Positions 1 to 64,000 of a DNA stretch of 64,000 nt are shown here, one piece after another. Origin of the DNA: Streptomycetaceae bacterium (GTDB lineage: Bacteria; Actinomycetota; Actinomycetes; Nanopelagicales; Nanopelagicaceae); the NCBI GenBank assembly GCA_027483765.1, contig JAIXTW010000011.1, positions 62,001 through 126,000 on the forward strand, written 5' to 3'. The translations under genes and the position numbers were made by a program. How positions within the stretch are numbered: position 1 is the stretch's first letter; each line of letters opens with the position of its first letter. Under the pieces are notes generated by a model. The model ran no database searches and was not told the origin of the DNA. It was given only the letters and a program-made list of their open reading frames with translations.

Positions 1-315
1 TACAGATGACTTCACATATGTGAGATCTGCAGCTAACCCATCTTTACTCTGCGGAGTGCCCACGCAGATAAAGTGAACATCAGCATCGGCAACCGCTGAA
101 AAATCTGTTGTAAATGAAAGTCTGCCGGTCTTCATCTCGGCAGCGAGCAGAATATCTAAACCTGGCTCGTAAAATGGAAGTTCTCCACGCGAGAGCAAAT
201 CAACTTTGCTCTGATCTGTATCAATTCCTACTACGTCGAAACCGAGCGAAGACATACACGCAGCGTGGGTAGCGCCAAGATAGCCACAACCGATTACTGA
301 AAGCTTGAGACTCAT
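1..315 (-). CDS. UDP-glucose/nucleotide-sugar 6-dehydrogenase, N-terminal part (runs off window)
   Basis: Reverse-strand translation from ATG at 315: MSLKLSVIGCGYLGATHAACMSSLGFDVVGIDTDQSKVDLL, a Rossmann GxGYxG motif typical of UDPGDH N-termini. Confidence 0.85.
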   Translation of the reverse strand, partial: MSLKLSVIGCGYLGATHAACMSSLGFDVVGIDTDQSKVDLLSRGELPFYEPGLDILLAAEMKTGRLSFTTDFSAVADADVHFICVGTPQSKDGLAADLTYVKSSV

Positions 316-360
316 GCGCGAGAGTCTATTGCAGCCTTATTTGAAATGAGCCCATTTGGA

Positions 361-1461
361 CTAATTCTTGGGAGCGCAAGGATTCTCTGCCGCCGTCTTT
401 GTCTTGAATTTATCGATCTTAATTGGCGCAGCCGTTGCACTTGGTGCGGGTTTAACCTCATCAATCAGCGCCTTGTCATCACGGATTCGAGTCCACAAGT
501 CCGCCGCTAGAACTTCATCCCAAATAACAACCGATCCCACAGTTGGATGTCTGCCATTTGGATTCGAAATGGGTACGGTGAGAGTGCGAACATTTCCGGA
601 GGAGAGATTGCGCATCTGCTTTGCCAGGGTGAGCAGGTCATTCTTACTGACCCCAGAGTCCATCTTCACCGTTGAAATTGTGGCGTTGTAGAAATTCGCT
701 AATTTAATTGGGTTAAGTAGGACCCCGCTACTCGTTGCTTTGCGAAGTACAGAGCTAACAAATTTTTGTTGTCGCTCCATCCGGCCGATATCTCCGCGAC
801 CGTCGTAATCACGGGTGCGCACATACTTAAGCGCCTCAATTCCATCCAGGGTATGAGTTCCGGCGCTTAAAACAAGATGGCTTTTCGGATCATCAATTGC
901 GACGTTGGTGCAGACTTCAATTCCGCCCAGCGCATCAACGACTCGAGTGAAGCCGGCAAAATTAACTTCCACATAGTGATCAATCTTTAAATTTGTCTTG
1001 GCTTCAATTGTTTGGATCAGCAAAGGTGCGCCGCCAAAGGCAAATGATGCATTGAGCTTTCCGGGACGTTCTGGAATATCGGTTGTTCCATCTTGACTCT
1101 TATGGGGTGGAACTTGGACCAAAGTATCTCGAGGCAGTGAAACAATAAATGCCGCATCCCTGGCCTTGCTTATGTGAATTAAGAACATTGTGTCCGAACG
1201 GCCACCGGCTGCAACAGCTGTGCTACCTACGCGCAGGGCTTGAATCTCTGCTTTGCTCAAACCTTCACGGGAATCTGATCCGACCACCAAGTAATTCAAC
1301 GCTCGAGAAGTTTTTTCCGGACGATCGGTGAGCTTTCCAAATACATCGATTCGAGAAATCTGACCGCTGACTTGACCCAATCCAAGCCATGAGAGCGAGG
1401 CTAGGATTACAACACCTAATGAGAGTGATGTAATTATCCGAATCGCGCGAGTAGATTTCAC
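361..1461 (-). CDS. LCP (LytR-CpsA-Psr) family cell wall glycopolymer ligase
   Basis: TM N-terminus; NYLVVGSDSREG, RSDTMFLIHI, SLPRDTLVQVP, GGIEVCTNVAIDD and LKYVRTRDYDGRGDIGRMERQQ motifs of the LCP family. Confidence 0.93.
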   Translation of the reverse strand: MKSTRAIRIITSLSLGVVILASLSWLGLGQVSGQISRIDVFGKLTDRPEKTSRALNYLVVGSDSREGLSKAEIQALRVGSTAVAAGGRSDTMFLIHISKARDAAFIVSLPRDTLVQVPPHKSQDGTTDIPERPGKLNASFAFGGAPLLIQTIEAKTNLKIDHYVEVNFAGFTRVVDALGGIEVCTNVAIDDPKSHLVLSAGTHTLDGIEALKYVRTRDYDGRGDIGRMERQQKFVSSVLRKATSSGVLLNPIKLANFYNATISTVKMDSGVSKNDLLTLAKQMRNLSSGNVRTLTVPISNPNGRHPTVGSVVIWDEVLAADLWTRIRDDKALIDEVKPAPSATAAPIKIDKFKTKTAAENPCAPKN

Positions 1462-1497
1462 ATACGTAGATTACTTGCACGATAGCGTGGAGGGGTT

Positions 1498-2499
1498 ATG
1501 GCGACACCAATGCAGGAGTTAATTGGCTCACCGCACCCATCAATTAGCGTGATTCTGCCAGTATTGAACGAGCAATCTCATATTAAGAACGCAGTGCTCT
1601 CGATACTTGCGCAAGATTACAAAGGACCCATTGAAGTAATTTTGGCGATGGGGCCATCGAAAGATAAGACGTTAGAAATTGCAGAGAGTATCGCCGCATC
1701 TGATTCACGAGTTGTATTAGTTGATAACCCAACTGGCAGGACTGCGTCAGGTCTCAATCTTGCGCTTGCGCTTTCTACCAACCCGGTCGTTGTACGAGTC
1801 GATGCTCATGCCGAGATCCCATCGAACTACCTTTCGCTAGTAGTTGAAGTGCTCAATGAGACTGGCGCAGTAAATGTTGGTGGAGTCATGGCTGCCGTGG
1901 GTACTACCGCATTTGAAAAATCGGTTGCGGGCGCAATGCGTAGCGCACTCGGCGTCGGGGCATCTCGTTTTCATACCGGAGGAAAAGCCGGAGCTGTAGA
2001 TACCGTCTATCTCGGAGCTTTTCGCAGAGAAGCGTTGCTTGCAATTGGTGGATTTGATGAGCGATTTACTCGTGCCCAAGATTGGGAATTGAATTTTCGA
2101 TTACGCGAAAACGGCGGGATTGTTTACTTTGACCCGCGCCTTCATGTGACGTACCGCCCACGTTCTTCCGTGCGCGCTCTGGCAAAGCAGTACTTCGAGT
2201 ATGGCCGCTGGCGCAGAGTTGTTTCCAGAAGACATAAGGGAACGATTAATTACCGATATCTTGCTCCACCAGTTGCGCTCTTGGGATTTTCGATATCGCT
2301 ACTCCTCGGATTATTAATAGTGCCGATATTTCTAATTCCCGCTGGCATCTATCTACTTTTTGTACTCGGAGCATCGGCAACAATCGCATCATCATTACGA
2401 GAATTTATACTTCTACTTTGCGTTCTTCCCACCATGCACTTCGCATGGGGCGCGGGATTTATATCTTCCCCAAAGACTCTCGTGCCATCATCGGATTAA
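1498..2499 (+). CDS. Family 2 glycosyltransferase with C-terminal TM helices
   Basis: SVILPVLNEQSHIKNAVLSILAQDY and RVDAHAEIP; GT2 fold motifs. Confidence 0.9.
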   Translation: MATPMQELIGSPHPSISVILPVLNEQSHIKNAVLSILAQDYKGPIEVILAMGPSKDKTLEIAESIAASDSRVVLVDNPTGRTASGLNLALALSTNPVVVRVDAHAEIPSNYLSLVVEVLNETGAVNVGGVMAAVGTTAFEKSVAGAMRSALGVGASRFHTGGKAGAVDTVYLGAFRREALLAIGGFDERFTRAQDWELNFRLRENGGIVYFDPRLHVTYRPRSSVRALAKQYFEYGRWRRVVSRRHKGTINYRYLAPPVALLGFSISLLLGLLIVPIFLIPAGIYLLFVLGASATIASSLREFILLLCVLPTMHFAWGAGFISSPKTLVPSSD

Positions 2500-2529
2500 G
2501 AAGCATGAGGCTGCGGTAGCCTTTCGCAC

Positions 2530-3357
2530 GTGGATAAACCAGTAACAGTGTATGAGCCCTTCCGCGCTGGCTTGCCGCCAATGCGCGAGTATGCGGCCGC
2601 ACTCTGGAGCCGCCGAACCTTCATCTCAGAGTTCTCTCGTTCTCAACTGCGTGAACAAAATTACGGATCTGTCTTTGGCCAACTCTGGCTTGTGTTAAAC
2701 CCACTTCTTCTATCGGGCGTTTACTTCTTACTCATTTACGTCATTGGCGGGAGCAGCGATGCCACTCGCTTTGGCCATCTCACCGCCACGCTATTTCTCT
2801 TCTACTTAATTTCAAATAGCCTCACAGGTGGAGTCAAGGCGATTACCTCAGGTCAGCGCCTGATTCTGAACACCTCTTTTCCTCGCATTATGTTGCCAAT
2901 CTCAGCCACTGTCATTGCCCTCTTTAAATTCTTACCCACCGTAGTAGTTTTCATGTTAATTCACGTTCTTATTGGTCTTCCATTTTCATGGCAGATGCTC
3001 TGGGCGTTCCCAATTTTGTTGATTGCGTTAGTAATGGCGCTCGGAATGGCAGTACTTATCTCGTGCATCAACGTTTACTTCCGAGATATCTCGAGCATCT
3101 TGCCTTATCTCACCCGAAGCTTGCTTTACTTATCTCCAATTTTATATGAGGCAGAAAACATTTCAGAAAGTATCAAGAAGTTTGAGATTGCAAACCCACT
3201 CTTTTATCTCCTAGATTCATGGTCTCGCGTGGTTGTGCATGCAGAAGCTCCAGTTACGTCAGGACTCATTCACGCATCAATCTGGGCTTTTAGTCTCTTC
3301 TTGATTGGCTGCTATATCTTCCTATCGAGGGAGCGTGATTTCGCTGTCCGACTTTAA
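2530..3357 (+). CDS. ABC-2 type polysaccharide/teichoic acid export permease
   Basis: TagG/Wzm-like membrane protein: RSQLREQNYGSVFGQLWLVLNPLLLSGVYFLLIYVI; followed by a matching ATPase. Confidence 0.9.
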   Translation: MDKPVTVYEPFRAGLPPMREYAAALWSRRTFISEFSRSQLREQNYGSVFGQLWLVLNPLLLSGVYFLLIYVIGGSSDATRFGHLTATLFLFYLISNSLTGGVKAITSGQRLILNTSFPRIMLPISATVIALFKFLPTVVVFMLIHVLIGLPFSWQMLWAFPILLIALVMALGMAVLISCINVYFRDISSILPYLTRSLLYLSPILYEAENISESIKKFEIANPLFYLLDSWSRVVVHAEAPVTSGLIHASIWAFSLFLIGCYIFLSRERDFAVRL

Positions 3358-4141
3358 TCACACGCACGAACAACATGGCGTCGCAGTCTCAGTGCGCGAT
3401 CTAAGCCTTACCTACACAACATCGATTGAGAAGAAACCTACGTTAAAGGCGCGCTTTAAATCTTTAGGTCGAGGCAAGAAGCACACTCGAGTAATTAGCG
3501 CATTGAGTGATGTGAATCTTGATATTCACTACGGAGCAGTCCTCGGAATTATCGGCTCTAACGGAGCCGGAAAATCAACCTTGATGCGGGTAATCTCAGG
3601 AATCGTTCCGCCTTCACAAGGACGAGTTGAGGTCTATGGAAGCGTTAGCACACTCCTTGCACTCGGCGTTGGCTTCAATCCATCAATGACTGGTCGTGAC
3701 AATGTTTATCTTGGTGGACTAGCAGCAGGAATGTCACGCGAAGAAATTGATCGAGACTTTGATGCCATTGCTGAATTCTCCGAATTAGGCGAAGCAATCG
3801 ATGCTCCGATGCGCACGTATTCATCAGGAATGTATGCACGCTTAGCCTTTTCAGTAGCTGCCGTTGTCGAACCCGATATTTTGATCATCGATGAGGCGCT
3901 TAGTACCGGGGATGCAAAGTTCAAAGAGAAGAGCTTAAATAGAATTAAAGAGCTGCGCACCGCAGATCGGGCCCTGATTTTAGTCAGTCACGCGCTTGCC
4001 ACCATCGAAGATATTTGCAATGAAGTCATCTGGCTCAATAAAGGAAAGCTTATGATGCGCGGGAATCCGGCGGAGGTGATCACCGCCTATCGTGAATTTG
4101 TGAATGCAAGAAAGAGCGCATCATCAGATGAGGATGTTTAA
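3335..4141 (+). CDS. ABC transporter ATP-binding protein for polysaccharide export
   Basis: Walker A GSNGAGKSTLM, signature YSSGMYARLAF, Walker B ILIIDEALSTGD; GTG start at 3335 preferred over the ORF-track start at 3305. Confidence 0.9.
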   Translation: MISLSDFNHTHEQHGVAVSVRDLSLTYTTSIEKKPTLKARFKSLGRGKKHTRVISALSDVNLDIHYGAVLGIIGSNGAGKSTLMRVISGIVPPSQGRVEVYGSVSTLLALGVGFNPSMTGRDNVYLGGLAAGMSREEIDRDFDAIAEFSELGEAIDAPMRTYSSGMYARLAFSVAAVVEPDILIIDEALSTGDAKFKEKSLNRIKELRTADRALILVSHALATIEDICNEVIWLNKGKLMMRGNPAEVITAYREFVNARKSASSDEDV

Positions 4142-5330
4142 AGCACTATCGCTTTTTCTGTGCGTGACTCTCCTCGCCTCAATGAGTACGCCTTCGGTTG
4201 CAAACGCGCAAGCGCCAGCTAAATTTTCTTTCACTGGCGCTGGATATGGCCATGGAGTTGGCATGAGCCAGCTCGGCGCCAAGGCCCGGGCACTTTCAGG
4301 TGAGAGTGCGACTGCAATTCTTAACTACTATTACAAGAACGTACAGATTGCGCCAATTGTTGATACCCAGACGATTCGCGTCAATATTGCTCGTGCCCAG
4401 AAAACAATTTCCTTTGTGAGCGCATCGCCTGGTTCAGAAATCCAGATTTTTAGCGGTGATGTTGGCAGTTCGCGCGATGTGCTACCGGTGATGACGGCAC
4501 CTGCTAAGAAGAAATTAACTTTTAATATTGATGGAAGTGATGCAGTAGTAGAGGGGGTCCGCGCTAAAGCATTTACCGTGAGATGGACCGGCCCCACCAC
4601 TGTCCTCTCTTTCACTCAGGCTGGTAACACCGTGAGATACAAGTACGGGCAGATCCAAGTCAAGGTAGTGAAAGGCGCAATGGAGGTGACAAATACTCTT
4701 GCACTTCGTGATGAATACTTATGGGGTATTAGCGAAGTTCCATCATCCTGGCCAGCAGCAGCGCTTGAAGCGCAAGTGATTGCCTCCCGATCCTATGCAC
4801 TTTCAAAACTTGGAAAAATAAATCCTGCCTGCGATTGCCAGGTTTATTCACATATTTCAGATCAGAACTTTGTTGGTTTCTCCAAGGAGGCTGAGCCTAG
4901 ATTCGGGCAGCTGTGGAAGGCGGCAGTCACGCGAACCATTATCGATACCTCAACAAGCTTGGCAATTGTTGTAAATGGAAAACCAATACAGGCTTACTTC
5001 TTCTCATCATCTGGCGGTGCAACGCAAACAACTCTTGATGCATGGGGTGCGGCCACCAGCTATACGCAATCAGTGTTAGACCCGGCAGGGCTAGACCCAA
5101 AGAACAATCCTCGCTTTGCCACCTGGAACGCATCGGCTGATCAAGCCCTTGTCGCTAAAGCTTTTTTACTTGCAGACATTCTTACCTTAGAAATTATGTC
5201 GCGCAATAGCGCTGGCGCTGTTACCTATATCAAAGGCACCGCAAGTGATGGTTCTACAAAATTACTTCGTGGAGATACCTTCAGAAGTAGAGTGAAAATT
5301 CCTTCGCCCTACTTTAGCCTTGCTATTTAA
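4128..5330 (+). CDS. SpoIID/LytB domain-containing secreted protein
   Basis: Signal peptide; GAGYGHGVGMSQLGAKA and EALEAQVIASRSYAL, AYFFSSSGGATQ motifs of SpoIID/LytB. Confidence 0.9.
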   Translation: MRMFKALSLFLCVTLLASMSTPSVANAQAPAKFSFTGAGYGHGVGMSQLGAKARALSGESATAILNYYYKNVQIAPIVDTQTIRVNIARAQKTISFVSASPGSEIQIFSGDVGSSRDVLPVMTAPAKKKLTFNIDGSDAVVEGVRAKAFTVRWTGPTTVLSFTQAGNTVRYKYGQIQVKVVKGAMEVTNTLALRDEYLWGISEVPSSWPAAALEAQVIASRSYALSKLGKINPACDCQVYSHISDQNFVGFSKEAEPRFGQLWKAAVTRTIIDTSTSLAIVVNGKPIQAYFFSSSGGATQTTLDAWGAATSYTQSVLDPAGLDPKNNPRFATWNASADQALVAKAFLLADILTLEIMSRNSAGAVTYIKGTASDGSTKLLRGDTFRSRVKIPSPYFSLAI

Positions 5331-5339
5331 CTACTTTGT

Positions 5340-6257
5340 TTAGTTAGCGTGCAAGACAGAGTTGAGGCCGCCCCAAGTACCGGTGCGCATAACTACTTCA
5401 AGTCCACCATCGAGTGAGTTACGACGGAATAGGAGATTGTTCGCACCTGAAAGTGTGCCTGCCTTAACAACTTCTCCATCAGGTAACTTCACTTTGGCCG
5501 CTGCCGTGATGTAAGTGCCCGCTTCAATAACACAGTTATCTCCGAGTGAGATACCCAATCCTGAGTTAGCGCCTAATAAGCACTTTTCGCCGATCGAAAT
5601 TACTTCCTTGCCGCCACCACTGAGAGTTCCCATAATGGAAGCTCCGCCGCCCACATCGGTGCCATCTGCAACAACAACTCCAGCAGAGATTCGGCCTTCG
5701 ACCATTGATGTCCCAAGGGTTCCGGCATTGAAATTTACGAAACCTTCGTGCATGACAGTCGTTCCGGAAGCAAGATGAGCTCCCAACCGAACGCGATCGG
5801 CATCAGCAATACGCACACCACTAGGAATTACGTAATCAACCATGCGAGGGAACTTGTCAACGGAGATAACCGTTACGTGACCATAGTGAGCTTTCAAACG
5901 TGCACGGGTAATTTCAAAACCTTCGACTGCGCAAGGTCCGGCCGAAGTCCAGACTACATTTGCGAGTAATCCAAAGATTCCATCTAGTGATGCACCATGA
6001 GGCTTAACTAGGCGATGTGAAAGTAGGTGAAGACGAAGGTATGCATCGCGCGCATCTTTTGGAGCTTCGGTGAGATCTATTTCAATTGAGACAATCTCGC
6101 GAGATACCCCGCGCACATCATCTCGTCCAACCATTGCTTGCAAAGATGAATCCGGTTGACCACTTAACGCGCCGAGTGCCGGTGCTGGGTACCAGACATC
6201 GAGCACAGTTGTACCGGCAAGCGTTGCAATTCCATGGCCATGAGCTAGTGAAGACAT
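5340..6257 (-). CDS. dapD: 2,3,4,5-tetrahydropyridine-2,6-dicarboxylate N-succinyltransferase
   Basis: Left-handed beta-helix hexapeptide repeats; [34 protein letters not shown] characteristic of actinobacterial DapD. Confidence 0.93.
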
Positions 6258-6287
6258 GTTCTAAGCCTAACCCCTATCCTGTGCCAC

Positions 6288-6827
6288 ATGCGCATTGCAG
6301 TATTTTGTTCTTCGTCACCATCGATTGATTCCAAATACATTGACCTCGCCTTCGATCTCGGTGCCGGAATAGCCCAGAGCGGCGCCGAATTAGTTTCAGG
6401 TGGTGGGCATATATCTGCCATGGGCGCAATCGCTCGAGGTGCCCGAAGTAAAGCCGGACGAACCATCGGTGTGATTCCTCAGAAGTTAGTCGATATTGAA
6501 TTCGCGGATCATGAGAGTGATGAGCTCATTGTCGTCGACTCGATGCGGACGCGAAAAGCAAAGATTGAAGATTTATCCGATGCCTTCATAACCTTACCTG
6601 GCGGGCTCGGGACCTTAGAGGAACTCTTTGAAATTTGGGTTGGTCGTTATCTACAATTTCACGATAAGCCAGTGATCATTCTTGACCCATATGGAATTTA
6701 CCAACCGCTACATTCATTGGTTGAGCACCTGGAAAATGAAAACTTTGTAAAGCCCGGAATGCGCGATCTCTTACATTGGACAACAACTGTCGAGCAAGCT
6801 TTAGCTATAGCGCATGGAGAAAAGTAG
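6288..6827 (+). CDS. LOG family protein (TIGR00730 Rossmann fold)
   Basis: VSGGGHISAMGAIARGA, DSMRTRKAKI and LPGGLGTLEELFE (PGGxGTxxE) motifs. Confidence 0.93.
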   Translation: MRIAVFCSSSPSIDSKYIDLAFDLGAGIAQSGAELVSGGGHISAMGAIARGARSKAGRTIGVIPQKLVDIEFADHESDELIVVDSMRTRKAKIEDLSDAFITLPGGLGTLEELFEIWVGRYLQFHDKPVIILDPYGIYQPLHSLVEHLENENFVKPGMRDLLHWTTTVEQALAIAHGEK

Positions 6828-7277
6828 ATGTCGGTAAATACGCTTGCGATTTCACTATCGATTCCCGCACCACGCGCTGATGTCTGGAAATCTATTGCAG
6901 ATTGGCCTTCGCAAGGGCAGTGGATGCTGCAGACAAAAGTGTGGGTGACATCAGAGCGAACAACTGGAGTCGGCACATCTATCGCTGCATTCACTGGACC
7001 GCTGTACAAGTTCTATCCTCGAATTAAGTCACCAGGACTGCTTGATCTTATGACCGTGACTCGCTGGGAAGAACCGTCTCGATGCGATGTCGATCATCAC
7101 GGAAAGATTCTCAAGGGAAGTGGTTCATTTATTCTCACCGAAGAAGATTCGTATTCCACACGTTTCGATTGGTCTGAAACAATCGTGGCACCTCGCGCGC
7201 TCTATCTGCTGATTGCCCCCTTTCTTTATATAGGCGTGCGCATATCTCTCGCACGATTCGCACGAACTTTCCGCTGA
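6828..7277 (+). CDS. SRPBCC family (polyketide cyclase-like) protein
   Basis: Size and START-like pattern: SIPAPRADVWKSIADWPSQGQW ... FDWSETIVAP. Confidence 0.75.
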   Translation: MSVNTLAISLSIPAPRADVWKSIADWPSQGQWMLQTKVWVTSERTTGVGTSIAAFTGPLYKFYPRIKSPGLLDLMTVTRWEEPSRCDVDHHGKILKGSGSFILTEEDSYSTRFDWSETIVAPRALYLLIAPFLYIGVRISLARFARTFR

Positions 7278-7317
7278 GCACTCAACTTTCAGTTGCACAC
7301 CGAGTAACCTGTATACC

Positions 7318-7509
7318 GTGAGCAATCCTCAAACGCTGGCGCAATTGCTAGCCTCTTTACCCGAGGAAGAACGATTTATTCTCACCTTGCACTACCTTCG
7401 ATCCAAGAGCAGCGCAGAAATTGCAGAGCTCCTATCTGTTCCCGAAAAATCAGTAATTACCGTGATTGAAAGCGGAAAGAAGCGACTTACCGCCCTTTTG
7501 GGCATATAA
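7318..7509 (+). CDS. Stand-alone sigma-70 region 4-like HTH protein (63 aa)
   Basis: LASLPEEERFILTLHYLRSKSSAEIAELLSVPEKSVITVIESGKKRL matches the sigma region 4 HTH pattern; GTG start. Confidence 0.75.
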   Translation: MSNPQTLAQLLASLPEEERFILTLHYLRSKSSAEIAELLSVPEKSVITVIESGKKRLTALLGI

Positions 7510-7592
7510 ATCGCTCGATTTCACCTCGGGCTCATTCTGCGAGATACTTCTCCCTACTGTTCACGCCCGCAACGTCACAAGGAGTCCCCACC

Positions 7593-7772
7593 ATGGCAGC
7601 TATGAAACCCCGTACTGGTGATGGACCGATGGAAGTCACAAAGGAAGCGCGTTCACTCGTTATGCGTATTCCGCTTGAAGGCGGCGGACGCCTCGTTGTT
7701 GAATTAAATCCTCAGGAAGCTAATAACCTGAGCGCAGCTCTTGAAGCTGCAGTTGCTCTGATCAAAAAGTAG
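7593..7772 (+). CDS. DUF3117 domain-containing protein (59 aa)
   Basis: MAAMKPRTGDGPMEVTKEARSLVMRIPLEGGGRLVVELNPQEANNLSAALEAAVALIKK; preceded by AAGGAG; absent from the ORF track because of length. Confidence 0.92.
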   Translation: MAAMKPRTGDGPMEVTKEARSLVMRIPLEGGGRLVVELNPQEANNLSAALEAAVALIKK

Positions 7773-7786
7773 AGCGGACTCCAGAA

Positions 7787-9268
7787 ATTCTTCACGCAGT
7801 TGCTCCTGACTTAGAGCCACTTCTCGGAGCAGATGTTCTCGTTCTTGGGTATACCCAATCAAAAGATGGCGAGCTTGCCTTCGCGGGAAGCAAAAAACTA
7901 CTTAAAAAAATAGAAAATTTCTTTGAAATAAATCTTGTCGACGAAGTCTCATTCTTCTCTCCAACAGGTAAAGCCGGCGAGATTAATGAAATCCCAGTTT
8001 TACATGATGATGCAACGGTAGAGCGCCTCTATCTCGTAGGACTTGGCGATCAATCCCTCGCATCACTGCGAGCGGCAGGAGCCTCATTCGGACGCAAGAT
8101 CCGCGGAAAAGCAATTGAGGTAATTTCACTCTGTCCACAAAGTGCGCAAGAAGTAAAAGCACATGGAGTTTCAGCACTTCTTGGCGCTTACTCATGGAGT
8201 CTTAAGACCGGCAAGGAGGTTGAAATTCCTTCCATCGGCATCGCAACCGTGGAAGAAAAAACGGTGGAACGTGCATCAGTGATTGCTAAGGCGCTTTACA
8301 CGGCGAGAGATCTGACGCTTACTCCTTCAAATATAAAGAACCCGTTATGGATGGCGCAAGAAGCGAAGAAATTGGCGCAGGAGAAAGGCTTAGCCATTAA
8401 AGTTTTGGCCGGTAAAGAACTGGCACAATTTGGTGGCTTACGCGCAGTGGGAAATTCATCTCCTACCCCCGGACCTCGATTTATCGAACTTTCCTATATT
8501 CCAAAGATGCGTGGAAATGGCGCAGCAGCTCTGCCTCATATTGTTATTGTTGGTAAAGGAATTACTTTCGATACTGGCGGGGTTTCACTGAAGCGCCCAT
8601 ATGAATTTATGACAGCAATGAAGAGCGATATGGCAGGTGCCGCAGCAGCGCTGGCAACCATAAGTGCGCTCCCTGAATTGCAGCCAAAAGTGAGAGTAAC
8701 TGTTTTGATGATGTGTGCTGAAAATGCGCTCTCGGGTAGTGCTCAACGACCATCAGATGTCATCACGCAATATGGCGGCACGACAGTTGAAATTATTAAT
8801 ACCGATGCTGAGGGCCGGCTAGTTCTTGCCGATGGCCTTGCTTATGCAGTTGCCAATCTTGATCCGGATTACCTGATTGATATCGCAACGCTGACTGGCT
8901 CTGCCACATTAGGGCTAGGTCGTCAGTATGCCGCCCTGTATTCGCGCGATGTGAAACTTGCTCAGAAATTTGTGGAAATTGGCGAAGAAAGTGGCGAACG
9001 CGTCTGGCATATGCCGCTTATCGATGACTATGCCGATTCTCTTGAAAGCGATGTTGCAGATTTAAACCATGCAGCAGATAAAGGTGATTACTCAGCCGGA
9101 TCGGTGACTGCAGCCCTCTACCTCGAACATTTCGTCGGAGACAGTCGTTGGGTACACCTCGACATCGCAGGTACAGGGCGCAGCGAAAATGATTCTGGAG
9201 AAAATGTGAAGGGCGGCACCGGTTTCGGGGTGCGTTTATTGATCGATTGGATAGTGTCCCTCTCATGA
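7787..9268 (+). CDS. pepA: Leucyl aminopeptidase (M17); start uncertain, no canonical start codon in the N-terminal part
   Basis: VIVGKGITFDTGGVSLKR, NTDAEGRLVLADGLAYA; reading frame open from 7745 and encodes an M17 N-domain (GADVLVLGYTQSKDGELAF...) before the ORF-track start at 8249. Confidence 0.85.
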   Translation: MLHAVAPDLEPLLGADVLVLGYTQSKDGELAFAGSKKLLKKIENFFEINLVDEVSFFSPTGKAGEINEIPVLHDDATVERLYLVGLGDQSLASLRAAGASFGRKIRGKAIEVISLCPQSAQEVKAHGVSALLGAYSWSLKTGKEVEIPSIGIATVEEKTVERASVIAKALYTARDLTLTPSNIKNPLWMAQEAKKLAQEKGLAIKVLAGKELAQFGGLRAVGNSSPTPGPRFIELSYIPKMRGNGAAALPHIVIVGKGITFDTGGVSLKRPYEFMTAMKSDMAGAAAALATISALPELQPKVRVTVLMMCAENALSGSAQRPSDVITQYGGTTVEIINTDAEGRLVLADGLAYAVANLDPDYLIDIATLTGSATLGLGRQYAALYSRDVKLAQKFVEIGEESGERVWHMPLIDDYADSLESDVADLNHAADKGDYSAGSVTAALYLEHFVGDSRWVHLDIAGTGRSENDSGENVKGGTGFGVRLLIDWIVSLS

Positions 9269-9891
9269 ATATAGATCCGCACACATTTGCAGAGACATTT
9301 ATTGCAGAGGATTCAGTCAAGAGTGCCGCCAGAGCCCGTGGACTCGAAAATGGCGTGAGTGATGTTTCGCAGGGCACAGGTGCTTATCTTCGCCAACTTG
9401 CCCATCAGTTGAAGGCGCAGTCGGTTGTTGAAATTGGTACCGGTTCTGGCGTTGGTTCACTCTGGTTACTCGAAGGCATGATGACGAGTGGAACTTTGAC
9501 ATCAATCGATGACGAAATGGAACACACAACGATTGCAAAGATTGCGCTAGCAGATGCTGGTATCGCCCAGTCACGATTTAGATTCATCACCAACTCGGTT
9601 ATGGATGTTATGACAAAGCTCACCGACCGCGCCTATGACCTTGTAATTTTTAGAGGTAATCCAGAAGATTTAAGTTTCGCCATCGCAGAGGCACATAGAA
9701 TCCTGCGAAGCGGCGGAGTCTTTGTAATCGATAATTTCTATGGTGGAAATAAGGTTCCGGATCCAGCCCAGCGCGATCCCAAGACAATTGCACTGCGCGA
9801 GGCTGGTAAATCTGTGAAGGCCGACACTGAGTCATGGGTGTCATCGCTGATCTACATCGGTGATGGATTGTTGCTCGCCACGAAGTTGTAG
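9265..9891 (+). CDS. O-methyltransferase (class I SAM-dependent)
   Basis: SVVEIGTGSGVGSLWLLEGM, YDLVIFRGNPEDL, LRSGGVFVIDNFY; ATGA overlap with the pepA stop. Confidence 0.9.
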   Translation: MNIDPHTFAETFIAEDSVKSAARARGLENGVSDVSQGTGAYLRQLAHQLKAQSVVEIGTGSGVGSLWLLEGMMTSGTLTSIDDEMEHTTIAKIALADAGIAQSRFRFITNSVMDVMTKLTDRAYDLVIFRGNPEDLSFAIAEAHRILRSGGVFVIDNFYGGNKVPDPAQRDPKTIALREAGKSVKADTESWVSSLIYIGDGLLLATKL

Positions 9892-9917
9892 CAGAATTAA
9901 TTTGTGAAGGTAAAGCG

Positions 9918-11036
9918 ATGAGCGAATTTGATACTAAACCTTGGTGGGAAGCACCTGCTCCTAAAGGCATGAATCGATCAATCTCGCTAAAAAATGCCAT
10001 CATCCTTGCACTGAGTGCTGGTTTGGTAGCAGGAACATTTACCGCCTCATCAACAGGCTCTCTCTTTGGTCGCTCCGTTAATCTCGTGAAAACTTCCTCA
10101 ACGATTGAACGTCCAGTGGGCTCAGTTGCAGAAATTTCACAACGCGTTCTTCCATCCGTTGTCTCAATTGAGGCGACCTCAAGCAATGGTGGTTCCACTG
10201 GTTCAGGGTTCGTGATCGATAGCACTGGCTACATTCTGACCAATAACCATGTCATCACTTCATCGGTTGAAAGTGGTGGCGAGATTTCGGTGAGATTAAA
10301 CGATGGCTCACAATATTCAGCCAAAGTGGTTGGTCGAGATAGTTCCTACGACCTGGCAGTACTAAAAATCTCTGGCGCAACTCTCAAGGCGCTTCAGTTT
10401 GGTGACAGCGATAAAGTTGCCGTCGGTGACTCTGTTATCGCTATTGGTTCACCGCTAGGGCTTACCGGTACCGTCACCCTTGGAATCATCAGCGCTAAAG
10501 ATCGCGCGGTAACTGCTGGAGAACCTCAATCCGAGAATTCGTTTATCAACGCGCTACAAACCGATGCGGCAATTAATCCGGGAAATTCCGGTGGTCCACT
10601 AGTTGATGCAACTGGATCTGTAATCGGTGTAAATTCGGCAATCGCCTCCCTTGGCTACTCTGCAGGTTCACAAGTGGGATCTATCGGGCTTGGATTTGCT
10701 ATTCCAATTAATCAAGCACGCAAGACGGCAGAACAGTTAATTAAAAATGGAAAAGCGACATATCCAGTCATTGGAATCTCAGTGGAGATGGCCTTCAATG
10801 AGGGGGGAGCGCTCATTACAAAGACCGCGCAAGGAATTACTAAAGGTGGGCCTGCTGATAAAGCTGGAATGAAGCCCGGAGATGTCATCATTGAATTTGC
10901 TGGTCGCCCAATTGGCTCGGCCGATGAGTTAATTGTCGCCATCCGTGCTCAAAATATCGGGGACAAAGTAGAAGTTATCTATAAGCGTGGAGCTGTGAGC
11001 AAGAGCGCCACCATAATTCTGGCTGCATCAGAGTAA
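9918..11036 (+). CDS. HtrA/DegP-like trypsin serine protease with PDZ domain
   Basis: Catalytic motifs TNNHVI, SYDLAVL, NPGNSGGPL; C-terminal PDZ (GGPADKAGMKPGDVI). Confidence 0.95.
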   Translation: MSEFDTKPWWEAPAPKGMNRSISLKNAIILALSAGLVAGTFTASSTGSLFGRSVNLVKTSSTIERPVGSVAEISQRVLPSVVSIEATSSNGGSTGSGFVIDSTGYILTNNHVITSSVESGGEISVRLNDGSQYSAKVVGRDSSYDLAVLKISGATLKALQFGDSDKVAVGDSVIAIGSPLGLTGTVTLGIISAKDRAVTAGEPQSENSFINALQTDAAINPGNSGGPLVDATGSVIGVNSAIASLGYSAGSQVGSIGLGFAIPINQARKTAEQLIKNGKATYPVIGISVEMAFNEGGALITKTAQGITKGGPADKAGMKPGDVIIEFAGRPIGSADELIVAIRAQNIGDKVEVIYKRGAVSKSATIILAASE

Positions 11037-11056
11037 GGCGATAGGCTCTCCACATT

Positions 11057-11362
11057 ATGTTCTTTGATTTTGGTGCCGGTGAATTAATCGGACTCGCACT
11101 TCTTGCCATGGTTCTTCTGGGCCCAGATAAGTTGCCACAGCTCGCAGTAGATGCCGCCAAAATGGTTAAGAAGATTAAAGCTTTCGCGGCAACTGCCACC
11201 ACTGAACTCAAAGATAATTTAGGTCCAGGATTTGAAGATTTACAACCTTCGGATCTTCACCCAAAAACTTTTATAAAGAAACAACTTGCTAATGCACTCG
11301 ATGAAGATAGCTCACCAAATAAACCAAAATTTAAAGCAAAGATTGATCCAGATTTACTATGA
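11057..11362 (+). CDS. tatB: Sec-independent protein translocase TatB-like
   Basis: MFFDFGAGELIGLALLAMVLLGPDKLPQLAVDAAKMVKKIK; TatA/B hinge pattern, between htrA and mrp. Confidence 0.88.
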   Translation: MFFDFGAGELIGLALLAMVLLGPDKLPQLAVDAAKMVKKIKAFAATATTELKDNLGPGFEDLQPSDLHPKTFIKKQLANALDEDSSPNKPKFKAKIDPDLL

Positions 11363-12477
11363 GCACTGTTGACCTTATTCACGCTGCTCTCGCGACCGTA
11401 CAAGATCCCGAACTCCACCGAGCTCTGCCGGAACTGGGGATGGTTAAGTCAGTTTCACATAATGGAAGCCGAGCCGATTTAGAAATTCTGCTCACCATCT
11501 CTGGTTGCCCCATGAAAGATCGCCTCACAGTTGATATCGAAAAAGCTGTCTTGGCAGTCGACGGCGTCTTGGAAGTTTCAATTTCATTTGGTGTCATGGA
11601 TGAAGAACAGCGTGCAAATATCAAGAAACTTCTTCGCAATGGCCGGGAAAGCTTCATCTCATTTGCACAAGCCGATTCTCTCACTCGTGTCATCGGAGTA
11701 GCTTCCGGTAAAGGTGGAGTTGGAAAGTCATCGCTGACTGCAAACTTGGCGGTCGCCTCTGCGCAGAAAGGACTACGCGTCGGCATTCTCGACGCCGACG
11801 TTTACGGCCATTCAATTCCTCGACTCATGGGGCTGATCGGCCAGCGTCCTACTGCAATTGATCAGATGTTTATTCCACTGGAGTCCTTTGGAGTGAAGAC
11901 GGTATCGATGGAGATGTTTAAACCTGAACGCTCAGATGCAATTGCATATCGTGGACCACTCTTGCATCGTGTCCTGGAACAGTTGTTATCAGATGCATAC
12001 TGGGGCGATCTTGATCTGCTCTTTATCGACCTTCCACCCGGAACTGGCGATCTTGCAATATCACTGGGGCAGTTAGTGCCAACATCAGAAATTGTCGTTG
12101 TTACCACGCCTCAAATTGCTGCAGCTGAAGTAGCAGAGCGCGCTGGGCGAATCGCTCACCAGATTCATCAACGAGTTATCGGCGTCATCGAAAATATGTC
12201 TGCTTATCCATGTGCACAATGTGGCGAACTCACATCACTATTCGGTGAAGGTGGGGGAGAAGAGACTTCTAAGCGACTATCGCAGTTGGTTGGTTCAGAT
12301 GTTCCACTACTGGGCAAGGTTCCATTTAGTCCAGAACTTCGCGAAGGTGGAGATGGTGGAAGTCCAGTTGTTATCTCGGCTCCGGAAAGCCCAAGCGCTC
12401 AAGTGATAAATGAAATCGTGAGCACGCTTATTGTGCGCGAGAAATCCTTACTTGGTGTCAGACTCGGGCTTGCGTAG
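11359..12477 (+). CDS. Mrp/NBP35 family Fe-S cluster carrier ATPase
   Basis: N-terminal MIP18-like domain; GKGGVGKSSLTANLA, CPMKD..., YPCAQCGE. Confidence 0.95.
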   Translation: MSTVDLIHAALATVQDPELHRALPELGMVKSVSHNGSRADLEILLTISGCPMKDRLTVDIEKAVLAVDGVLEVSISFGVMDEEQRANIKKLLRNGRESFISFAQADSLTRVIGVASGKGGVGKSSLTANLAVASAQKGLRVGILDADVYGHSIPRLMGLIGQRPTAIDQMFIPLESFGVKTVSMEMFKPERSDAIAYRGPLLHRVLEQLLSDAYWGDLDLLFIDLPPGTGDLAISLGQLVPTSEIVVVTTPQIAAAEVAERAGRIAHQIHQRVIGVIENMSAYPCAQCGELTSLFGEGGGEETSKRLSQLVGSDVPLLGKVPFSPELREGGDGGSPVVISAPESPSAQVINEIVSTLIVREKSLLGVRLGLA

Positions 12478-12942
12478 CTCTTCCACAATTTCCTTAGCGA
12501 TATCACCAAGCTCATTACGTAAGTAATCACGTGTCGCCACATCGCCTAGCGCAATTCGTAAACTCGCGAGTTCGCGGGTTAGGTACTCGGTATCGGCGAC
12601 GCTACGAGCATTCTGTGCCCGGTCTTCATTAAGTGAGATTCGGTCTCTATCTGCTTGCCGGTTTTGGGCTAAGAGAATGAGTGGAGCAGCGTAAGAAGCT
12701 TGCAGCGAGAGAATAAGAGTAAGAAAAATAAATGGGTAATCATCAAATCTTAAATCGCGCGGAGCAAGTGCATTCCAAATTACCCAGCTCAGAACAAAGA
12801 CTGTCATGTAGACCAAGAAACGGGCAGTCCCTAGGAAACGTGCAAATTTCTCAGAGAGGCGACCGAAAGCTTCCGGATCATAATTAGCGCGAAGTGATCG
12901 ACGAGTCTGACGAGGGGTATCTAAACCATTATTACGTGCCAT
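12448..12942 (-). CDS. DUF1003 domain membrane protein
   Basis: FARFLGTARFLVYMTVFVLSWVIWN..., YPFIFLTLILSLQASYAAPLILLAQNRQADRDR hallmark of DUF1003. Confidence 0.92.
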   Translation of the reverse strand: MARNNGLDTPRQTRRSLRANYDPEAFGRLSEKFARFLGTARFLVYMTVFVLSWVIWNALAPRDLRFDDYPFIFLTLILSLQASYAAPLILLAQNRQADRDRISLNEDRAQNARSVADTEYLTRELASLRIALGDVATRDYLRNELGDIAKEIVEELRKPESDTK

Positions 12943-12944
12943 TT

Positions 12945-14276
12945 CTAGAGCCCCTTCGGTGAATCGTTGGAATCATCAAAACCAGTAGTAAAACTTGTAT
13001 CGATACTTTCTAGCGCTGCAGTTGTTGTAGCTGAATCGCGGTGGTCATGACGCCAGTTTTCGGGTAGTAAGTGGTCAAGGACGTCATCGACCGTTACTGC
13101 GCCAAGCAAGCGATCATTTGCATCAATAACTGGTAGTGAGAGCAAGTTATAACTAGCTAAGTATGACGAAACTGCATGCAGGGATGCGTCGGGATTTACG
13201 CCCTGCGTATTGGTATCGACAATCGATCCCAGCAGCGTTGCTGGTGGCTCACGCAATAAGCGCTGATAGTGGACCATGCCGATAAATCGCCCAGTAGGAG
13301 TCTCAAGTGGTTGACGGGCGATAAAGACTTGCGACGCTAGCGCTGGTGAGATTTCACTCTGACGAACGGCAGCAAGTGCATCTGCCACTGTGTAATCAGC
13401 AGACATCACAATTGGTTCGGTTGTCATCATTCCACCTGCTGAGTAATCCTCATATGTCATCAAGCGCAGAACATCTTCAGCATCATCAGGGTCCATCAAA
13501 TCAATCAACTCTTGTGCTCGTTCTTCCCCGATTTCGCGCAACAAGTCGGCGGCATCATCTGGATCCATCTCTTCTAGAACATCGGCAGCGCGTTCGCCTT
13601 CAAGTTCGGCAAGGAGTGCAACTCGCTCAGCTTCGTCCATCTCTTCTAACACATCAGCAAGTCGTTCGTCATTGAGTGCTCGCGCAACTTCTACTCGACG
13701 CTTTGGTGCTAAATCTTGCAAGACTGCAGCTAAATCTGCCGCCCGCAAGTTGCTTAGTGTTGAAAGTAAATTTGCAACGCCTTGATTAGATTCGTGTTGG
13801 GCAAAGCCAGTGACTTCTTCCCATGCCAGGGTTGATGTAGCCCCTTTGCGTCGGAACCCGCGCCCTTTGCGCATAATATGAACGCGAGTGATGAGCCAGT
13901 CGCCAGTGCGGTTCTGCTCCATCGCCATATCTTCAACAAGTACAGATTCATTATCTTCAACGACCGTAATGGTGCGGTCCAACAAATCACCTAAGACAAG
14001 TAACTCTCCCGTGCGGGTATCAAAGCGACGCATATTAAGAAGCCCGGTAATCACAACGGCGCCTGATTCAATTGAGGTCACTCGAGTAATTGGCACGAAC
14101 ACGCGACGTCGAAGTGGGACTTCAACAACTAATCCCAATATGCGCGGTGATTGGTTATTTGAGCGCAGGGTCGCAACAGCATCGCGCACCTTGCCGACTG
14201 GATCACCATTAGGGTCAAAAACTGCAGTTCCGGCTAAGCGGGCGAGAAATATTCGATTGATGTTATTTCCGCTCAT
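12945..14276 (-). CDS. PRC-barrel / MgtE N-terminal / CBS domain protein (no MgtE membrane domain)
   Basis: EMDEAERVALLAELEGERAADVLEEMDPDDAADLLREI repeats, paired CBS segments; no TM segments at C-terminus. Confidence 0.88.
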   Translation of the reverse strand: MSGNNINRIFLARLAGTAVFDPNGDPVGKVRDAVATLRSNNQSPRILGLVVEVPLRRRVFVPITRVTSIESGAVVITGLLNMRRFDTRTGELLVLGDLLDRTITVVEDNESVLVEDMAMEQNRTGDWLITRVHIMRKGRGFRRKGATSTLAWEEVTGFAQHESNQGVANLLSTLSNLRAADLAAVLQDLAPKRRVEVARALNDERLADVLEEMDEAERVALLAELEGERAADVLEEMDPDDAADLLREIGEERAQELIDLMDPDDAEDVLRLMTYEDYSAGGMMTTEPIVMSADYTVADALAAVRQSEISPALASQVFIARQPLETPTGRFIGMVHYQRLLREPPATLLGSIVDTNTQGVNPDASLHAVSSYLASYNLLSLPVIDANDRLLGAVTVDDVLDHLLPENWRHDHRDSATTTAALESIDTSFTTGFDDSNDSPKGL

Positions 14277-14317
14277 GGGATAAGAGTAACGGGTGACCTA
14301 TCGGCTAGGTTTGCACC

Positions 14318-14377
14318 GTGGAATCAGACGGAGTGAAATCAGACGGAGTGGAATCAGGCGGAGTTAAATCAAACAGG
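14318..14377 (+). repeat. 15-bp tandem repeat, 4 imperfect units, encoding ESDGV/KSDGV/ESGGV/KSNRV
   Basis: GTGGAATCAGACGGA GTGAAATCAGACGGA GTGGAATCAGGCGGA GTTAAATCAAACAGG. Confidence 0.9.
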
Positions 14378-15283
14378 GTCACATCATCTGGCACGGGCAT
14401 TAATAACCACACTCAATTGCCCGCGCGCCCTGACCTAATCCGCCTCACAATCGGCGTCTTTGGAGTTGGCTCATCAGGGCCCTTAATTGCATTGAGTGCG
14501 ATGCCAGTACCGACGCTGATTTTCTGGCGGAATCTGGGTGGTGCGCTACTGACACTTCCATTTGCGCTCCGCCATAAAGTGAATCGAACTGGAGTTCAAT
14601 TAGCAGCGCTCGCTGGCGTTCTTCTCGCGGTGCACTTCGTTGGATTCTTTATCTCCATGCGCATGACCAGCGTTGCCGCCGGTACCGCACTGGCTGCAAC
14701 ACAGCCGATTTATGCTGCCTTTTTTGTCAAACTTATGGGAGGTCACATTCCTACAAAAGCTTGGGTGGGAATGTTTATTAGTTTTGTTGGGGTATTACTT
14801 GTCACAGGAATTGACTTACGACTAGACCGGCGATCATTTCTAGGCGATTTGGCGGCGCTGATAGCAGCTGGATTAGCAGCGGCATATATGTTGATTGGCT
14901 CGCGTGCGCAGCAGCGGATGGAGACAACGTCATACACGACAATCTGCTATTTCGTTTGTTCTATTACCGCGCTACCTATGGCACTGCTCTTAGGTTATGA
15001 AGTGATTGATTTTTCGGCGCGGGAATGGTGGATTCTGCTTGGCTTAATCCTGGGCGCACAAATCCTTGGCCACACTATGTTCAATTCAACACTCAAGCGC
15101 GTTTCACCGGCAATTGTTTCGATGATTGTCTTCTTTGAGGTTCCGGTAGCAGCAATTCTCGCCTTCGTTTTCGACATTGGTAAACAGCCAAGCCTGAGCA
15201 TCATTCCCGGAGTAGTTCTGATTCTCTTTGGTTGCACGCTTGTTGTTGTGAGAAAAGAGAAAGAAACTGGTGTTGAGCTGTGA
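14318..15283 (+). CDS. EamA/DMT family transporter
   Basis: About 10 hydrophobic segments; RNLGGALLTLPFALRHK, SVAAGTALAATQPIYAAFF; start uncertain because of repeated in-frame GTGs. Confidence 0.85.
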   Translation: MESDGVKSDGVESGGVKSNRVTSSGTGINNHTQLPARPDLIRLTIGVFGVGSSGPLIALSAMPVPTLIFWRNLGGALLTLPFALRHKVNRTGVQLAALAGVLLAVHFVGFFISMRMTSVAAGTALAATQPIYAAFFVKLMGGHIPTKAWVGMFISFVGVLLVTGIDLRLDRRSFLGDLAALIAAGLAAAYMLIGSRAQQRMETTSYTTICYFVCSITALPMALLLGYEVIDFSAREWWILLGLILGAQILGHTMFNSTLKRVSPAIVSMIVFFEVPVAAILAFVFDIGKQPSLSIIPGVVLILFGCTLVVVRKEKETGVEL

Positions 15284-16125
15284 TTGATCTTCATACCCAC
15301 ACCACTGCCAGCGATGGAACGGATTCCCCATTTGCTTTGGTCAAAAAAGCGCTTGCTACTGGCGTAAAAACGCTAGCAATTACTGATCACGATTCCACAG
15401 CTGGTTGGGATGAAGCTATCACCGCACTGCAACCACAGATTGAACTGGTTCTAGGTTCTGAAATTTCTTGTCTGACCACAGATGGAATTAGCGTGCATAT
15501 GCTGGGCCTGCTCTTTGACGGTGAAAATGTTGCCATGCAACAAATCCTCAGTGATTCACGAGATACTCGAATTCCTAGAATGCGAAAAATGGTCGAGTTA
15601 TTGCGAGCAGATGGAATCAATATTTCACTCGATGATGTCTATGCCGCGACCCCTGAAGGAGCAACCGTTGGTCGCCCGCATCTCGCCGACGCCCTTGTAC
15701 GTAACGGCGTAGTCGCAGAAAGAGATGAGGCTTTTTTACATTTGCTCAGCAATGAGTCGAAATACTACGTAACCCATGCTGCGCCAACACCGGTTGATGC
15801 AATCCTGGCCATTCGAGCAGCTGGCGGCGTGGCTGTCATTGCCCACCCTTTCGCATCTCGTCGGGGCCAGATCATTACAACTGAGACCTTCCTTGATCTA
15901 TGTGCGGCAGGGCTTAATGGCATTGAAGTGCATCATCGTGATCAGAACGCGCAAGAGCGGCAGACCCTGACTGATATTGCACACGATCTCAATCTAGTGA
16001 TTACCGGTGCAAGTGATTATCACGGAACGGGAAAACTTAATGCCATGGCAGAGAACACGACAGATCCGGAACAATGGGAAGCCTTAGAGTCACAAGCTGA
16101 TGCACGAAGGGTGGTTCGAGTATGA
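15280..16125 (+). CDS. PHP domain metal-dependent phosphoesterase
   Basis: MIDLHTHTTASDGTDSP, AITDHDSTAGWDEA, VIAHPFASR, ASDYHGTGK. Confidence 0.94.
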   Translation: MIDLHTHTTASDGTDSPFALVKKALATGVKTLAITDHDSTAGWDEAITALQPQIELVLGSEISCLTTDGISVHMLGLLFDGENVAMQQILSDSRDTRIPRMRKMVELLRADGINISLDDVYAATPEGATVGRPHLADALVRNGVVAERDEAFLHLLSNESKYYVTHAAPTPVDAILAIRAAGGVAVIAHPFASRRGQIITTETFLDLCAAGLNGIEVHHRDQNAQERQTLTDIAHDLNLVITGASDYHGTGKLNAMAENTTDPEQWEALESQADARRVVRV

Positions 16126-16733
16126 ACACGGTTGGAACAATTACCTTTGCGACGCAAGTCTTCGTCACACTCTTTGTAATTATGGATCCACCTGGTGCGA
16201 CCCCAATATTTTTAGGGTTAGTAGGAGATAAATCTCCACGCGAGCGAGTACGACTGGCGTGGCAGGCAGCGGGCGTTTCACTCTTTGTGATTGCAAGTTT
16301 TGCCTTCTTTGGTCAGTTCATCCTTGATTACATGCACGTCTCTATTGAAGCTTTACAGGCAGCAGGTGGATTACTACTTCTCTATGTTTCTTTACAGCTT
16401 CTCACTGGATCTTCCAATACTGGCACTGACCAGAAAAGTTCAAATATCGGCATGGTCCCACTCGGAACTCCGTTACTGGCAGGGCCGGGCGCAATCGTTG
16501 CAACCATGATTTATGTGCAGCAAGCAGATTCCACAGCACAGTTCATCGGATTAGGTGTAGCCATTGTTGCGGTGCACGTAATTATTGGCACCGTGCTTAT
16601 GGCATCGACAAAGATTATTGGTGTGATTAAGGATTCTGGAGTTACCTTGCTAGCTAGCATTGCTGGCTTACTGCTTGCTGCAATTGCAGTACAGATGCTG
16701 GCTAATGCAATTAAAGCTTTAGCTGCAAGCTAG
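16122..16733 (+). CDS. MarC family membrane protein
   Basis: FVIMDPPGATPIFLGL; GTPLLAGPGAI; six hydrophobic segments. Confidence 0.92.
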   Translation: MNTVGTITFATQVFVTLFVIMDPPGATPIFLGLVGDKSPRERVRLAWQAAGVSLFVIASFAFFGQFILDYMHVSIEALQAAGGLLLLYVSLQLLTGSSNTGTDQKSSNIGMVPLGTPLLAGPGAIVATMIYVQQADSTAQFIGLGVAIVAVHVIIGTVLMASTKIIGVIKDSGVTLLASIAGLLLAAIAVQMLANAIKALAAS

Positions 16734-18070
16734 CTAGTTATTCGCTTAGTGCGAGTGCGCTCACGCTTTACTCGTTCGGCAGAACTCTTCGGTGCACTTT
16801 TTTCATTAGAAGTAGTTGCGGGTGCGATCTTTTCAGTTTTCGGCGCTCGAACCTTCTTAAGGTTTCCAGTTGAACCAACGGGAATATCGAGCAATTCATA
16901 GAGATGCGCTGATGAAGAGTAGGTTTCCAAAGGTTCGGCTAATCCCAATTTAAGTGCGGTATCAATCATCTTCCAACGGGCGAGATCGTCCCAGTCCACG
17001 AAGGTCACAGCGATACCGTGTGCACCAGCTCGAGCAGTACGACCAATACGGTGCACATAAGTCTTCTCATCTTCCGGACATTGGTAGTTAATTACGTGAG
17101 TGATGCCATCGATATCAATTCCTCGAGCTGCAACATCTGTAGCAATAAGAACATCTGATTTGCCAGCCTTAAAATCATTGAGCGCTTTTTCGCGTGCAGA
17201 TTGCCCTAAGTCGCCATGAATTGTGGCAGCGTTGAATCCGCGCTCGACTAACTCATCAGAAGTTTTTTGGGCAGTTCGCTTGGTACGGCAGAAAACAATT
17301 GTCGGTCCACGGCCATTAGCCTGCAGAATTCGTGCAAGTAGTTCAATTTTATCCATTGCGTGTGCCCGAATAACGTGCTGAACAATTCGTGAAACAACGG
17401 CGCCTTCATCTTCATTATCTTGGGTGCGAATATGCACTGGCTGGTTCATAAATCGACGAGCCAGCGCGATGATGTCTCCGGGCATAGTCGCGGAGAAAAG
17501 CATGGTCTGTTGGCGTGCCGGGGTACTGGTAAAAATCTTCTCGACATCGGGCAAGAAGCCCAGATCAAGCATCTCATCAGCTTCATCAAGCACAACACGA
17601 GAAACATTTTTCAGTGTGAGCTGCCCTTGTCGATATAAATCTAAAAGTCGTCCGGGAGTTCCCACCACAATTTCTACGCCTTTTTGCAGCGCCTCAATCT
17701 GAGGTTCAAAAGCTCGCCCACCGTACACGGCCAAGGTACGAATTCCGCGATTAAATGAGAGCTCTTCAATATCTTTCGTGACCTGCACGCACAATTCGCG
17801 CGTTGGAACAACGATAAGAACTTGCGGATGACCTTGATTGGCGAGCTTTGGCCAATCAGCATCATTGGGAGCAATCACGCGTTCAATGACAGGAATACCA
17901 AATGCCAGCGTCTTTCCTGTTCCGGTCTTGGCCTGTCCAATCACATCTCCGTCGGCGAGTGCAATGGGCATGACCATCTCTTGAATTGGAAATGGTGAAG
18001 TAAAGCCATGCTCGGTGAGAGCATCGATTGTCTCTTTACGAAGTGGTAAATCTGCGAAAGTTATCGACAC
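16730..18070 (-). CDS. DEAD/DEAH box RNA helicase
   Basis: AKTGTGKT, PTRELCVQV, VLDEADEMLDLGF, SATMP, HRIGRTARAG. Confidence 0.96.
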   Translation of the reverse strand: MSITFADLPLRKETIDALTEHGFTSPFPIQEMVMPIALADGDVIGQAKTGTGKTLAFGIPVIERVIAPNDADWPKLANQGHPQVLIVVPTRELCVQVTKDIEELSFNRGIRTLAVYGGRAFEPQIEALQKGVEIVVGTPGRLLDLYRQGQLTLKNVSRVVLDEADEMLDLGFLPDVEKIFTSTPARQQTMLFSATMPGDIIALARRFMNQPVHIRTQDNEDEGAVVSRIVQHVIRAHAMDKIELLARILQANGRGPTIVFCRTKRTAQKTSDELVERGFNAATIHGDLGQSAREKALNDFKAGKSDVLIATDVAARGIDIDGITHVINYQCPEDEKTYVHRIGRTARAGAHGIAVTFVDWDDLARWKMIDTALKLGLAEPLETYSSSAHLYELLDIPVGSTGNLKKVRAPKTEKIAPATTSNEKSAPKSSAERVKRERTRTKRITS

Positions 18071-18322
18071 TTAGTTGGCACCAAAACCGACGCGACGTTC
18101 GGTTGGTTGCCCGATTTCCACATATCCAATTTTCTCTGCGGGCACGATAACTTCATGGCCACGAACATCTGAGAGCACAAGGGGAGAAGCGGATGTGAGC
18201 GCTGCAGTTACAGCGGCCTTAATTTCCTCGGGAGCCATAGGACATTCGAAAGAAAGTTCACTACTGACATGTGTGATGGAGATGCGAACCTGTGATGCCT
18301 TATCTGATTTCTTTGAGCTCAT
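18071..18322 (-). CDS. DUF3107 domain-containing protein
   Basis: VRISITHVSSELSFECPMAPEEIKAAVTAAL...YVEIGQPTERRVGFG; conserved position next to TetR and helicase. Confidence 0.88.
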   Translation of the reverse strand: MSSKKSDKASQVRISITHVSSELSFECPMAPEEIKAAVTAALTSASPLVLSDVRGHEVIVPAEKIGYVEIGQPTERRVGFGAN

Positions 18323-18337
18323 AGCCTTATCTTAGAG

Positions 18338-18973
18338 TTAGAGCTCGGTCCGGGGAAATCCAGAGATTCCACGCCACATGAGGTTTTCTACGAGATCCAT
18401 CGCTTGTTGACGGGTGAGCTTTCCATCTCTTTCCAGCCAATGACGAGCTGTTACTTGAACATAGCCAATTAAGCCAACGCCAAGCATCATCGCCTCTTCT
18501 CGAGGAAGTCCAGTGTCATTGGAGATCACACCACTGACAGCGGCGGCGCAGTTATAGGTCATGCGATTGAGGCGCTCGCGTACTTGAGGTTCAACATTCA
18601 TATCGCTTTCAAAGAGCAGGCGGAATGCTTCTCCTTCATTTTCAATAAAATTAAAGTAGGCATCGATAGTGACATGTACACGCTGTTTGTTGTCAGGAGT
18701 TGAAGAGATAGCTTTTTGAAGTTCATAAACCAATGAATCAATGTGAAGATCGAGCACTGCCAGATAAAGATCCAATTTGGAAGGAAAGTGCTGGTAGAGA
18801 ACTGGCTTGCTGACATTAGCGCGATCTGCAATCTCATCCATCGCCGCTGAGTGATATCCGGCGGCGGTAAATACTTCGAGTGCCGCAGAGAGCAAGATAG
18901 CTCTTCGCTCATCGCGAGGTAGGCGTGATTTATCAGAACGCGAGTTATTTGCAGATGCAGTTTCGGTAGTCAT
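18338..18973 (-). CDS. TetR/AcrR family transcriptional regulator
   Basis: RRAILLSAALEVFTAAGYHSAAMDEIADRANVSKPVLYQHFPSKLDLYLA HTH; start at 18973 (MTTETAS) preferred. Confidence 0.93.
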   Translation of the reverse strand: MTTETASANNSRSDKSRLPRDERRAILLSAALEVFTAAGYHSAAMDEIADRANVSKPVLYQHFPSKLDLYLAVLDLHIDSLVYELQKAISSTPDNKQRVHVTIDAYFNFIENEGEAFRLLFESDMNVEPQVRERLNRMTYNCAAAVSGVISNDTGLPREEAMMLGVGLIGYVQVTARHWLERDGKLTRQQAMDLVENLMWRGISGFPRTEL

Positions 18974-19028
18974 TATGCGCATCGTACAGAATTGGCAGCC
19001 AAACGCACAGTACGGCAGAATTGCACCC

Positions 19029-20210
19029 ATGAAGACTCCTCCGCTCGTGACTCCAGGCCCTGCCCTAACCGTTGATGAGGTTCGTCGATATAGCCGTCAC
19101 TTGATCATTCCCGATGTTGCAATGGCGGGTCAGCAACGCATGATGAATGCCAAAGTTCTCTGCGTTGGTGCAGGAGGTCTTGGTTCGCCAGCGCTTATGT
19201 ACTTAGCCGCTGCCGGGATTGGCACACTTGGAATTGTTGAATACGACACTGTTGATGAATCAAATCTTCAGCGTCAAATCATTCATGGTCAATCAGATAT
19301 TGGTAAGAGCAAGGCGCAGAGTGCAAAAGAGAAGATCTCTGAGATTAATCCATACGTAAATGTCATCACACATGAAACCAGACTTGATAACTCAAATGTG
19401 ATGGAGATTTTCTCCCAATACGACATCATTGTTGACGGCACCGATAATTTTGCAACGCGTTACTTGGTTAACGATGCATGTGTGCTTTTGAAGAAACCTT
19501 ATGTATGGGGTTCCATTTATCGATTCGATGGCCAAGCAAGTGTTTTCTGGGCAGAGTACGGCCCTTGCTATCGCTGCCTTTATCCGGAACCGCCACCCCC
19601 AGGAATGGTGCCAAGTTGCGCCGAAGGCGGAGTGCTTGGTGTCCTGTGCGCAACCATTGGTTCGATTCAAACTACTGAGGCGATTAAGGTACTCACTGGA
19701 ATTGGCGAGCCGCTTATTGGTTCATTAATGGTCTATGACGCTCTGGATATGAGCTTTAGGAAGATTAAAGTGCGTAAGGATCCGAACTGCCCGCTATGTA
19801 GTGACAATGCGAAGCAGACTGCACTGCTTCCTGACTACGAGGCATTTTGTGGAGTGCTTTCAGATGCAGCGCAAGAAGCTAGCGCTGGATCAACAATTAC
19901 CGTGCAAGAGTTGAAGTCCAAAATTGATGCGCAGGATAACTATTACCTCATCGATGTTCGCGAACCAAGTGAATACGAAATTGTAAATATCCCGACTGCG
20001 CACCTGATTCCAAAGCAAGGATTTATTGATGGATCGGTTTTAGCAACTCTTCCGCACGATAAACCAATAATCTTGCATTGCAAGAGTGGAGTCCGCTCTG
20101 CTGAATGTCTAGCGATTCTAAAGAACGCTGGATTCTCTGATGCCTCTCACGTCTCTGGTGGTGTCGTAGCTTGGGCCAAGCAGATTGATACATCGCTGCC
20201 GGTTTACTAA
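19029..20210 (+). CDS. moeZ: ThiF/MoeB adenylyltransferase-rhodanese fusion (MoeZ type)
   Basis: RYSRHLIIPDVAMAGQQRMMNAKVLCVGAGGLGSPALMYLAAAG; CxxC zinc motifs; C-terminal rhodanese HCKSGVRS. Confidence 0.93.
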   Translation: MKTPPLVTPGPALTVDEVRRYSRHLIIPDVAMAGQQRMMNAKVLCVGAGGLGSPALMYLAAAGIGTLGIVEYDTVDESNLQRQIIHGQSDIGKSKAQSAKEKISEINPYVNVITHETRLDNSNVMEIFSQYDIIVDGTDNFATRYLVNDACVLLKKPYVWGSIYRFDGQASVFWAEYGPCYRCLYPEPPPPGMVPSCAEGGVLGVLCATIGSIQTTEAIKVLTGIGEPLIGSLMVYDALDMSFRKIKVRKDPNCPLCSDNAKQTALLPDYEAFCGVLSDAAQEASAGSTITVQELKSKIDAQDNYYLIDVREPSEYEIVNIPTAHLIPKQGFIDGSVLATLPHDKPIILHCKSGVRSAECLAILKNAGFSDASHVSGGVVAWAKQIDTSLPVY

Positions 20211-21082
20211 TGCTCGATAACTACACTGGCTATCGCATGCTCCTTGTCCATGCACACCCTGATGATGAAACGATTAATAATGGAAGCACGATGGCGCTCT
20301 ATGCATCGCGCGGGGCACAGGTAACTCTTATTACCTGCACGCGCGGTGAAGAAGGCGAAGTTTTGATTCCAGAGCTAGCCCATTTAGCTGCGCACGAGAC
20401 AGATACTTTGGGAGACCACCGCGTTACCGAATTAGCGCAAGCGATGGTGGCACTCGGAGTTAAGGATCACCGCTTTTTGGGTGAGGGTGTTACTCGCTAC
20501 CGAGATAGCGGGATGATGGGAACCCCAGCAAATGATGGACCGAATACATTTTGGAAAGCCGATTTTGATCAGGCAACACAATCACTGGTATCCGTCATTA
20601 ACGAGGTGAAGCCCCATGTGCTTATTACCTACGATGAATTTGGTGGATATGGACATCCAGATCACATTCAAGCGCATCGTGTTGCGATGGCGGCGGCTGA
20701 GAGCGCCCAATGGAAAATTCCAAAGATTTACTGGAACGTGATGCCTAAATCTGTAATCCAAGATGGCATCGAAAAGATGAAGGAGCTTGGCTCAGACTTT
20801 ATGGGAGCAGAAAGCGCCGATGATTTGCCCTTCGCCAAAGATGACTCATTCGTGCATGCACGTGTTAATGGCGCCGAGTATGTTCATCACAAAATGGATG
20901 CAATGCGTGCACACGGAACCCAGATTGCAATCGATGGCCCGTTCTTCTCACTCTCAAATAATTTAGGTTTAGAAATCTGGGGAAATGAGTACTACACACT
21001 TGTCCATGGTGAGAAAAGTGGGCAACTGGATTCGGCAGGTCATGAGACAGACCTCTTTGCCGGCATCGTGCTGACCTCATGA
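20210..21082 (+). CDS. PIG-L family deacetylase (MshB/Mca-like mycothiol enzyme)
   Basis: LLVHAHPDDETINNGSTMALYASRGAQVTLITCTRGEEGEV; YGHPDHIQAH. Confidence 0.9.
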   Translation: MLDNYTGYRMLLVHAHPDDETINNGSTMALYASRGAQVTLITCTRGEEGEVLIPELAHLAAHETDTLGDHRVTELAQAMVALGVKDHRFLGEGVTRYRDSGMMGTPANDGPNTFWKADFDQATQSLVSVINEVKPHVLITYDEFGGYGHPDHIQAHRVAMAAAESAQWKIPKIYWNVMPKSVIQDGIEKMKELGSDFMGAESADDLPFAKDDSFVHARVNGAEYVHHKMDAMRAHGTQIAIDGPFFSLSNNLGLEIWGNEYYTLVHGEKSGQLDSAGHETDLFAGIVLTS

Positions 21083-21390
21083 GAGCGCTGGCAGCCCTGC
21101 TACTGGGCTCACTTATTGGCATAGCTGCAACTCTGATTCATCCCACAATGACACCCTTCGGTGTCATTCTTGCAGTTGTTGCAACGTACTTATCGATTCG
21201 ATGGATTGGTAGATTTTTTGGCAGCAAGAGATACAAGTTAATCGCCTTGATTGGCTGGTTTATTGTCATTATCCGAGCCGGCACATTTGGAGTAGGGCAG
21301 GAACTTCTGATTCAAGGCGATAACGCAGGTACTGCACTTCTATTTGCTGGGTTTATTCTGGGAATCGTTGCGGTACTTCAACGCGCTTAA
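21079..21390 (+). CDS. Small hydrophobic membrane protein of unknown function
   Basis: 103 aa with 3-4 hydrophobic segments, ATGA-coupled to the upstream gene. Confidence 0.75.
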   Translation: MRALAALLLGSLIGIAATLIHPTMTPFGVILAVVATYLSIRWIGRFFGSKRYKLIALIGWFIVIIRAGTFGVGQELLIQGDNAGTALLFAGFILGIVAVLQRA

Positions 21391-21391
21391 C

Positions 21392-22966
21392 TTATTTCCA
21401 GGCCCAACTTTGCCCGGATGCGCCATCGCTAATTTCTAAACCTGCATCTTCAAGCTCTTTGCGAAGTGCATCACTTCGACTCCAATCTTTGGATGCTCGA
21501 GCCAGCGCTCTCTCTGCGAGGAGTTCTTCTAACTGCGCTGTGAGCGGTTTAGATTCTGGAACTGTATTGAGGTCCAGTCCTAAAACTTGATCCGCAAATA
21601 AGAAAATCGCGCGCTTATCTTGTGATCCCATTGTGGAATCTTTCTCAATCGCACGTAGTCGCTGCATCGCTCTCGGCGTATCAAGGTCATTGGTCAGAGC
21701 ATCAGAAATCTCTTGGTCAAACTTGAGATCGAGCGAACTTCCCCACTGCGCCATCAAGGCTCGCCATCGTCGAAGTGTTACGTGTGCCGCCTGTAGCGAT
21801 GCCCAAGAAAGATCCATCTGCGAGCGGTAGCGGTTTTCGAGGAGTGAAAAACGAAGTGAGAGCGGATCCAAACCGCGCACTTGCACGTCACTGAGCAGAA
21901 CAACATTGCCAGCGCTCTTTGACATCTTTCGACCTTCAAAAAGTAGATGTTCGCCATGAACCCACGTGCCTACTACCTCGGTAGAAGTCAACGAATTGGA
22001 TTGCGCACGTTCATTCTCATGGTGCGGGAAGCGCAAATCTATTCCACCAACATGAATATCAACGCGGGCCTGCAGAAAGTCGATCGACATGGCGCTGCAC
22101 TCGATATGCCAGCCCGGAAAACCTGCTCCCCACGGTGAATCCCAAATCATCTGGGTGCGCTCACCTGCTAATTTCCAGAGCGCCCAATCTGCATGAAATC
22201 GCTTGCCGCTTTCGTCAGTGTGCTCGTGTCGATGGCCAGGCTTAAGGGCTTCTAATTTATTGCCACTGATTGCACCATAACTTTCAAAAGACGCTGCGTC
22301 GAAGTACACGTGCCCATCACTTCCGACGTAGGCGTTTTTCGCCGCTATCAACTTCTCAATCGATGCAATCATCGATTCCATATTCTCTGATGCCCGCGGA
22401 TATCTATCGGCAACGCGCACGTTTAGTAGTTGTAAATCTTTATGAAATCGTGCTTCAAATTCGCGGGCAATCGCAAAGGGATCAATCTGGGTACGTTGTG
22501 ATTCAGCCAATAACTTATCTTCACCCACAATATCGTCAGCCATATGTCCGACGTCGGTAATGTTCTGAATCAACTCAACTTCCACTCCAGTCATGGCAAG
22601 AGTTCGAGCGATTACATCGGCAAGTAAGAAAGTGCGTAGGTTGCCAACGTGGGCATCTCGGTAGACCGTAGGGCCACAGCAGTAGATCGATACGTATCCA
22701 TCGCGACTTTCAATGGTGCTCACTTCACGTTTGAGGGTGTCATAGATACGTAACTGGCCAGCTTCAGCATCTCTGCGATTAAAGACGGGGATGAGTCGGA
22801 AGAAAGCAATCTCTTCCGGTTCGAATTCAACAACTTCGCCTCGGCGATTGATAAGGGTTCTCTCACTCTGTAAGACGCCAACGATGTCTCGAAATCCGCC
22901 ATCGGAATCGCGTAGCCGAATCGTGGCCCGCTTGCCCACTTCTGCGCGCAAAGTTTCGGCGTTCAC
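21392..22966 (-). CDS. cysS: Cysteinyl-tRNA synthetase with extra N-terminal SH3-like domain
   Basis: YCCGPTVYRDAHVGNLRTFLLADV, NITDVGHMADD, WHIECSAMS, HHENERAQS, GRKMSKSAGN; extra ~65 aa RATIRLRDSDGGFRDIVGVLQSERTLINRRGEVVEFEPEEIAFFRLIP at N-terminus. Confidence 0.88.
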   Translation of the reverse strand: MNAETLRAEVGKRATIRLRDSDGGFRDIVGVLQSERTLINRRGEVVEFEPEEIAFFRLIPVFNRRDAEAGQLRIYDTLKREVSTIESRDGYVSIYCCGPTVYRDAHVGNLRTFLLADVIARTLAMTGVEVELIQNITDVGHMADDIVGEDKLLAESQRTQIDPFAIAREFEARFHKDLQLLNVRVADRYPRASENMESMIASIEKLIAAKNAYVGSDGHVYFDAASFESYGAISGNKLEALKPGHRHEHTDESGKRFHADWALWKLAGERTQMIWDSPWGAGFPGWHIECSAMSIDFLQARVDIHVGGIDLRFPHHENERAQSNSLTSTEVVGTWVHGEHLLFEGRKMSKSAGNVVLLSDVQVRGLDPLSLRFSLLENRYRSQMDLSWASLQAAHVTLRRWRALMAQWGSSLDLKFDQEISDALTNDLDTPRAMQRLRAIEKDSTMGSQDKRAIFLFADQVLGLDLNTVPESKPLTAQLEELLAERALARASKDWSRSDALRKELEDAGLEISDGASGQSWAWK

Positions 22967-23066
22967 ACGGCAACCTTAATCGTGCCTTGGGCTTCTTGCA
23001 GTGCAATGCGACGCTCGCAGGGTTAGAATCGCGTCCTACCGTTTCAAGCCTTCTGGAGGATCTTTC

Positions 23067-23387
23067 GTGACATATGTAATCGCCGAACCTTGCGTAGACG
23101 TTAAAGATAAGTCATGCCGGGAAGAATGCCCAGTCGATTGCATCTACGACGGAACCCGCATGCTTTACATCCAGCCCGATGAATGTGTCGATTGCGGTGC
23201 GTGTGAGCCTGTCTGTCCGGTAGAGGCAATTTATTATGAAGACGATGTTCCCGGTCAGTGGGAAGGTTACAAAAAGATCAATACCGAATTTTTTATTGAA
23301 TTAGGTTCACCTGGGGGAGCAGCAAAGGTCGGAGAAACAAATACCGATCACGCTGATGTCACCGCTCTTGCGCCAAAAACTACCTGA
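23067..23387 (+). CDS. fdxA: 7Fe/3Fe-4S-4Fe-4S ferredoxin
   Basis: TYVIAEPCVDVKDKSCREECPVDCIYDGTRMLYIQPDECVDCGACEPVCPVEAI; GTG start at 23067 after GGAGGA. Confidence 0.95.
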   Translation: MTYVIAEPCVDVKDKSCREECPVDCIYDGTRMLYIQPDECVDCGACEPVCPVEAIYYEDDVPGQWEGYKKINTEFFIELGSPGGAAKVGETNTDHADVTALAPKTT

Positions 23388-24447
23388 TTTTCCGTGGGAC
23401 GCACTTGCTCCTTATGGAGAGATAGCGCGTAAACATCCCGATGGCGCAATCGATTTATCGGTAGGAACTCCGGTAGACCCAACACCTGAATTTATTCAGG
23501 AAGCTCTCCGAGATGCATCGGATTCGCCGGGTTATCCAGTCACAATTGGAACTCAAGAACTACGCAATGCAATTCATCAATGGGCGGTTAACACAGTTGG
23601 AGCCAGTGGCGATTTCGCAGTCCTGCCACTGATTGGCTCAAAAGAGTTTGTCGCGTGGCTACCAACATTTCTCGAATCGGCAACTGTTCTGTATCCGCAG
23701 GTTGCCTATCCAACATACTTAGTGGGCGCTCTACTTGCACAAGCAAAACCAACTTCGGTTGCGATTGATGCAACAACCTGGCCAGCAGCCGATTTAGCGT
23801 GGGTAAATTCTCCGTCAAACCCAACTGGACGCGTTCACTCTGAATCCGAATTACGTGCAGCCATTGATTGGGCCAGAAAGCGTAAGAGCATCGTTGTTTC
23901 TGATGAGTGCTACTTAGAATTTGGTGATACCAAGACACCTACCTCTATTTTGCGATACACCGATGGTGATAACACCAATATTTTGGCAGTTTTTTCCTTG
24001 TCGAAGCGATCTTCGATGGCGGGCTATCGCGCGGCTTTTGTAGTGGGGGACCCCCAATTGATCGCCAGAATTCTTGAAGTGCGAAAGCACGCCGGCATGA
24101 TGGTCTCCTTGCCAGTGCAGAACGCAATGGTGGCAGCACTTTCGGATAGCTCCCACGTTGCAGAACAACGCGCACGCTATAACGCTCGTCGTGCACGCCT
24201 GGCACCAGCACTAATTTCCGCTGGATTTACCATCGATCACTCCGAAGCTGGCCTCTACATATGGGCAACTAGAAATGAAAGCTCTTGGGATTCAATTGCC
24301 TGGCTCGCAGCTCTGGGAATTCTAGCCACCCCAGGAATTTTTTATGGGGATGCCGGAAAGCAACATATCCGCATCGCAATGACTGCAACGGATGAACAGA
24401 TTGCGACAGCTGCGGCTCGCATTGTGGCAAAGGTGAGCGCGCAGTAA
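23356..24447 (+). CDS. dapC: Succinyldiaminopimelate transaminase (PLP class I/II aminotransferase)
   Basis: NSPSNPTGRVHSESEL, FSLSKRSSMAGYRAAFVVGD; position directly after fdxA. Confidence 0.9.
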   Translation: MSPLLRQKLPDFPWDALAPYGEIARKHPDGAIDLSVGTPVDPTPEFIQEALRDASDSPGYPVTIGTQELRNAIHQWAVNTVGASGDFAVLPLIGSKEFVAWLPTFLESATVLYPQVAYPTYLVGALLAQAKPTSVAIDATTWPAADLAWVNSPSNPTGRVHSESELRAAIDWARKRKSIVVSDECYLEFGDTKTPTSILRYTDGDNTNILAVFSLSKRSSMAGYRAAFVVGDPQLIARILEVRKHAGMMVSLPVQNAMVAALSDSSHVAEQRARYNARRARLAPALISAGFTIDHSEAGLYIWATRNESSWDSIAWLAALGILATPGIFYGDAGKQHIRIAMTATDEQIATAAARIVAKVSAQ

Positions 24448-25403
24448 TGGCGGTCGGAATTTTATTGGTGGGCGGTATGGGTACCCGACTGAAGCCACTT
24501 ACCAACGAATCACCTAAACCGATGTTGCCTGTTGCTGGTCTGCCAGTTACTGAGCATCAGATACTTGCAGCTAAGCGCGCTGGAATTCATACACTCGTTC
24601 TTGCAACTTCATACCTCGCCGATATCTTTACCCCCTACTTTGGAGATGGAAGTAAATGGGGAATAAAAATTCTCTATGCAGTAGAAAAAGAGCCCCTCGG
24701 TACCGGCGGCGCCATTAGAAACGCAGCCGAGTTGTTACAAGGCGATGAACCAATCGTAATTTTCAACGGAGATGTTTTGAGCCGGCATTCAATTGCCGAA
24801 CAAATCAAGTTTCACCAGGATAAAAAAGCTGATGTGACTTTGCACCTCATTGAAGTCGATGATGCGCGCGCATTTGGCTGCGTGCCAACAGATGTAGCGG
24901 GACAAGTAACGGCATTCTTGGAGAAGATGGAGAACCCGGTCACGAATTTTATTAATGCCGGCTGTTATGTATTTAGTCCCGATGTCATTAAGGAGATTCC
25001 ACTGGGAGCTGTAGTCAGTGTTGAGCGAGAAACTTTCCCGGCGCTGATTGCACAGCACCGTCCTGTCTTTGCCTATAAAGAGCAGGCATATTGGCTCGAT
25101 GTCGGAACACCGGCGGCGCTCTTTAAAGGCTCTCGTGATCTCGTCGCTGGTCCTTACTTGGCGATGGCCGGTGCCACGATTGCCCAAGGAGCAGTGATTA
25201 CTGGCGGAACGGCGATCGGTGCCGACACATCCATTGCAGCTGGCTGCCGAATTGATGACTGCATCATCGGCGATAACGTGATCATCGATTCTGATGTGAA
25301 GTTGTCGCAATGTTTTATCGCTCCGGGAACGCATGTGACAACGGGGGTAGAAAAGTCGCACCGATACCTTTCCACAACTGCAGATCTCGCCATTTCGCTC
25401 TAA
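24447..25403 (+). CDS. NDP-sugar pyrophosphorylase (mannose-1-phosphate guanylyltransferase type)
   Basis: LLVGGMGTRLKPLTNESPKPMLPVAGLPVTEHQI; C-terminal hexapeptide repeats. Confidence 0.92.
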   Translation: MAVGILLVGGMGTRLKPLTNESPKPMLPVAGLPVTEHQILAAKRAGIHTLVLATSYLADIFTPYFGDGSKWGIKILYAVEKEPLGTGGAIRNAAELLQGDEPIVIFNGDVLSRHSIAEQIKFHQDKKADVTLHLIEVDDARAFGCVPTDVAGQVTAFLEKMENPVTNFINAGCYVFSPDVIKEIPLGAVVSVERETFPALIAQHRPVFAYKEQAYWLDVGTPAALFKGSRDLVAGPYLAMAGATIAQGAVITGGTAIGADTSIAAGCRIDDCIIGDNVIIDSDVKLSQCFIAPGTHVTTGVEKSHRYLSTTADLAISL

Positions 25404-25419
25404 ATTCGCCGCAAATATC

Positions 25420-25450
25420 GACTTTTTACCCAAAAAATTCATAAAAAGTC
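25420..25450. terminator. Inverted repeat, possible terminator after the nucleotidyltransferase
   Basis: GACTTTTTA-N13-TAAAAAGTC, 9-bp perfect AT-rich arms, 17 bp after the stop. Confidence 0.45.
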
Positions 25451-25462
25451 TCCATCTAGGAG

Positions 25463-25491
25463 TTGACTCCAAGGGATTACACCGGTGTAAT
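25463..25491 (+). promoter_or_regulatory. Putative whiB promoter with palindrome overlapping the -10
   Basis: TTGACT (25463-25468), 17-nt spacer, TGTAAT (25486-25491); perfect palindrome ATTACACCGGTGTAAT at 25476-25491. Confidence 0.65.
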
Positions 25492-25555
25492 TCATTCCTA
25501 GAGCGCGAGTGATTCACCATGAATCGCCCACCTAATGACTTGAGGAGATTTGCAG

Positions 25556-25864
25556 ATGCCAATCCGCCCAGAAGGAACATCGACTGGCAAGCCATCAGCC
25601 CCCACTGCTGGACCGACTATTCAATTAGCTAATGGAGAGAATTTTGAACTCTCCTGGCAAGAGCGTTCACTGTGCGCACAGACTGATCCGGAAGCTTTCT
25701 TCCCTGAGAAGGGTGGCTCGACTCGCGAAGCAAAGCGCGTCTGCCTCTCATGCGATGTCCGCCAGGAATGCCTTGAGTACGCGTTGGCTCATGATGAGCG
25801 ATTCGGTATTTGGGGCGGGCTATCAGAGCGCGAACGTCGTCGTCTTAAGCGCCGTCCTGCCTAA
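25556..25864 (+). CDS. WhiB family Fe-S transcriptional regulator (WhiB2/WhmD-like by context)
   Basis: LCAQTDPEAFFPEKGGSTREAKRVCLSCDVRQECLEYALAHDERFGIWGGLSERERRRLKRR; four conserved Cys and G[VI]WGG. Confidence 0.94.
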   Translation: MPIRPEGTSTGKPSAPTAGPTIQLANGENFELSWQERSLCAQTDPEAFFPEKGGSTREAKRVCLSCDVRQECLEYALAHDERFGIWGGLSERERRRLKRRPA

Positions 25865-25918
25865 AGGCTTTCCAAAACACTTTTCGGCTCCACGCCGTAA
25901 TTTAGGTAGGTTCTTCTC

Positions 25919-28900
25919 ATGAGCGCTCCGCGAATTACGGCACTCCTGGTTGTCCATGATGGTGCAACCTGGTTGCCGGAAGTAGTTGCATCGCTCGCGT
26001 CGCAATCGGTGAGACCCAACCAAGTTTTTGCAATTGATACCGGCTCTCTCGATTCCTCGGTCAAGTTGCTCAAAGGCGCTCGCATTCCGGTTGCATCCAT
26101 TGATAGAGAAAGTGGATTCGGTGCAGCAATTGCTCATGGAATTTCACAACTACCTGCACTCATCAAAGATAGCGATGAATGGATTTGGATTTTGCACGAC
26201 GATTGCGTGCTTCATCCCCAAGCCTTGGAATCTCTGCTCGCGGCAATTGCCGATCGTCCAAGCGTTGTGATGGCCGGACCTAAATTACTTGGTTGGCATG
26301 ATCGAACCCACCTGATTGAATTAGGAATCAGTATCGCAACCAATGGTGCGAGATGGACCGGTCTTGAACCTTCTGAATATGATCAAGGTCAACACGATGG
26401 AGTCAAAGAAGTCCTTTCGGTCAGTACGGCAGGTGCTCTTATTCGTCGCGATGTCTTTGAAGAGCTCGGTGGCTTTGATCAAAATCTAGAACTCTTCCGG
26501 GATGATGTTGATTTTGGATGGCGCGTTCGCGTTGCCGGGCACTCGGTAATTGCCGTCTCCGATGCGATTGGATATCACGCCCAGGCTTCAGCCACTGAAC
26601 GACGAAGCGTCGATGTGCATGGTGCATTTCTTCACCGACCACTTCTTCTGGATCGGCGCAATGCGGCCTATGTCTTGCTCGCGAATTCAAGTGCCTGGTC
26701 GCTTCCAGGACTCGTCATTCAACTCTTTACCGGCGCACTCCTGCGCGCTATCGGATATCTATTTGCCAAACTTCCTGGTTATGCATCCGATGAAATTTTG
26801 GCTATCGGCTCTCTGATTATTCATCCGGCTGAACTTCTTTCAGCACGCAAGGCGCGCAAGAAACTGCGACTCATTTCTCCTGGCGTTGTAAAGGCCTTTA
26901 TCCCTTCTCGAACTTCGCAAATCCGCGCATCATTTTCTCGATTCGCCGCAACGCTACGCACAGCGATACTTCCTGACTCGCAATCCTATGACTCACCAAT
27001 TGTCAGTGATTTAGAGATTAATGAAGATGAAGATTTGCTCGCCCCCATTTCCAGAACGCCATGGAAATCTGTTTTTTATCGCCCATTGGTAATTGCAGCA
27101 ACCGTTGCGGCAGTGGTTTCTTTAGCATGGGCACGTAACAGATTTGGCTCACTCGCCGGTGGAGCGCTAGCTGAATCTCCGGCAAGTTTTCGCGATTTAA
27201 TAAAGCTTTATATTTCTAGTTGGCATGACGTGGGGATGGGCAGCGGCCAGTCAACACCTGTCTGGGTATTAGTTATTGGGCTCGCTTCATTGCTCACATT
27301 TGGAAATGTTTCACTTTTTATTACGCTTTTCTTTTTAGCTGCCCCATTCATACTTCTTCTCTCCGCTCATGCGTATCTACGGAAATTTACAGATAATTCA
27401 TGGCTATCAGCGGGGGCGAGTTTTCTTTATGCCTTCTCGCCAGTTGCTATTTCTTCTATAAATTCAGGCCGCCTCGGTGTTCTGGTTTTACTAGCGCTAC
27501 TTCCGTTTCTCATTCGACAATTTCATCAATGGCCAGAAATTGATCGATGGAGTTGGCGAAGCATCTTCGCGCACGGACTATTCCTCTGGTTCCTCTTTGC
27601 ATTTAACCCAATTGTTCTTCTTATGTTGATCGGCGGAATTGCTCTCTCAATAGTTGCTGACTTTAAGAAAGCTCAGAAGAACCACACCGATCCACTCTTT
27701 CGTGTTCGACTCGTGCGCCGAATCACTCTCTTAGGAATTCCATTCTTACTCGCAGCACCATCTTCATTTGGAATACTGATTCATCCCTCCCGAGTTCTCA
27801 GGGAGATTGGACTATCTGTTCCTGGCGGCGGCCCGAATCTTGCATTTCTGGCTAATCCAGGAGGTCCAGGTGCACTTCCGTGGTGGTGCATTAGCCCAGT
27901 TGTCGCAATCTTACTTCTTGCTTATTTCTCTACGACCGCTGCTCGAAAGTTTGCCCAACCTGGAATTGTCTTCTTACTCTGTGGCACGTTGCTCAGTGTG
28001 GCTGTCACGCCCGGAAACGGAACGCCACTGAGCACGCAGATTTCAGTTGCGGCTTTTATTTCTATTGCAACGCTCTTTTCGCTTACATCCGGTGTGGTGA
28101 TGTTCGACAAAATTAGGTCTCGGCTAGAGCAATCCCATATCGACTTTAGACACGTCTCGGTTGCAGTCATTCTTGCGGTGACTCTTATCTACAGCGCGAC
28201 ATCACTATCCTGGTTAATTTCTGCAGGTGCTAACTCTCCGTTGCAAACAGGTGGAAAGAACGTTCTACCTGCCTACCTATCGATTGAGACCAGCGCCAAA
28301 TCATTGGTGCTGCGCCCTTATATAAATAATGGTGAACAAACTCTGTCGTATTACATCTCGCGAGGAAGAGATGTAACACTCGGTGAACCAGATGTTGCAC
28401 CCACTGACACCGCGGTAATTTCTCAAGCAGTAGAAGGTCTCATCGACAATACTGGTGTTAGCTCAAGCAAAGTTTTAGCTACCTACGGAATCAAGTACGT
28501 CTTTCTTAAGAATCCAATTATTGAAGAAGTAGTTCAGACAATTGATGGCTTGGGTGGATTTACTCGTACATCTGCAACGAAGGCCGGCATAGTCTGGAAG
28601 GTAAGCGAGCTCACTGGACGCCTGATTCTGACCGACTACGCAGGTACCGTTTCAATAATCGAGAATAAAGGAATTACCGCAATTATTCCGCGTCCTGGAA
28701 CGCTGACTCTGACTGAAACCTTTAGCAACGGATGGAAGATTTACCAAGAGGGATTTGCCGCAGCGCGCATTGAAAATTCTGATGGACTTCCGACCTTTGA
28801 AATTACCAGCGCTGGAGAAGTCACCATCTTCCACGACGGCAGGCAGCGAAGAGCATGGATCTCGTTCTTCGTTATCTCCCTCATCACTGTCACCGTTTTA

Positions 28901-28954
28901 GCCCTTCCTGCTGGCCGTCGTAAACGTGAGATATCAGAGAGGGAACTCGCATGA
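25919..28954 (+). CDS. Large GT2-family glycosyltransferase with multi-TM C-terminal region (1011 aa)
   Basis: N-terminal ALLVVHDGATWLPEVVASLASQSVRPNQVFAIDTGSLDSS, ILHDDCVL; many hydrophobic helices downstream. Confidence 0.9.
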   Translation: MSAPRITALLVVHDGATWLPEVVASLASQSVRPNQVFAIDTGSLDSSVKLLKGARIPVASIDRESGFGAAIAHGISQLPALIKDSDEWIWILHDDCVLHPQALESLLAAIADRPSVVMAGPKLLGWHDRTHLIELGISIATNGARWTGLEPSEYDQGQHDGVKEVLSVSTAGALIRRDVFEELGGFDQNLELFRDDVDFGWRVRVAGHSVIAVSDAIGYHAQASATERRSVDVHGAFLHRPLLLDRRNAAYVLLANSSAWSLPGLVIQLFTGALLRAIGYLFAKLPGYASDEILAIGSLIIHPAELLSARKARKKLRLISPGVVKAFIPSRTSQIRASFSRFAATLRTAILPDSQSYDSPIVSDLEINEDEDLLAPISRTPWKSVFYRPLVIAATVAAVVSLAWARNRFGSLAGGALAESPASFRDLIKLYISSWHDVGMGSGQSTPVWVLVIGLASLLTFGNVSLFITLFFLAAPFILLLSAHAYLRKFTDNSWLSAGASFLYAFSPVAISSINSGRLGVLVLLALLPFLIRQFHQWPEIDRWSWRSIFAHGLFLWFLFAFNPIVLLMLIGGIALSIVADFKKAQKNHTDPLFRVRLVRRITLLGIPFLLAAPSSFGILIHPSRVLREIGLSVPGGGPNLAFLANPGGPGALPWWCISPVVAILLLAYFSTTAARKFAQPGIVFLLCGTLLSVAVTPGNGTPLSTQISVAAFISIATLFSLTSGVVMFDKIRSRLEQSHIDFRHVSVAVILAVTLIYSATSLSWLISAGANSPLQTGGKNVLPAYLSIETSAKSLVLRPYINNGEQTLSYYISRGRDVTLGEPDVAPTDTAVISQAVEGLIDNTGVSSSKVLATYGIKYVFLKNPIIEEVVQTIDGLGGFTRTSATKAGIVWKVSELTGRLILTDYAGTVSIIENKGITAIIPRPGTLTLTETFSNGWKIYQEGFAAARIENSDGLPTFEITSAGEVTIFHDGRQRRAWISFFVISLITVTVLALPAGRRKREISERELA

Positions 28955-30252
28955 AAAGCGATCGCACCTTTTTTATCGCGCTAATAACCGTTTCGATTTT
29001 GGCCGTTAGCAATCTGCTTAGCTTCACCGTTTCTACCTCTCGATTTAATCAGTCGTACCCATCTGTAATTTGCCCACCCAACACATCAGGGCTGACAACT
29101 GCAATTTCATTAACAGACCCAAAAACTCAGATTAGAAAAACAGGCACATCTTCACTGAAGACTCGTGAAGTGGGTATACGGCGGTATGCAATTGCATCGC
29201 AATCTGCTGTTATCGATGCTGGCAAAGTCACGCCAGTGGTGTGGCAGGTTCGCAAAGGAGTGTGGGCGGGGGCCGCTGCCTGCCAAGCACCAATTACTTC
29301 CCGATGGTTTGTTGGAGCCACGGCAGATATCACTTCTAAGGGTTCGCTCAATCTGGTAAATAGCGGACTAGGTAAAGCACTGGTACGCGTAACTGTGTAT
29401 AGCGAGAACGGAGCACTGACACCGAGAGATATTGCAGTGCGGGCAAATTCTTTTGCTCAAATTCCGCTACCCAATTTGGCGCCGGGCGCGAAATCTATTG
29501 CGATCCATATCGAAGCGTTATCGGGACGAATCAACGGTTTCGTCGTAGATGAGCGAGGTAAAGGGCTGAGATCTTTAGGTGGCGACATTGTTAACTCCAC
29601 CGATGATCCGGTCAAAAAGTTGCAGATTCCGGCAATCCCACAACAGCGCAAGAAGAAAACTGCAACTGCTCACACGCTACGCCTGCTGGTACCTGGCGAT
29701 ATTGATGCCCGCATTAGTGCTGAAATTCGTTCGACAGATGGAACCTTTGCACCAGTCGGGATAAATGGCAGAGTTATTGCTCACAATAAGGTCGTAGAGA
29801 TCCCCATGAAGATTTTGATGGCATCCGGAAAATTTGCACTCCATATTTCCTCTGACCAACCAATTCTGGGATCTGTCCTTTCTCCAACTGTGTCGCAAGG
29901 CAAGAGCGACTTTGTCTGGAGCACTGCCGTCCCTGACTTACAAGAATTCACCATGGCGACCACCGGATTAGCCCCTACTTTGGTCTTCACCGGAAAATCA
30001 ATCGCGGTAAAGCTCACAATCACTAGCGCCAATGGGAAATCTAAATCCATCAACGTCAAAGGCTCCGATATTGCGACATATGCACTCTCTGATTCGGCGC
30101 AATCCGTAAGCTTTTCAGCGATCTCACCTGGAACCTCTGGGGCTGCTCTGATTTCATCAAAGAGCGGTTACGGTTACGTGCCACTGACGCCGGGCAGCGT
30201 TCTCACAAAATCTTCAATTCCAGATTCAAATATTCGTGTGTTAAATCCCTAA
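28951..30252 (+). CDS. DUF5719-like secreted/membrane-anchored protein
   Basis: Signal/TM N-terminus; position between the large GT and DUF3499 gene as in other actinobacteria; NSGLGKALVRVTVYSENG pattern. Confidence 0.75.
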   Translation: MKSDRTFFIALITVSILAVSNLLSFTVSTSRFNQSYPSVICPPNTSGLTTAISLTDPKTQIRKTGTSSLKTREVGIRRYAIASQSAVIDAGKVTPVVWQVRKGVWAGAAACQAPITSRWFVGATADITSKGSLNLVNSGLGKALVRVTVYSENGALTPRDIAVRANSFAQIPLPNLAPGAKSIAIHIEALSGRINGFVVDERGKGLRSLGGDIVNSTDDPVKKLQIPAIPQQRKKKTATAHTLRLLVPGDIDARISAEIRSTDGTFAPVGINGRVIAHNKVVEIPMKILMASGKFALHISSDQPILGSVLSPTVSQGKSDFVWSTAVPDLQEFTMATTGLAPTLVFTGKSIAVKLTITSANGKSKSINVKGSDIATYALSDSAQSVSFSAISPGTSGAALISSKSGYGYVPLTPGSVLTKSSIPDSNIRVLNP

Positions 30253-30283
30253 CTTTTATTGCCACACCGATAGCCTTATACAC

Positions 30284-30655
30284 ATGAGTTCGCCAGTACG
30301 TTCAGGACGTAGTTGCTCCCGTGTGAGTTGCTCGTCCACTGCATCGATGACTCTTACTTATATTTATTCCGAGTCAATGGCAGTACTCGGACCATTAGCA
30401 ACATTTTCAGAACCACACTCTTACGATCTATGCGATAAACATTCAGCCCGCCTTACTGTTCCCAATGGTTGGAGCGTTATAAAGCAGGCAGCGGACGAAA
30501 ACCAGAGCGGACCGAGTGAAGACGATCTGATGGCAATTGCCGATGCTGTACGGGAAGTGGCCATGAGCTCACGGGGAACTTCAACGGTTGCGCCGACAAC
30601 AACGTCACAATCAAGCGTGGGTCGGCGCGGCCATCTACGCGCAGTGCCATCCTAA
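30284..30655 (+). CDS. DUF3499 family protein
   Basis: CSRVSCSSTASMTLTYIYSESMAVLGPLA...YDLCDKHSARLTVPNGWSVI; cysteine-rich N-terminus. Confidence 0.9.
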   Translation: MSSPVRSGRSCSRVSCSSTASMTLTYIYSESMAVLGPLATFSEPHSYDLCDKHSARLTVPNGWSVIKQAADENQSGPSEDDLMAIADAVREVAMSSRGTSTVAPTTTSQSSVGRRGHLRAVPS

Positions 30656-30692
30656 TTTCTCATCTGCTCGCTTAATTCTTTACGATACCGAT

Positions 30693-32072
30693 ATGAGCGC
30701 ATCTATTTTTAAAGCTTACGATATCCGCGGGTTAGTTGATTCTGAATTGACACCGGATTTTGCATTCGCAACTGGAGTCGCATTTGCTCGCTTCCTAGAA
30801 ATCGAACGCGAGCCAGGAACAGTTGTCGTCGGTGAAGATATGCGCCCATCCTCGCCCGCACTTGCCACTGCATTTTCAGCAGGAATAACTTCCCAAGGTT
30901 TAGATGTAATTCGTATCGGGCTTGCTTCAACTGACATGTTGTACTTCGCGGCCGGAAAGTTGAATCTGCCAGGGGCGATGTTTACTGCCAGCCATAACCC
31001 TGCCGCTTATAACGGAATTAAACTTTGTTTTAGCGGAGCACGTCCCATTGGAAAAGAATCCGGTCTGCTCACAATTGAAAACTTCGTCTTGGAAGGAACT
31101 CCAATGGCGATGCGAAATCTCGGTGTTGAGAAAACGCAGAATATGCTTGAAGAATATGTTGACCATCTACTCACTCTGGTAGATGTCGCAGATATTCGCC
31201 CACTAAAAATAGTAATTGATGCTGGAAATGGAATGGGCGGATACACCGCACCAGCGGTATTTAAAAGACTTAACGCCGAGGTGATTGAGCTCTTTTTTGA
31301 ATTGGATGGAACTTTCCCTAATCACGAAGCAAACCCAATCGATCCAAAAAACTTAGTGGACCTTCAGAAAGCGGTAAAGAAGAACGGCGCTGATATCGGA
31401 TTAGCCTTTGATGGAGATGCCGACCGCTGCTTCTTAGTTGATGAAAAGGGTGAACTTGTAAACCCATCATCTTTGACATCGTTGATTGCTACACGCGAAC
31501 TGGCTAAACATCCTGGCTCGAATATTATCTACAACTTGATTTCCTCTCGCACAGTAAAAGAAGTTGTAGAAGAGAATGGCGGAACTGCCATCCGCTCCCG
31601 TGTGGGTCATTCGTATATTAAAAAACAGATGGCCGAAACAGATGCGGTATTCGGGGGAGAACACTCAGGACATTTCTACTTCAGAGATTTTTGGAAAGCG
31701 GACTCTGGAATGCTGGCGGCCTTACACGCGATTGCGGCGTTGGGCGAAGATAAAAAACCACTCTCGTCCCTACTGCAGGAATTTAATCGCTATCACTCCA
31801 GCGGCGAAATTAATTCAACAGTTGCAGATGCAAAAAAGGCTATGGATGTTATTGAAAAAATCTACGGAAAAGAGGATGGTGTCGAAGTCGACCATCTGGA
31901 TGGGCTGACAATTAATGGGGATACCTGGTGGTTTAACCTTCGAGCCTCCAATACTGAGCCACTCCTTCGACTCAACGTTGAGGCTTCAACGGAAGCCCGT
32001 ATGAAAAAGATTCGAGATGATGTACTTAACACGATCCGAGGGGACCTCGACATCCTCGTATTAATCCCTTAA
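30693..32072 (+). CDS. manB: Phosphomannomutase/phosphoglucomutase
   Basis: FKAYDIRGLVDSELT, FTASHNPAAYNGIKLC, FDGDADRCFLVD, LRASNTEPLLRLNVE. Confidence 0.95.
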   Translation: MSASIFKAYDIRGLVDSELTPDFAFATGVAFARFLEIEREPGTVVVGEDMRPSSPALATAFSAGITSQGLDVIRIGLASTDMLYFAAGKLNLPGAMFTASHNPAAYNGIKLCFSGARPIGKESGLLTIENFVLEGTPMAMRNLGVEKTQNMLEEYVDHLLTLVDVADIRPLKIVIDAGNGMGGYTAPAVFKRLNAEVIELFFELDGTFPNHEANPIDPKNLVDLQKAVKKNGADIGLAFDGDADRCFLVDEKGELVNPSSLTSLIATRELAKHPGSNIIYNLISSRTVKEVVEENGGTAIRSRVGHSYIKKQMAETDAVFGGEHSGHFYFRDFWKADSGMLAALHAIAALGEDKKPLSSLLQEFNRYHSSGEINSTVADAKKAMDVIEKIYGKEDGVEVDHLDGLTINGDTWWFNLRASNTEPLLRLNVEASTEARMKKIRDDVLNTIRGDLDILVLIP

Positions 32073-32100
32073 CTAGTACGCTACTCCCATAGCCGACTAG

Positions 32101-33450
<1,350 letters not shown>

Positions 33451-33467
33451 ATGATTGTTAGTACTGC

Positions 33468-34148
33468 ATGACACTCATCATGGTCGTCGATGACGATCAA
33501 GATCTTTCGGAGATGCTTGGAATTGTTTTAACAAGTTCAGGTTTTGATGTTGATTTGGTGAGTCGTGGAGATGAGGCGCTGGAGGTATTTAGAAATAATC
33601 CTCCAGACCTCGTCCTACTCGATGTCATGTTGCCTGGAATTGATGGAATAGAAGTCTGCCGACTGATTCGAAAAGAATCCATGGTTCCGATAGTCATGCT
33701 TAGCGCCAAGGGTGAGACCCAAGATATCGTCCGCGGCCTGGAAGCAGGCGCAGATGACTACATGCAAAAACCCTTCCGAGATAAAGCTGAACTCATTGCA
33801 CGTATTCGTACTCGTCTACGTCGCACAAACTCTGATGTCACAGGATTACTTTCTATTGGTGATATCTCAATCGATGTCACAGCACATGAGGTTCGTCGCG
33901 GCACCAAACTCATTCAGTTGACTCGTCTCGAATTTGATTTACTCGTTGCCTTGGCGAAAGATCCTGGAAGAGTATTTACACGCGATGCCCTTCTAAGTGA
34001 AGTCTGGGGTTATCGTCAAACAACAGATACTCGCCTAGTTAATGTGCATGTGCAGCGATTGCGGTCAAAAGTTGAACATGATGCCGACCGTCCTGAGATT
34101 GTTATGACCGTCCGTGGAGTGGGCTATAAGGCGGGCGGCAACTCCTAA
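33468..34148 (+). CDS. mtrA: OmpR-family response regulator MtrA
   Basis: VVDDDQDLSEMLGIVLTSSGF, wHTH C-terminus; followed by mtrB and preceded by ahcY as in other actinobacteria. Confidence 0.92.
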   Translation: MTLIMVVDDDQDLSEMLGIVLTSSGFDVDLVSRGDEALEVFRNNPPDLVLLDVMLPGIDGIEVCRLIRKESMVPIVMLSAKGETQDIVRGLEAGADDYMQKPFRDKAELIARIRTRLRRTNSDVTGLLSIGDISIDVTAHEVRRGTKLIQLTRLEFDLLVALAKDPGRVFTRDALLSEVWGYRQTTDTRLVNVHVQRLRSKVEHDADRPEIVMTVRGVGYKAGGNS

Positions 34149-34149
34149 T

Positions 34150-35718
34150 ATGAACCGCTTGCAACGGTCGCTCAAACACTCGCTGGCCACTCGAGTAATT
34201 CTCTCAACCGTATTGCTCTCATTGAGCGTGGTTTCACTTGTCGGTTCAGCTCTGTACTCACGTCTTGCAGATGGAATCTATGCAACGAGTCTGAACTCCT
34301 CGCTAGCTGAATCTAGGTACACATTCTTTAACGCTGAATATCAAGTTTTAGCCTCGCAATCACTCAGTGTTGATGAACGCAAAAAGGCACTTGCTGAGTT
34401 CGTAGTGAGCACTTCGACTCAGGGAATCAATGAAGAACGTCGAGAAGTTATCTTTGTGAGAACTCCGACTTTAATTACTCCAATAAATTCATATGAGATG
34501 TCATCAAATATCATTAAAGTTTCTTCAATTCCCGCTGATTTACGTAAGCAGGTGCAGAAAAGTCCAAAACCGCAGCATGCTTATGCGCTTGCTCGGTATA
34601 ACAACGGCACTGTTGTGGATTCTCTCTTTGTTGGTCAGCGAATTAACATTCCCACTGGTGGTCGATACGAGGTTTACATTGTCTTCTCTTTGAAGAGTCA
34701 AAGTGTGACGCTCGATCTTATTAAAAACTCATTGCTGATCACAGGAATTATCCTTGTGCTTTTAATTGGACTTATCACGTGGCTGGTGGTCCGGCAGGTC
34801 GTCCGACCAGTGCGCGAAGCTGCCCGTATTGCCAACCAATTTACTCGTGGCGACTTCTCACAGCGTATGCAAGTCGTATCTACCGATGAAATGGCCACGC
34901 TCGCTAATTCTTATAATGAAATGGCACTTTCGATCGAACAACAGATTACTAGATTAGAAAACCTTTCTCGGGTTCAGCAGCGCTTTGTCTCCGATGTATC
35001 GCACGAGCTTCGTACACCGCTGACAACACTTCGTATGGCATCGGAAGTAATTCATAATCAACGCAACTCTTTTGATCCGCTTGTGGCCAGAAGCTCTGAG
35101 TTACTTGTGGCTCAGTTGGATAGGTTCGAAGGGTTGCTAGAAGACTTACTTGAGGTGAGTCGTTTTGATGCAGAAGTTGCAGTTCTTGAACCTGTTGAGT
35201 TTGACGTCATCAGCTTGATTAAACGGTGCGCTGCTGATTTCGAAGTGGCTAGCAATATCGCCACCCCTGAAATTCAAGTCAACTCTGATCAGGCGGTCAT
35301 CTCAATCAATGCCGATATCCGCAGAGTGGAGCGAATTATGCGAAACCTGCTATCGAATGCACTAGACCACGCTGAAGGAAAAAAAGTTGTTGTAAACGTT
35401 ATTGCTACAGATTCTGAAGTTGGAATTGGTGTTCGTGATTATGGCTCTGGGCTAGATGAGTCGGCGCTGATTAGAGTCTTCGATCGCTTCTGGAGAGCAG
35501 ATCCATCACGAGCCCGGGTACGCGGGGGCACTGGTTTGGGACTCTCTATCGCGCTAGAAGATGCTCGACTCCACAACGGAGAGTTAGATGCATGGGGTCG
35601 CCCGGGACAAGGTGCGCACTTTGTGCTTACGCTGCCACGTAAGGCCGGTGAATTAATTGATTCACGACCAATTAAGGTAATTCCAAAAGATTTCCACCAG
35701 GAGGTTTTCTACCAATAA
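34150..35718 (+). CDS. mtrB: Sensor histidine kinase MtrB
   Basis: Two TM segments, HAMP, RFVSDVSHELRTPLTTLRMASEVI, GTGLGLSIALEDARLHNGELDAWGRPGQGAHFVLTLP. Confidence 0.92.
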   Translation: MNRLQRSLKHSLATRVILSTVLLSLSVVSLVGSALYSRLADGIYATSLNSSLAESRYTFFNAEYQVLASQSLSVDERKKALAEFVVSTSTQGINEERREVIFVRTPTLITPINSYEMSSNIIKVSSIPADLRKQVQKSPKPQHAYALARYNNGTVVDSLFVGQRINIPTGGRYEVYIVFSLKSQSVTLDLIKNSLLITGIILVLLIGLITWLVVRQVVRPVREAARIANQFTRGDFSQRMQVVSTDEMATLANSYNEMALSIEQQITRLENLSRVQQRFVSDVSHELRTPLTTLRMASEVIHNQRNSFDPLVARSSELLVAQLDRFEGLLEDLLEVSRFDAEVAVLEPVEFDVISLIKRCAADFEVASNIATPEIQVNSDQAVISINADIRRVERIMRNLLSNALDHAEGKKVVVNVIATDSEVGIGVRDYGSGLDESALIRVFDRFWRADPSRARVRGGTGLGLSIALEDARLHNGELDAWGRPGQGAHFVLTLPRKAGELIDSRPIKVIPKDFHQEVFYQ

Positions 35719-35750
35719 CCTGCAGCGGTTAAAAGCTGCATGATGGCCTG

Positions 35751-36389
35751 ATGAGTTTTATCAAATCATTAGGAGAGTTAATCTTTCCAGTTCGTTGTTT
35801 AGGTTGTGGAGCGCTCGGGCTAGAAATCTGCTCACTCTGCCGAAAATTCTGGCAGCCACGAATCTATCGAACACTTTCGCGCAAAAAACCCTATTTTCCT
35901 ATCTACTCAGCTATTCCATATTCACCTATTGCCGGAAAAGTTTTATTGGCTGCAAAAGAAAATGGAATACAGCAAGCAGATCAATTGATAGTAAGTGCGC
36001 TCTCGCATTCGCTCTCACTCTGCATTAAAGAGCAAGGAGCTGGATTCTTAGTTCCAATCCCATCACGAAAGTCAGTCGCGCGATTGCGAGGCAGGCAATT
36101 CATCGCTGAATTAACTCGTGAAATTAGCTATGGCGCGCAAGTACCTTCCTTCGAAGTATTGACTCATACTCGATTGGTCAAAGATCAGTCAAAATTAGAT
36201 GCTAAACATCGTGCAGAAAATCTAGCGGGGGCACTGGTCTCCATGCGATTTCAGAGTGGCAAGGCGATCATCGTTGACGACCTTGTCACAACTGGGGCAA
36301 CTCTGCATGAGGCAGCCCGCGCCCTGCACGCGAAAGGGATAGAGGTCCTGGCTGCGGTTACTGCTTGCGTGGCAGAACCTCTACGATAA
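35751..36389 (+). CDS. ComF family phosphoribosyltransferase
   Basis: N-terminal [16 protein letters not shown]-terminal [21 protein letters not shown]. Confidence 0.93.
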
Positions 36390-36448
36390 GGGGGCTTGAA
36401 AAGGCGCTCCTTGGTAACCCAAAGGAGATGAAATCGGAAGGTAGGCAG

Positions 36449-39121
36449 ATGGCATCAATTCTCGACCGCATCATGCGAGCCGGCGAAGGAAAAATCCTGC
36501 GCGAGTTAAGCAAGGTTGTCGAAGAGGTCAACGCCTTCGAAAGCTCAATCTCTGCACTGTCCGATGATCAACTGCGCGGCAAGACAGCGGAGTTTAAATC
36601 TCGACTTGCACAAGGCCAGACACTTGATGATCTGCTTCCGGAAGCATTCGCAGTCGTTCGTGAAGCGGCAAAGCGCACACTTGGGCAACGTCACTACGAC
36701 GTTCAGATCATGGGTGGAGCGGCGCTGCACCGCGGAAACATTGCAGAAATGCGCACTGGTGAAGGAAAGACGCTGGTCGCAACACTTCCTTCTTATCTCA
36801 ACGCCCTAGCAGGACGTGGCGTCCACGTTGTTACAGTCAATGATTATTTAGCAGAACGTGACAGCGAATGGATGGGTCGTATCCATCGTTTCCTTGGGCT
36901 TAACGTCGGAGTCATCGTCAATAGCATGACGCCTTCTGAGCGTAGAGCGGCATACCTTTCAGATATTACATATGGCACCAACAATGAATTTGGATTCGAT
37001 TACCTTCGAGACAACATGGCATGGTCACTTGAAGACTGCGTACAACGTGATCACTTCTTCGCTGTGGTCGACGAAGTTGACTCGATTCTCATCGATGAAG
37101 CGCGCACCCCACTGATCATCAGCGGACCGGCAGATAAGGCAACCAAGTGGTATGTAGAGTTTGCAAATATCGCCACCAAACTTCAGCGCGATGTTCACTA
37201 TGAAGTTGATGAGAAGAAGAAAACCGTTGGAATCCTAGAAGATGGCGTCTCCAAGGTCGAAGAACTCCTTAGGATTGAGAACCTTTACGAGGCTGCCAAT
37301 ACAACTCTGATTGGCTACCTCAATAACTCTGTCCGCGCGAAAGAGCTCTTTAAGCGCGATAAAGATTATGTAGTCATGAACGGCGAACTTCTTATTGTCG
37401 ATGAGCACACCGGCCGCATGCTTGCTGGTCGCCGCTACAGCGAAGGCTTACACCAGGCGCTGGAAGCGAAAGAGCGCATCGAAATTAAAGATGAGAATCA
37501 AACTCTTGCCACAATCACACTACAAAATTACTTCCGTCTCTACGAAACTATCTCAGGCATGACCGGAACGGCCATGACCGAGGCATCTGAATTTCATCAG
37601 ATCTATAAGTTGGGCGTAGTTCCTATTCCAACAAATCGTCCAATGCAACGTATCGATGAACCAGATTTGGTCTACAAATCTGAAGGTGGAAAGTTTGCTG
37701 CCGTAACTCGTGACATCGTTGAACGTCATCGCAAGGGCCAACCGGTACTTGTTGGAACTGTCAGCGTTGAAAAGTCAGAAGAACTCTCAGCATTCCTGAA
37801 GAAATCAGGAGTTCCGCACGAAGTACTTAACGCAAAGCATCACGAACGTGAAGCAGCCATTGTGGCGCGCGCCGGAACAAAGGGCGCGGTTACCGTTGCT
37901 ACAAATATGGCAGGGCGTGGAACTGACATCATGCTTGGTGGCAACCCTGAGTTCATGGCTGACTTTGAATTACAGCGCAAGGGAATTTCACCGGTAGAAA
38001 ATCCGGCTGAGTATGAAAGTGCGTGGCCGGCAGAAATTGAAAAGCAGAAAGCTGCAATTGCTAAAGAGCACGAAGAAGTTATCGCATTAGGTGGCCTCTA
38101 TGTTCTTGGAACAGAGCGCCACGAGTCACGTCGTATTGATAATCAGCTTCGCGGTCGATCTGGTCGCCAAGGAGATCCGGGAGAGTCTCGCTTCTATCTC
38201 TCACTACAAGATGATTTGATGCGCAGATTTAACTCTGGAATTGTTGAACGCGTTCTGGGAGCAGCAGGATTGCCTGAGGATGAACCAATCGAATCGAAGA
38301 TGGTCTCTAATGCAATTCGTTCAGCGCAGACACAGGTTGAAGCGCAGAATTTTGAGATTCGTAAGAATGTTCTCAAATATGACGATGTAATGAATCGTCA
38401 ACGAGAAGTTATTTATGCAGAGCGCCGTCTTGTGTTGGAAGGCAAAGATATTGGAGCCCAGGTGGGCGATTTCATGGCCGACACTTTGCGCGCTTATGTT
38501 CAAGTTGCCACAGCTGAAGGGTATGCAGAAGATTGGGATCTGGATCAACTGTGGACCGCGCTTAAACTTATCTATCCAATTTCTTTCACCCCACAAGATC
38601 TAGAGAATGAATTCGGATCTCGATCCGCACTTGATGTTGAGATTTTGGAGATCCGCATTCTTGAAGATGCTGTCTCTGAATATAAGAAACGTGAAGCTGA
38701 ACTAGGTACAGATGTACTTCGTGAGTTAGAGCGAAAAGTTCTGCTATCAGTCCTTGATCGTAAATGGCGCGAGCATCTCTACGAGATGGATTACCTGCAA
38801 GAAGGTATTGGCCTTCGTGCGATGGCCCAACGCGATCCGCTCGTTGAATATCAGCGTGAGGGCTATGAGCTCTTCTCCGCCATGATGGATGCAATTAAGG
38901 AAGAGCTTGCTAGCCTGGTCTTTAATGTTGAAGTCACAATCGAAGGCGATGGTTCACAAGTTAAGGCGCGCGGCGTAGATGAAAAACCTGCCAGCGTTGC
39001 CCCGCTTCGATATACCGCGGCTGATGAAAATGGCGTGATGACATCTAGCGATGTTTCACGTAATGGTCCTTGCCCTTGTGGTTCTGGAAAGAAGTTTAAG
39101 CGCTGTCACGGCGCCGCTTAA
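36449..39121 (+). CDS. secA: Preprotein translocase subunit SecA
   Basis: [56 protein letters not shown]-terminal SEC-C zinc motif [14 protein letters not shown]. Confidence 0.98.
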
Positions 39122-39127
39122 ATTACT

Positions 39128-39655
39128 TTAAAGAAGTCGGAGCGCGGTACAAAGCCAACGCCCGTCTACACCTTCAAATCGAATGACGATTGCGCGAAGT
39201 CGTTCGCCGTACCTCACTGTCACCGTCGTTTCACAGATTCCGTCGAGTGGTTCTGATTGATGAATATTTCTAATTCTTCCCAGTTCGCTCTGACTCCCAG
39301 TCTTACGGAGTAACTCCATATAAATCACGCGATGACATGCGCGCAGCAACTGTGCAGGTTGCCGCCGCCCTGCCCAAATTTCGATAACACTGACAATGAA
39401 CTTCATCGTCCACTGATGTAAATCAGGTAGATCTGCCGCCGAGGTAGGTATGGGCATCTCATCGAGATCAATATCTTCACCAAATGTGGAGGGCACTAAA
39501 TAAAGTTTTGCCACCTGTTTCGCCAGCACGGGGTTCGGAGGTGCAAATAGATCGAGAACTGGATGGCTCCAGAGCGCCGGATCCTCTGTGCTAGAAATTA
39601 ACTGTAGATGTGGCCTTGCTCGAGGGAATGTGTAGTTAAACGTTTCTGTTGTCAT
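39128..39655 (-). CDS. Rv3235-like protein
   Basis: WAGRRQPAQLLRACHRVIYMELLRKT... CETTVTVRYGERLRAIVIRFEGVDGRWLCTALRLL; located just after secA, antisense. Confidence 0.8.
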   Translation of the reverse strand: MTTETFNYTFPRARPHLQLISSTEDPALWSHPVLDLFAPPNPVLAKQVAKLYLVPSTFGEDIDLDEMPIPTSAADLPDLHQWTMKFIVSVIEIWAGRRQPAQLLRACHRVIYMELLRKTGSQSELGRIRNIHQSEPLDGICETTVTVRYGERLRAIVIRFEGVDGRWLCTALRLL

Positions 39656-39777
39656 GGACGAATAATCGAATGACCAGCTAATGAATGAATCATCTAATTG
39701 GGTGAAAAGCGGTCATCCTTTCTTTGTATTGTGGACAAGCGCAGTCACTTTTTTGCACTCGCTCTTACCCTGCCGCC

Positions 39778-40374
39778 ATGGCAATTAAGAGACAGAAAAA
39801 CACGCGCTTCATTCTCTCGATCTCACTCTTTGTAGCAGCGCTACTGGCCTCTTTCCTCATGTCTATCGCAGCAAACCAGAAAGAGAATTACTGGGTAGCA
39901 GCGAATCCGATAGCACCGGGGAGCTCGATTGCCCGCGAAGACCTCAGCCTCATCGCAGTCTCACTTGGCGGAGCACGTGGGAAATATGTATCTGCTGATG
40001 CTAACCCTGTTGGGCTCATCTCTCGTCGAGTCATTGCAGCTGGTGAGTTAATTGAGGTAGATGCGATTACAAACCAGTCAGCTACTGCGAGCTTTAAAGA
40101 GCTTTCGCTCAGCATGCGCTCGGTAGATATTCCATCTCAGGTCAGCACCGGAGAGATTGTGGCTCTCTACCAACTACATGATGAAAAGAATGGAGAAAGT
40201 CTTCAGCCTCCGGCATTTATTCTCGGTGGTGTGTTTGTCGTTTCAATCGATCGAAAAGGAACAAATTTCGGGGGAGAAGTTGCCCTCACTGTCTCGATTG
40301 ATAGCGAATTTATCTCCGAGGTGTTAGCCGCAACCACAAGTGGACGTTTGGTTGCGGTACGAACACATGGCTAA
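39778..40374 (+). CDS. SAF domain/CpaB-like membrane-anchored protein
   Basis: TM N-terminus then [52 protein letters not shown]. Confidence 0.8.
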
Positions 40375-41458
40375 GCCTGAACACGCCACCGCTATCACCG
40401 CGATACATGGAGCTGACTTTGAAAGTTTTGCTGCGAGCACGCTATTTAGCCAAGGGTGGAGCGTCTTACATCGCGCACTCGATTGGTCTTCGTTACAACA
40501 ATTTCTAAAGGAGTTAGCTACTCCGCCCGATGTTCTGTTGATTTCAACAGATCTAGAGGGGCTAGATCGAAAAGCACTTGATCAAATGAGTACGCGGGGA
40601 ACTCGAATCTTCATCTTTCGAAAGCGCCAAGATGATCTGCAGCAGTACCCAGAATCATTCCCAGAACCCACTCTTGCGCTAGAACTGATTGGCATGATCC
40701 GCGGTTCAATGAGAAAACCGATGCTCGTCGTCAGCGAGCAGATTATCAACCAGCCGCGCGCTTATGTTTTGGCAGTTGCAGGTGCGCACGCAAGTTCCGG
40801 GTGCACCAGCCTCAGCATCAATATCGCGACCGAACTTAGTCTCATGTCAAAGAGAGTCCTACTAATTGATGGCAATTCCACTGCACCCGCTATTGCAATT
40901 CTATTAGGACAGCAGGGGCTTAACTCGGCAAAAAGTTATCAGAAGATTTCACATAATGTGTGGGCACTAGAAGTTACTCAAGAAAATATTGCGCAGTCCG
41001 TTGCCTTATTGGACTCTGCCACAACGGAGTTTGATTACATCGTCATAGATGCAGGTGTGGCTACAGATTTAGCACAAATACTCCGTGGGCAGCGTTGGAC
41101 AGGCGAAGTTCTAGTCTGGATTACCTCCCATGCTGATGAGCTATGGGTAGTGTCGAAATCGAATCGACTGGGAGTGGAAAGAGTTCGCACACTCTCACAC
41201 GCACTCGTGCAGAACTCAATTAAACCGACAATCACTTTCGTGCAATCGATGTCATCACCAGGCAAGAAGACAACCATTCACGATCAAGCATTTGCAACGG
41301 CTGCCGCAGCCGCAAGCACCAAAAAGATTCTTCATTATCCATTCGACTCCCGGTCGATATCGGCGGCCGAGCAAGAGTCGGTCTCGCTTTATGAATCTAA
41401 CGAGAGAACCGTGCTGCGCAAGAGCATTGCCACTTTGGCCGGTGAACTCAGGGGATAA
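40367..41458 (+). CDS. CpaE/ParA-like P-loop ATPase with degenerate Walker A
   Basis: [43 protein letters not shown]; overlaps the SAF gene. Confidence 0.8.
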
Positions 41459-41477
41459 GTTCTTATAGGCTTACCTC

Positions 41478-41867
41478 ATGCGTGCATATGTGGCAGCGAC
41501 AGCTCTCGAGCTGCAAGACTTTCTTCAATCTGGAGAGTTCGATGTTAGTGATGCGTATGCAGCGACTCCAACATTTATTGACAGTAACTCTGATCTCGAT
41601 GAGGAAGAAGTTGAGTACACACTCTCGTTGGTAGCAGCAGAGGATGCGATAGAACTGAAGTCAGATTCGGCCGGCACAGCGTGTGTGTTGGCGCTCGAGG
41701 TGCCGCAAGCCATTATTGGAGCTGAACACGATATGTCGATTTCACTGACAGCTCCGCTCCAGTGGGATTACGTGCAATGTTGCTTTGAAGTTTCAGCAGA
41801 TGGTGAAGAGTTAATCTGGTTTGCAACGCAAGAGATTGCATCCAATATTGCACATTGGCTCGGATAG
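41478..41867 (+). CDS. DUF6912-like hypothetical protein
   Basis: MRAYVAATALELQDFLQSGEF...AYAATPTFIDSNSDLDEEEVEYTLSLVAAEDAIEL. Confidence 0.75.
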   Translation: MRAYVAATALELQDFLQSGEFDVSDAYAATPTFIDSNSDLDEEEVEYTLSLVAAEDAIELKSDSAGTACVLALEVPQAIIGAEHDMSISLTAPLQWDYVQCCFEVSADGEELIWFATQEIASNIAHWLG

Positions 41868-41878
41868 AAACATTTTCC

Positions 41879-43354
41879 ATGGCATCCATTGAAGAGTTTG
41901 TTCACGAACGAAGTCCACTTGATGAAAGACATATCCACCGTTTGCGTGAGCTCATAGCTGATTGGCAGCTCCTCTCAGATTTGTCATTTGCAGACCTCAT
42001 CCTGTGGATTCCACTACGAAAAGATTTTAAGAGTTGGCCAACGGGGTATGTTGCAGTGGCACACATCAGACCTACAACAGCCGCCACGCTCTTTCCACTC
42101 GATGTCATTGGCCAGGAAATCATTTATGGAGAGCGAGAATATATTGACCGAGCGCTATCTACGGCAGAGATAATTCGAGATACCCAACCAGGACTCGTCG
42201 GAGATTTTCTTGTTAAGGAAGAGACAATTCCGGTATCAATCGATGGCCTGGTCGTTGCAGTGATTTCACGTCATAGAAATGCAGATTTGATGCGTCAACC
42301 AAGTCGGTTAGAGCTTAACTACCGAGAAATCGCACACAATCTCTATCGCATGATCACCGAAGAAACTTTTCCATACCCCGAGGCAGGTTCACTTTTTGAT
42401 CCGACACCTCGTGTTGGTGATGGTCTGATTCGCCTCGATGTAAACGGGGTTGTCTCGTATGCAAGTCCAAATGCACAATCTGCATTTAGTCGCCTTGGCT
42501 GGATACACGAAGTTGAGGGAAGTAAGTTGGGGGATTTGGCTCAAGCGCTAGCGAAGCAGAGTCCAGATGCGCAAGAAGAGAGTATTTCAGGCGCCCTCAC
42601 CGGAAAATCTCTGAAGCGAGTGGAAATCGAGAACGCTGGCGGCACAATCTCGTTCACCGTTCTACCTTTGATTGCGGGAGAAAATCGCATTGGCGCAATC
42701 GTGCTTTTGAATAACCTCACAGAGCTAAGGCGTCGTGAGCGAGAACTTGTTACCAAAGATGCCACGATTCGCGAGATTCACCATCGAGTAAAGAATAATT
42801 TGCAAACAGTATCGGCACTTCTTCGCCTACAAGCGCGTCGCATTGATGACCCAAATGCCAGCGCTGCTCTCAATGAAGCGGTACGGCGAATCGCATCTAT
42901 CGCGCTCGTGCACGAAACTCTCTCAAATACCCAAGATGCTTCCGTTGGATTTGATCAAGTACTCGAGAGCTTAGTTACGCACGCACTAGAACTCAGTCCT
43001 CGAATGAATGAACTGCGGATAGAGCGCACTGGCCTCTTTGGCTCACTTGATCCTCGAATTGCAACACCGCTGGCACTTGTCATCACAGAGTTGATTCATA
43101 ATGCTCTCGAACATGGCTTAGCTGAAGAAGGTTCAGTTTTAGGCATTCATGTGCAATCGGAAGGGGCAGATATTCGAGTGGTCATCTCTGATGATGGCGT
43201 TGGATTACCAGACGGGTTTAATGTCGCAACATCGCCGAACTTAGGTTTACAAATTGTTCGGACACTTACCGAGAACGAATTGAGTGGAACGCTTTCATTG
43301 ATTTCAGATGAAAATCAGACAGAAGCAATTTTGGTATTCCCAAACTCCAAGTAA
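41879..43354 (+). CDS. PdtaS-like sensor histidine kinase (HisKA_2/HWE-like)
   Basis: ATIREIHHRVKNNLQTVSALLRLQARRI; ATPase TELIHNALEHG; next to whiB1-like gene. Confidence 0.92.
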   Translation: MASIEEFVHERSPLDERHIHRLRELIADWQLLSDLSFADLILWIPLRKDFKSWPTGYVAVAHIRPTTAATLFPLDVIGQEIIYGEREYIDRALSTAEIIRDTQPGLVGDFLVKEETIPVSIDGLVVAVISRHRNADLMRQPSRLELNYREIAHNLYRMITEETFPYPEAGSLFDPTPRVGDGLIRLDVNGVVSYASPNAQSAFSRLGWIHEVEGSKLGDLAQALAKQSPDAQEESISGALTGKSLKRVEIENAGGTISFTVLPLIAGENRIGAIVLLNNLTELRRRERELVTKDATIREIHHRVKNNLQTVSALLRLQARRIDDPNASAALNEAVRRIASIALVHETLSNTQDASVGFDQVLESLVTHALELSPRMNELRIERTGLFGSLDPRIATPLALVITELIHNALEHGLAEEGSVLGIHVQSEGADIRVVISDDGVGLPDGFNVATSPNLGLQIVRTLTENELSGTLSLISDENQTEAILVFPNSK

Positions 43355-43366
43355 AAGCTTGTGGGG

Positions 43367-43633
43367 TTAAGCGAGTCCGTTATCCATCAAGCGCGCACGA
43401 TTACGTGCTGCGCGGCGCTTAAGCGCGCGACGTTCATCCTCTGAAAGTCCGCCCCATACGCCGGCATCTTGACCTGATTCCAAAGCCCAAGCAAGGCAAG
43501 GCTCTTTGACGATGCAGCGGTTACAAACTTTCTTAGCTTCTTCAATCTGGCTAATTGCAGGGCCAGTGTTTCCAACCGGGAAGAAGAGTTCAGGGTCTTC
43601 GTCACGACATGCAGATTGATGTCTCCAATCCAT
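43367..43633 (-). CDS. WhiB family Fe-S transcriptional regulator (WhiB1-like)
   Basis: MDWRHQSACRDEDPELFFPVGNTGPAISQIEEAKKVCNRCIVKEPCLAWALESGQDAGVWGGLSEDERRALKRR. Confidence 0.94.
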   Translation of the reverse strand: MDWRHQSACRDEDPELFFPVGNTGPAISQIEEAKKVCNRCIVKEPCLAWALESGQDAGVWGGLSEDERRALKRRAARNRARLMDNGLA

Positions 43634-43819
43634 GGCTCACCCCTTCACTTCGCATCCGATTCAGCGCTGATTTCAGCATGTGTGCACAACGTGCGCGTGC
43701 AAGGTGGTAATTCTCCCTTGTGTAAGAGAGATAAACAAGAAGGTAGGAGAAAAGATTTGGAACTTTAAGGTGATTTATATCCCTCTGTGCTCAATGTGTA
43801 ATGAATTATTGTTGTGAAG

Positions 43820-43891
43820 TGCCCCCGACAGGAATCGAACCTGTGCACCTGCCTCCGGAGGGCAGTGCTCTATCCCCTGAGCTACGGGGGC
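43820..43891 (-). tRNA. tRNA-Arg (anticodon CCG)
   Basis: Reverse complement GCCCCCGTAGCTCAGGGGATAGAGCACTGCCCTCCGGAGGGCAGGTGCACAGGTTCGAATCCTGTCGGGGGC folds as cloverleaf. Confidence 0.95.
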
Positions 43892-43918
43892 GCAGGTAGA
43901 AGGGTAGGTTATCTGACT

Positions 43919-44449
43919 ATGAGCAATACAGAGAAAGCATATTTTGCTACCGGATGTTTCTGGGGCGCCGAACGCAGATTGTGGAATTTACCTGGCGTCA
44001 TCAACACCAGCGTTGGATATATGGGTGGCACTCGTGCAAATCCATCCTATGAACAAATCTGTACAGGCGTGACAGGTCATGCTGAGATGGTGGAAGTGAG
44101 TTTTGATCCAGCTCTCATTTCCTATACGAGATTGCTCGAAGAGTTTTGGGTGATGCACGATCCAACTTCACTAAATCGACAAGGCGGGGATATCGGCACG
44201 CAATACCGAAGCGCAATATTTACGACAAGTGATGCTCAACTGGCGCAGGCGCAGGCCACTCGCGATCTCTATCAAGCAGCTCTTACCCAAGCAGGAATCG
44301 GCGAAATCGTGACCGAGATTAAGAGCGCAGAGGGCGTCGAATATTTCCTCGCCGAGGAATATCACCAGAAGTACCTGAAAAAGAATCCCAACGGATACGA
44401 CTGTCATTCAAGTACCGGAGTGAGATTTCCTTCGCAAGTTTCTGGTTAA
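43919..44449 (+). CDS. msrA: Peptide-methionine (S)-S-oxide reductase
   Basis: AYFATGCFWGAERRLWNLPGVINTSVGYMGGTRANPSYEQICTGVTGHAEMVEV; start at 43919, not 43814 (which lies in the tRNA region). Confidence 0.95.
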   Translation: MSNTEKAYFATGCFWGAERRLWNLPGVINTSVGYMGGTRANPSYEQICTGVTGHAEMVEVSFDPALISYTRLLEEFWVMHDPTSLNRQGGDIGTQYRSAIFTTSDAQLAQAQATRDLYQAALTQAGIGEIVTEIKSAEGVEYFLAEEYHQKYLKKNPNGYDCHSSTGVRFPSQVSG

Positions 44450-44466
44450 GCGATTACTCTGTACCC

Positions 44467-45534
44467 ATGTCCAAAAAGCACCTGCACCCAGAAACTCTTG
44501 CTATCTCAGCAGGTCGCCCTCAATCTGAAGCAGGCGTTGGTTTAAATTCTCATATCTCGCTAAATTCAACGTACCGAGCTGGTGGAGAAATCAATTACGG
44601 CCGCTTCGGCAATGAAACATGGCAAGAGTTAGAGATTGCAATTTCGGCGCTCGAAGAAGCGCAATCAACTTTGGTCTTTGCATCAGGAATGGCAGCAATC
44701 ACTGCCGTCTTCTCACTTCTGCCACATGGCGCACCTGTGGTTGCATCACACGAGGGTTACAGCGGAACTATGTCATTGCTCAAGCGTTATCACGCAGAGG
44801 GCCGCCTTGATGTTCGATTCGTTGACATTACAGATACCAAAGAAGTTATCAGTCAACTGCAGGGCGCTGCATTCTTATGGGTGGAGTCACCGACAAATCC
44901 TGGGCTGGATTTAGCTGAAGTAGAAGTTATTATTGGAGAAGCGAAGAAACGTGGCATGGGCGTAGGTTTTGATAACACTTTTGCAACACCGCTGAATCAG
45001 AAACCACTTACATTTGGTGCGGATATCGTGATGCACTCTGTCGCCAAGTATTTAGCTGGCCACAGCGATGTTATTTTGGGTTCACTTTCTGTCAAAGATC
45101 CCGCGCTGTATTCACGATTACTAGAGGCGCGCACATCGTTAGGTGGCATTGCCGGACCTTTTGAAGTATGGCTTGGCTTACGCGGCCTTCGCACTTTTCC
45201 ACTTCGATTTAATCGAGCGCAAGAAAGTGCGGCAATCTTGGCCAAGAAGTTAGCGGCCCATCCAGCAGTCACCAATGTTCGCTATCCCGGATTCGGGGCG
45301 ATCGTCTCCTTTGAAGCCGATGGCAACGCCGAGCATGCCGAATCTATCTGCAACGCATCAACGTTGATTGCTAATGCAACGAGTCTTGGGGGAGTCGAAT
45401 CCACATGGGAGCGCCGCCGCCGATGGGAACGAGAAAGCCATAGCGTGCCCGAAAATCTCATCCGCCTTTCAGTTGGCTGCGAACATATAGATGACCTCTG
45501 GAACGATATCGACACCGCACTTACCCAAGGGTAA
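44467..45534 (+). CDS. Cystathionine gamma-synthase/lyase family PLP enzyme
   Basis: HPETLAISAGRPQSEAGVGLNSHISLNSTYRAGG, SVAKYLAGHSDVILG, PENLIRLSVGCEHIDDLWNDI. Confidence 0.93.
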   Translation: MSKKHLHPETLAISAGRPQSEAGVGLNSHISLNSTYRAGGEINYGRFGNETWQELEIAISALEEAQSTLVFASGMAAITAVFSLLPHGAPVVASHEGYSGTMSLLKRYHAEGRLDVRFVDITDTKEVISQLQGAAFLWVESPTNPGLDLAEVEVIIGEAKKRGMGVGFDNTFATPLNQKPLTFGADIVMHSVAKYLAGHSDVILGSLSVKDPALYSRLLEARTSLGGIAGPFEVWLGLRGLRTFPLRFNRAQESAAILAKKLAAHPAVTNVRYPGFGAIVSFEADGNAEHAESICNASTLIANATSLGGVESTWERRRRWERESHSVPENLIRLSVGCEHIDDLWNDIDTALTQG

Positions 45535-45540
45535 AGCGCG

Positions 45541-45567
45541 CACTTTGAATCAAAGTGGAGTATTTTT
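45541..45567 (+). terminator. Hairpin plus T-run just after the PLP enzyme gene (could instead be an operator)
   Basis: CACTTTGA-A-TCAAAGTG perfect inverted repeat (45541-45557) followed by GAGTATTTTT. Confidence 0.5.
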
Positions 45568-45573
45568 ATCCAT

Positions 45574-45720
45574 ATGAAAGCGCTCCGCAGAACCCTTGCC
45601 GCAATCACTGTTGCGCTGCTCGCTTTTCGTGCTGTTGGTTCCTTCTTGTCATGGGTTGAAAAACAAGATGAGAACGAGACAGATGCGTGGATTGACGAAG
45701 ACGAATTCGAAGAAGCGTAG
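45574..45720 (+). CDS. Small single-TM protein with acidic tail (48 aa)
   Basis: MKALRRTLAAITVALLAFRAVGSFLSWVEKQDENETDAWIDEDEFEEA*; directly abuts next ORF. Confidence 0.6.
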   Translation: MKALRRTLAAITVALLAFRAVGSFLSWVEKQDENETDAWIDEDEFEEA

Positions 45721-46107
45721 ATGTCTAACGACCAATATGTCGCTGGCTCTTGCAACATCGGCAGAGGAGAAATTCGCCGCCGCCAACTAGTTGCAGTAAT
45801 TGGAACAGTATTAAGTCTTATGTCCCTGGCCGGCTTTATCTCCACCAGCGCTGAGCCATCTGTGCGCTTAGGAATATTTATCCCGCTCTCGGTGGCAAGC
45901 ATTGGCTGGGTGCAGTCATATCGAAAATTCTGCTTAGCTTACGGATTTATGGGAGTACTAAATTTTGGAAAGTTAGGCAATATTTCCAAAGTACAAGATA
46001 AGGCTTCACTCGCCGCCGATCGCAAGACTGCCTTCTCAATCCTGGGTCAGTCGCTGGCGATTGCGGCTGTAATTACCCTGGCGGTATACCTCCTACCTCT
46101 TTCGTAA
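45721..46107 (+). CDS. Hypothetical membrane protein
   Basis: Several hydrophobic segments; starts immediately after the small ORF stop. Confidence 0.7.
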   Translation: MSNDQYVAGSCNIGRGEIRRRQLVAVIGTVLSLMSLAGFISTSAEPSVRLGIFIPLSVASIGWVQSYRKFCLAYGFMGVLNFGKLGNISKVQDKASLAADRKTAFSILGQSLAIAAVITLAVYLLPLS

Positions 46108-46153
46108 GAGAGTCACTATTTCCTTTACCCACTGACAGTGGCATGCTTTCGAA

Positions 46154-46501
46154 ATGAAAATCATCATCCACCCTCGTCACGCCGAACTAGCTAGCGATTT
46201 TACTTCCATCGCTGAAGAGAAACTTTTGTCGATGGATCGATTCAGTGTGACCATTGATCGCGTTGAAGTTGAAGTGATGCATGAAGCAAACCCGCGACAA
46301 GGAAAACATTCACATAAGGTAGTTATTACATCTCATGGTTCAGGCCCACTACTGCGCGCAGAAGCGGCATCCTTTAACGATCTGGCCGCATTTGATGAAG
46401 CCATTAAGAGTATTGAGTTACAAATTCGAAAGATTCATGAGCGAGAGAAGAGCCATGATCGCCACACGTTGCGCACTATGAAGGTAGATCTACAAGATTA
46501 A
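46154..46501 (+). CDS. HPF/RaiA-family ribosome-associated factor, short form
   Basis: MKIIIHPRHAELASDFTSIAEEKLLSMDRFSVTIDRVEVEV...FNDLAAFDEAIKSIELQIRKIHEREKSH. Confidence 0.8.
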   Translation: MKIIIHPRHAELASDFTSIAEEKLLSMDRFSVTIDRVEVEVMHEANPRQGKHSHKVVITSHGSGPLLRAEAASFNDLAAFDEAIKSIELQIRKIHEREKSHDRHTLRTMKVDLQD

Positions 46502-46936
46502 CTAGCGGCGACTTTTTTCCTTCAACTCTTTCTGCTTGGACATACCTTTTTGCGAACGAAGTGGATCTTGCGGAGGTAGTGGTGGCTGGCCGAGGGCAAT
46601 CAGTGCATTCTCCCTGGAGATAATCGCAGTAGCGACTGCGATACGTTTCTGAGAATTAATTGAGTTCTTCTGCTCGGGCTTGGCTGCAATCTGCATTGCA
46701 AATTTAGCATCTTGAGCTGCCTTAGTAATTGCAGTGTTAAAAATCTGATTGATCTCACGAATCTTTTCTTCACGCTCGCGCATCGCAGCGTTAAAAATTT
46801 CCATCTCTTTCTTAAATTGCTCGAGGACTCCTGAAGGAGCTGGAGTCGGAGTTCGCATATCAGCAAAAGCGGATTGGCTTAGCGAAAAAAGTGTGGCAAG
46901 CACCAACAGGGCCGCTGTCGATACGCCTCTTTTCAT
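46502..46936 (-). CDS. Secreted protein of unknown function
   Basis: Signal peptide MKRGVSTAALLVLATLFSLSQSAFA; rest charged helical; start 46936 gives a clean signal sequence. Confidence 0.7.
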   Translation of the reverse strand: MKRGVSTAALLVLATLFSLSQSAFADMRTPTPAPSGVLEQFKKEMEIFNAAMREREEKIREINQIFNTAITKAAQDAKFAMQIAAKPEQKNSINSQKRIAVATAIISRENALIALGQPPLPPQDPLRSQKGMSKQKELKEKSRR

Positions 46937-47048
46937 GAGGCAATAGTATTGAAAAGGCGGTGTGAATTTTCTGTGAATCACCTAGCGGTTTCGTGTGCAT
47001 GTCGTAGAAGTGGTAGAAAAACTGGTCATAGCGTGGAAGGCTAGGCAT

Positions 47049-47738
47049 ATGAGCCAACTGATTATGATTATTGACGATGAAGCTGGTGTGCGAGAAGTAC
47101 TGGCCGATGCCTTCAAACTCTCTGGCTTTGAGACCGTTGTCGCTGCCGATGCGATGATTGCACTGACGCTGTTGCGAACAGTAAAGCCGGATCTGCTCAT
47201 CGTTGATATCAATATGCCGCTCATGGATGGTTTTGAATTTATCGAGCGCATTAGAAGCACTGGCGATCACACTCCGGCGTTGATGCTCAGCGCCCGAGGC
47301 GATCGCGCTGATGTTACTCGCGGACTTGCATTGGGTGCAGATGACTATGTAACTAAACCGTGGCGAGGGTTAGAGGAACTTGTACTTCGCGTCAGAGCAA
47401 TCTTGCGCCGTACTCAATTTACAGTCTCGGTTGATTCGAGTTTAAGCAACGGTCCAATCAAACTTGATAACGATACTCATCAGGTCACATTCAATGGTGA
47501 AGTAGTTGATTTATCGCCAACCGAATTTCGCCTCTTGCTTGTCTTGCTAGAAAGTAAGGGACGGGTCTTAAGTAAGTCATATCTACTTGATGAGGTGTGG
47601 GGAATCACCTTCGAATCTGAAAGTACTGTGGTGGATACCTACATCTCCTACCTGCGTAAGAAACTACATCGCGATGGATACGAAGGTATCAAAACGATAC
47701 GAGGGGTCGGCTTCCAACTTCTTTCGGAGAAGAATTGA
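47049..47738 (+). CDS. OmpR-family response regulator
   Basis: IIDDEAGVREVLADAFKLSGFE, DLLIVDINMPLMDGFEF, wHTH domain; overlaps kinase by ATGA-type junction (TTGA). Confidence 0.93.
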   Translation: MSQLIMIIDDEAGVREVLADAFKLSGFETVVAADAMIALTLLRTVKPDLLIVDINMPLMDGFEFIERIRSTGDHTPALMLSARGDRADVTRGLALGADDYVTKPWRGLEELVLRVRAILRRTQFTVSVDSSLSNGPIKLDNDTHQVTFNGEVVDLSPTEFRLLLVLLESKGRVLSKSYLLDEVWGITFESESTVVDTYISYLRKKLHRDGYEGIKTIRGVGFQLLSEKN

Positions 47739-48958
47739 AGATTTCAAATACCTCAAGGACCAGCGTATTTACGATGGTGCTGGTTACAGTCGTCACGCTA
47801 GGTATTGGTAGTTACTCGGCACTTCACTCTCGAGGAGCAGAGTTATCTGAAGTAAATAGTTCACTTGATTTCGTCGCGCAGGCAGCGCTAGATAATCCAG
47901 AACAATCTATTGGCGCCGCTCTTTTTGCGATTGATCAATTAACCTTAAATGCAACCCTGATATTTCTTACAGATGAAGGGCAAGAAACGCTCGTTCGTGA
48001 ATCTTCACTGGCTTACGCGGGGGCACCCTCTAAGAAAATCATTGAAGATGCAGCAATTCGTCCTATTCGTGTGAGCACGAGGGATCCGTATCAATTACGA
48101 TCAGTAAAATTAGGTGAAGACGAATTCATTCTGATTGCTCGAAGTATCAACTTTATTGACGAACACTTTGAGGCCAATATTCGCGCTTTGGCTGCATTTA
48201 CATTCTTAGTAGATGCCGCTGCTGCAATCTTGCTCTTCTTCTATTTTAGGCGCGTCAACCGGCGCGATGAAGTTGCCTCGTTAGCTCGTATGCAGGAATT
48301 TTTAGGTGATGCCTCGCACGAATTGCGGACCCCACTGACAGTGGTCAAGGGTTATGTTGAGATGTTAAGTAAGAAGCAGCTTATATCTGAAGCAGATCAG
48401 GCTCGTGCCTTCACGCGAGTGGGTACTGAAATTAACCGGATGGAGAACTTGATTCAAGACCTGCTGCTCTTAGCTGAACTGGGTGAGAGTGGAACTCGAG
48501 ATATTGAGAAGATTGATTTGAGTGAGATTGTGAGCGCACATGGAACTGACTTCACAACACTTAATCCGCAGCGCGAGGTAGTGCTAAAAATTGATACCAA
48601 TTTAGAAGTTCTGGCATCGCGCGACTATCTCTCGCGATTCATTCAAAATGCGTTTACCAACATCATGCGTCATACCCCTTCCGATGCAGCGGTCACAATC
48701 ACTTGTACAAAATCAGGCAAGAACGCCCTGATGTCGATTGAAGATGCCGGGCAGGGGTTGCCGGAGAAGGCGTATGCCGAAAATATTCGCTCGTTAAATC
48801 GATTTGATAAATCTCGCTCTCGCGAAAACGGCGGATCAGGACTAGGCATGAGCATTATGTCTGCGGTCATTGAAAAACTGAACGGCTCGTTCTCGCTGCG
48901 AAAGAGCGCTCTCGGGGGACTCGCTGTCGTGGTCACTCTGCCCTTATCTAAAGACTAA
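47735..48958 (+). CDS. Sensor histidine kinase
   Basis: EFLGDASHELRTPLTVVKGYVEML, NGGSGLGMSIMSAVIEKLNGSF. Confidence 0.93.
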   Translation: MKISNTSRTSVFTMVLVTVVTLGIGSYSALHSRGAELSEVNSSLDFVAQAALDNPEQSIGAALFAIDQLTLNATLIFLTDEGQETLVRESSLAYAGAPSKKIIEDAAIRPIRVSTRDPYQLRSVKLGEDEFILIARSINFIDEHFEANIRALAAFTFLVDAAAAILLFFYFRRVNRRDEVASLARMQEFLGDASHELRTPLTVVKGYVEMLSKKQLISEADQARAFTRVGTEINRMENLIQDLLLLAELGESGTRDIEKIDLSEIVSAHGTDFTTLNPQREVVLKIDTNLEVLASRDYLSRFIQNAFTNIMRHTPSDAAVTITCTKSGKNALMSIEDAGQGLPEKAYAENIRSLNRFDKSRSRENGGSGLGMSIMSAVIEKLNGSFSLRKSALGGLAVVVTLPLSKD

Positions 48959-48968
48959 AGTTAGCTCT

Positions 48969-51973
<3,005 letters not shown>

Positions 51974-51983
51974 AGATTTACTT

Positions 51984-53639
51984 CTACTTTTTAAACCACA
52001 CCGTTGTGCCAGCTGGAATCTTTCCATCGACAAGTGGATGAGATGAGATAAGTATTTCTCCCTTAGGCATTGAATAAGGCTGGCCTCGGAAGTTTGTTAT
52101 GCAATGCCAACCGTTGGGGCGAGAGAAGTGCAAGACCGATGTATTTCCAGTCTTATGCCACTTTAACTTTTCCTCAGTGATAAGGGATTTACGAATTCCT
52201 AGCGCGATGCGATAAATCGAGAGCGCTGAATTTGGATCATTCTCTTCGGCTTCGACCGAGTAATCGGCAAACCATTGTGGCTGCGGCAAGTGCGCCCCAC
52301 CATTTCCGAAGCCAAAGGAAGAACCAGATTTTTCCCATGGAAGTGGCACGCGACAACCATCGCGACCCTTATCAATCTTGTGATTGCGTAAGTATTGCGG
52401 GTCCTGAATTTTACTCGCTGGAATATCGGTCACCTCGTGAAGTCCGAGCTCTTCACCTTGGTACATATAAGTACTGCCAGGCAGTGCCAGAATAAAGAGC
52501 GTTGCAGCTAGCGCGTTCTGTGTTCCAGCTGCCTTATCTAATGGATGCGACTTTCCATCAGAGAGCATCCAGGAACGACGATCGACCGCCGGATTTAATC
52601 CCATCTTGGTCGCATGGCGAATTTGATCGTGGTTAGAAAGAGTCCACGTACAGGAAGACTTATTCTTCGTTGCCAACTCGAGTGCTTCCTGAACACTCTC
52701 TTTATATGCAGCCGCTTCAAATGGCGTGTCAATGAAACGGAAATCAAAACATTGACCAAGCGTCTTTGTGCTGGCATAGAGTGGAATTCGCTCCGGGTGC
52801 ACAAATGCTTCAGCTACAGCAACACGTGGCGGGTCGTATTGATTAAAGAGTTTGCGCCAATCTTTATAAATCTTAAATAGTTCATCGCGGTCGGCCAGAA
52901 TTCCCTTACCTTTTTTGCCGCGTTCATCAAGTCCTTCAAAGACTGCCAAGTTACGAAGCGGTTCAGATAAATCTTTCTTCAGCGCATGTGCCACATCGAT
53001 ACGGAAACCATCGACGCCACGATCTGCCCAAAACTTGAGCGTCTTAAGGAATTCTTTTTCAACCTCTGGGTTATCCCAGTTGAAATCTGGCTGCTCTGGT
53101 GCAAACCAATGCATGTACCACTGGTTATGTTTTCCACCCATGGCAGATTCATGCGTCCACGCGCTCGGCGCAAAGTGCGAAACCCAATCAGTGGGTGGAA
53201 GTTCACCATTCTCGCCTCGCCCATCACGGAAGATGTAGCGGTTGCGCGCCTTTGAACCCGGCTTTGCCTCAATCGCTTCTTTAAACCAGATATGCAAATT
53301 TGAAGAGTGATTAGGAACGATATCTACAAATACTCGAATGCCGACCTGGTGTAGCGCCTTTAACATCTCATCGAAATCTGCAAGAGTTCCAAGTTTTGGA
53401 TCTACATCACGATAGTCATCGACGTCATACCCGCCATCGGCTAGCGCCGAAGGATAGAAAGGACTCAACCAGACAGCATCGAGGCTCAGTGATTTGAGGT
53501 ATGGAATACGAGAAGTAATTCCCTTGAGATCACCGATGCCATCGCCATTTGAGTCAGCGAAGCTGCGCGGGTAAATCTGATAGATGGCCGCTTGCCGCCA
53601 CCAATTCTTATCTTTTGAGAGTCCTGCGCTTTTCGGCAT
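51984..53639 (-). CDS. GH13 alpha-glucosidase / oligo-1,6-glucosidase-like
   Basis: WWRQAAIYQIYPRSFADSNGDGIGDLKGI, DGFRIDVAHAL, VAEAFVHPERIPLYA, SNHDQIRHATKMG. Confidence 0.94.
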   Translation of the reverse strand: MPKSAGLSKDKNWWRQAAIYQIYPRSFADSNGDGIGDLKGITSRIPYLKSLSLDAVWLSPFYPSALADGGYDVDDYRDVDPKLGTLADFDEMLKALHQVGIRVFVDIVPNHSSNLHIWFKEAIEAKPGSKARNRYIFRDGRGENGELPPTDWVSHFAPSAWTHESAMGGKHNQWYMHWFAPEQPDFNWDNPEVEKEFLKTLKFWADRGVDGFRIDVAHALKKDLSEPLRNLAVFEGLDERGKKGKGILADRDELFKIYKDWRKLFNQYDPPRVAVAEAFVHPERIPLYASTKTLGQCFDFRFIDTPFEAAAYKESVQEALELATKNKSSCTWTLSNHDQIRHATKMGLNPAVDRRSWMLSDGKSHPLDKAAGTQNALAATLFILALPGSTYMYQGEELGLHEVTDIPASKIQDPQYLRNHKIDKGRDGCRVPLPWEKSGSSFGFGNGGAHLPQPQWFADYSVEAEENDPNSALSIYRIALGIRKSLITEEKLKWHKTGNTSVLHFSRPNGWHCITNFRGQPYSMPKGEILISSHPLVDGKIPAGTTVWFKK

Positions 53640-53756
53640 GCGCCCTACTCTACGGAGGCGCGAGCGTAATAAACACCGGAATAGCGCAATTGTGACGCAA
53701 TTGAAATGAATTTGCGGTTTTGTGCAGTCACATCGAGTTATTCGTAGACTGGCCCC

Positions 53757-54356
53757 ATGGACTTGCTTCACTTACTGGATCTGCTTGCCACCTTCGCCTT
53801 CGCACTTGTCGGTGCACGGGTAGCTGCAGATAAGGGTCTCGACTACGGCGGCATCGCATTTATTGCAGCGATTGCATCAGTTTCAGGCGGAACCTTGCGA
53901 AATGTGTTTCTTGGACTGACTCCCATCTGGATCACCGATGGGTGGATTGTGCTCAGCATTATTGCTGCTGCAGTTATCACTTTGGCATTTAGACGTGTAA
54001 CGCATATTGGTAAGACGCTGCTGATCATGGACACATTCGGCCTTGCGGTAGCGACAGTATCTGGAGCTCAGTTAGCGTTCCAGGAAAATGTAGCTTGGTA
54101 TGCCGCAATACTTTTGGGAGTAATCACGGCCGTTACTGGTGGGTTATTGCGAGACATACTCTGCCAATTAGAGCCAGTCTTACTGCACCGCGAAACTATT
54201 GGAACGTCAGCTCTGATGGGCGCAATCACTTTTGTAGCTCTGCATCAACTGAGCGTCTCAGATAACTTAGCAGCTATCGTCGGGGGAGCAGTTGTAATTC
54301 TTACTCGCGTGATTTCAATTCAATTCGATCTGCATCTTCCGAAATTCAAGAAGTAG
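53757..54356 (+). CDS. TRIC/UPF0126 (YadS-like) membrane protein
   Basis: DLLATFAFALVGARVAADKGLDYGGIAFIAAIASVSGGTLRNVFLG; GGLLRDILCQLEP. Confidence 0.9.
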   Translation: MDLLHLLDLLATFAFALVGARVAADKGLDYGGIAFIAAIASVSGGTLRNVFLGLTPIWITDGWIVLSIIAAAVITLAFRRVTHIGKTLLIMDTFGLAVATVSGAQLAFQENVAWYAAILLGVITAVTGGLLRDILCQLEPVLLHRETIGTSALMGAITFVALHQLSVSDNLAAIVGGAVVILTRVISIQFDLHLPKFKK

Positions 54357-54358
54357 TA

Positions 54359-54754
54359 TTAGTAAGCAACACCCGAGGCAACCATGACATTGCCCCAAGC
54401 TAAGTAATCACCGGTACGTATTACTCCAACTGCGCCATAGGCGAGGACCTTAAAGTCAGCGTGTGGAAGTGGAATGCATTCTGCCTTCGTCATGATCGCT
54501 GAAAGTTCCTTGGCACGCTCATCGGCACTTGGCTGAATTTCTTTCGCAAACCAGAACTGTTCAATAGGAAGTTCGAGTGTGAGCATCTTTAAGACATCTG
54601 TGACTTTTGGCAGGTTTGGCCCCATGGAGAGATCAATACAAGGAACGCCAGCCGGAATAGGGAAACCAGCATCAGAGATAACAATGCGATCGAAGTGGCC
54701 AGTGCGGGCAACCATCGCTGAGATGTCGCGGTTAATGATTCCGGTAAATTTCAT
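54359..54754 (-). CDS. rbsD: D-ribose pyranase
   Basis: GHFDRIVISDAGFPIPAGVPCIDLSMGPNLPKVTDVLKMLTLELPIEQFWFAKEI. Confidence 0.94.
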   Translation of the reverse strand: MKFTGIINRDISAMVARTGHFDRIVISDAGFPIPAGVPCIDLSMGPNLPKVTDVLKMLTLELPIEQFWFAKEIQPSADERAKELSAIMTKAECIPLPHADFKVLAYGAVGVIRTGDYLAWGNVMVASGVAY

Positions 54755-54756
54755 TA

Positions 54757-55689
54757 CTACTCCTTGTTTTCAGATATAAAGCTTTGAACTTCACTAGGCG
54801 TTGGCGATGCCATCGCTGCACCCTTACGGGTAACTTTCAGAGTTGCAGCATAAACGCCAAAGCGCGTTGCGGTAAAGATGTCATCGCCGGCTGCAAGCCG
54901 GGTTGCGAGGTTGGCACACATGGTGTCACCGGCTCCGATTGTGTCGATAGCTGTAACTATCGGTGCGCCTATCGTCTCTGATCTTTGGCCGTCGGTAACG
55001 AATGCACCCTTTGGTCCAAGTGTGATAACTACATTCTTGCAACCAAGCATCTGTGAAAGCGCCTGCGCCTGCTTTTGAACGTCGCCTTCGATTCCGGTTA
55101 ACTCTGCCGCTTCACCTTCGTTAGGGACAACAACATCTACGAGCCCCTCCCACCCTGCAAGCGGTGCCACGGGAGCGGGCGTCAGTATCACCATCACACC
55201 GTTATCTTTGGCCAACTTTGCGGCAGCGAAATTTCCATCTGCTGGAAGCTCTAGTTGAAGAAGTAAAACATCTGATTCGATAATGGATTGGCGATGGCGC
55301 TGAATGTAATCGGCGCCGCCTAAATCATTTGATTGCGGGATGATGATGATCGAGTTATCACCATCGCCTGTCACAACCGGAAGTCCAACACCGGTACCCA
55401 GCTCATCGCTATGTTCAATATCTGTAGCTCTCACACCTTCTGCAACAAATGCCTTCATGAAGTCATCGCCGAAGTTATCGGTGCCAAGATTTCCGAGCAT
55501 CGCGCTATTTGCTCCGGCGCGCCCGGCCGAGATTGCTTGATTAAAACCTTTTCCGCCTAGTGCGATTGCGAAGCTATCACCGCGCAGGGTCTCACCACTC
55601 TTTGGTCGTCTTGGTGTGTAAGCCACTAGATCCATCATGAAACTGCCAAAAGTTGTTACGCGTGGATTCTTTGAATTTTCTGACATCAC
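54757..55689 (-). CDS. rbsK: Ribokinase (PfkB family)
   Basis: GGKGFNQAISAGRAGA, IDTIGAGDTMCANLATRLAAGDD. Confidence 0.92.
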   Translation of the reverse strand: MMSENSKNPRVTTFGSFMMDLVAYTPRRPKSGETLRGDSFAIALGGKGFNQAISAGRAGANSAMLGNLGTDNFGDDFMKAFVAEGVRATDIEHSDELGTGVGLPVVTGDGDNSIIIIPQSNDLGGADYIQRHRQSIIESDVLLLQLELPADGNFAAAKLAKDNGVMVILTPAPVAPLAGWEGLVDVVVPNEGEAAELTGIEGDVQKQAQALSQMLGCKNVVITLGPKGAFVTDGQRSETIGAPIVTAIDTIGAGDTMCANLATRLAAGDDIFTATRFGVYAATLKVTRKGAAMASPTPSEVQSFISENKE

Positions 55690-56285
55690 TTATTCGTAGC
55701 CTGACCAAGAGCGCCGCCAGGATGGAACTGCCCAAACTTCTCTGATGTGAAACCACGATGTGCCATAAGTGCCGATGCAAGTGCATCGCCAGCGGCAATA
55801 GTGAGTGTGGTTGAAGTTGTTGGTGCAAGGTTCAGCGGATCAGCCTCACGTTCGCAGGCAATGCTGATCGTCGCATCTGCAGTCTTGGCAAGGGTGGAAG
55901 TTACATCCTTGGTCATTGCGATGACTTTGTTGCCCCAGCTCTTAGCCATACGGGTGATGGCAATTACTTCGGCAGTTTCGCCTGAATTTGAAATTGCGAT
56001 AAGAACATCTGCTGCATTGAGCGAGCCAGAATCTCCATGAAGAGCGTCGGCTGCATGAAGGAAGAATGCTGGTGTTCCGGTACTAGAAAGTGTTGCCGCC
56101 ATCTTTGCACCGACGAGTCCTGATTTTCCAAGGCCAGTAACTACAACAGAACCTTTACATTCAATGATTAGTTCTAGCGCCGGCTTTAAATTTGTTGCAA
56201 AAGTTTGCGCAAAGGAATTGAGTGCAGCAGCTTCGGTTTGAAGGGCAACTCCTGCAGCTGCAAGGGCCTTCGATAAATCAGACAT
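55686..56285 (-). CDS. SIS-domain sugar-phosphate isomerase (KpsF/GutQ-like)
   Basis: SVVVTGLGKSGLVGAKMAATLSSTGTPAFFLHAADALHGDSGSLNAADVLIAISNSGETAEV. Confidence 0.92.
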   Translation of the reverse strand: MSDLSKALAAAGVALQTEAAALNSFAQTFATNLKPALELIIECKGSVVVTGLGKSGLVGAKMAATLSSTGTPAFFLHAADALHGDSGSLNAADVLIAISNSGETAEVIAITRMAKSWGNKVIAMTKDVTSTLAKTADATISIACEREADPLNLAPTTSTTLTIAAGDALASALMAHRGFTSEKFGQFHPGGALGQATNK

Positions 56286-56357
56286 ATTTCACTCCATTAA
56301 TTCCTGGCGATTCACTTCTTGTCATGCCGATGGAGGTTAATCCTAAACAAAGACTTG

Positions 56358-56430
56358 TGGGCTGTGTAGGATTCGAACCTACGACCCAGCGATTAAGAGT
56401 CGCTTGCTCTACCAACTGAGCTAACAGCCC
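56358..56430 (-). tRNA. tRNA-Lys (anticodon CTT)
   Basis: Reverse complement GGGCTGTTAGCTCAGTTGGTAGAGCAAGCGACTCTTAATCGCTGGGTCGTAGGTTCGAATCCTACACAGCCC. Confidence 0.96.
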
Positions 56431-56529
56431 ATTTAAACGCCGAAACGCTTAAATGCAGGGCAGACAATACCAGCGCTGAGGACCTTGTCTAACCACCCAT
56501 AGAAAATCGCCTATTGAGGGCGGGGACAT

Positions 56530-56886
<357 letters not shown>

Positions 56887-56892
56887 TTACTT

Positions 56893-58161
56893 TTAGTACC
56901 GGTTTGAGTTTCCGGTGATGTCATAGGCAGATTCTGCATGGAAAGTTGTATCTAGGCCGTTGAGTTCATCATCACGATAGGCGCGGAATCCAATTGTCTT
57001 TTGAATAACAGTAGCGATAATCCAGGTGGCAACAAAGGAGAAGAGTGCAACCGCCAGAATTGCAATGACTTGGCGAGTCAGCTGAGTTGTTCCGCCGCCG
57101 ACCAGCAGCCCATCTGCGCCTGCAGCATTTGCTGTCACGGTTGCAATGAGGCCGATTGCAAGCATTCCGAGGATTCCGCCAACGCCGTGTACTCCAACAA
57201 CGTCGAGTGAATCGTCATAACCAAATTTATATTTACGTGTCACAGCCCAAGCTGAAACAACACCGGCGATGAGTCCGAGCAATAGAGCACCCAACGGATT
57301 TAAGTAACCGCATGCAGGAGTGATTGCAACAGCACCTGCAATAGCACCTGAGGCAACACCAAGGGTGGTGGCCTTTCCATCGCGCTTCTTCTCATATGCA
57401 ATCCATGTCATGGCAGCAGCTGCGGTACAAATCTGAGTATTGATCATTGCAGTTGCCGCTAAGGAACCAGCTGAGAGCGCCGACCCTGCGTTAAATCCAA
57501 ACCAACCAAACCAGAGCATTCCGGCGCCAAGTAGAACTAGCGGCATATTGTGAGGACGCATCGGATCGCGTTTAAAACCATCGCGCTTTCCGAGAACAAG
57601 TGCCAGTGCTAACGCGGCAGCTCCGGAGTTAATCTCAACAACTGTTCCACCAGCAAAATCAAGTGCCTTCAACTTATCGATTATCCATCCGCCCTCACCG
57701 TTTTGAGCTGCGAAGGCCCAGTGTGCAACGGGAAGATAAACGAGAGTTATCCAGACTCCGACAAAAATAACCCAAGAGCCATACTTCGCGCGATCGGCAA
57801 TTGCACCTGAAAGAAGTGCAACAGTAATAATTGCAAAAGTTAACTGGAACATTGCAAAAGCAAGGACTGGAATCTGGTGGCCTTCTGCACCTGTGACTTG
57901 ATCCAGTGTGGAAGCCAAGCCGATGTGGTCTAGGTTTCCGATGAAGCCGCCTTGTGATTTACCAAATGCGAGTGAGTATCCGTAGAGCACCCAAATGATT
58001 GTCGTAATGCCCATTGCTGCAAATGACATCATCATCATATTGAGCGCTGATTTTGCACGAACCATTCCGCCGTAAAAGATTGCTAGCCCCGGTGTCATAA
58101 AGAGAACCAGTGCAGCACTTGCTAAAACCCACGCTGTGTCACCACTGTTAATCGCCGGCAT
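56893..58161 (-). CDS. amt: Ammonium transporter
   Basis: INSGDTAWVLASAALVLFMTPGLAIFYGGMVRAKSALNMMMMSF; 11 TM pattern; DVVGVHGVGGILG. Confidence 0.96.
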   Translation of the reverse strand: MPAINSGDTAWVLASAALVLFMTPGLAIFYGGMVRAKSALNMMMMSFAAMGITTIIWVLYGYSLAFGKSQGGFIGNLDHIGLASTLDQVTGAEGHQIPVLAFAMFQLTFAIITVALLSGAIADRAKYGSWVIFVGVWITLVYLPVAHWAFAAQNGEGGWIIDKLKALDFAGGTVVEINSGAAALALALVLGKRDGFKRDPMRPHNMPLVLLGAGMLWFGWFGFNAGSALSAGSLAATAMINTQICTAAAAMTWIAYEKKRDGKATTLGVASGAIAGAVAITPACGYLNPLGALLLGLIAGVVSAWAVTRKYKFGYDDSLDVVGVHGVGGILGMLAIGLIATVTANAAGADGLLVGGGTTQLTRQVIAILAVALFSFVATWIIATVIQKTIGFRAYRDDELNGLDTTFHAESAYDITGNSNRY

Positions 58162-58649
58162 TACTTATGTGTCTCCTGGTAGCGCGCATAGGAAGCCTGA
58201 ATTTCTGCTTCGGCTGCATCGTGGCCAACCCAATCTCCGCCGTGTACTTCTTTACCTGGCTCAAGCGTTTTATAAACTTCAAAGAAGTGCTTGATTTCAT
58301 CGAGTTCGTAATAAGGGACATCAGCTAAATCATTGAGGTTGTTCTTGCGAATATCGCCAGCTGCAACACAGAGCAACTTGTCGTCGCCACCTTTTTCATC
58401 AGTCATTCGGAACATTCCGATAACGCGACATGAAACTACGCACCCAGGAAAGGTTGGCTCATCGAGCATGATCAGCGCATCGAGTGGATCGCCATCATTG
58501 GACAGAGTGTTCTTTACAAAGCCGTAGTCGTGCGGAAAACGAGTTGCGGTAAAGAGCATGCGATCGAGGCGAACTTCGCCGGTCTCATGATTGATTTCAT
58601 ACTTATTGCGCGAACCTGCTGGAATTTCCACAACAACATCGAAGACCAT
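58161..58649 (-). CDS. ppa: Inorganic pyrophosphatase
   Basis: VVEIPAGSRNKYEINHETGEVRLDRMLFTATRFPHDYGFVKNTLSNDGDPLDALIM. Confidence 0.97.
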   Translation of the reverse strand: MVFDVVVEIPAGSRNKYEINHETGEVRLDRMLFTATRFPHDYGFVKNTLSNDGDPLDALIMLDEPTFPGCVVSCRVIGMFRMTDEKGGDDKLLCVAAGDIRKNNLNDLADVPYYELDEIKHFFEVYKTLEPGKEVHGGDWVGHDAAEAEIQASYARYQETHK

Positions 58650-58699
58650 AAGAACCGACTCTCTCTAACTACGAATTGATGCAATAAAAAAGTAAAACG

Positions 58700-58776
58700 T
58701 GGGGTGAGCGACGGGGCTCGAACCCGCGACATCTCGGACCACAACCGAGTGCTCTACCAGCTGAGCTACGCCCACC
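58700..58776 (-). tRNA. tRNA-His (anticodon GTG) with encoded G-1 and CCA
   Basis: Reverse complement GGTGGGCGTAGCTCAGCTGGTAGAGCACTCGGTTGTGGTCCGAGATGTCGCGGGTTCGAGCCCCGTCGCTCACCCCA. Confidence 0.95.
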
Positions 58777-58792
58777 ATGTGCTGTGCAGGGA

Positions 58793-59362
58793 CTACTTTA
58801 CCTGCCCGGACTCGCTTTGGATAAATACGCTCTGGCGGTAGTAGGCCAGTTCGGCAATTGAGTCGCGGATGTCGCCAAGTGCGCGGTGATTGCCGGTCTT
58901 TGCTGGGGCTGCGAAGTAGATTTTTGGATACCAGCGTCGCGCCAGTTCCTTGATCGATGAGACATCGACGGTGCGGTAGTGCAGAAAGTCATTGAGTGCG
59001 AGCATGTCGCGGGCGATGAAGTTTCGGTCTACCGAGACTGAGTTTCCAGCCAGTGGTGATTTTCCTGGTTCACACCCAGCCGATGTCAGATAAGTAAGTA
59101 TCTGCTCTTGCGCCTGTTCGATTGAAATGCCATCTGGAATTTGAGTGATGAGCCCTGAAGCTGTGTGCATCTGGCGAACAAAATCTCCCATGGCATCCAG
59201 CTGCTCCGGCGTTGCCTTGATGACGAGATCCACGCCCTCGCCGATGATGTTCAGCTCTGAATCGGTCACAAGTACGGCAATCTCAACCAGGGCATCTTTA
59301 GCCAGATCCAGCCCGGTCATTTCGCAATCAATCCAGATCAGGTGGGGGAGTTCAGTAGCCAT
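58793..59362 (-). CDS. orn: Oligoribonuclease
   Basis: LIWIDCEMTGLDLAKDALVEIAVLVTDSELNI, NSVSVDRNFIARDM, HRALGDIRDSIAEL. Confidence 0.96.
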   Translation of the reverse strand: MATELPHLIWIDCEMTGLDLAKDALVEIAVLVTDSELNIIGEGVDLVIKATPEQLDAMGDFVRQMHTASGLITQIPDGISIEQAQEQILTYLTSAGCEPGKSPLAGNSVSVDRNFIARDMLALNDFLHYRTVDVSSIKELARRWYPKIYFAAPAKTGNHRALGDIRDSIAELAYYRQSVFIQSESGQVK

Positions 59363-59410
59363 GGGCGCAAGAGTAAGGGTTAGGCGGGGTGGGGTGATAA
59401 TTCAGGGTCC

Positions 59411-59432
59411 GTTCACCTGCTGTTAACCAATA
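59411..59432 (+). promoter_or_regulatory. PHO-box-like 11-nt direct repeat upstream of pstC
   Basis: GTTCACCTGCT GTTAACCAATA; resembles the actinobacterial PhoP GTTCACC direct-repeat unit. Confidence 0.7.
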
Positions 59433-59471
59433 GTCCTTTTTTATTACACGGGTTGGTTGAAAGATGCTCTC

Positions 59472-60458
59472 ATGTCACTTGATGCCCCTGCAAAGCCAAT
59501 CCCGCAGGCTCGCGAGATTACAACCAAGCCGCGCGTTTCTGATCAAATCTTCCGGTCAATTGTTACTGCATTTAGTTTTTCGGCACTAATTATTCTTGCA
59601 TTGATTGCACTCTTTCTTTTTATTCAAGGTTTTAGCACCCTCAAAGAACAAGGTCTGGGATTCATCACTAATTTTGAGTGGTCCGTAACTACCGATGAAG
59701 CAGGAAAAGAGATTGCAGACTTTGGTTTGCAAGCGATGCTCATCGGAACCATGGTTACTTCTTTTATTGCTCTCTTTATCGCTGTGCCATTAGCCGTGCT
59801 CACCGCACTCTTCCTTACCTTCTACGCACCAGAGCGAGTAAAGAAAGTTCTTGTAACAGTTGTTGACCTGATGGCGGCGTTTCCTTCAATTCTTTATGGG
59901 TTGTGGGGTTTATTCATTCTGATGCCGATGGCGGTCTATTGGGCCGAACTTCTTCACAAGTGGCTCGGGTGGATTCCACTTTTTGATGTTCCACAACCAA
60001 TTTTTACTCGTTCACCATTTATCGCCGGACTTGTACTTGCAGTCATGATTATTCCAATCATCACCTCTGTCTCTCGAGAAGTTTTTGCTCAAACTCCACT
60101 TGATCGCGTGCAGGCTGCTTATGCACTGGGTGCTACTAAGTGGGGAGTTATCAAAGCTGTTGTACTTCCATTTGGAGCCAACGGTGTGGTCGGTGGCTCC
60201 ATGCTTGGCTTAGGCCGCGCCTTTGGTGAAACAGTTGCGGTCTACTTTGTTCTTAATATTGTTTTCCGCACAAACTTTGAAATTCTCTTCACACAAGGTG
60301 GAAACGTTGCTTCCATGATTGTTTTGAAATTCGGCGAGGCAGGAGAGACCGAAATCGGCGCACTCATGGCGTCAGGTTTGGTTCTCTTCTTGCTTACTCT
60401 GATTGTTAACTTCATTGCCAACGCTGTTGTAAACCGCACCGTGAAATCAGGTCGATAA
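59472..60458 (+). CDS. pstC: Phosphate ABC transporter permease PstC
   Basis: Six TM pattern; VVDLMAAFPSILYGLWGLF, ALGATKWGVIKAVVLPFGANGVVGG, GRAFGETVAV. Confidence 0.94.
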   Translation: MSLDAPAKPIPQAREITTKPRVSDQIFRSIVTAFSFSALIILALIALFLFIQGFSTLKEQGLGFITNFEWSVTTDEAGKEIADFGLQAMLIGTMVTSFIALFIAVPLAVLTALFLTFYAPERVKKVLVTVVDLMAAFPSILYGLWGLFILMPMAVYWAELLHKWLGWIPLFDVPQPIFTRSPFIAGLVLAVMIIPIITSVSREVFAQTPLDRVQAAYALGATKWGVIKAVVLPFGANGVVGGSMLGLGRAFGETVAVYFVLNIVFRTNFEILFTQGGNVASMIVLKFGEAGETEIGALMASGLVLFLLTLIVNFIANAVVNRTVKSGR

Positions 60459-60459
60459 A

Positions 60460-61509
60460 ATGTCAACTACTCAAGTAACTCCAACTCGTCCATGGGCAGC
60501 ATCTCCTAAGGATCGCGCTCTCACAGCGTCATCGGTTCTTTTGTCGGCAGCTATCACCGTGGGAATAGTTCTTGGTACGCCAATGAAGGGTAAATTGGCG
60601 TATTTCTTCGTCTTCCTCATTACCTGGCTCATTGTTGATTCGCTCTATGTAGTTCGTAAATTTGGTGCTAAGGGTGTTCGCGATGCCCTGGCTGCAAAAA
60701 TTACCCTCTACGGAGCAGTCGTTGTCTCAATGGCTGTGTTTTCAATTTTGTGGGCGACAGTAAGTGAAGGCGTCGCAGGACTAAACCTCGCATTCGTTAC
60801 TGAGAATATGCGCAACGCGTCGTTCTTTGATCCGATCGGTAAGGGTGGAGTTCTACACGCAATCATCGGAACACTTGAGCTGATTCTCATCGCAATTATC
60901 ATCGCCGTTCCAATGGGAATTCTTACCGCTCTGTACTTAACTGAGATTAAAGGTAAAGCTGCCGGACTGATTCAGTTCTTAGTGCAAGCAATGTCAGGCG
61001 TTCCATCTGTTGTAGCTGGCCTCTTTATCTATGCCGCGATCATCTTGAACACACCTCTGCGAGCATCAGCCTTCCTTGGTGGTCTGGCGCTATCAATTCT
61101 GATGATTCCTACTGTGACTAGAACGTCGCAAGAAGTATTGAACTTAGTTCCGCGCGATCTTCGCGAAGCGGGCCTTGCTATGGGTGCAACCCAGTGGAAG
61201 ACAGTTGCACTTGTTGTCATTCCTGCGGCTCGAAGCGGACTGATTACCGCAACGATTCTCGGTGTTGCTCGTATTGCGGGCGAGACTGCGCCATTGCTCT
61301 TCACCGTGGGCGTCTTCGATGGCTATAACTTCAACCCATTTGTAGGCGGCACGGGCACCCTGCCGACCGTTATTTGGGCTGGCCTTGGCGCTGGAACCCC
61401 GGAAGCAGCGCAGCGCGCATGGTCTGCAATCTTAATTCTTTTAATAATCGTATTAATAATGTTCGTGCTTGCACGTACAGTTGGCTCGCGCCAGTTTAAG
61501 AAGAAGTAG
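60460..61509 (+). CDS. pstA: Phosphate ABC transporter permease PstA
   Basis: [61 protein letters not shown]. Confidence 0.95.
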
Positions 61510-61565
61510 TCGAGGGACAACCGATGGAACTGAAGACACAAACCGAAAAGAATGGAACTCAGATG

Positions 61566-62417
61566 AGTGAAAAGAACAGCACAACTCCTTCATCGCTTTC
61601 AGATGTAGCCGCAAAGCGTGCAGAGACGAAGGTTGCTGGAAGCGCACCTCTCGGAACCGGTCTTGAGGCACGCGGCGTACATGCGTGGTTCGATAAGCAC
61701 CACGCACTTGCAGATGTGTCACTCGACTTCTCAGCTGGAACTGTGACAGCTCTCATTGGCCCATCAGGTTGCGGTAAGTCAACATTTATTCGCACACTCA
61801 ACCGCATGCACGAATTCATTCCTAACACTTCAATGGCCGGCCAAGTTCTGCTCGATGGAAAAGATATCTACGAGCCAGGCATTGACGTGACAAAGATTCG
61901 CCTTCAAATCGGTATGGTCTTTCAGAAGCCAAACCCATTCCCATCGATGACAATTGGTGAGAACGTTCTTTCAGGTCTTAAGCTTGCGCAACTAAAGGTT
62001 TCAAACCAGGAAGAACTTCTGGAAGAGTGCTTGGTTCGCGCCGGGCTCTGGAATGAAGTGAAGGATCGTCTAGGTGCACACGCTGGCGGACTTTCAGGTG
62101 GTCAACAGCAGCGTCTATGTATCGCGCGCGCGCTCGCGGTCAAGCCGAAGGTTCTACTTATGGACGAGCCATGTTCAGCCCTTGATCCAGGATCAACCCT
62201 TCGTATTGAAGAGACAATCTCACAACTTTCTAAGTCAATGACAATCGTCATCGTCACTCACAATATGCAGCAGGCGGCACGTGTATCTGATTACACCGCC
62301 TTCTTCTTATCTGATGGTGGCCCGGGACAGATGATTGAAGTTGGCCCAACAAATGAGATCTTCTCTCGCCCACGCGATGAACGTACTGAAAATTACGTTA
62401 CTGGTCGCTTCGGCTAA
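61566..62417 (+). CDS. pstB: Phosphate ABC transporter ATP-binding protein PstB
   Basis: [74 protein letters not shown]; internal start 61566 or upstream 61524. Confidence 0.96.
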
Positions 62418-62440
62418 GCCGCTTTAATCCTTCATACATA

Positions 62441-62462
62441 GTTTACCGGGCGTTAACCTAGC
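62441..62462 (+). promoter_or_regulatory. PHO-box-like 11-nt direct repeat upstream of pstS
   Basis: GTTTACCGGGC GTTAACCTAGC, same architecture as the element ahead of pstC. Confidence 0.7.
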
Positions 62463-62536
62463 GCTTGCCTGCAGTTTCTCTGCTTCGTGAAGATTGTCCT
62501 ATAACCAATGGGTTATTCATCTACGAAAGGCAGACC

Positions 62537-63664
62537 ATGCGTTTTTCAACAATCACAAAGGCAGCAGTAGTTGCTGTTGCAGCAGTTGTTGCTGTAACAC
62601 CATCAGCAGTTGCATACGACCTTACAGGTGCAGGCGCAACATCAATTTCTAACTTCCTAGAGAAGTGCAAGACTTCATACCAGGGCGCAACAGGCGACAC
62701 CATCTCATATTCAGGTGGCGGATCAGGTACAGGAAAGACAGCAATCAACGCTGGCATCAAAGATGTAGCTTTCTCTGACTCAACAAACTCAACAGCTCCA
62801 TCAACAGTTTTCCATATCCCAGCAGCAGTATGGCCAGTGGGTATCGGTTATAACCTCAACACACCAAAGTCAAAGCCACTTCAGTTCTCAGTTGAGACAC
62901 TTGCAAAGATCTTCTCAGGTCAAATCACTAAGTGGAATGACCCAGCAATCGTTGCTGATAACAAGCAAGCTCGTCAGATCCCTGTTTACAAGGGTAAGAA
63001 CGCAGATGGAACACCAAAGGTTGCTTCATACCGCACAGTGAACACATCAGTAACTCTTCCAAACCGTCCAATCACAGTTATCTACCGTACTGGTAACTCA
63101 GGTACATCAAATAACTTCACATCAGCACTTAACGGTGCAGCTCCAAAGATCTGGACAAAGGCTGGAAACGATTCATTCGTAACATCTAACCCAACAGATA
63201 TCTCAACACGCTCAGGTCAGTTCACAGGCGTTGCGACATCAGCACTTGTTGCTTCAGTTAACAGCAACACACCAGATTCAATCAGCTACAACGAGACAGG
63301 CTTCATCTCAGCATCACCACGTCTCCAGACAGCGTACGTAATCAACGCAGCAGGTAAGTCAGTATTCCCAAATGCTGATTCAGCTAACGCTGCATACGGT
63401 GCTGCAGAATTCAACGCAACTTCAGGTATCGTAAAGTGGAACTACACAACTACAGCTGCAGGTGCTTACCCACTTACAGCAGCAACATATGCAATGGTAA
63501 AGACAAACTACGCAGATTCAGCTAAGTCAGCTGCAGTCAAGAAGTTTGTTGAATACTTCGCATTCGATTGCTCAGAGAAGGTAACAACAGAAGGAATGAT
63601 CAAGATTACTAAGACATCAGATCTTGGTAAGGCAATCCTTAACCTCTCAGAGAAGATCAAGTAA
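62537..63664 (+). CDS. pstS: Phosphate ABC transporter substrate-binding protein PstS
   Basis: LTGAGATSISNFLEKCKTSYQGATGDTISYSGGGSGTGKTAINAGIKDVAFSDS, FSGQITKWNDPAI, IYRTGNSGTSNNF. Confidence 0.95.
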   Translation: MRFSTITKAAVVAVAAVVAVTPSAVAYDLTGAGATSISNFLEKCKTSYQGATGDTISYSGGGSGTGKTAINAGIKDVAFSDSTNSTAPSTVFHIPAAVWPVGIGYNLNTPKSKPLQFSVETLAKIFSGQITKWNDPAIVADNKQARQIPVYKGKNADGTPKVASYRTVNTSVTLPNRPITVIYRTGNSGTSNNFTSALNGAAPKIWTKAGNDSFVTSNPTDISTRSGQFTGVATSALVASVNSNTPDSISYNETGFISASPRLQTAYVINAAGKSVFPNADSANAAYGAAEFNATSGIVKWNYTTTAAGAYPLTAATYAMVKTNYADSAKSAAVKKFVEYFAFDCSEKVTTEGMIKITKTSDLGKAILNLSEKIK

Positions 63665-63687
63665 CAACTTCACAACCTCCAAGTAGA

Positions 63688-63717
63688 AAACCCGGGCCAG
63701 CAATGGTCCGGGTTTTT
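63688..63717 (+). terminator. Rho-independent terminator after pstS
   Basis: AACCCGGGCC-AGCAAT-GGTCCGGGTT followed by TTTT. Confidence 0.85.
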
Positions 63718-63732
63718 TATTGGCAAAAAAAG

Positions 63733-63806
63733 CGCGCCTGGCAGGAATCGAACCTGCGACCTACCGCTTAGAAGGCGGTTGCTCTATCCGACTGAGCTAC
63801 AGGCGC
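63733..63806 (-). tRNA. tRNA-Arg (anticodon TCT)
   Basis: Reverse complement GCGCCTGTAGCTCAGTCGGATAGAGCAACCGCCTTCTAAGCGGTAGGTCGCAGGTTCGAATCCTGCCAGGCGC. Confidence 0.96.
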
Positions 63807-63851
63807 CTGCAGGGTCGTATGAGGCAATTGTACCCAGTAAGGTTTGCGACT

Positions 63852-64000
63852 ATGGCTGAGTTCATTTACACGATGAAGAAGGCGCGTAAAGCGCATGGTG
63901 AAAAGGTAATTCTCGACGACGTTACCTTGATGTTCTTACCTGGAGCAAAGATTGGTGTTGTTGGTCCCAATGGTGCCGGTAAGTCAACAGTTCTTCAGAT
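63852..64000 (+). CDS. ettA: ABC-F family ATPase (EttA-like), N-terminal fragment running off window
   Basis: MAEFIYTMKKARKAHGEKVILDDVTLMFLPGAKIGVVGPNGAGKSTVLQ. Confidence 0.88.
   Translation, partial: MAEFIYTMKKARKAHGEKVILDDVTLMFLPGAKIGVVGPNGAGKSTVLQ

Follow-up and report, generated by a model that had tools for sequence, protein, structure and literature searches.

The CysRS2 gene and its locus

We analysed a window of 64,000 nucleotides, the whole stretch considered here, from a genome of 1.29 Mb (G000) with Ca. Planktophila versatilis as a near relative (83% identity for the window protein). The gene under study is one open frame with a GTG start that encodes 524 aa, and the residues quoted in an earlier note on this DNA are in frame in it. 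The protein consists of a small barrel of about 60 residues, followed by a linker and a complete cysteinyl-tRNA synthetase (CysRS). As a canonical CysRS and MshC are also encoded in the genome, the window gene is a second CysRS, referred to as CysRS2 (Table 1).

Table 1. Position, strand and supporting evidence of the features at the CysRS2 locus
Feature	Position in window	Strand	Evidence
MshB, mycothiol deacetylase	20210..21082	+	TIGR03445 362 bits, cut-off 224
103-aa membrane protein, convergent neighbour	21079..21390	+	DUF6113-like, PF19608 E 0.0016, below cut-off
CysRS2 gene with fused N-terminal SH3-like domain	21392..22966	-	ORF; TIGR00435 above cut-off; fusion at 19 loci, that of the window among them
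Anticodon-binding domain (CysS_C), residues 475-521	21404..21544	-	PF23493 E 6e-8
CysRS catalytic domain, residues 71-394	21785..22756	-	PF01406 E 2.3e-90
KMSKS motif, residues 347-351	21914..21928	-	Alignment
DVGHMADDIVGEDK insert typical of the CysRS2 subtype, residues 138-151	22514..22555	-	Alignment; shared with 3sp1 (Borrelia) and 6ujd (Elizabethkingia)
HIGH-like motif DAHVGNL, residues 104-110	22637..22657	-	Alignment
Linker, residues 60-70, containing PVFNRRD	22757..22789	-	Conservation; low pLDDT at residues 61-68
SH3/Sm-like small barrel, residues 1-59, SH3_Rv0428c type (PF24551)	22790..22966	-	PF24551 and AlphaFold2
Ferredoxin gene, divergent neighbour, constant locus marker	23067..23387	+	Profile and locus comparison
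Aminotransferase (dapC-like), constant locus marker	23356..24447	+	Locus comparison

The TIGR00435 (cysS) match covered residues 72-522 of the window protein and positions 1-464 of the 466 in the profile, with a score of 371.9 bits against a curated cut-off of 340 bits. None of the CysRS structures in the PDB aligned to the window protein ahead of residue ~67-72, which marks the first ~66 residues as an added part. This agrees with the earlier note, which had called the ~65 residues ahead of the core foreign to a standard CysRS. The note had also described the core as following without a frame break and keeping a HIGH-like motif (DAHVGN), zinc ligands and KMSKS, and the single ORF and the alignment showed the same. 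An internal start close to the core, which the note had named as evidence against a fused protein, was looked for in the window and in the relative L006 (P. versatilis). In neither did an ATG, GTG or TTG lie past the SH3 segment and early enough to give a whole catalytic core; the first in-frame starts after that segment were at core position +15 (window) and +58 (L006). With no usable start at the core, the SH3 segment must be translated if the enzyme is made.

We found 80 relatives, which shared one locus wherever the contig showed it: dapC and ferredoxin genes on one side, divergent from the SH3-containing frame and CysRS2, usually with mshB further on. The PIG-L deacetylase that the earlier note had placed beside the gene is MshB. 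In other clades mshB is kilobases distant from CysRS2; the mshB neighbour is locus background and by itself does not imply a thiol pathway. The membrane protein encoded between mshB and CysRS2 is kept across Nanopelagicaceae with 31-74% identity. A promoter scan of the ferredoxin-SH3 intergenic region found nothing. Many MAG records with Nanopelagicales-type loci (L014, L025, L027, L038 and others) are titled Bifidobacterium breve or Streptomycetaceae, an apparent mislabelling.

CysRS2 as a second, probably tRNA-charging CysRS

G000 encodes three full-size CysRS relatives, namely CysRS1, CysRS2 and MshC. CysRS1 (contig C8, 471 aa) scored 452 bits on TIGR00435 and lies beside a SpoU-type rRNA methylase gene; the second canonical cysS that the earlier note had proposed to look for is thus present. 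MshC (contig C3) scored 522 bits on TIGR03447 against a cut-off of 485, while CysRS2 reached 241.6 bits, below the 485.1 bits of the same model. In the tree, CysRS2 formed a single clade (support, 100) with long branches, apart from CysRS1 and E. coli CysRS.

All four zinc ligands (the equivalents of C28, C209, H234 and E238) were kept in 113/113 aligned CysRS2 sequences, including that of the window. We take these residues to be the zinc-bound cysteine site, as in E. coli CysRS. The equivalents of E. coli R427, D436, R439 and D451, presumably the residues that recognise the GCA anticodon in structure 1U0B, were also invariant in 113/113 sequences, as were both KMSKS lysines across the 113. 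The HIGH signature in CysRS2 is HVGN, with N in the fourth position as in 3sp1 and 6ujd. Because every checked catalytic, zinc and anticodon-recognition position is kept, CysRS2 most likely charges tRNA rather than acting as an MshC-like ligase. The alternative in the earlier note, a paralogue with another role, is not favoured, since CysRS2, unlike MshC, keeps all tRNA-anticodon positions and zinc ligands.

CysRS2 was compared with three known systems. With the canonical bacterial CysRS (E. coli 1LI5 type) it shares the catalytic core, zinc site, KMSKS and anticodon-binding residues, but it has a DVGHMADD..GEDK insert and HVGN in place of HIGH, two features that the Borrelia 3sp1 and Elizabethkingia 6ujd enzymes show as well. 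It also differs in coexisting with CysRS1 and, here, in bearing an N-terminal SH3-like domain. MshC, the mycothiol cysteine ligase, has a CysRS-derived catalytic domain in common with CysRS2, but CysRS2 keeps an anticodon domain and a fourth zinc ligand that are missing from MshC. CysRS* of Desulfobacterales is likewise a second CysRS in one genome, but it has no anticodon domain and charges SelC* (PMC9437257), whereas this domain is present in CysRS2, and the 42 tRNA matches in G000 included no second tRNA-Cys.

These matches hold only one tRNA-Cys, tRNA-Cys(GCA), and a dedicated second tRNA-Cys for CysRS2 was rejected. A zinc-independent back-up CysRS was rejected as well, all four zinc ligands being kept. 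The KIIK motif has been linked to CysRS persulfide-synthase activity (PMC5660078). The second lysine of this motif is missing in CysRS2; as it is missing in CysRS1 too, the comparison is uninformative on a persulfide-synthase specialisation. Two further tRNA-like genes were seen in G000. One (L199, G000:C7:201219-201292, minus strand), to which ARAGORN assigns no tRNA, has a four-base 'gacg' anticodon and a mispaired anticodon stem. The other (L208, G000:C1:34776-34847, minus strand) is a low-scoring tRNA called Gly(ACC), with an unusual anticodon.

CysRS2 was found in 51/297 genomes of the class, and several genomes of the same genus without it still have CysRS1. In G001, also of the same genus (L118, G001:C10:34000-41500), CysRS2 looks broken, with the NITDVGHMADD stretch missing and a frame change, while the SH3-GNAT upstream is intact; this may be a pseudogene or an assembly error. 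The absence of CysRS2 from same-genus genomes with CysRS1 and its apparent breakage in G001 indicate that it is dispensable.

The barrel is a remnant of an SH3-GNAT gene

The window barrel alone scored 16.0 bits (E 0.013) on PF24551 (SH3_Rv0428c), under the curated cut-off of 27, and the fused relative in G023 scored 23.1 bits (E 1.3e-4). PF24551 was matched by 35/36 aligned relatives (best 7e-15). The alignment showed five invariant residues (G11, R17, D27, G30 and L32), and the window barrel was 39% identical to the SH3 of the SH3-GNATs L024/L027. Judged from sequence, the N-terminal domain clearly belongs, through intermediates, to the SH3_Rv0428c family. AlphaFold2 predicted a helix and five strands for the barrel (pLDDT 89.3), a confident SH3-like barrel, while linker residues 61-68 were of low confidence in the full-length model. 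The linker PVF[ND]RRD was conserved in 18/18 members of the main fused clade. The profile matches and the predicted fold bear out the SH3-like domain of Rv0428c GNAT type that the earlier note had recognised.

In the Foldseek comparison that the note had suggested, the barrel found no match below E 0.001 against solved structures. Weak matches to small barrels were obtained: GerQ (TM 0.70, E 0.009) was the best, followed by GatD (0.65) and several Hfq (~0.5). These modelled likenesses to GerQ, GatD and Hfq are suggestive only. A search of PDB sequences with the SH3 alignment profile gave nothing significant. The five-strand SH3-like fold class of the barrel is supported but does not point to a function.

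The same barrel heads the SH3-GNATs of the Rv0428c/Cg3035 type (PF24551 with PF24553, NCBIfam NF049894). This family includes Cg3035, the N-acetylglutamate synthase of Corynebacterium glutamicum, although the SH3-GNAT relatives found here scored 94-190 bits on the synthase model NF049894, below its 280-bit cut-off. The window gene has the N-terminal barrel and the ferredoxin-adjacent position in common with this type but carries CysRS in place of the GNAT catalytic part. A second group of Cg3035 relatives is ferredoxin-adjacent (PMC3827942). By profile search the GNAT catalytic domain was absent from the window protein, and the best GNAT-like trace in G000 was a separate frame of 166 aa.

Among the loci, 19 were fused, 22 had an SH3 mini-ORF with CysRS2, 11 an SH3-GNAT with CysRS2, and 10 an SH3 ORF without CysRS2. 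The fused frame was present in one clade (the window, L006-L021 and L037) and separately in L028; the same architecture thus occurs in 18 species besides that of the window, and the complete genomes of P. versatilis (L006) and IMCC25003 (L012) contain it. At ten loci the stop of the SH3 mini-ORF and the start of CysRS2 overlap by four bases (ATGA/GTGA). An example with SH3-GNAT and CysRS2 is L024, whose GNAT part matches PF24553 with E 1.5e-18, and two of the CysRS2 nearest the fused clade (L166 and L167) have an SH3-GNAT directly upstream. In six/six same-genus genomes without CysRS2, an SH3 mini-ORF of 66-72 aa lies between the ferredoxin and membrane-protein genes, and an SH3 or SH3-GNAT next to ferredoxin was also seen in further families of the class. 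Outside Nanopelagicaceae, CysRS2 was present without an SH3 beside it in 36 loci, so that either part can occur without the other.

The relatives at this locus show that the barrel is a remnant of an SH3-GNAT gene that once lay upstream of CysRS2, and they display most stages of a gene fusion. A locus tree (ferredoxin, dapC and mshB, 52 rows) gave two fusion origins (bootstrap 2-2), the second (L028) being a single MAG, together with two CysRS2 losses and four GNAT changes. SH3 was present in all 52 rows, which is partly a result of row choice, though the six CysRS2-less genomes were not picked for SH3. An SH3-GNAT lies divergent from the ferredoxin gene across Actinomycetia, and it was a neighbour of CysRS2. 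The GNAT part was lost repeatedly in Nanopelagicaceae, leaving a free barrel gene that often overlaps the CysRS2 start by ATGA/GTGA, and in two lineages the leftover SH3 frame ran into CysRS2 to give a single frame.

The median dN/dS of the SH3 segment (Nei-Gojobori) was 0.15 in fused genes, 0.16 in mini-ORFs beside CysRS2 and 0.11 in mini-ORFs of genomes without CysRS2, and that of the CysRS2 core was 0.08. Synonymous saturation limits the precision of these values and a few pairs, L006/L007 for one, differ too little to inform, but the close pairs L010/L011 (dN 0.009, dS 0.45) and L119/L120 (0.04, 0.51) agree with them. Purifying selection acts on the SH3 segment in each of the three contexts compared. 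Together with the mini-ORF of CysRS2-less genomes, this argues for a self-sufficient module older than the fusion rather than a CysRS invention.

Role of the barrel and of the fusion

PF24551 was single-copy in the 99/148 class genomes that have it, in frames from under 100 aa, of which many are short, up to GNAT size. Other actinobacterial families (for instance L133, L135; G082, G163, G155) also have free SH3_Rv0428c proteins, ~80-115 aa long and encoded next to ferredoxin or at other sites. The single-copy free proteins are an uncharacterised small-barrel family. A Cg3035 clone with ~800 of 1008 bp, missing ~200 bp of the 5' part, still complemented (PMC3827942). The missing stretch is roughly as long as the SH3 domain, a hint that GNAT activity does not need SH3. 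In view of this clone and of the free SH3 proteins that persist, the barrel most likely has a job of its own. CysRS2 would activate cysteine with ATP and charge the single tRNA-Cys(GCA) alongside CysRS1, and the barrel would retain its own older binding job, now tethered through the PVF[ND]RRD linker, rather than being a CysRS-made part. The account as a whole, an auxiliary tRNA-type CysRS2 joined to an SH3/Sm-like barrel from an SH3-GNAT that keeps its older job, is in our judgement probable. A broader proposal, which we regard as doubtful, is that the single-copy SH3_Rv0428c barrel, whether a free protein of 66-120 aa or the head of a GNAT or CysRS, is an Sm/SH3-like nucleic-acid-binding protein of Actinomycetia acting in translation or RNA metabolism, a role that both the CysRS fusion and the peptide-deformylase neighbourhood of Cg3035 would reflect.

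The main rival to an independent job is that the barrel became a true accessory of CysRS2, contacting tRNA, the ribosome or the dimer partner, and that the fusion was selected for this. Its best support comes from the two independent fusions and the linker invariant in 18/18, to which can be added the four-base overlaps, implying coupled translation before fusion, the purifying selection on the fused SH3 and the weak fold likeness to barrels with RNA-related roles, Hfq and archaeal GatD among them. However, constraint on the barrel is equal or stronger in the six genomes without CysRS2, the barrel is kept class-wide without CysRS2, and CysRS2 is kept without an adjacent SH3 in 36 loci. We consider it rather unlikely. 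The earlier note had proposed an accessory module, and the added SH3-like domain is indeed real; given its origin as a remnant, its existence as a free protein of 66-72 aa and its persistence without CysRS2, the data allow an accessory role for the CysRS but do not call for one.

That CysRS2 is instead an MshC-like cysteine ligase, or another non-translational enzyme tied to mycothiol through mshB and GNAT, is improbable. The adjacent mshB, the GNAT upstream in relatives and the coexistence of CysRS1 would fit such an enzyme, but the genuine MshC lies elsewhere in the genome (522 bits against 485), CysRS2 scores only 241.6 bits on that model, and mshB is kilobases away in other clades. As the main explanation it was rejected on the true MshC and on the anticodon domain and zinc ligands, including the fourth ligand, which MshC lacks. 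A frame or assembly artefact, with SH3 and CysRS2 really two genes or translation beginning at the core, would agree with the two overlapping ORFs in sister lineages, but it is hardly credible given that 18 species of one clade, the complete genomes L006 and L012 among them, share the open frame, that the window and L006 lack a usable core start, and that dN/dS is low.

CysRS, MshC, SH3_Rv0428c and Cg3035-type GNATs are already known families. The collection of papers searched had none on cysS2, Planktophila CysRS, another CysRS of this type as a second one in Actinobacteria, or an SH3-like extension of a bacterial synthetase, which is not proof of novelty. The locus offers a clear, replicated record of a tRNA synthetase fusion, from a two-gene operon through an enzyme eroded to its N-terminal domain and overlapping frames to one gene. 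It points to a full-length second CysRS that is dispensable and occurs in streamlined freshwater Actinobacteria as well as in scattered other Actinomycetia, and to a single-copy small-barrel protein that outlasts both enzyme partners. The carriers of the fusion are some abundant freshwater bacteria, in which a spare CysRS has been joined to the leftover barrel of a neighbouring acetyltransferase gene.
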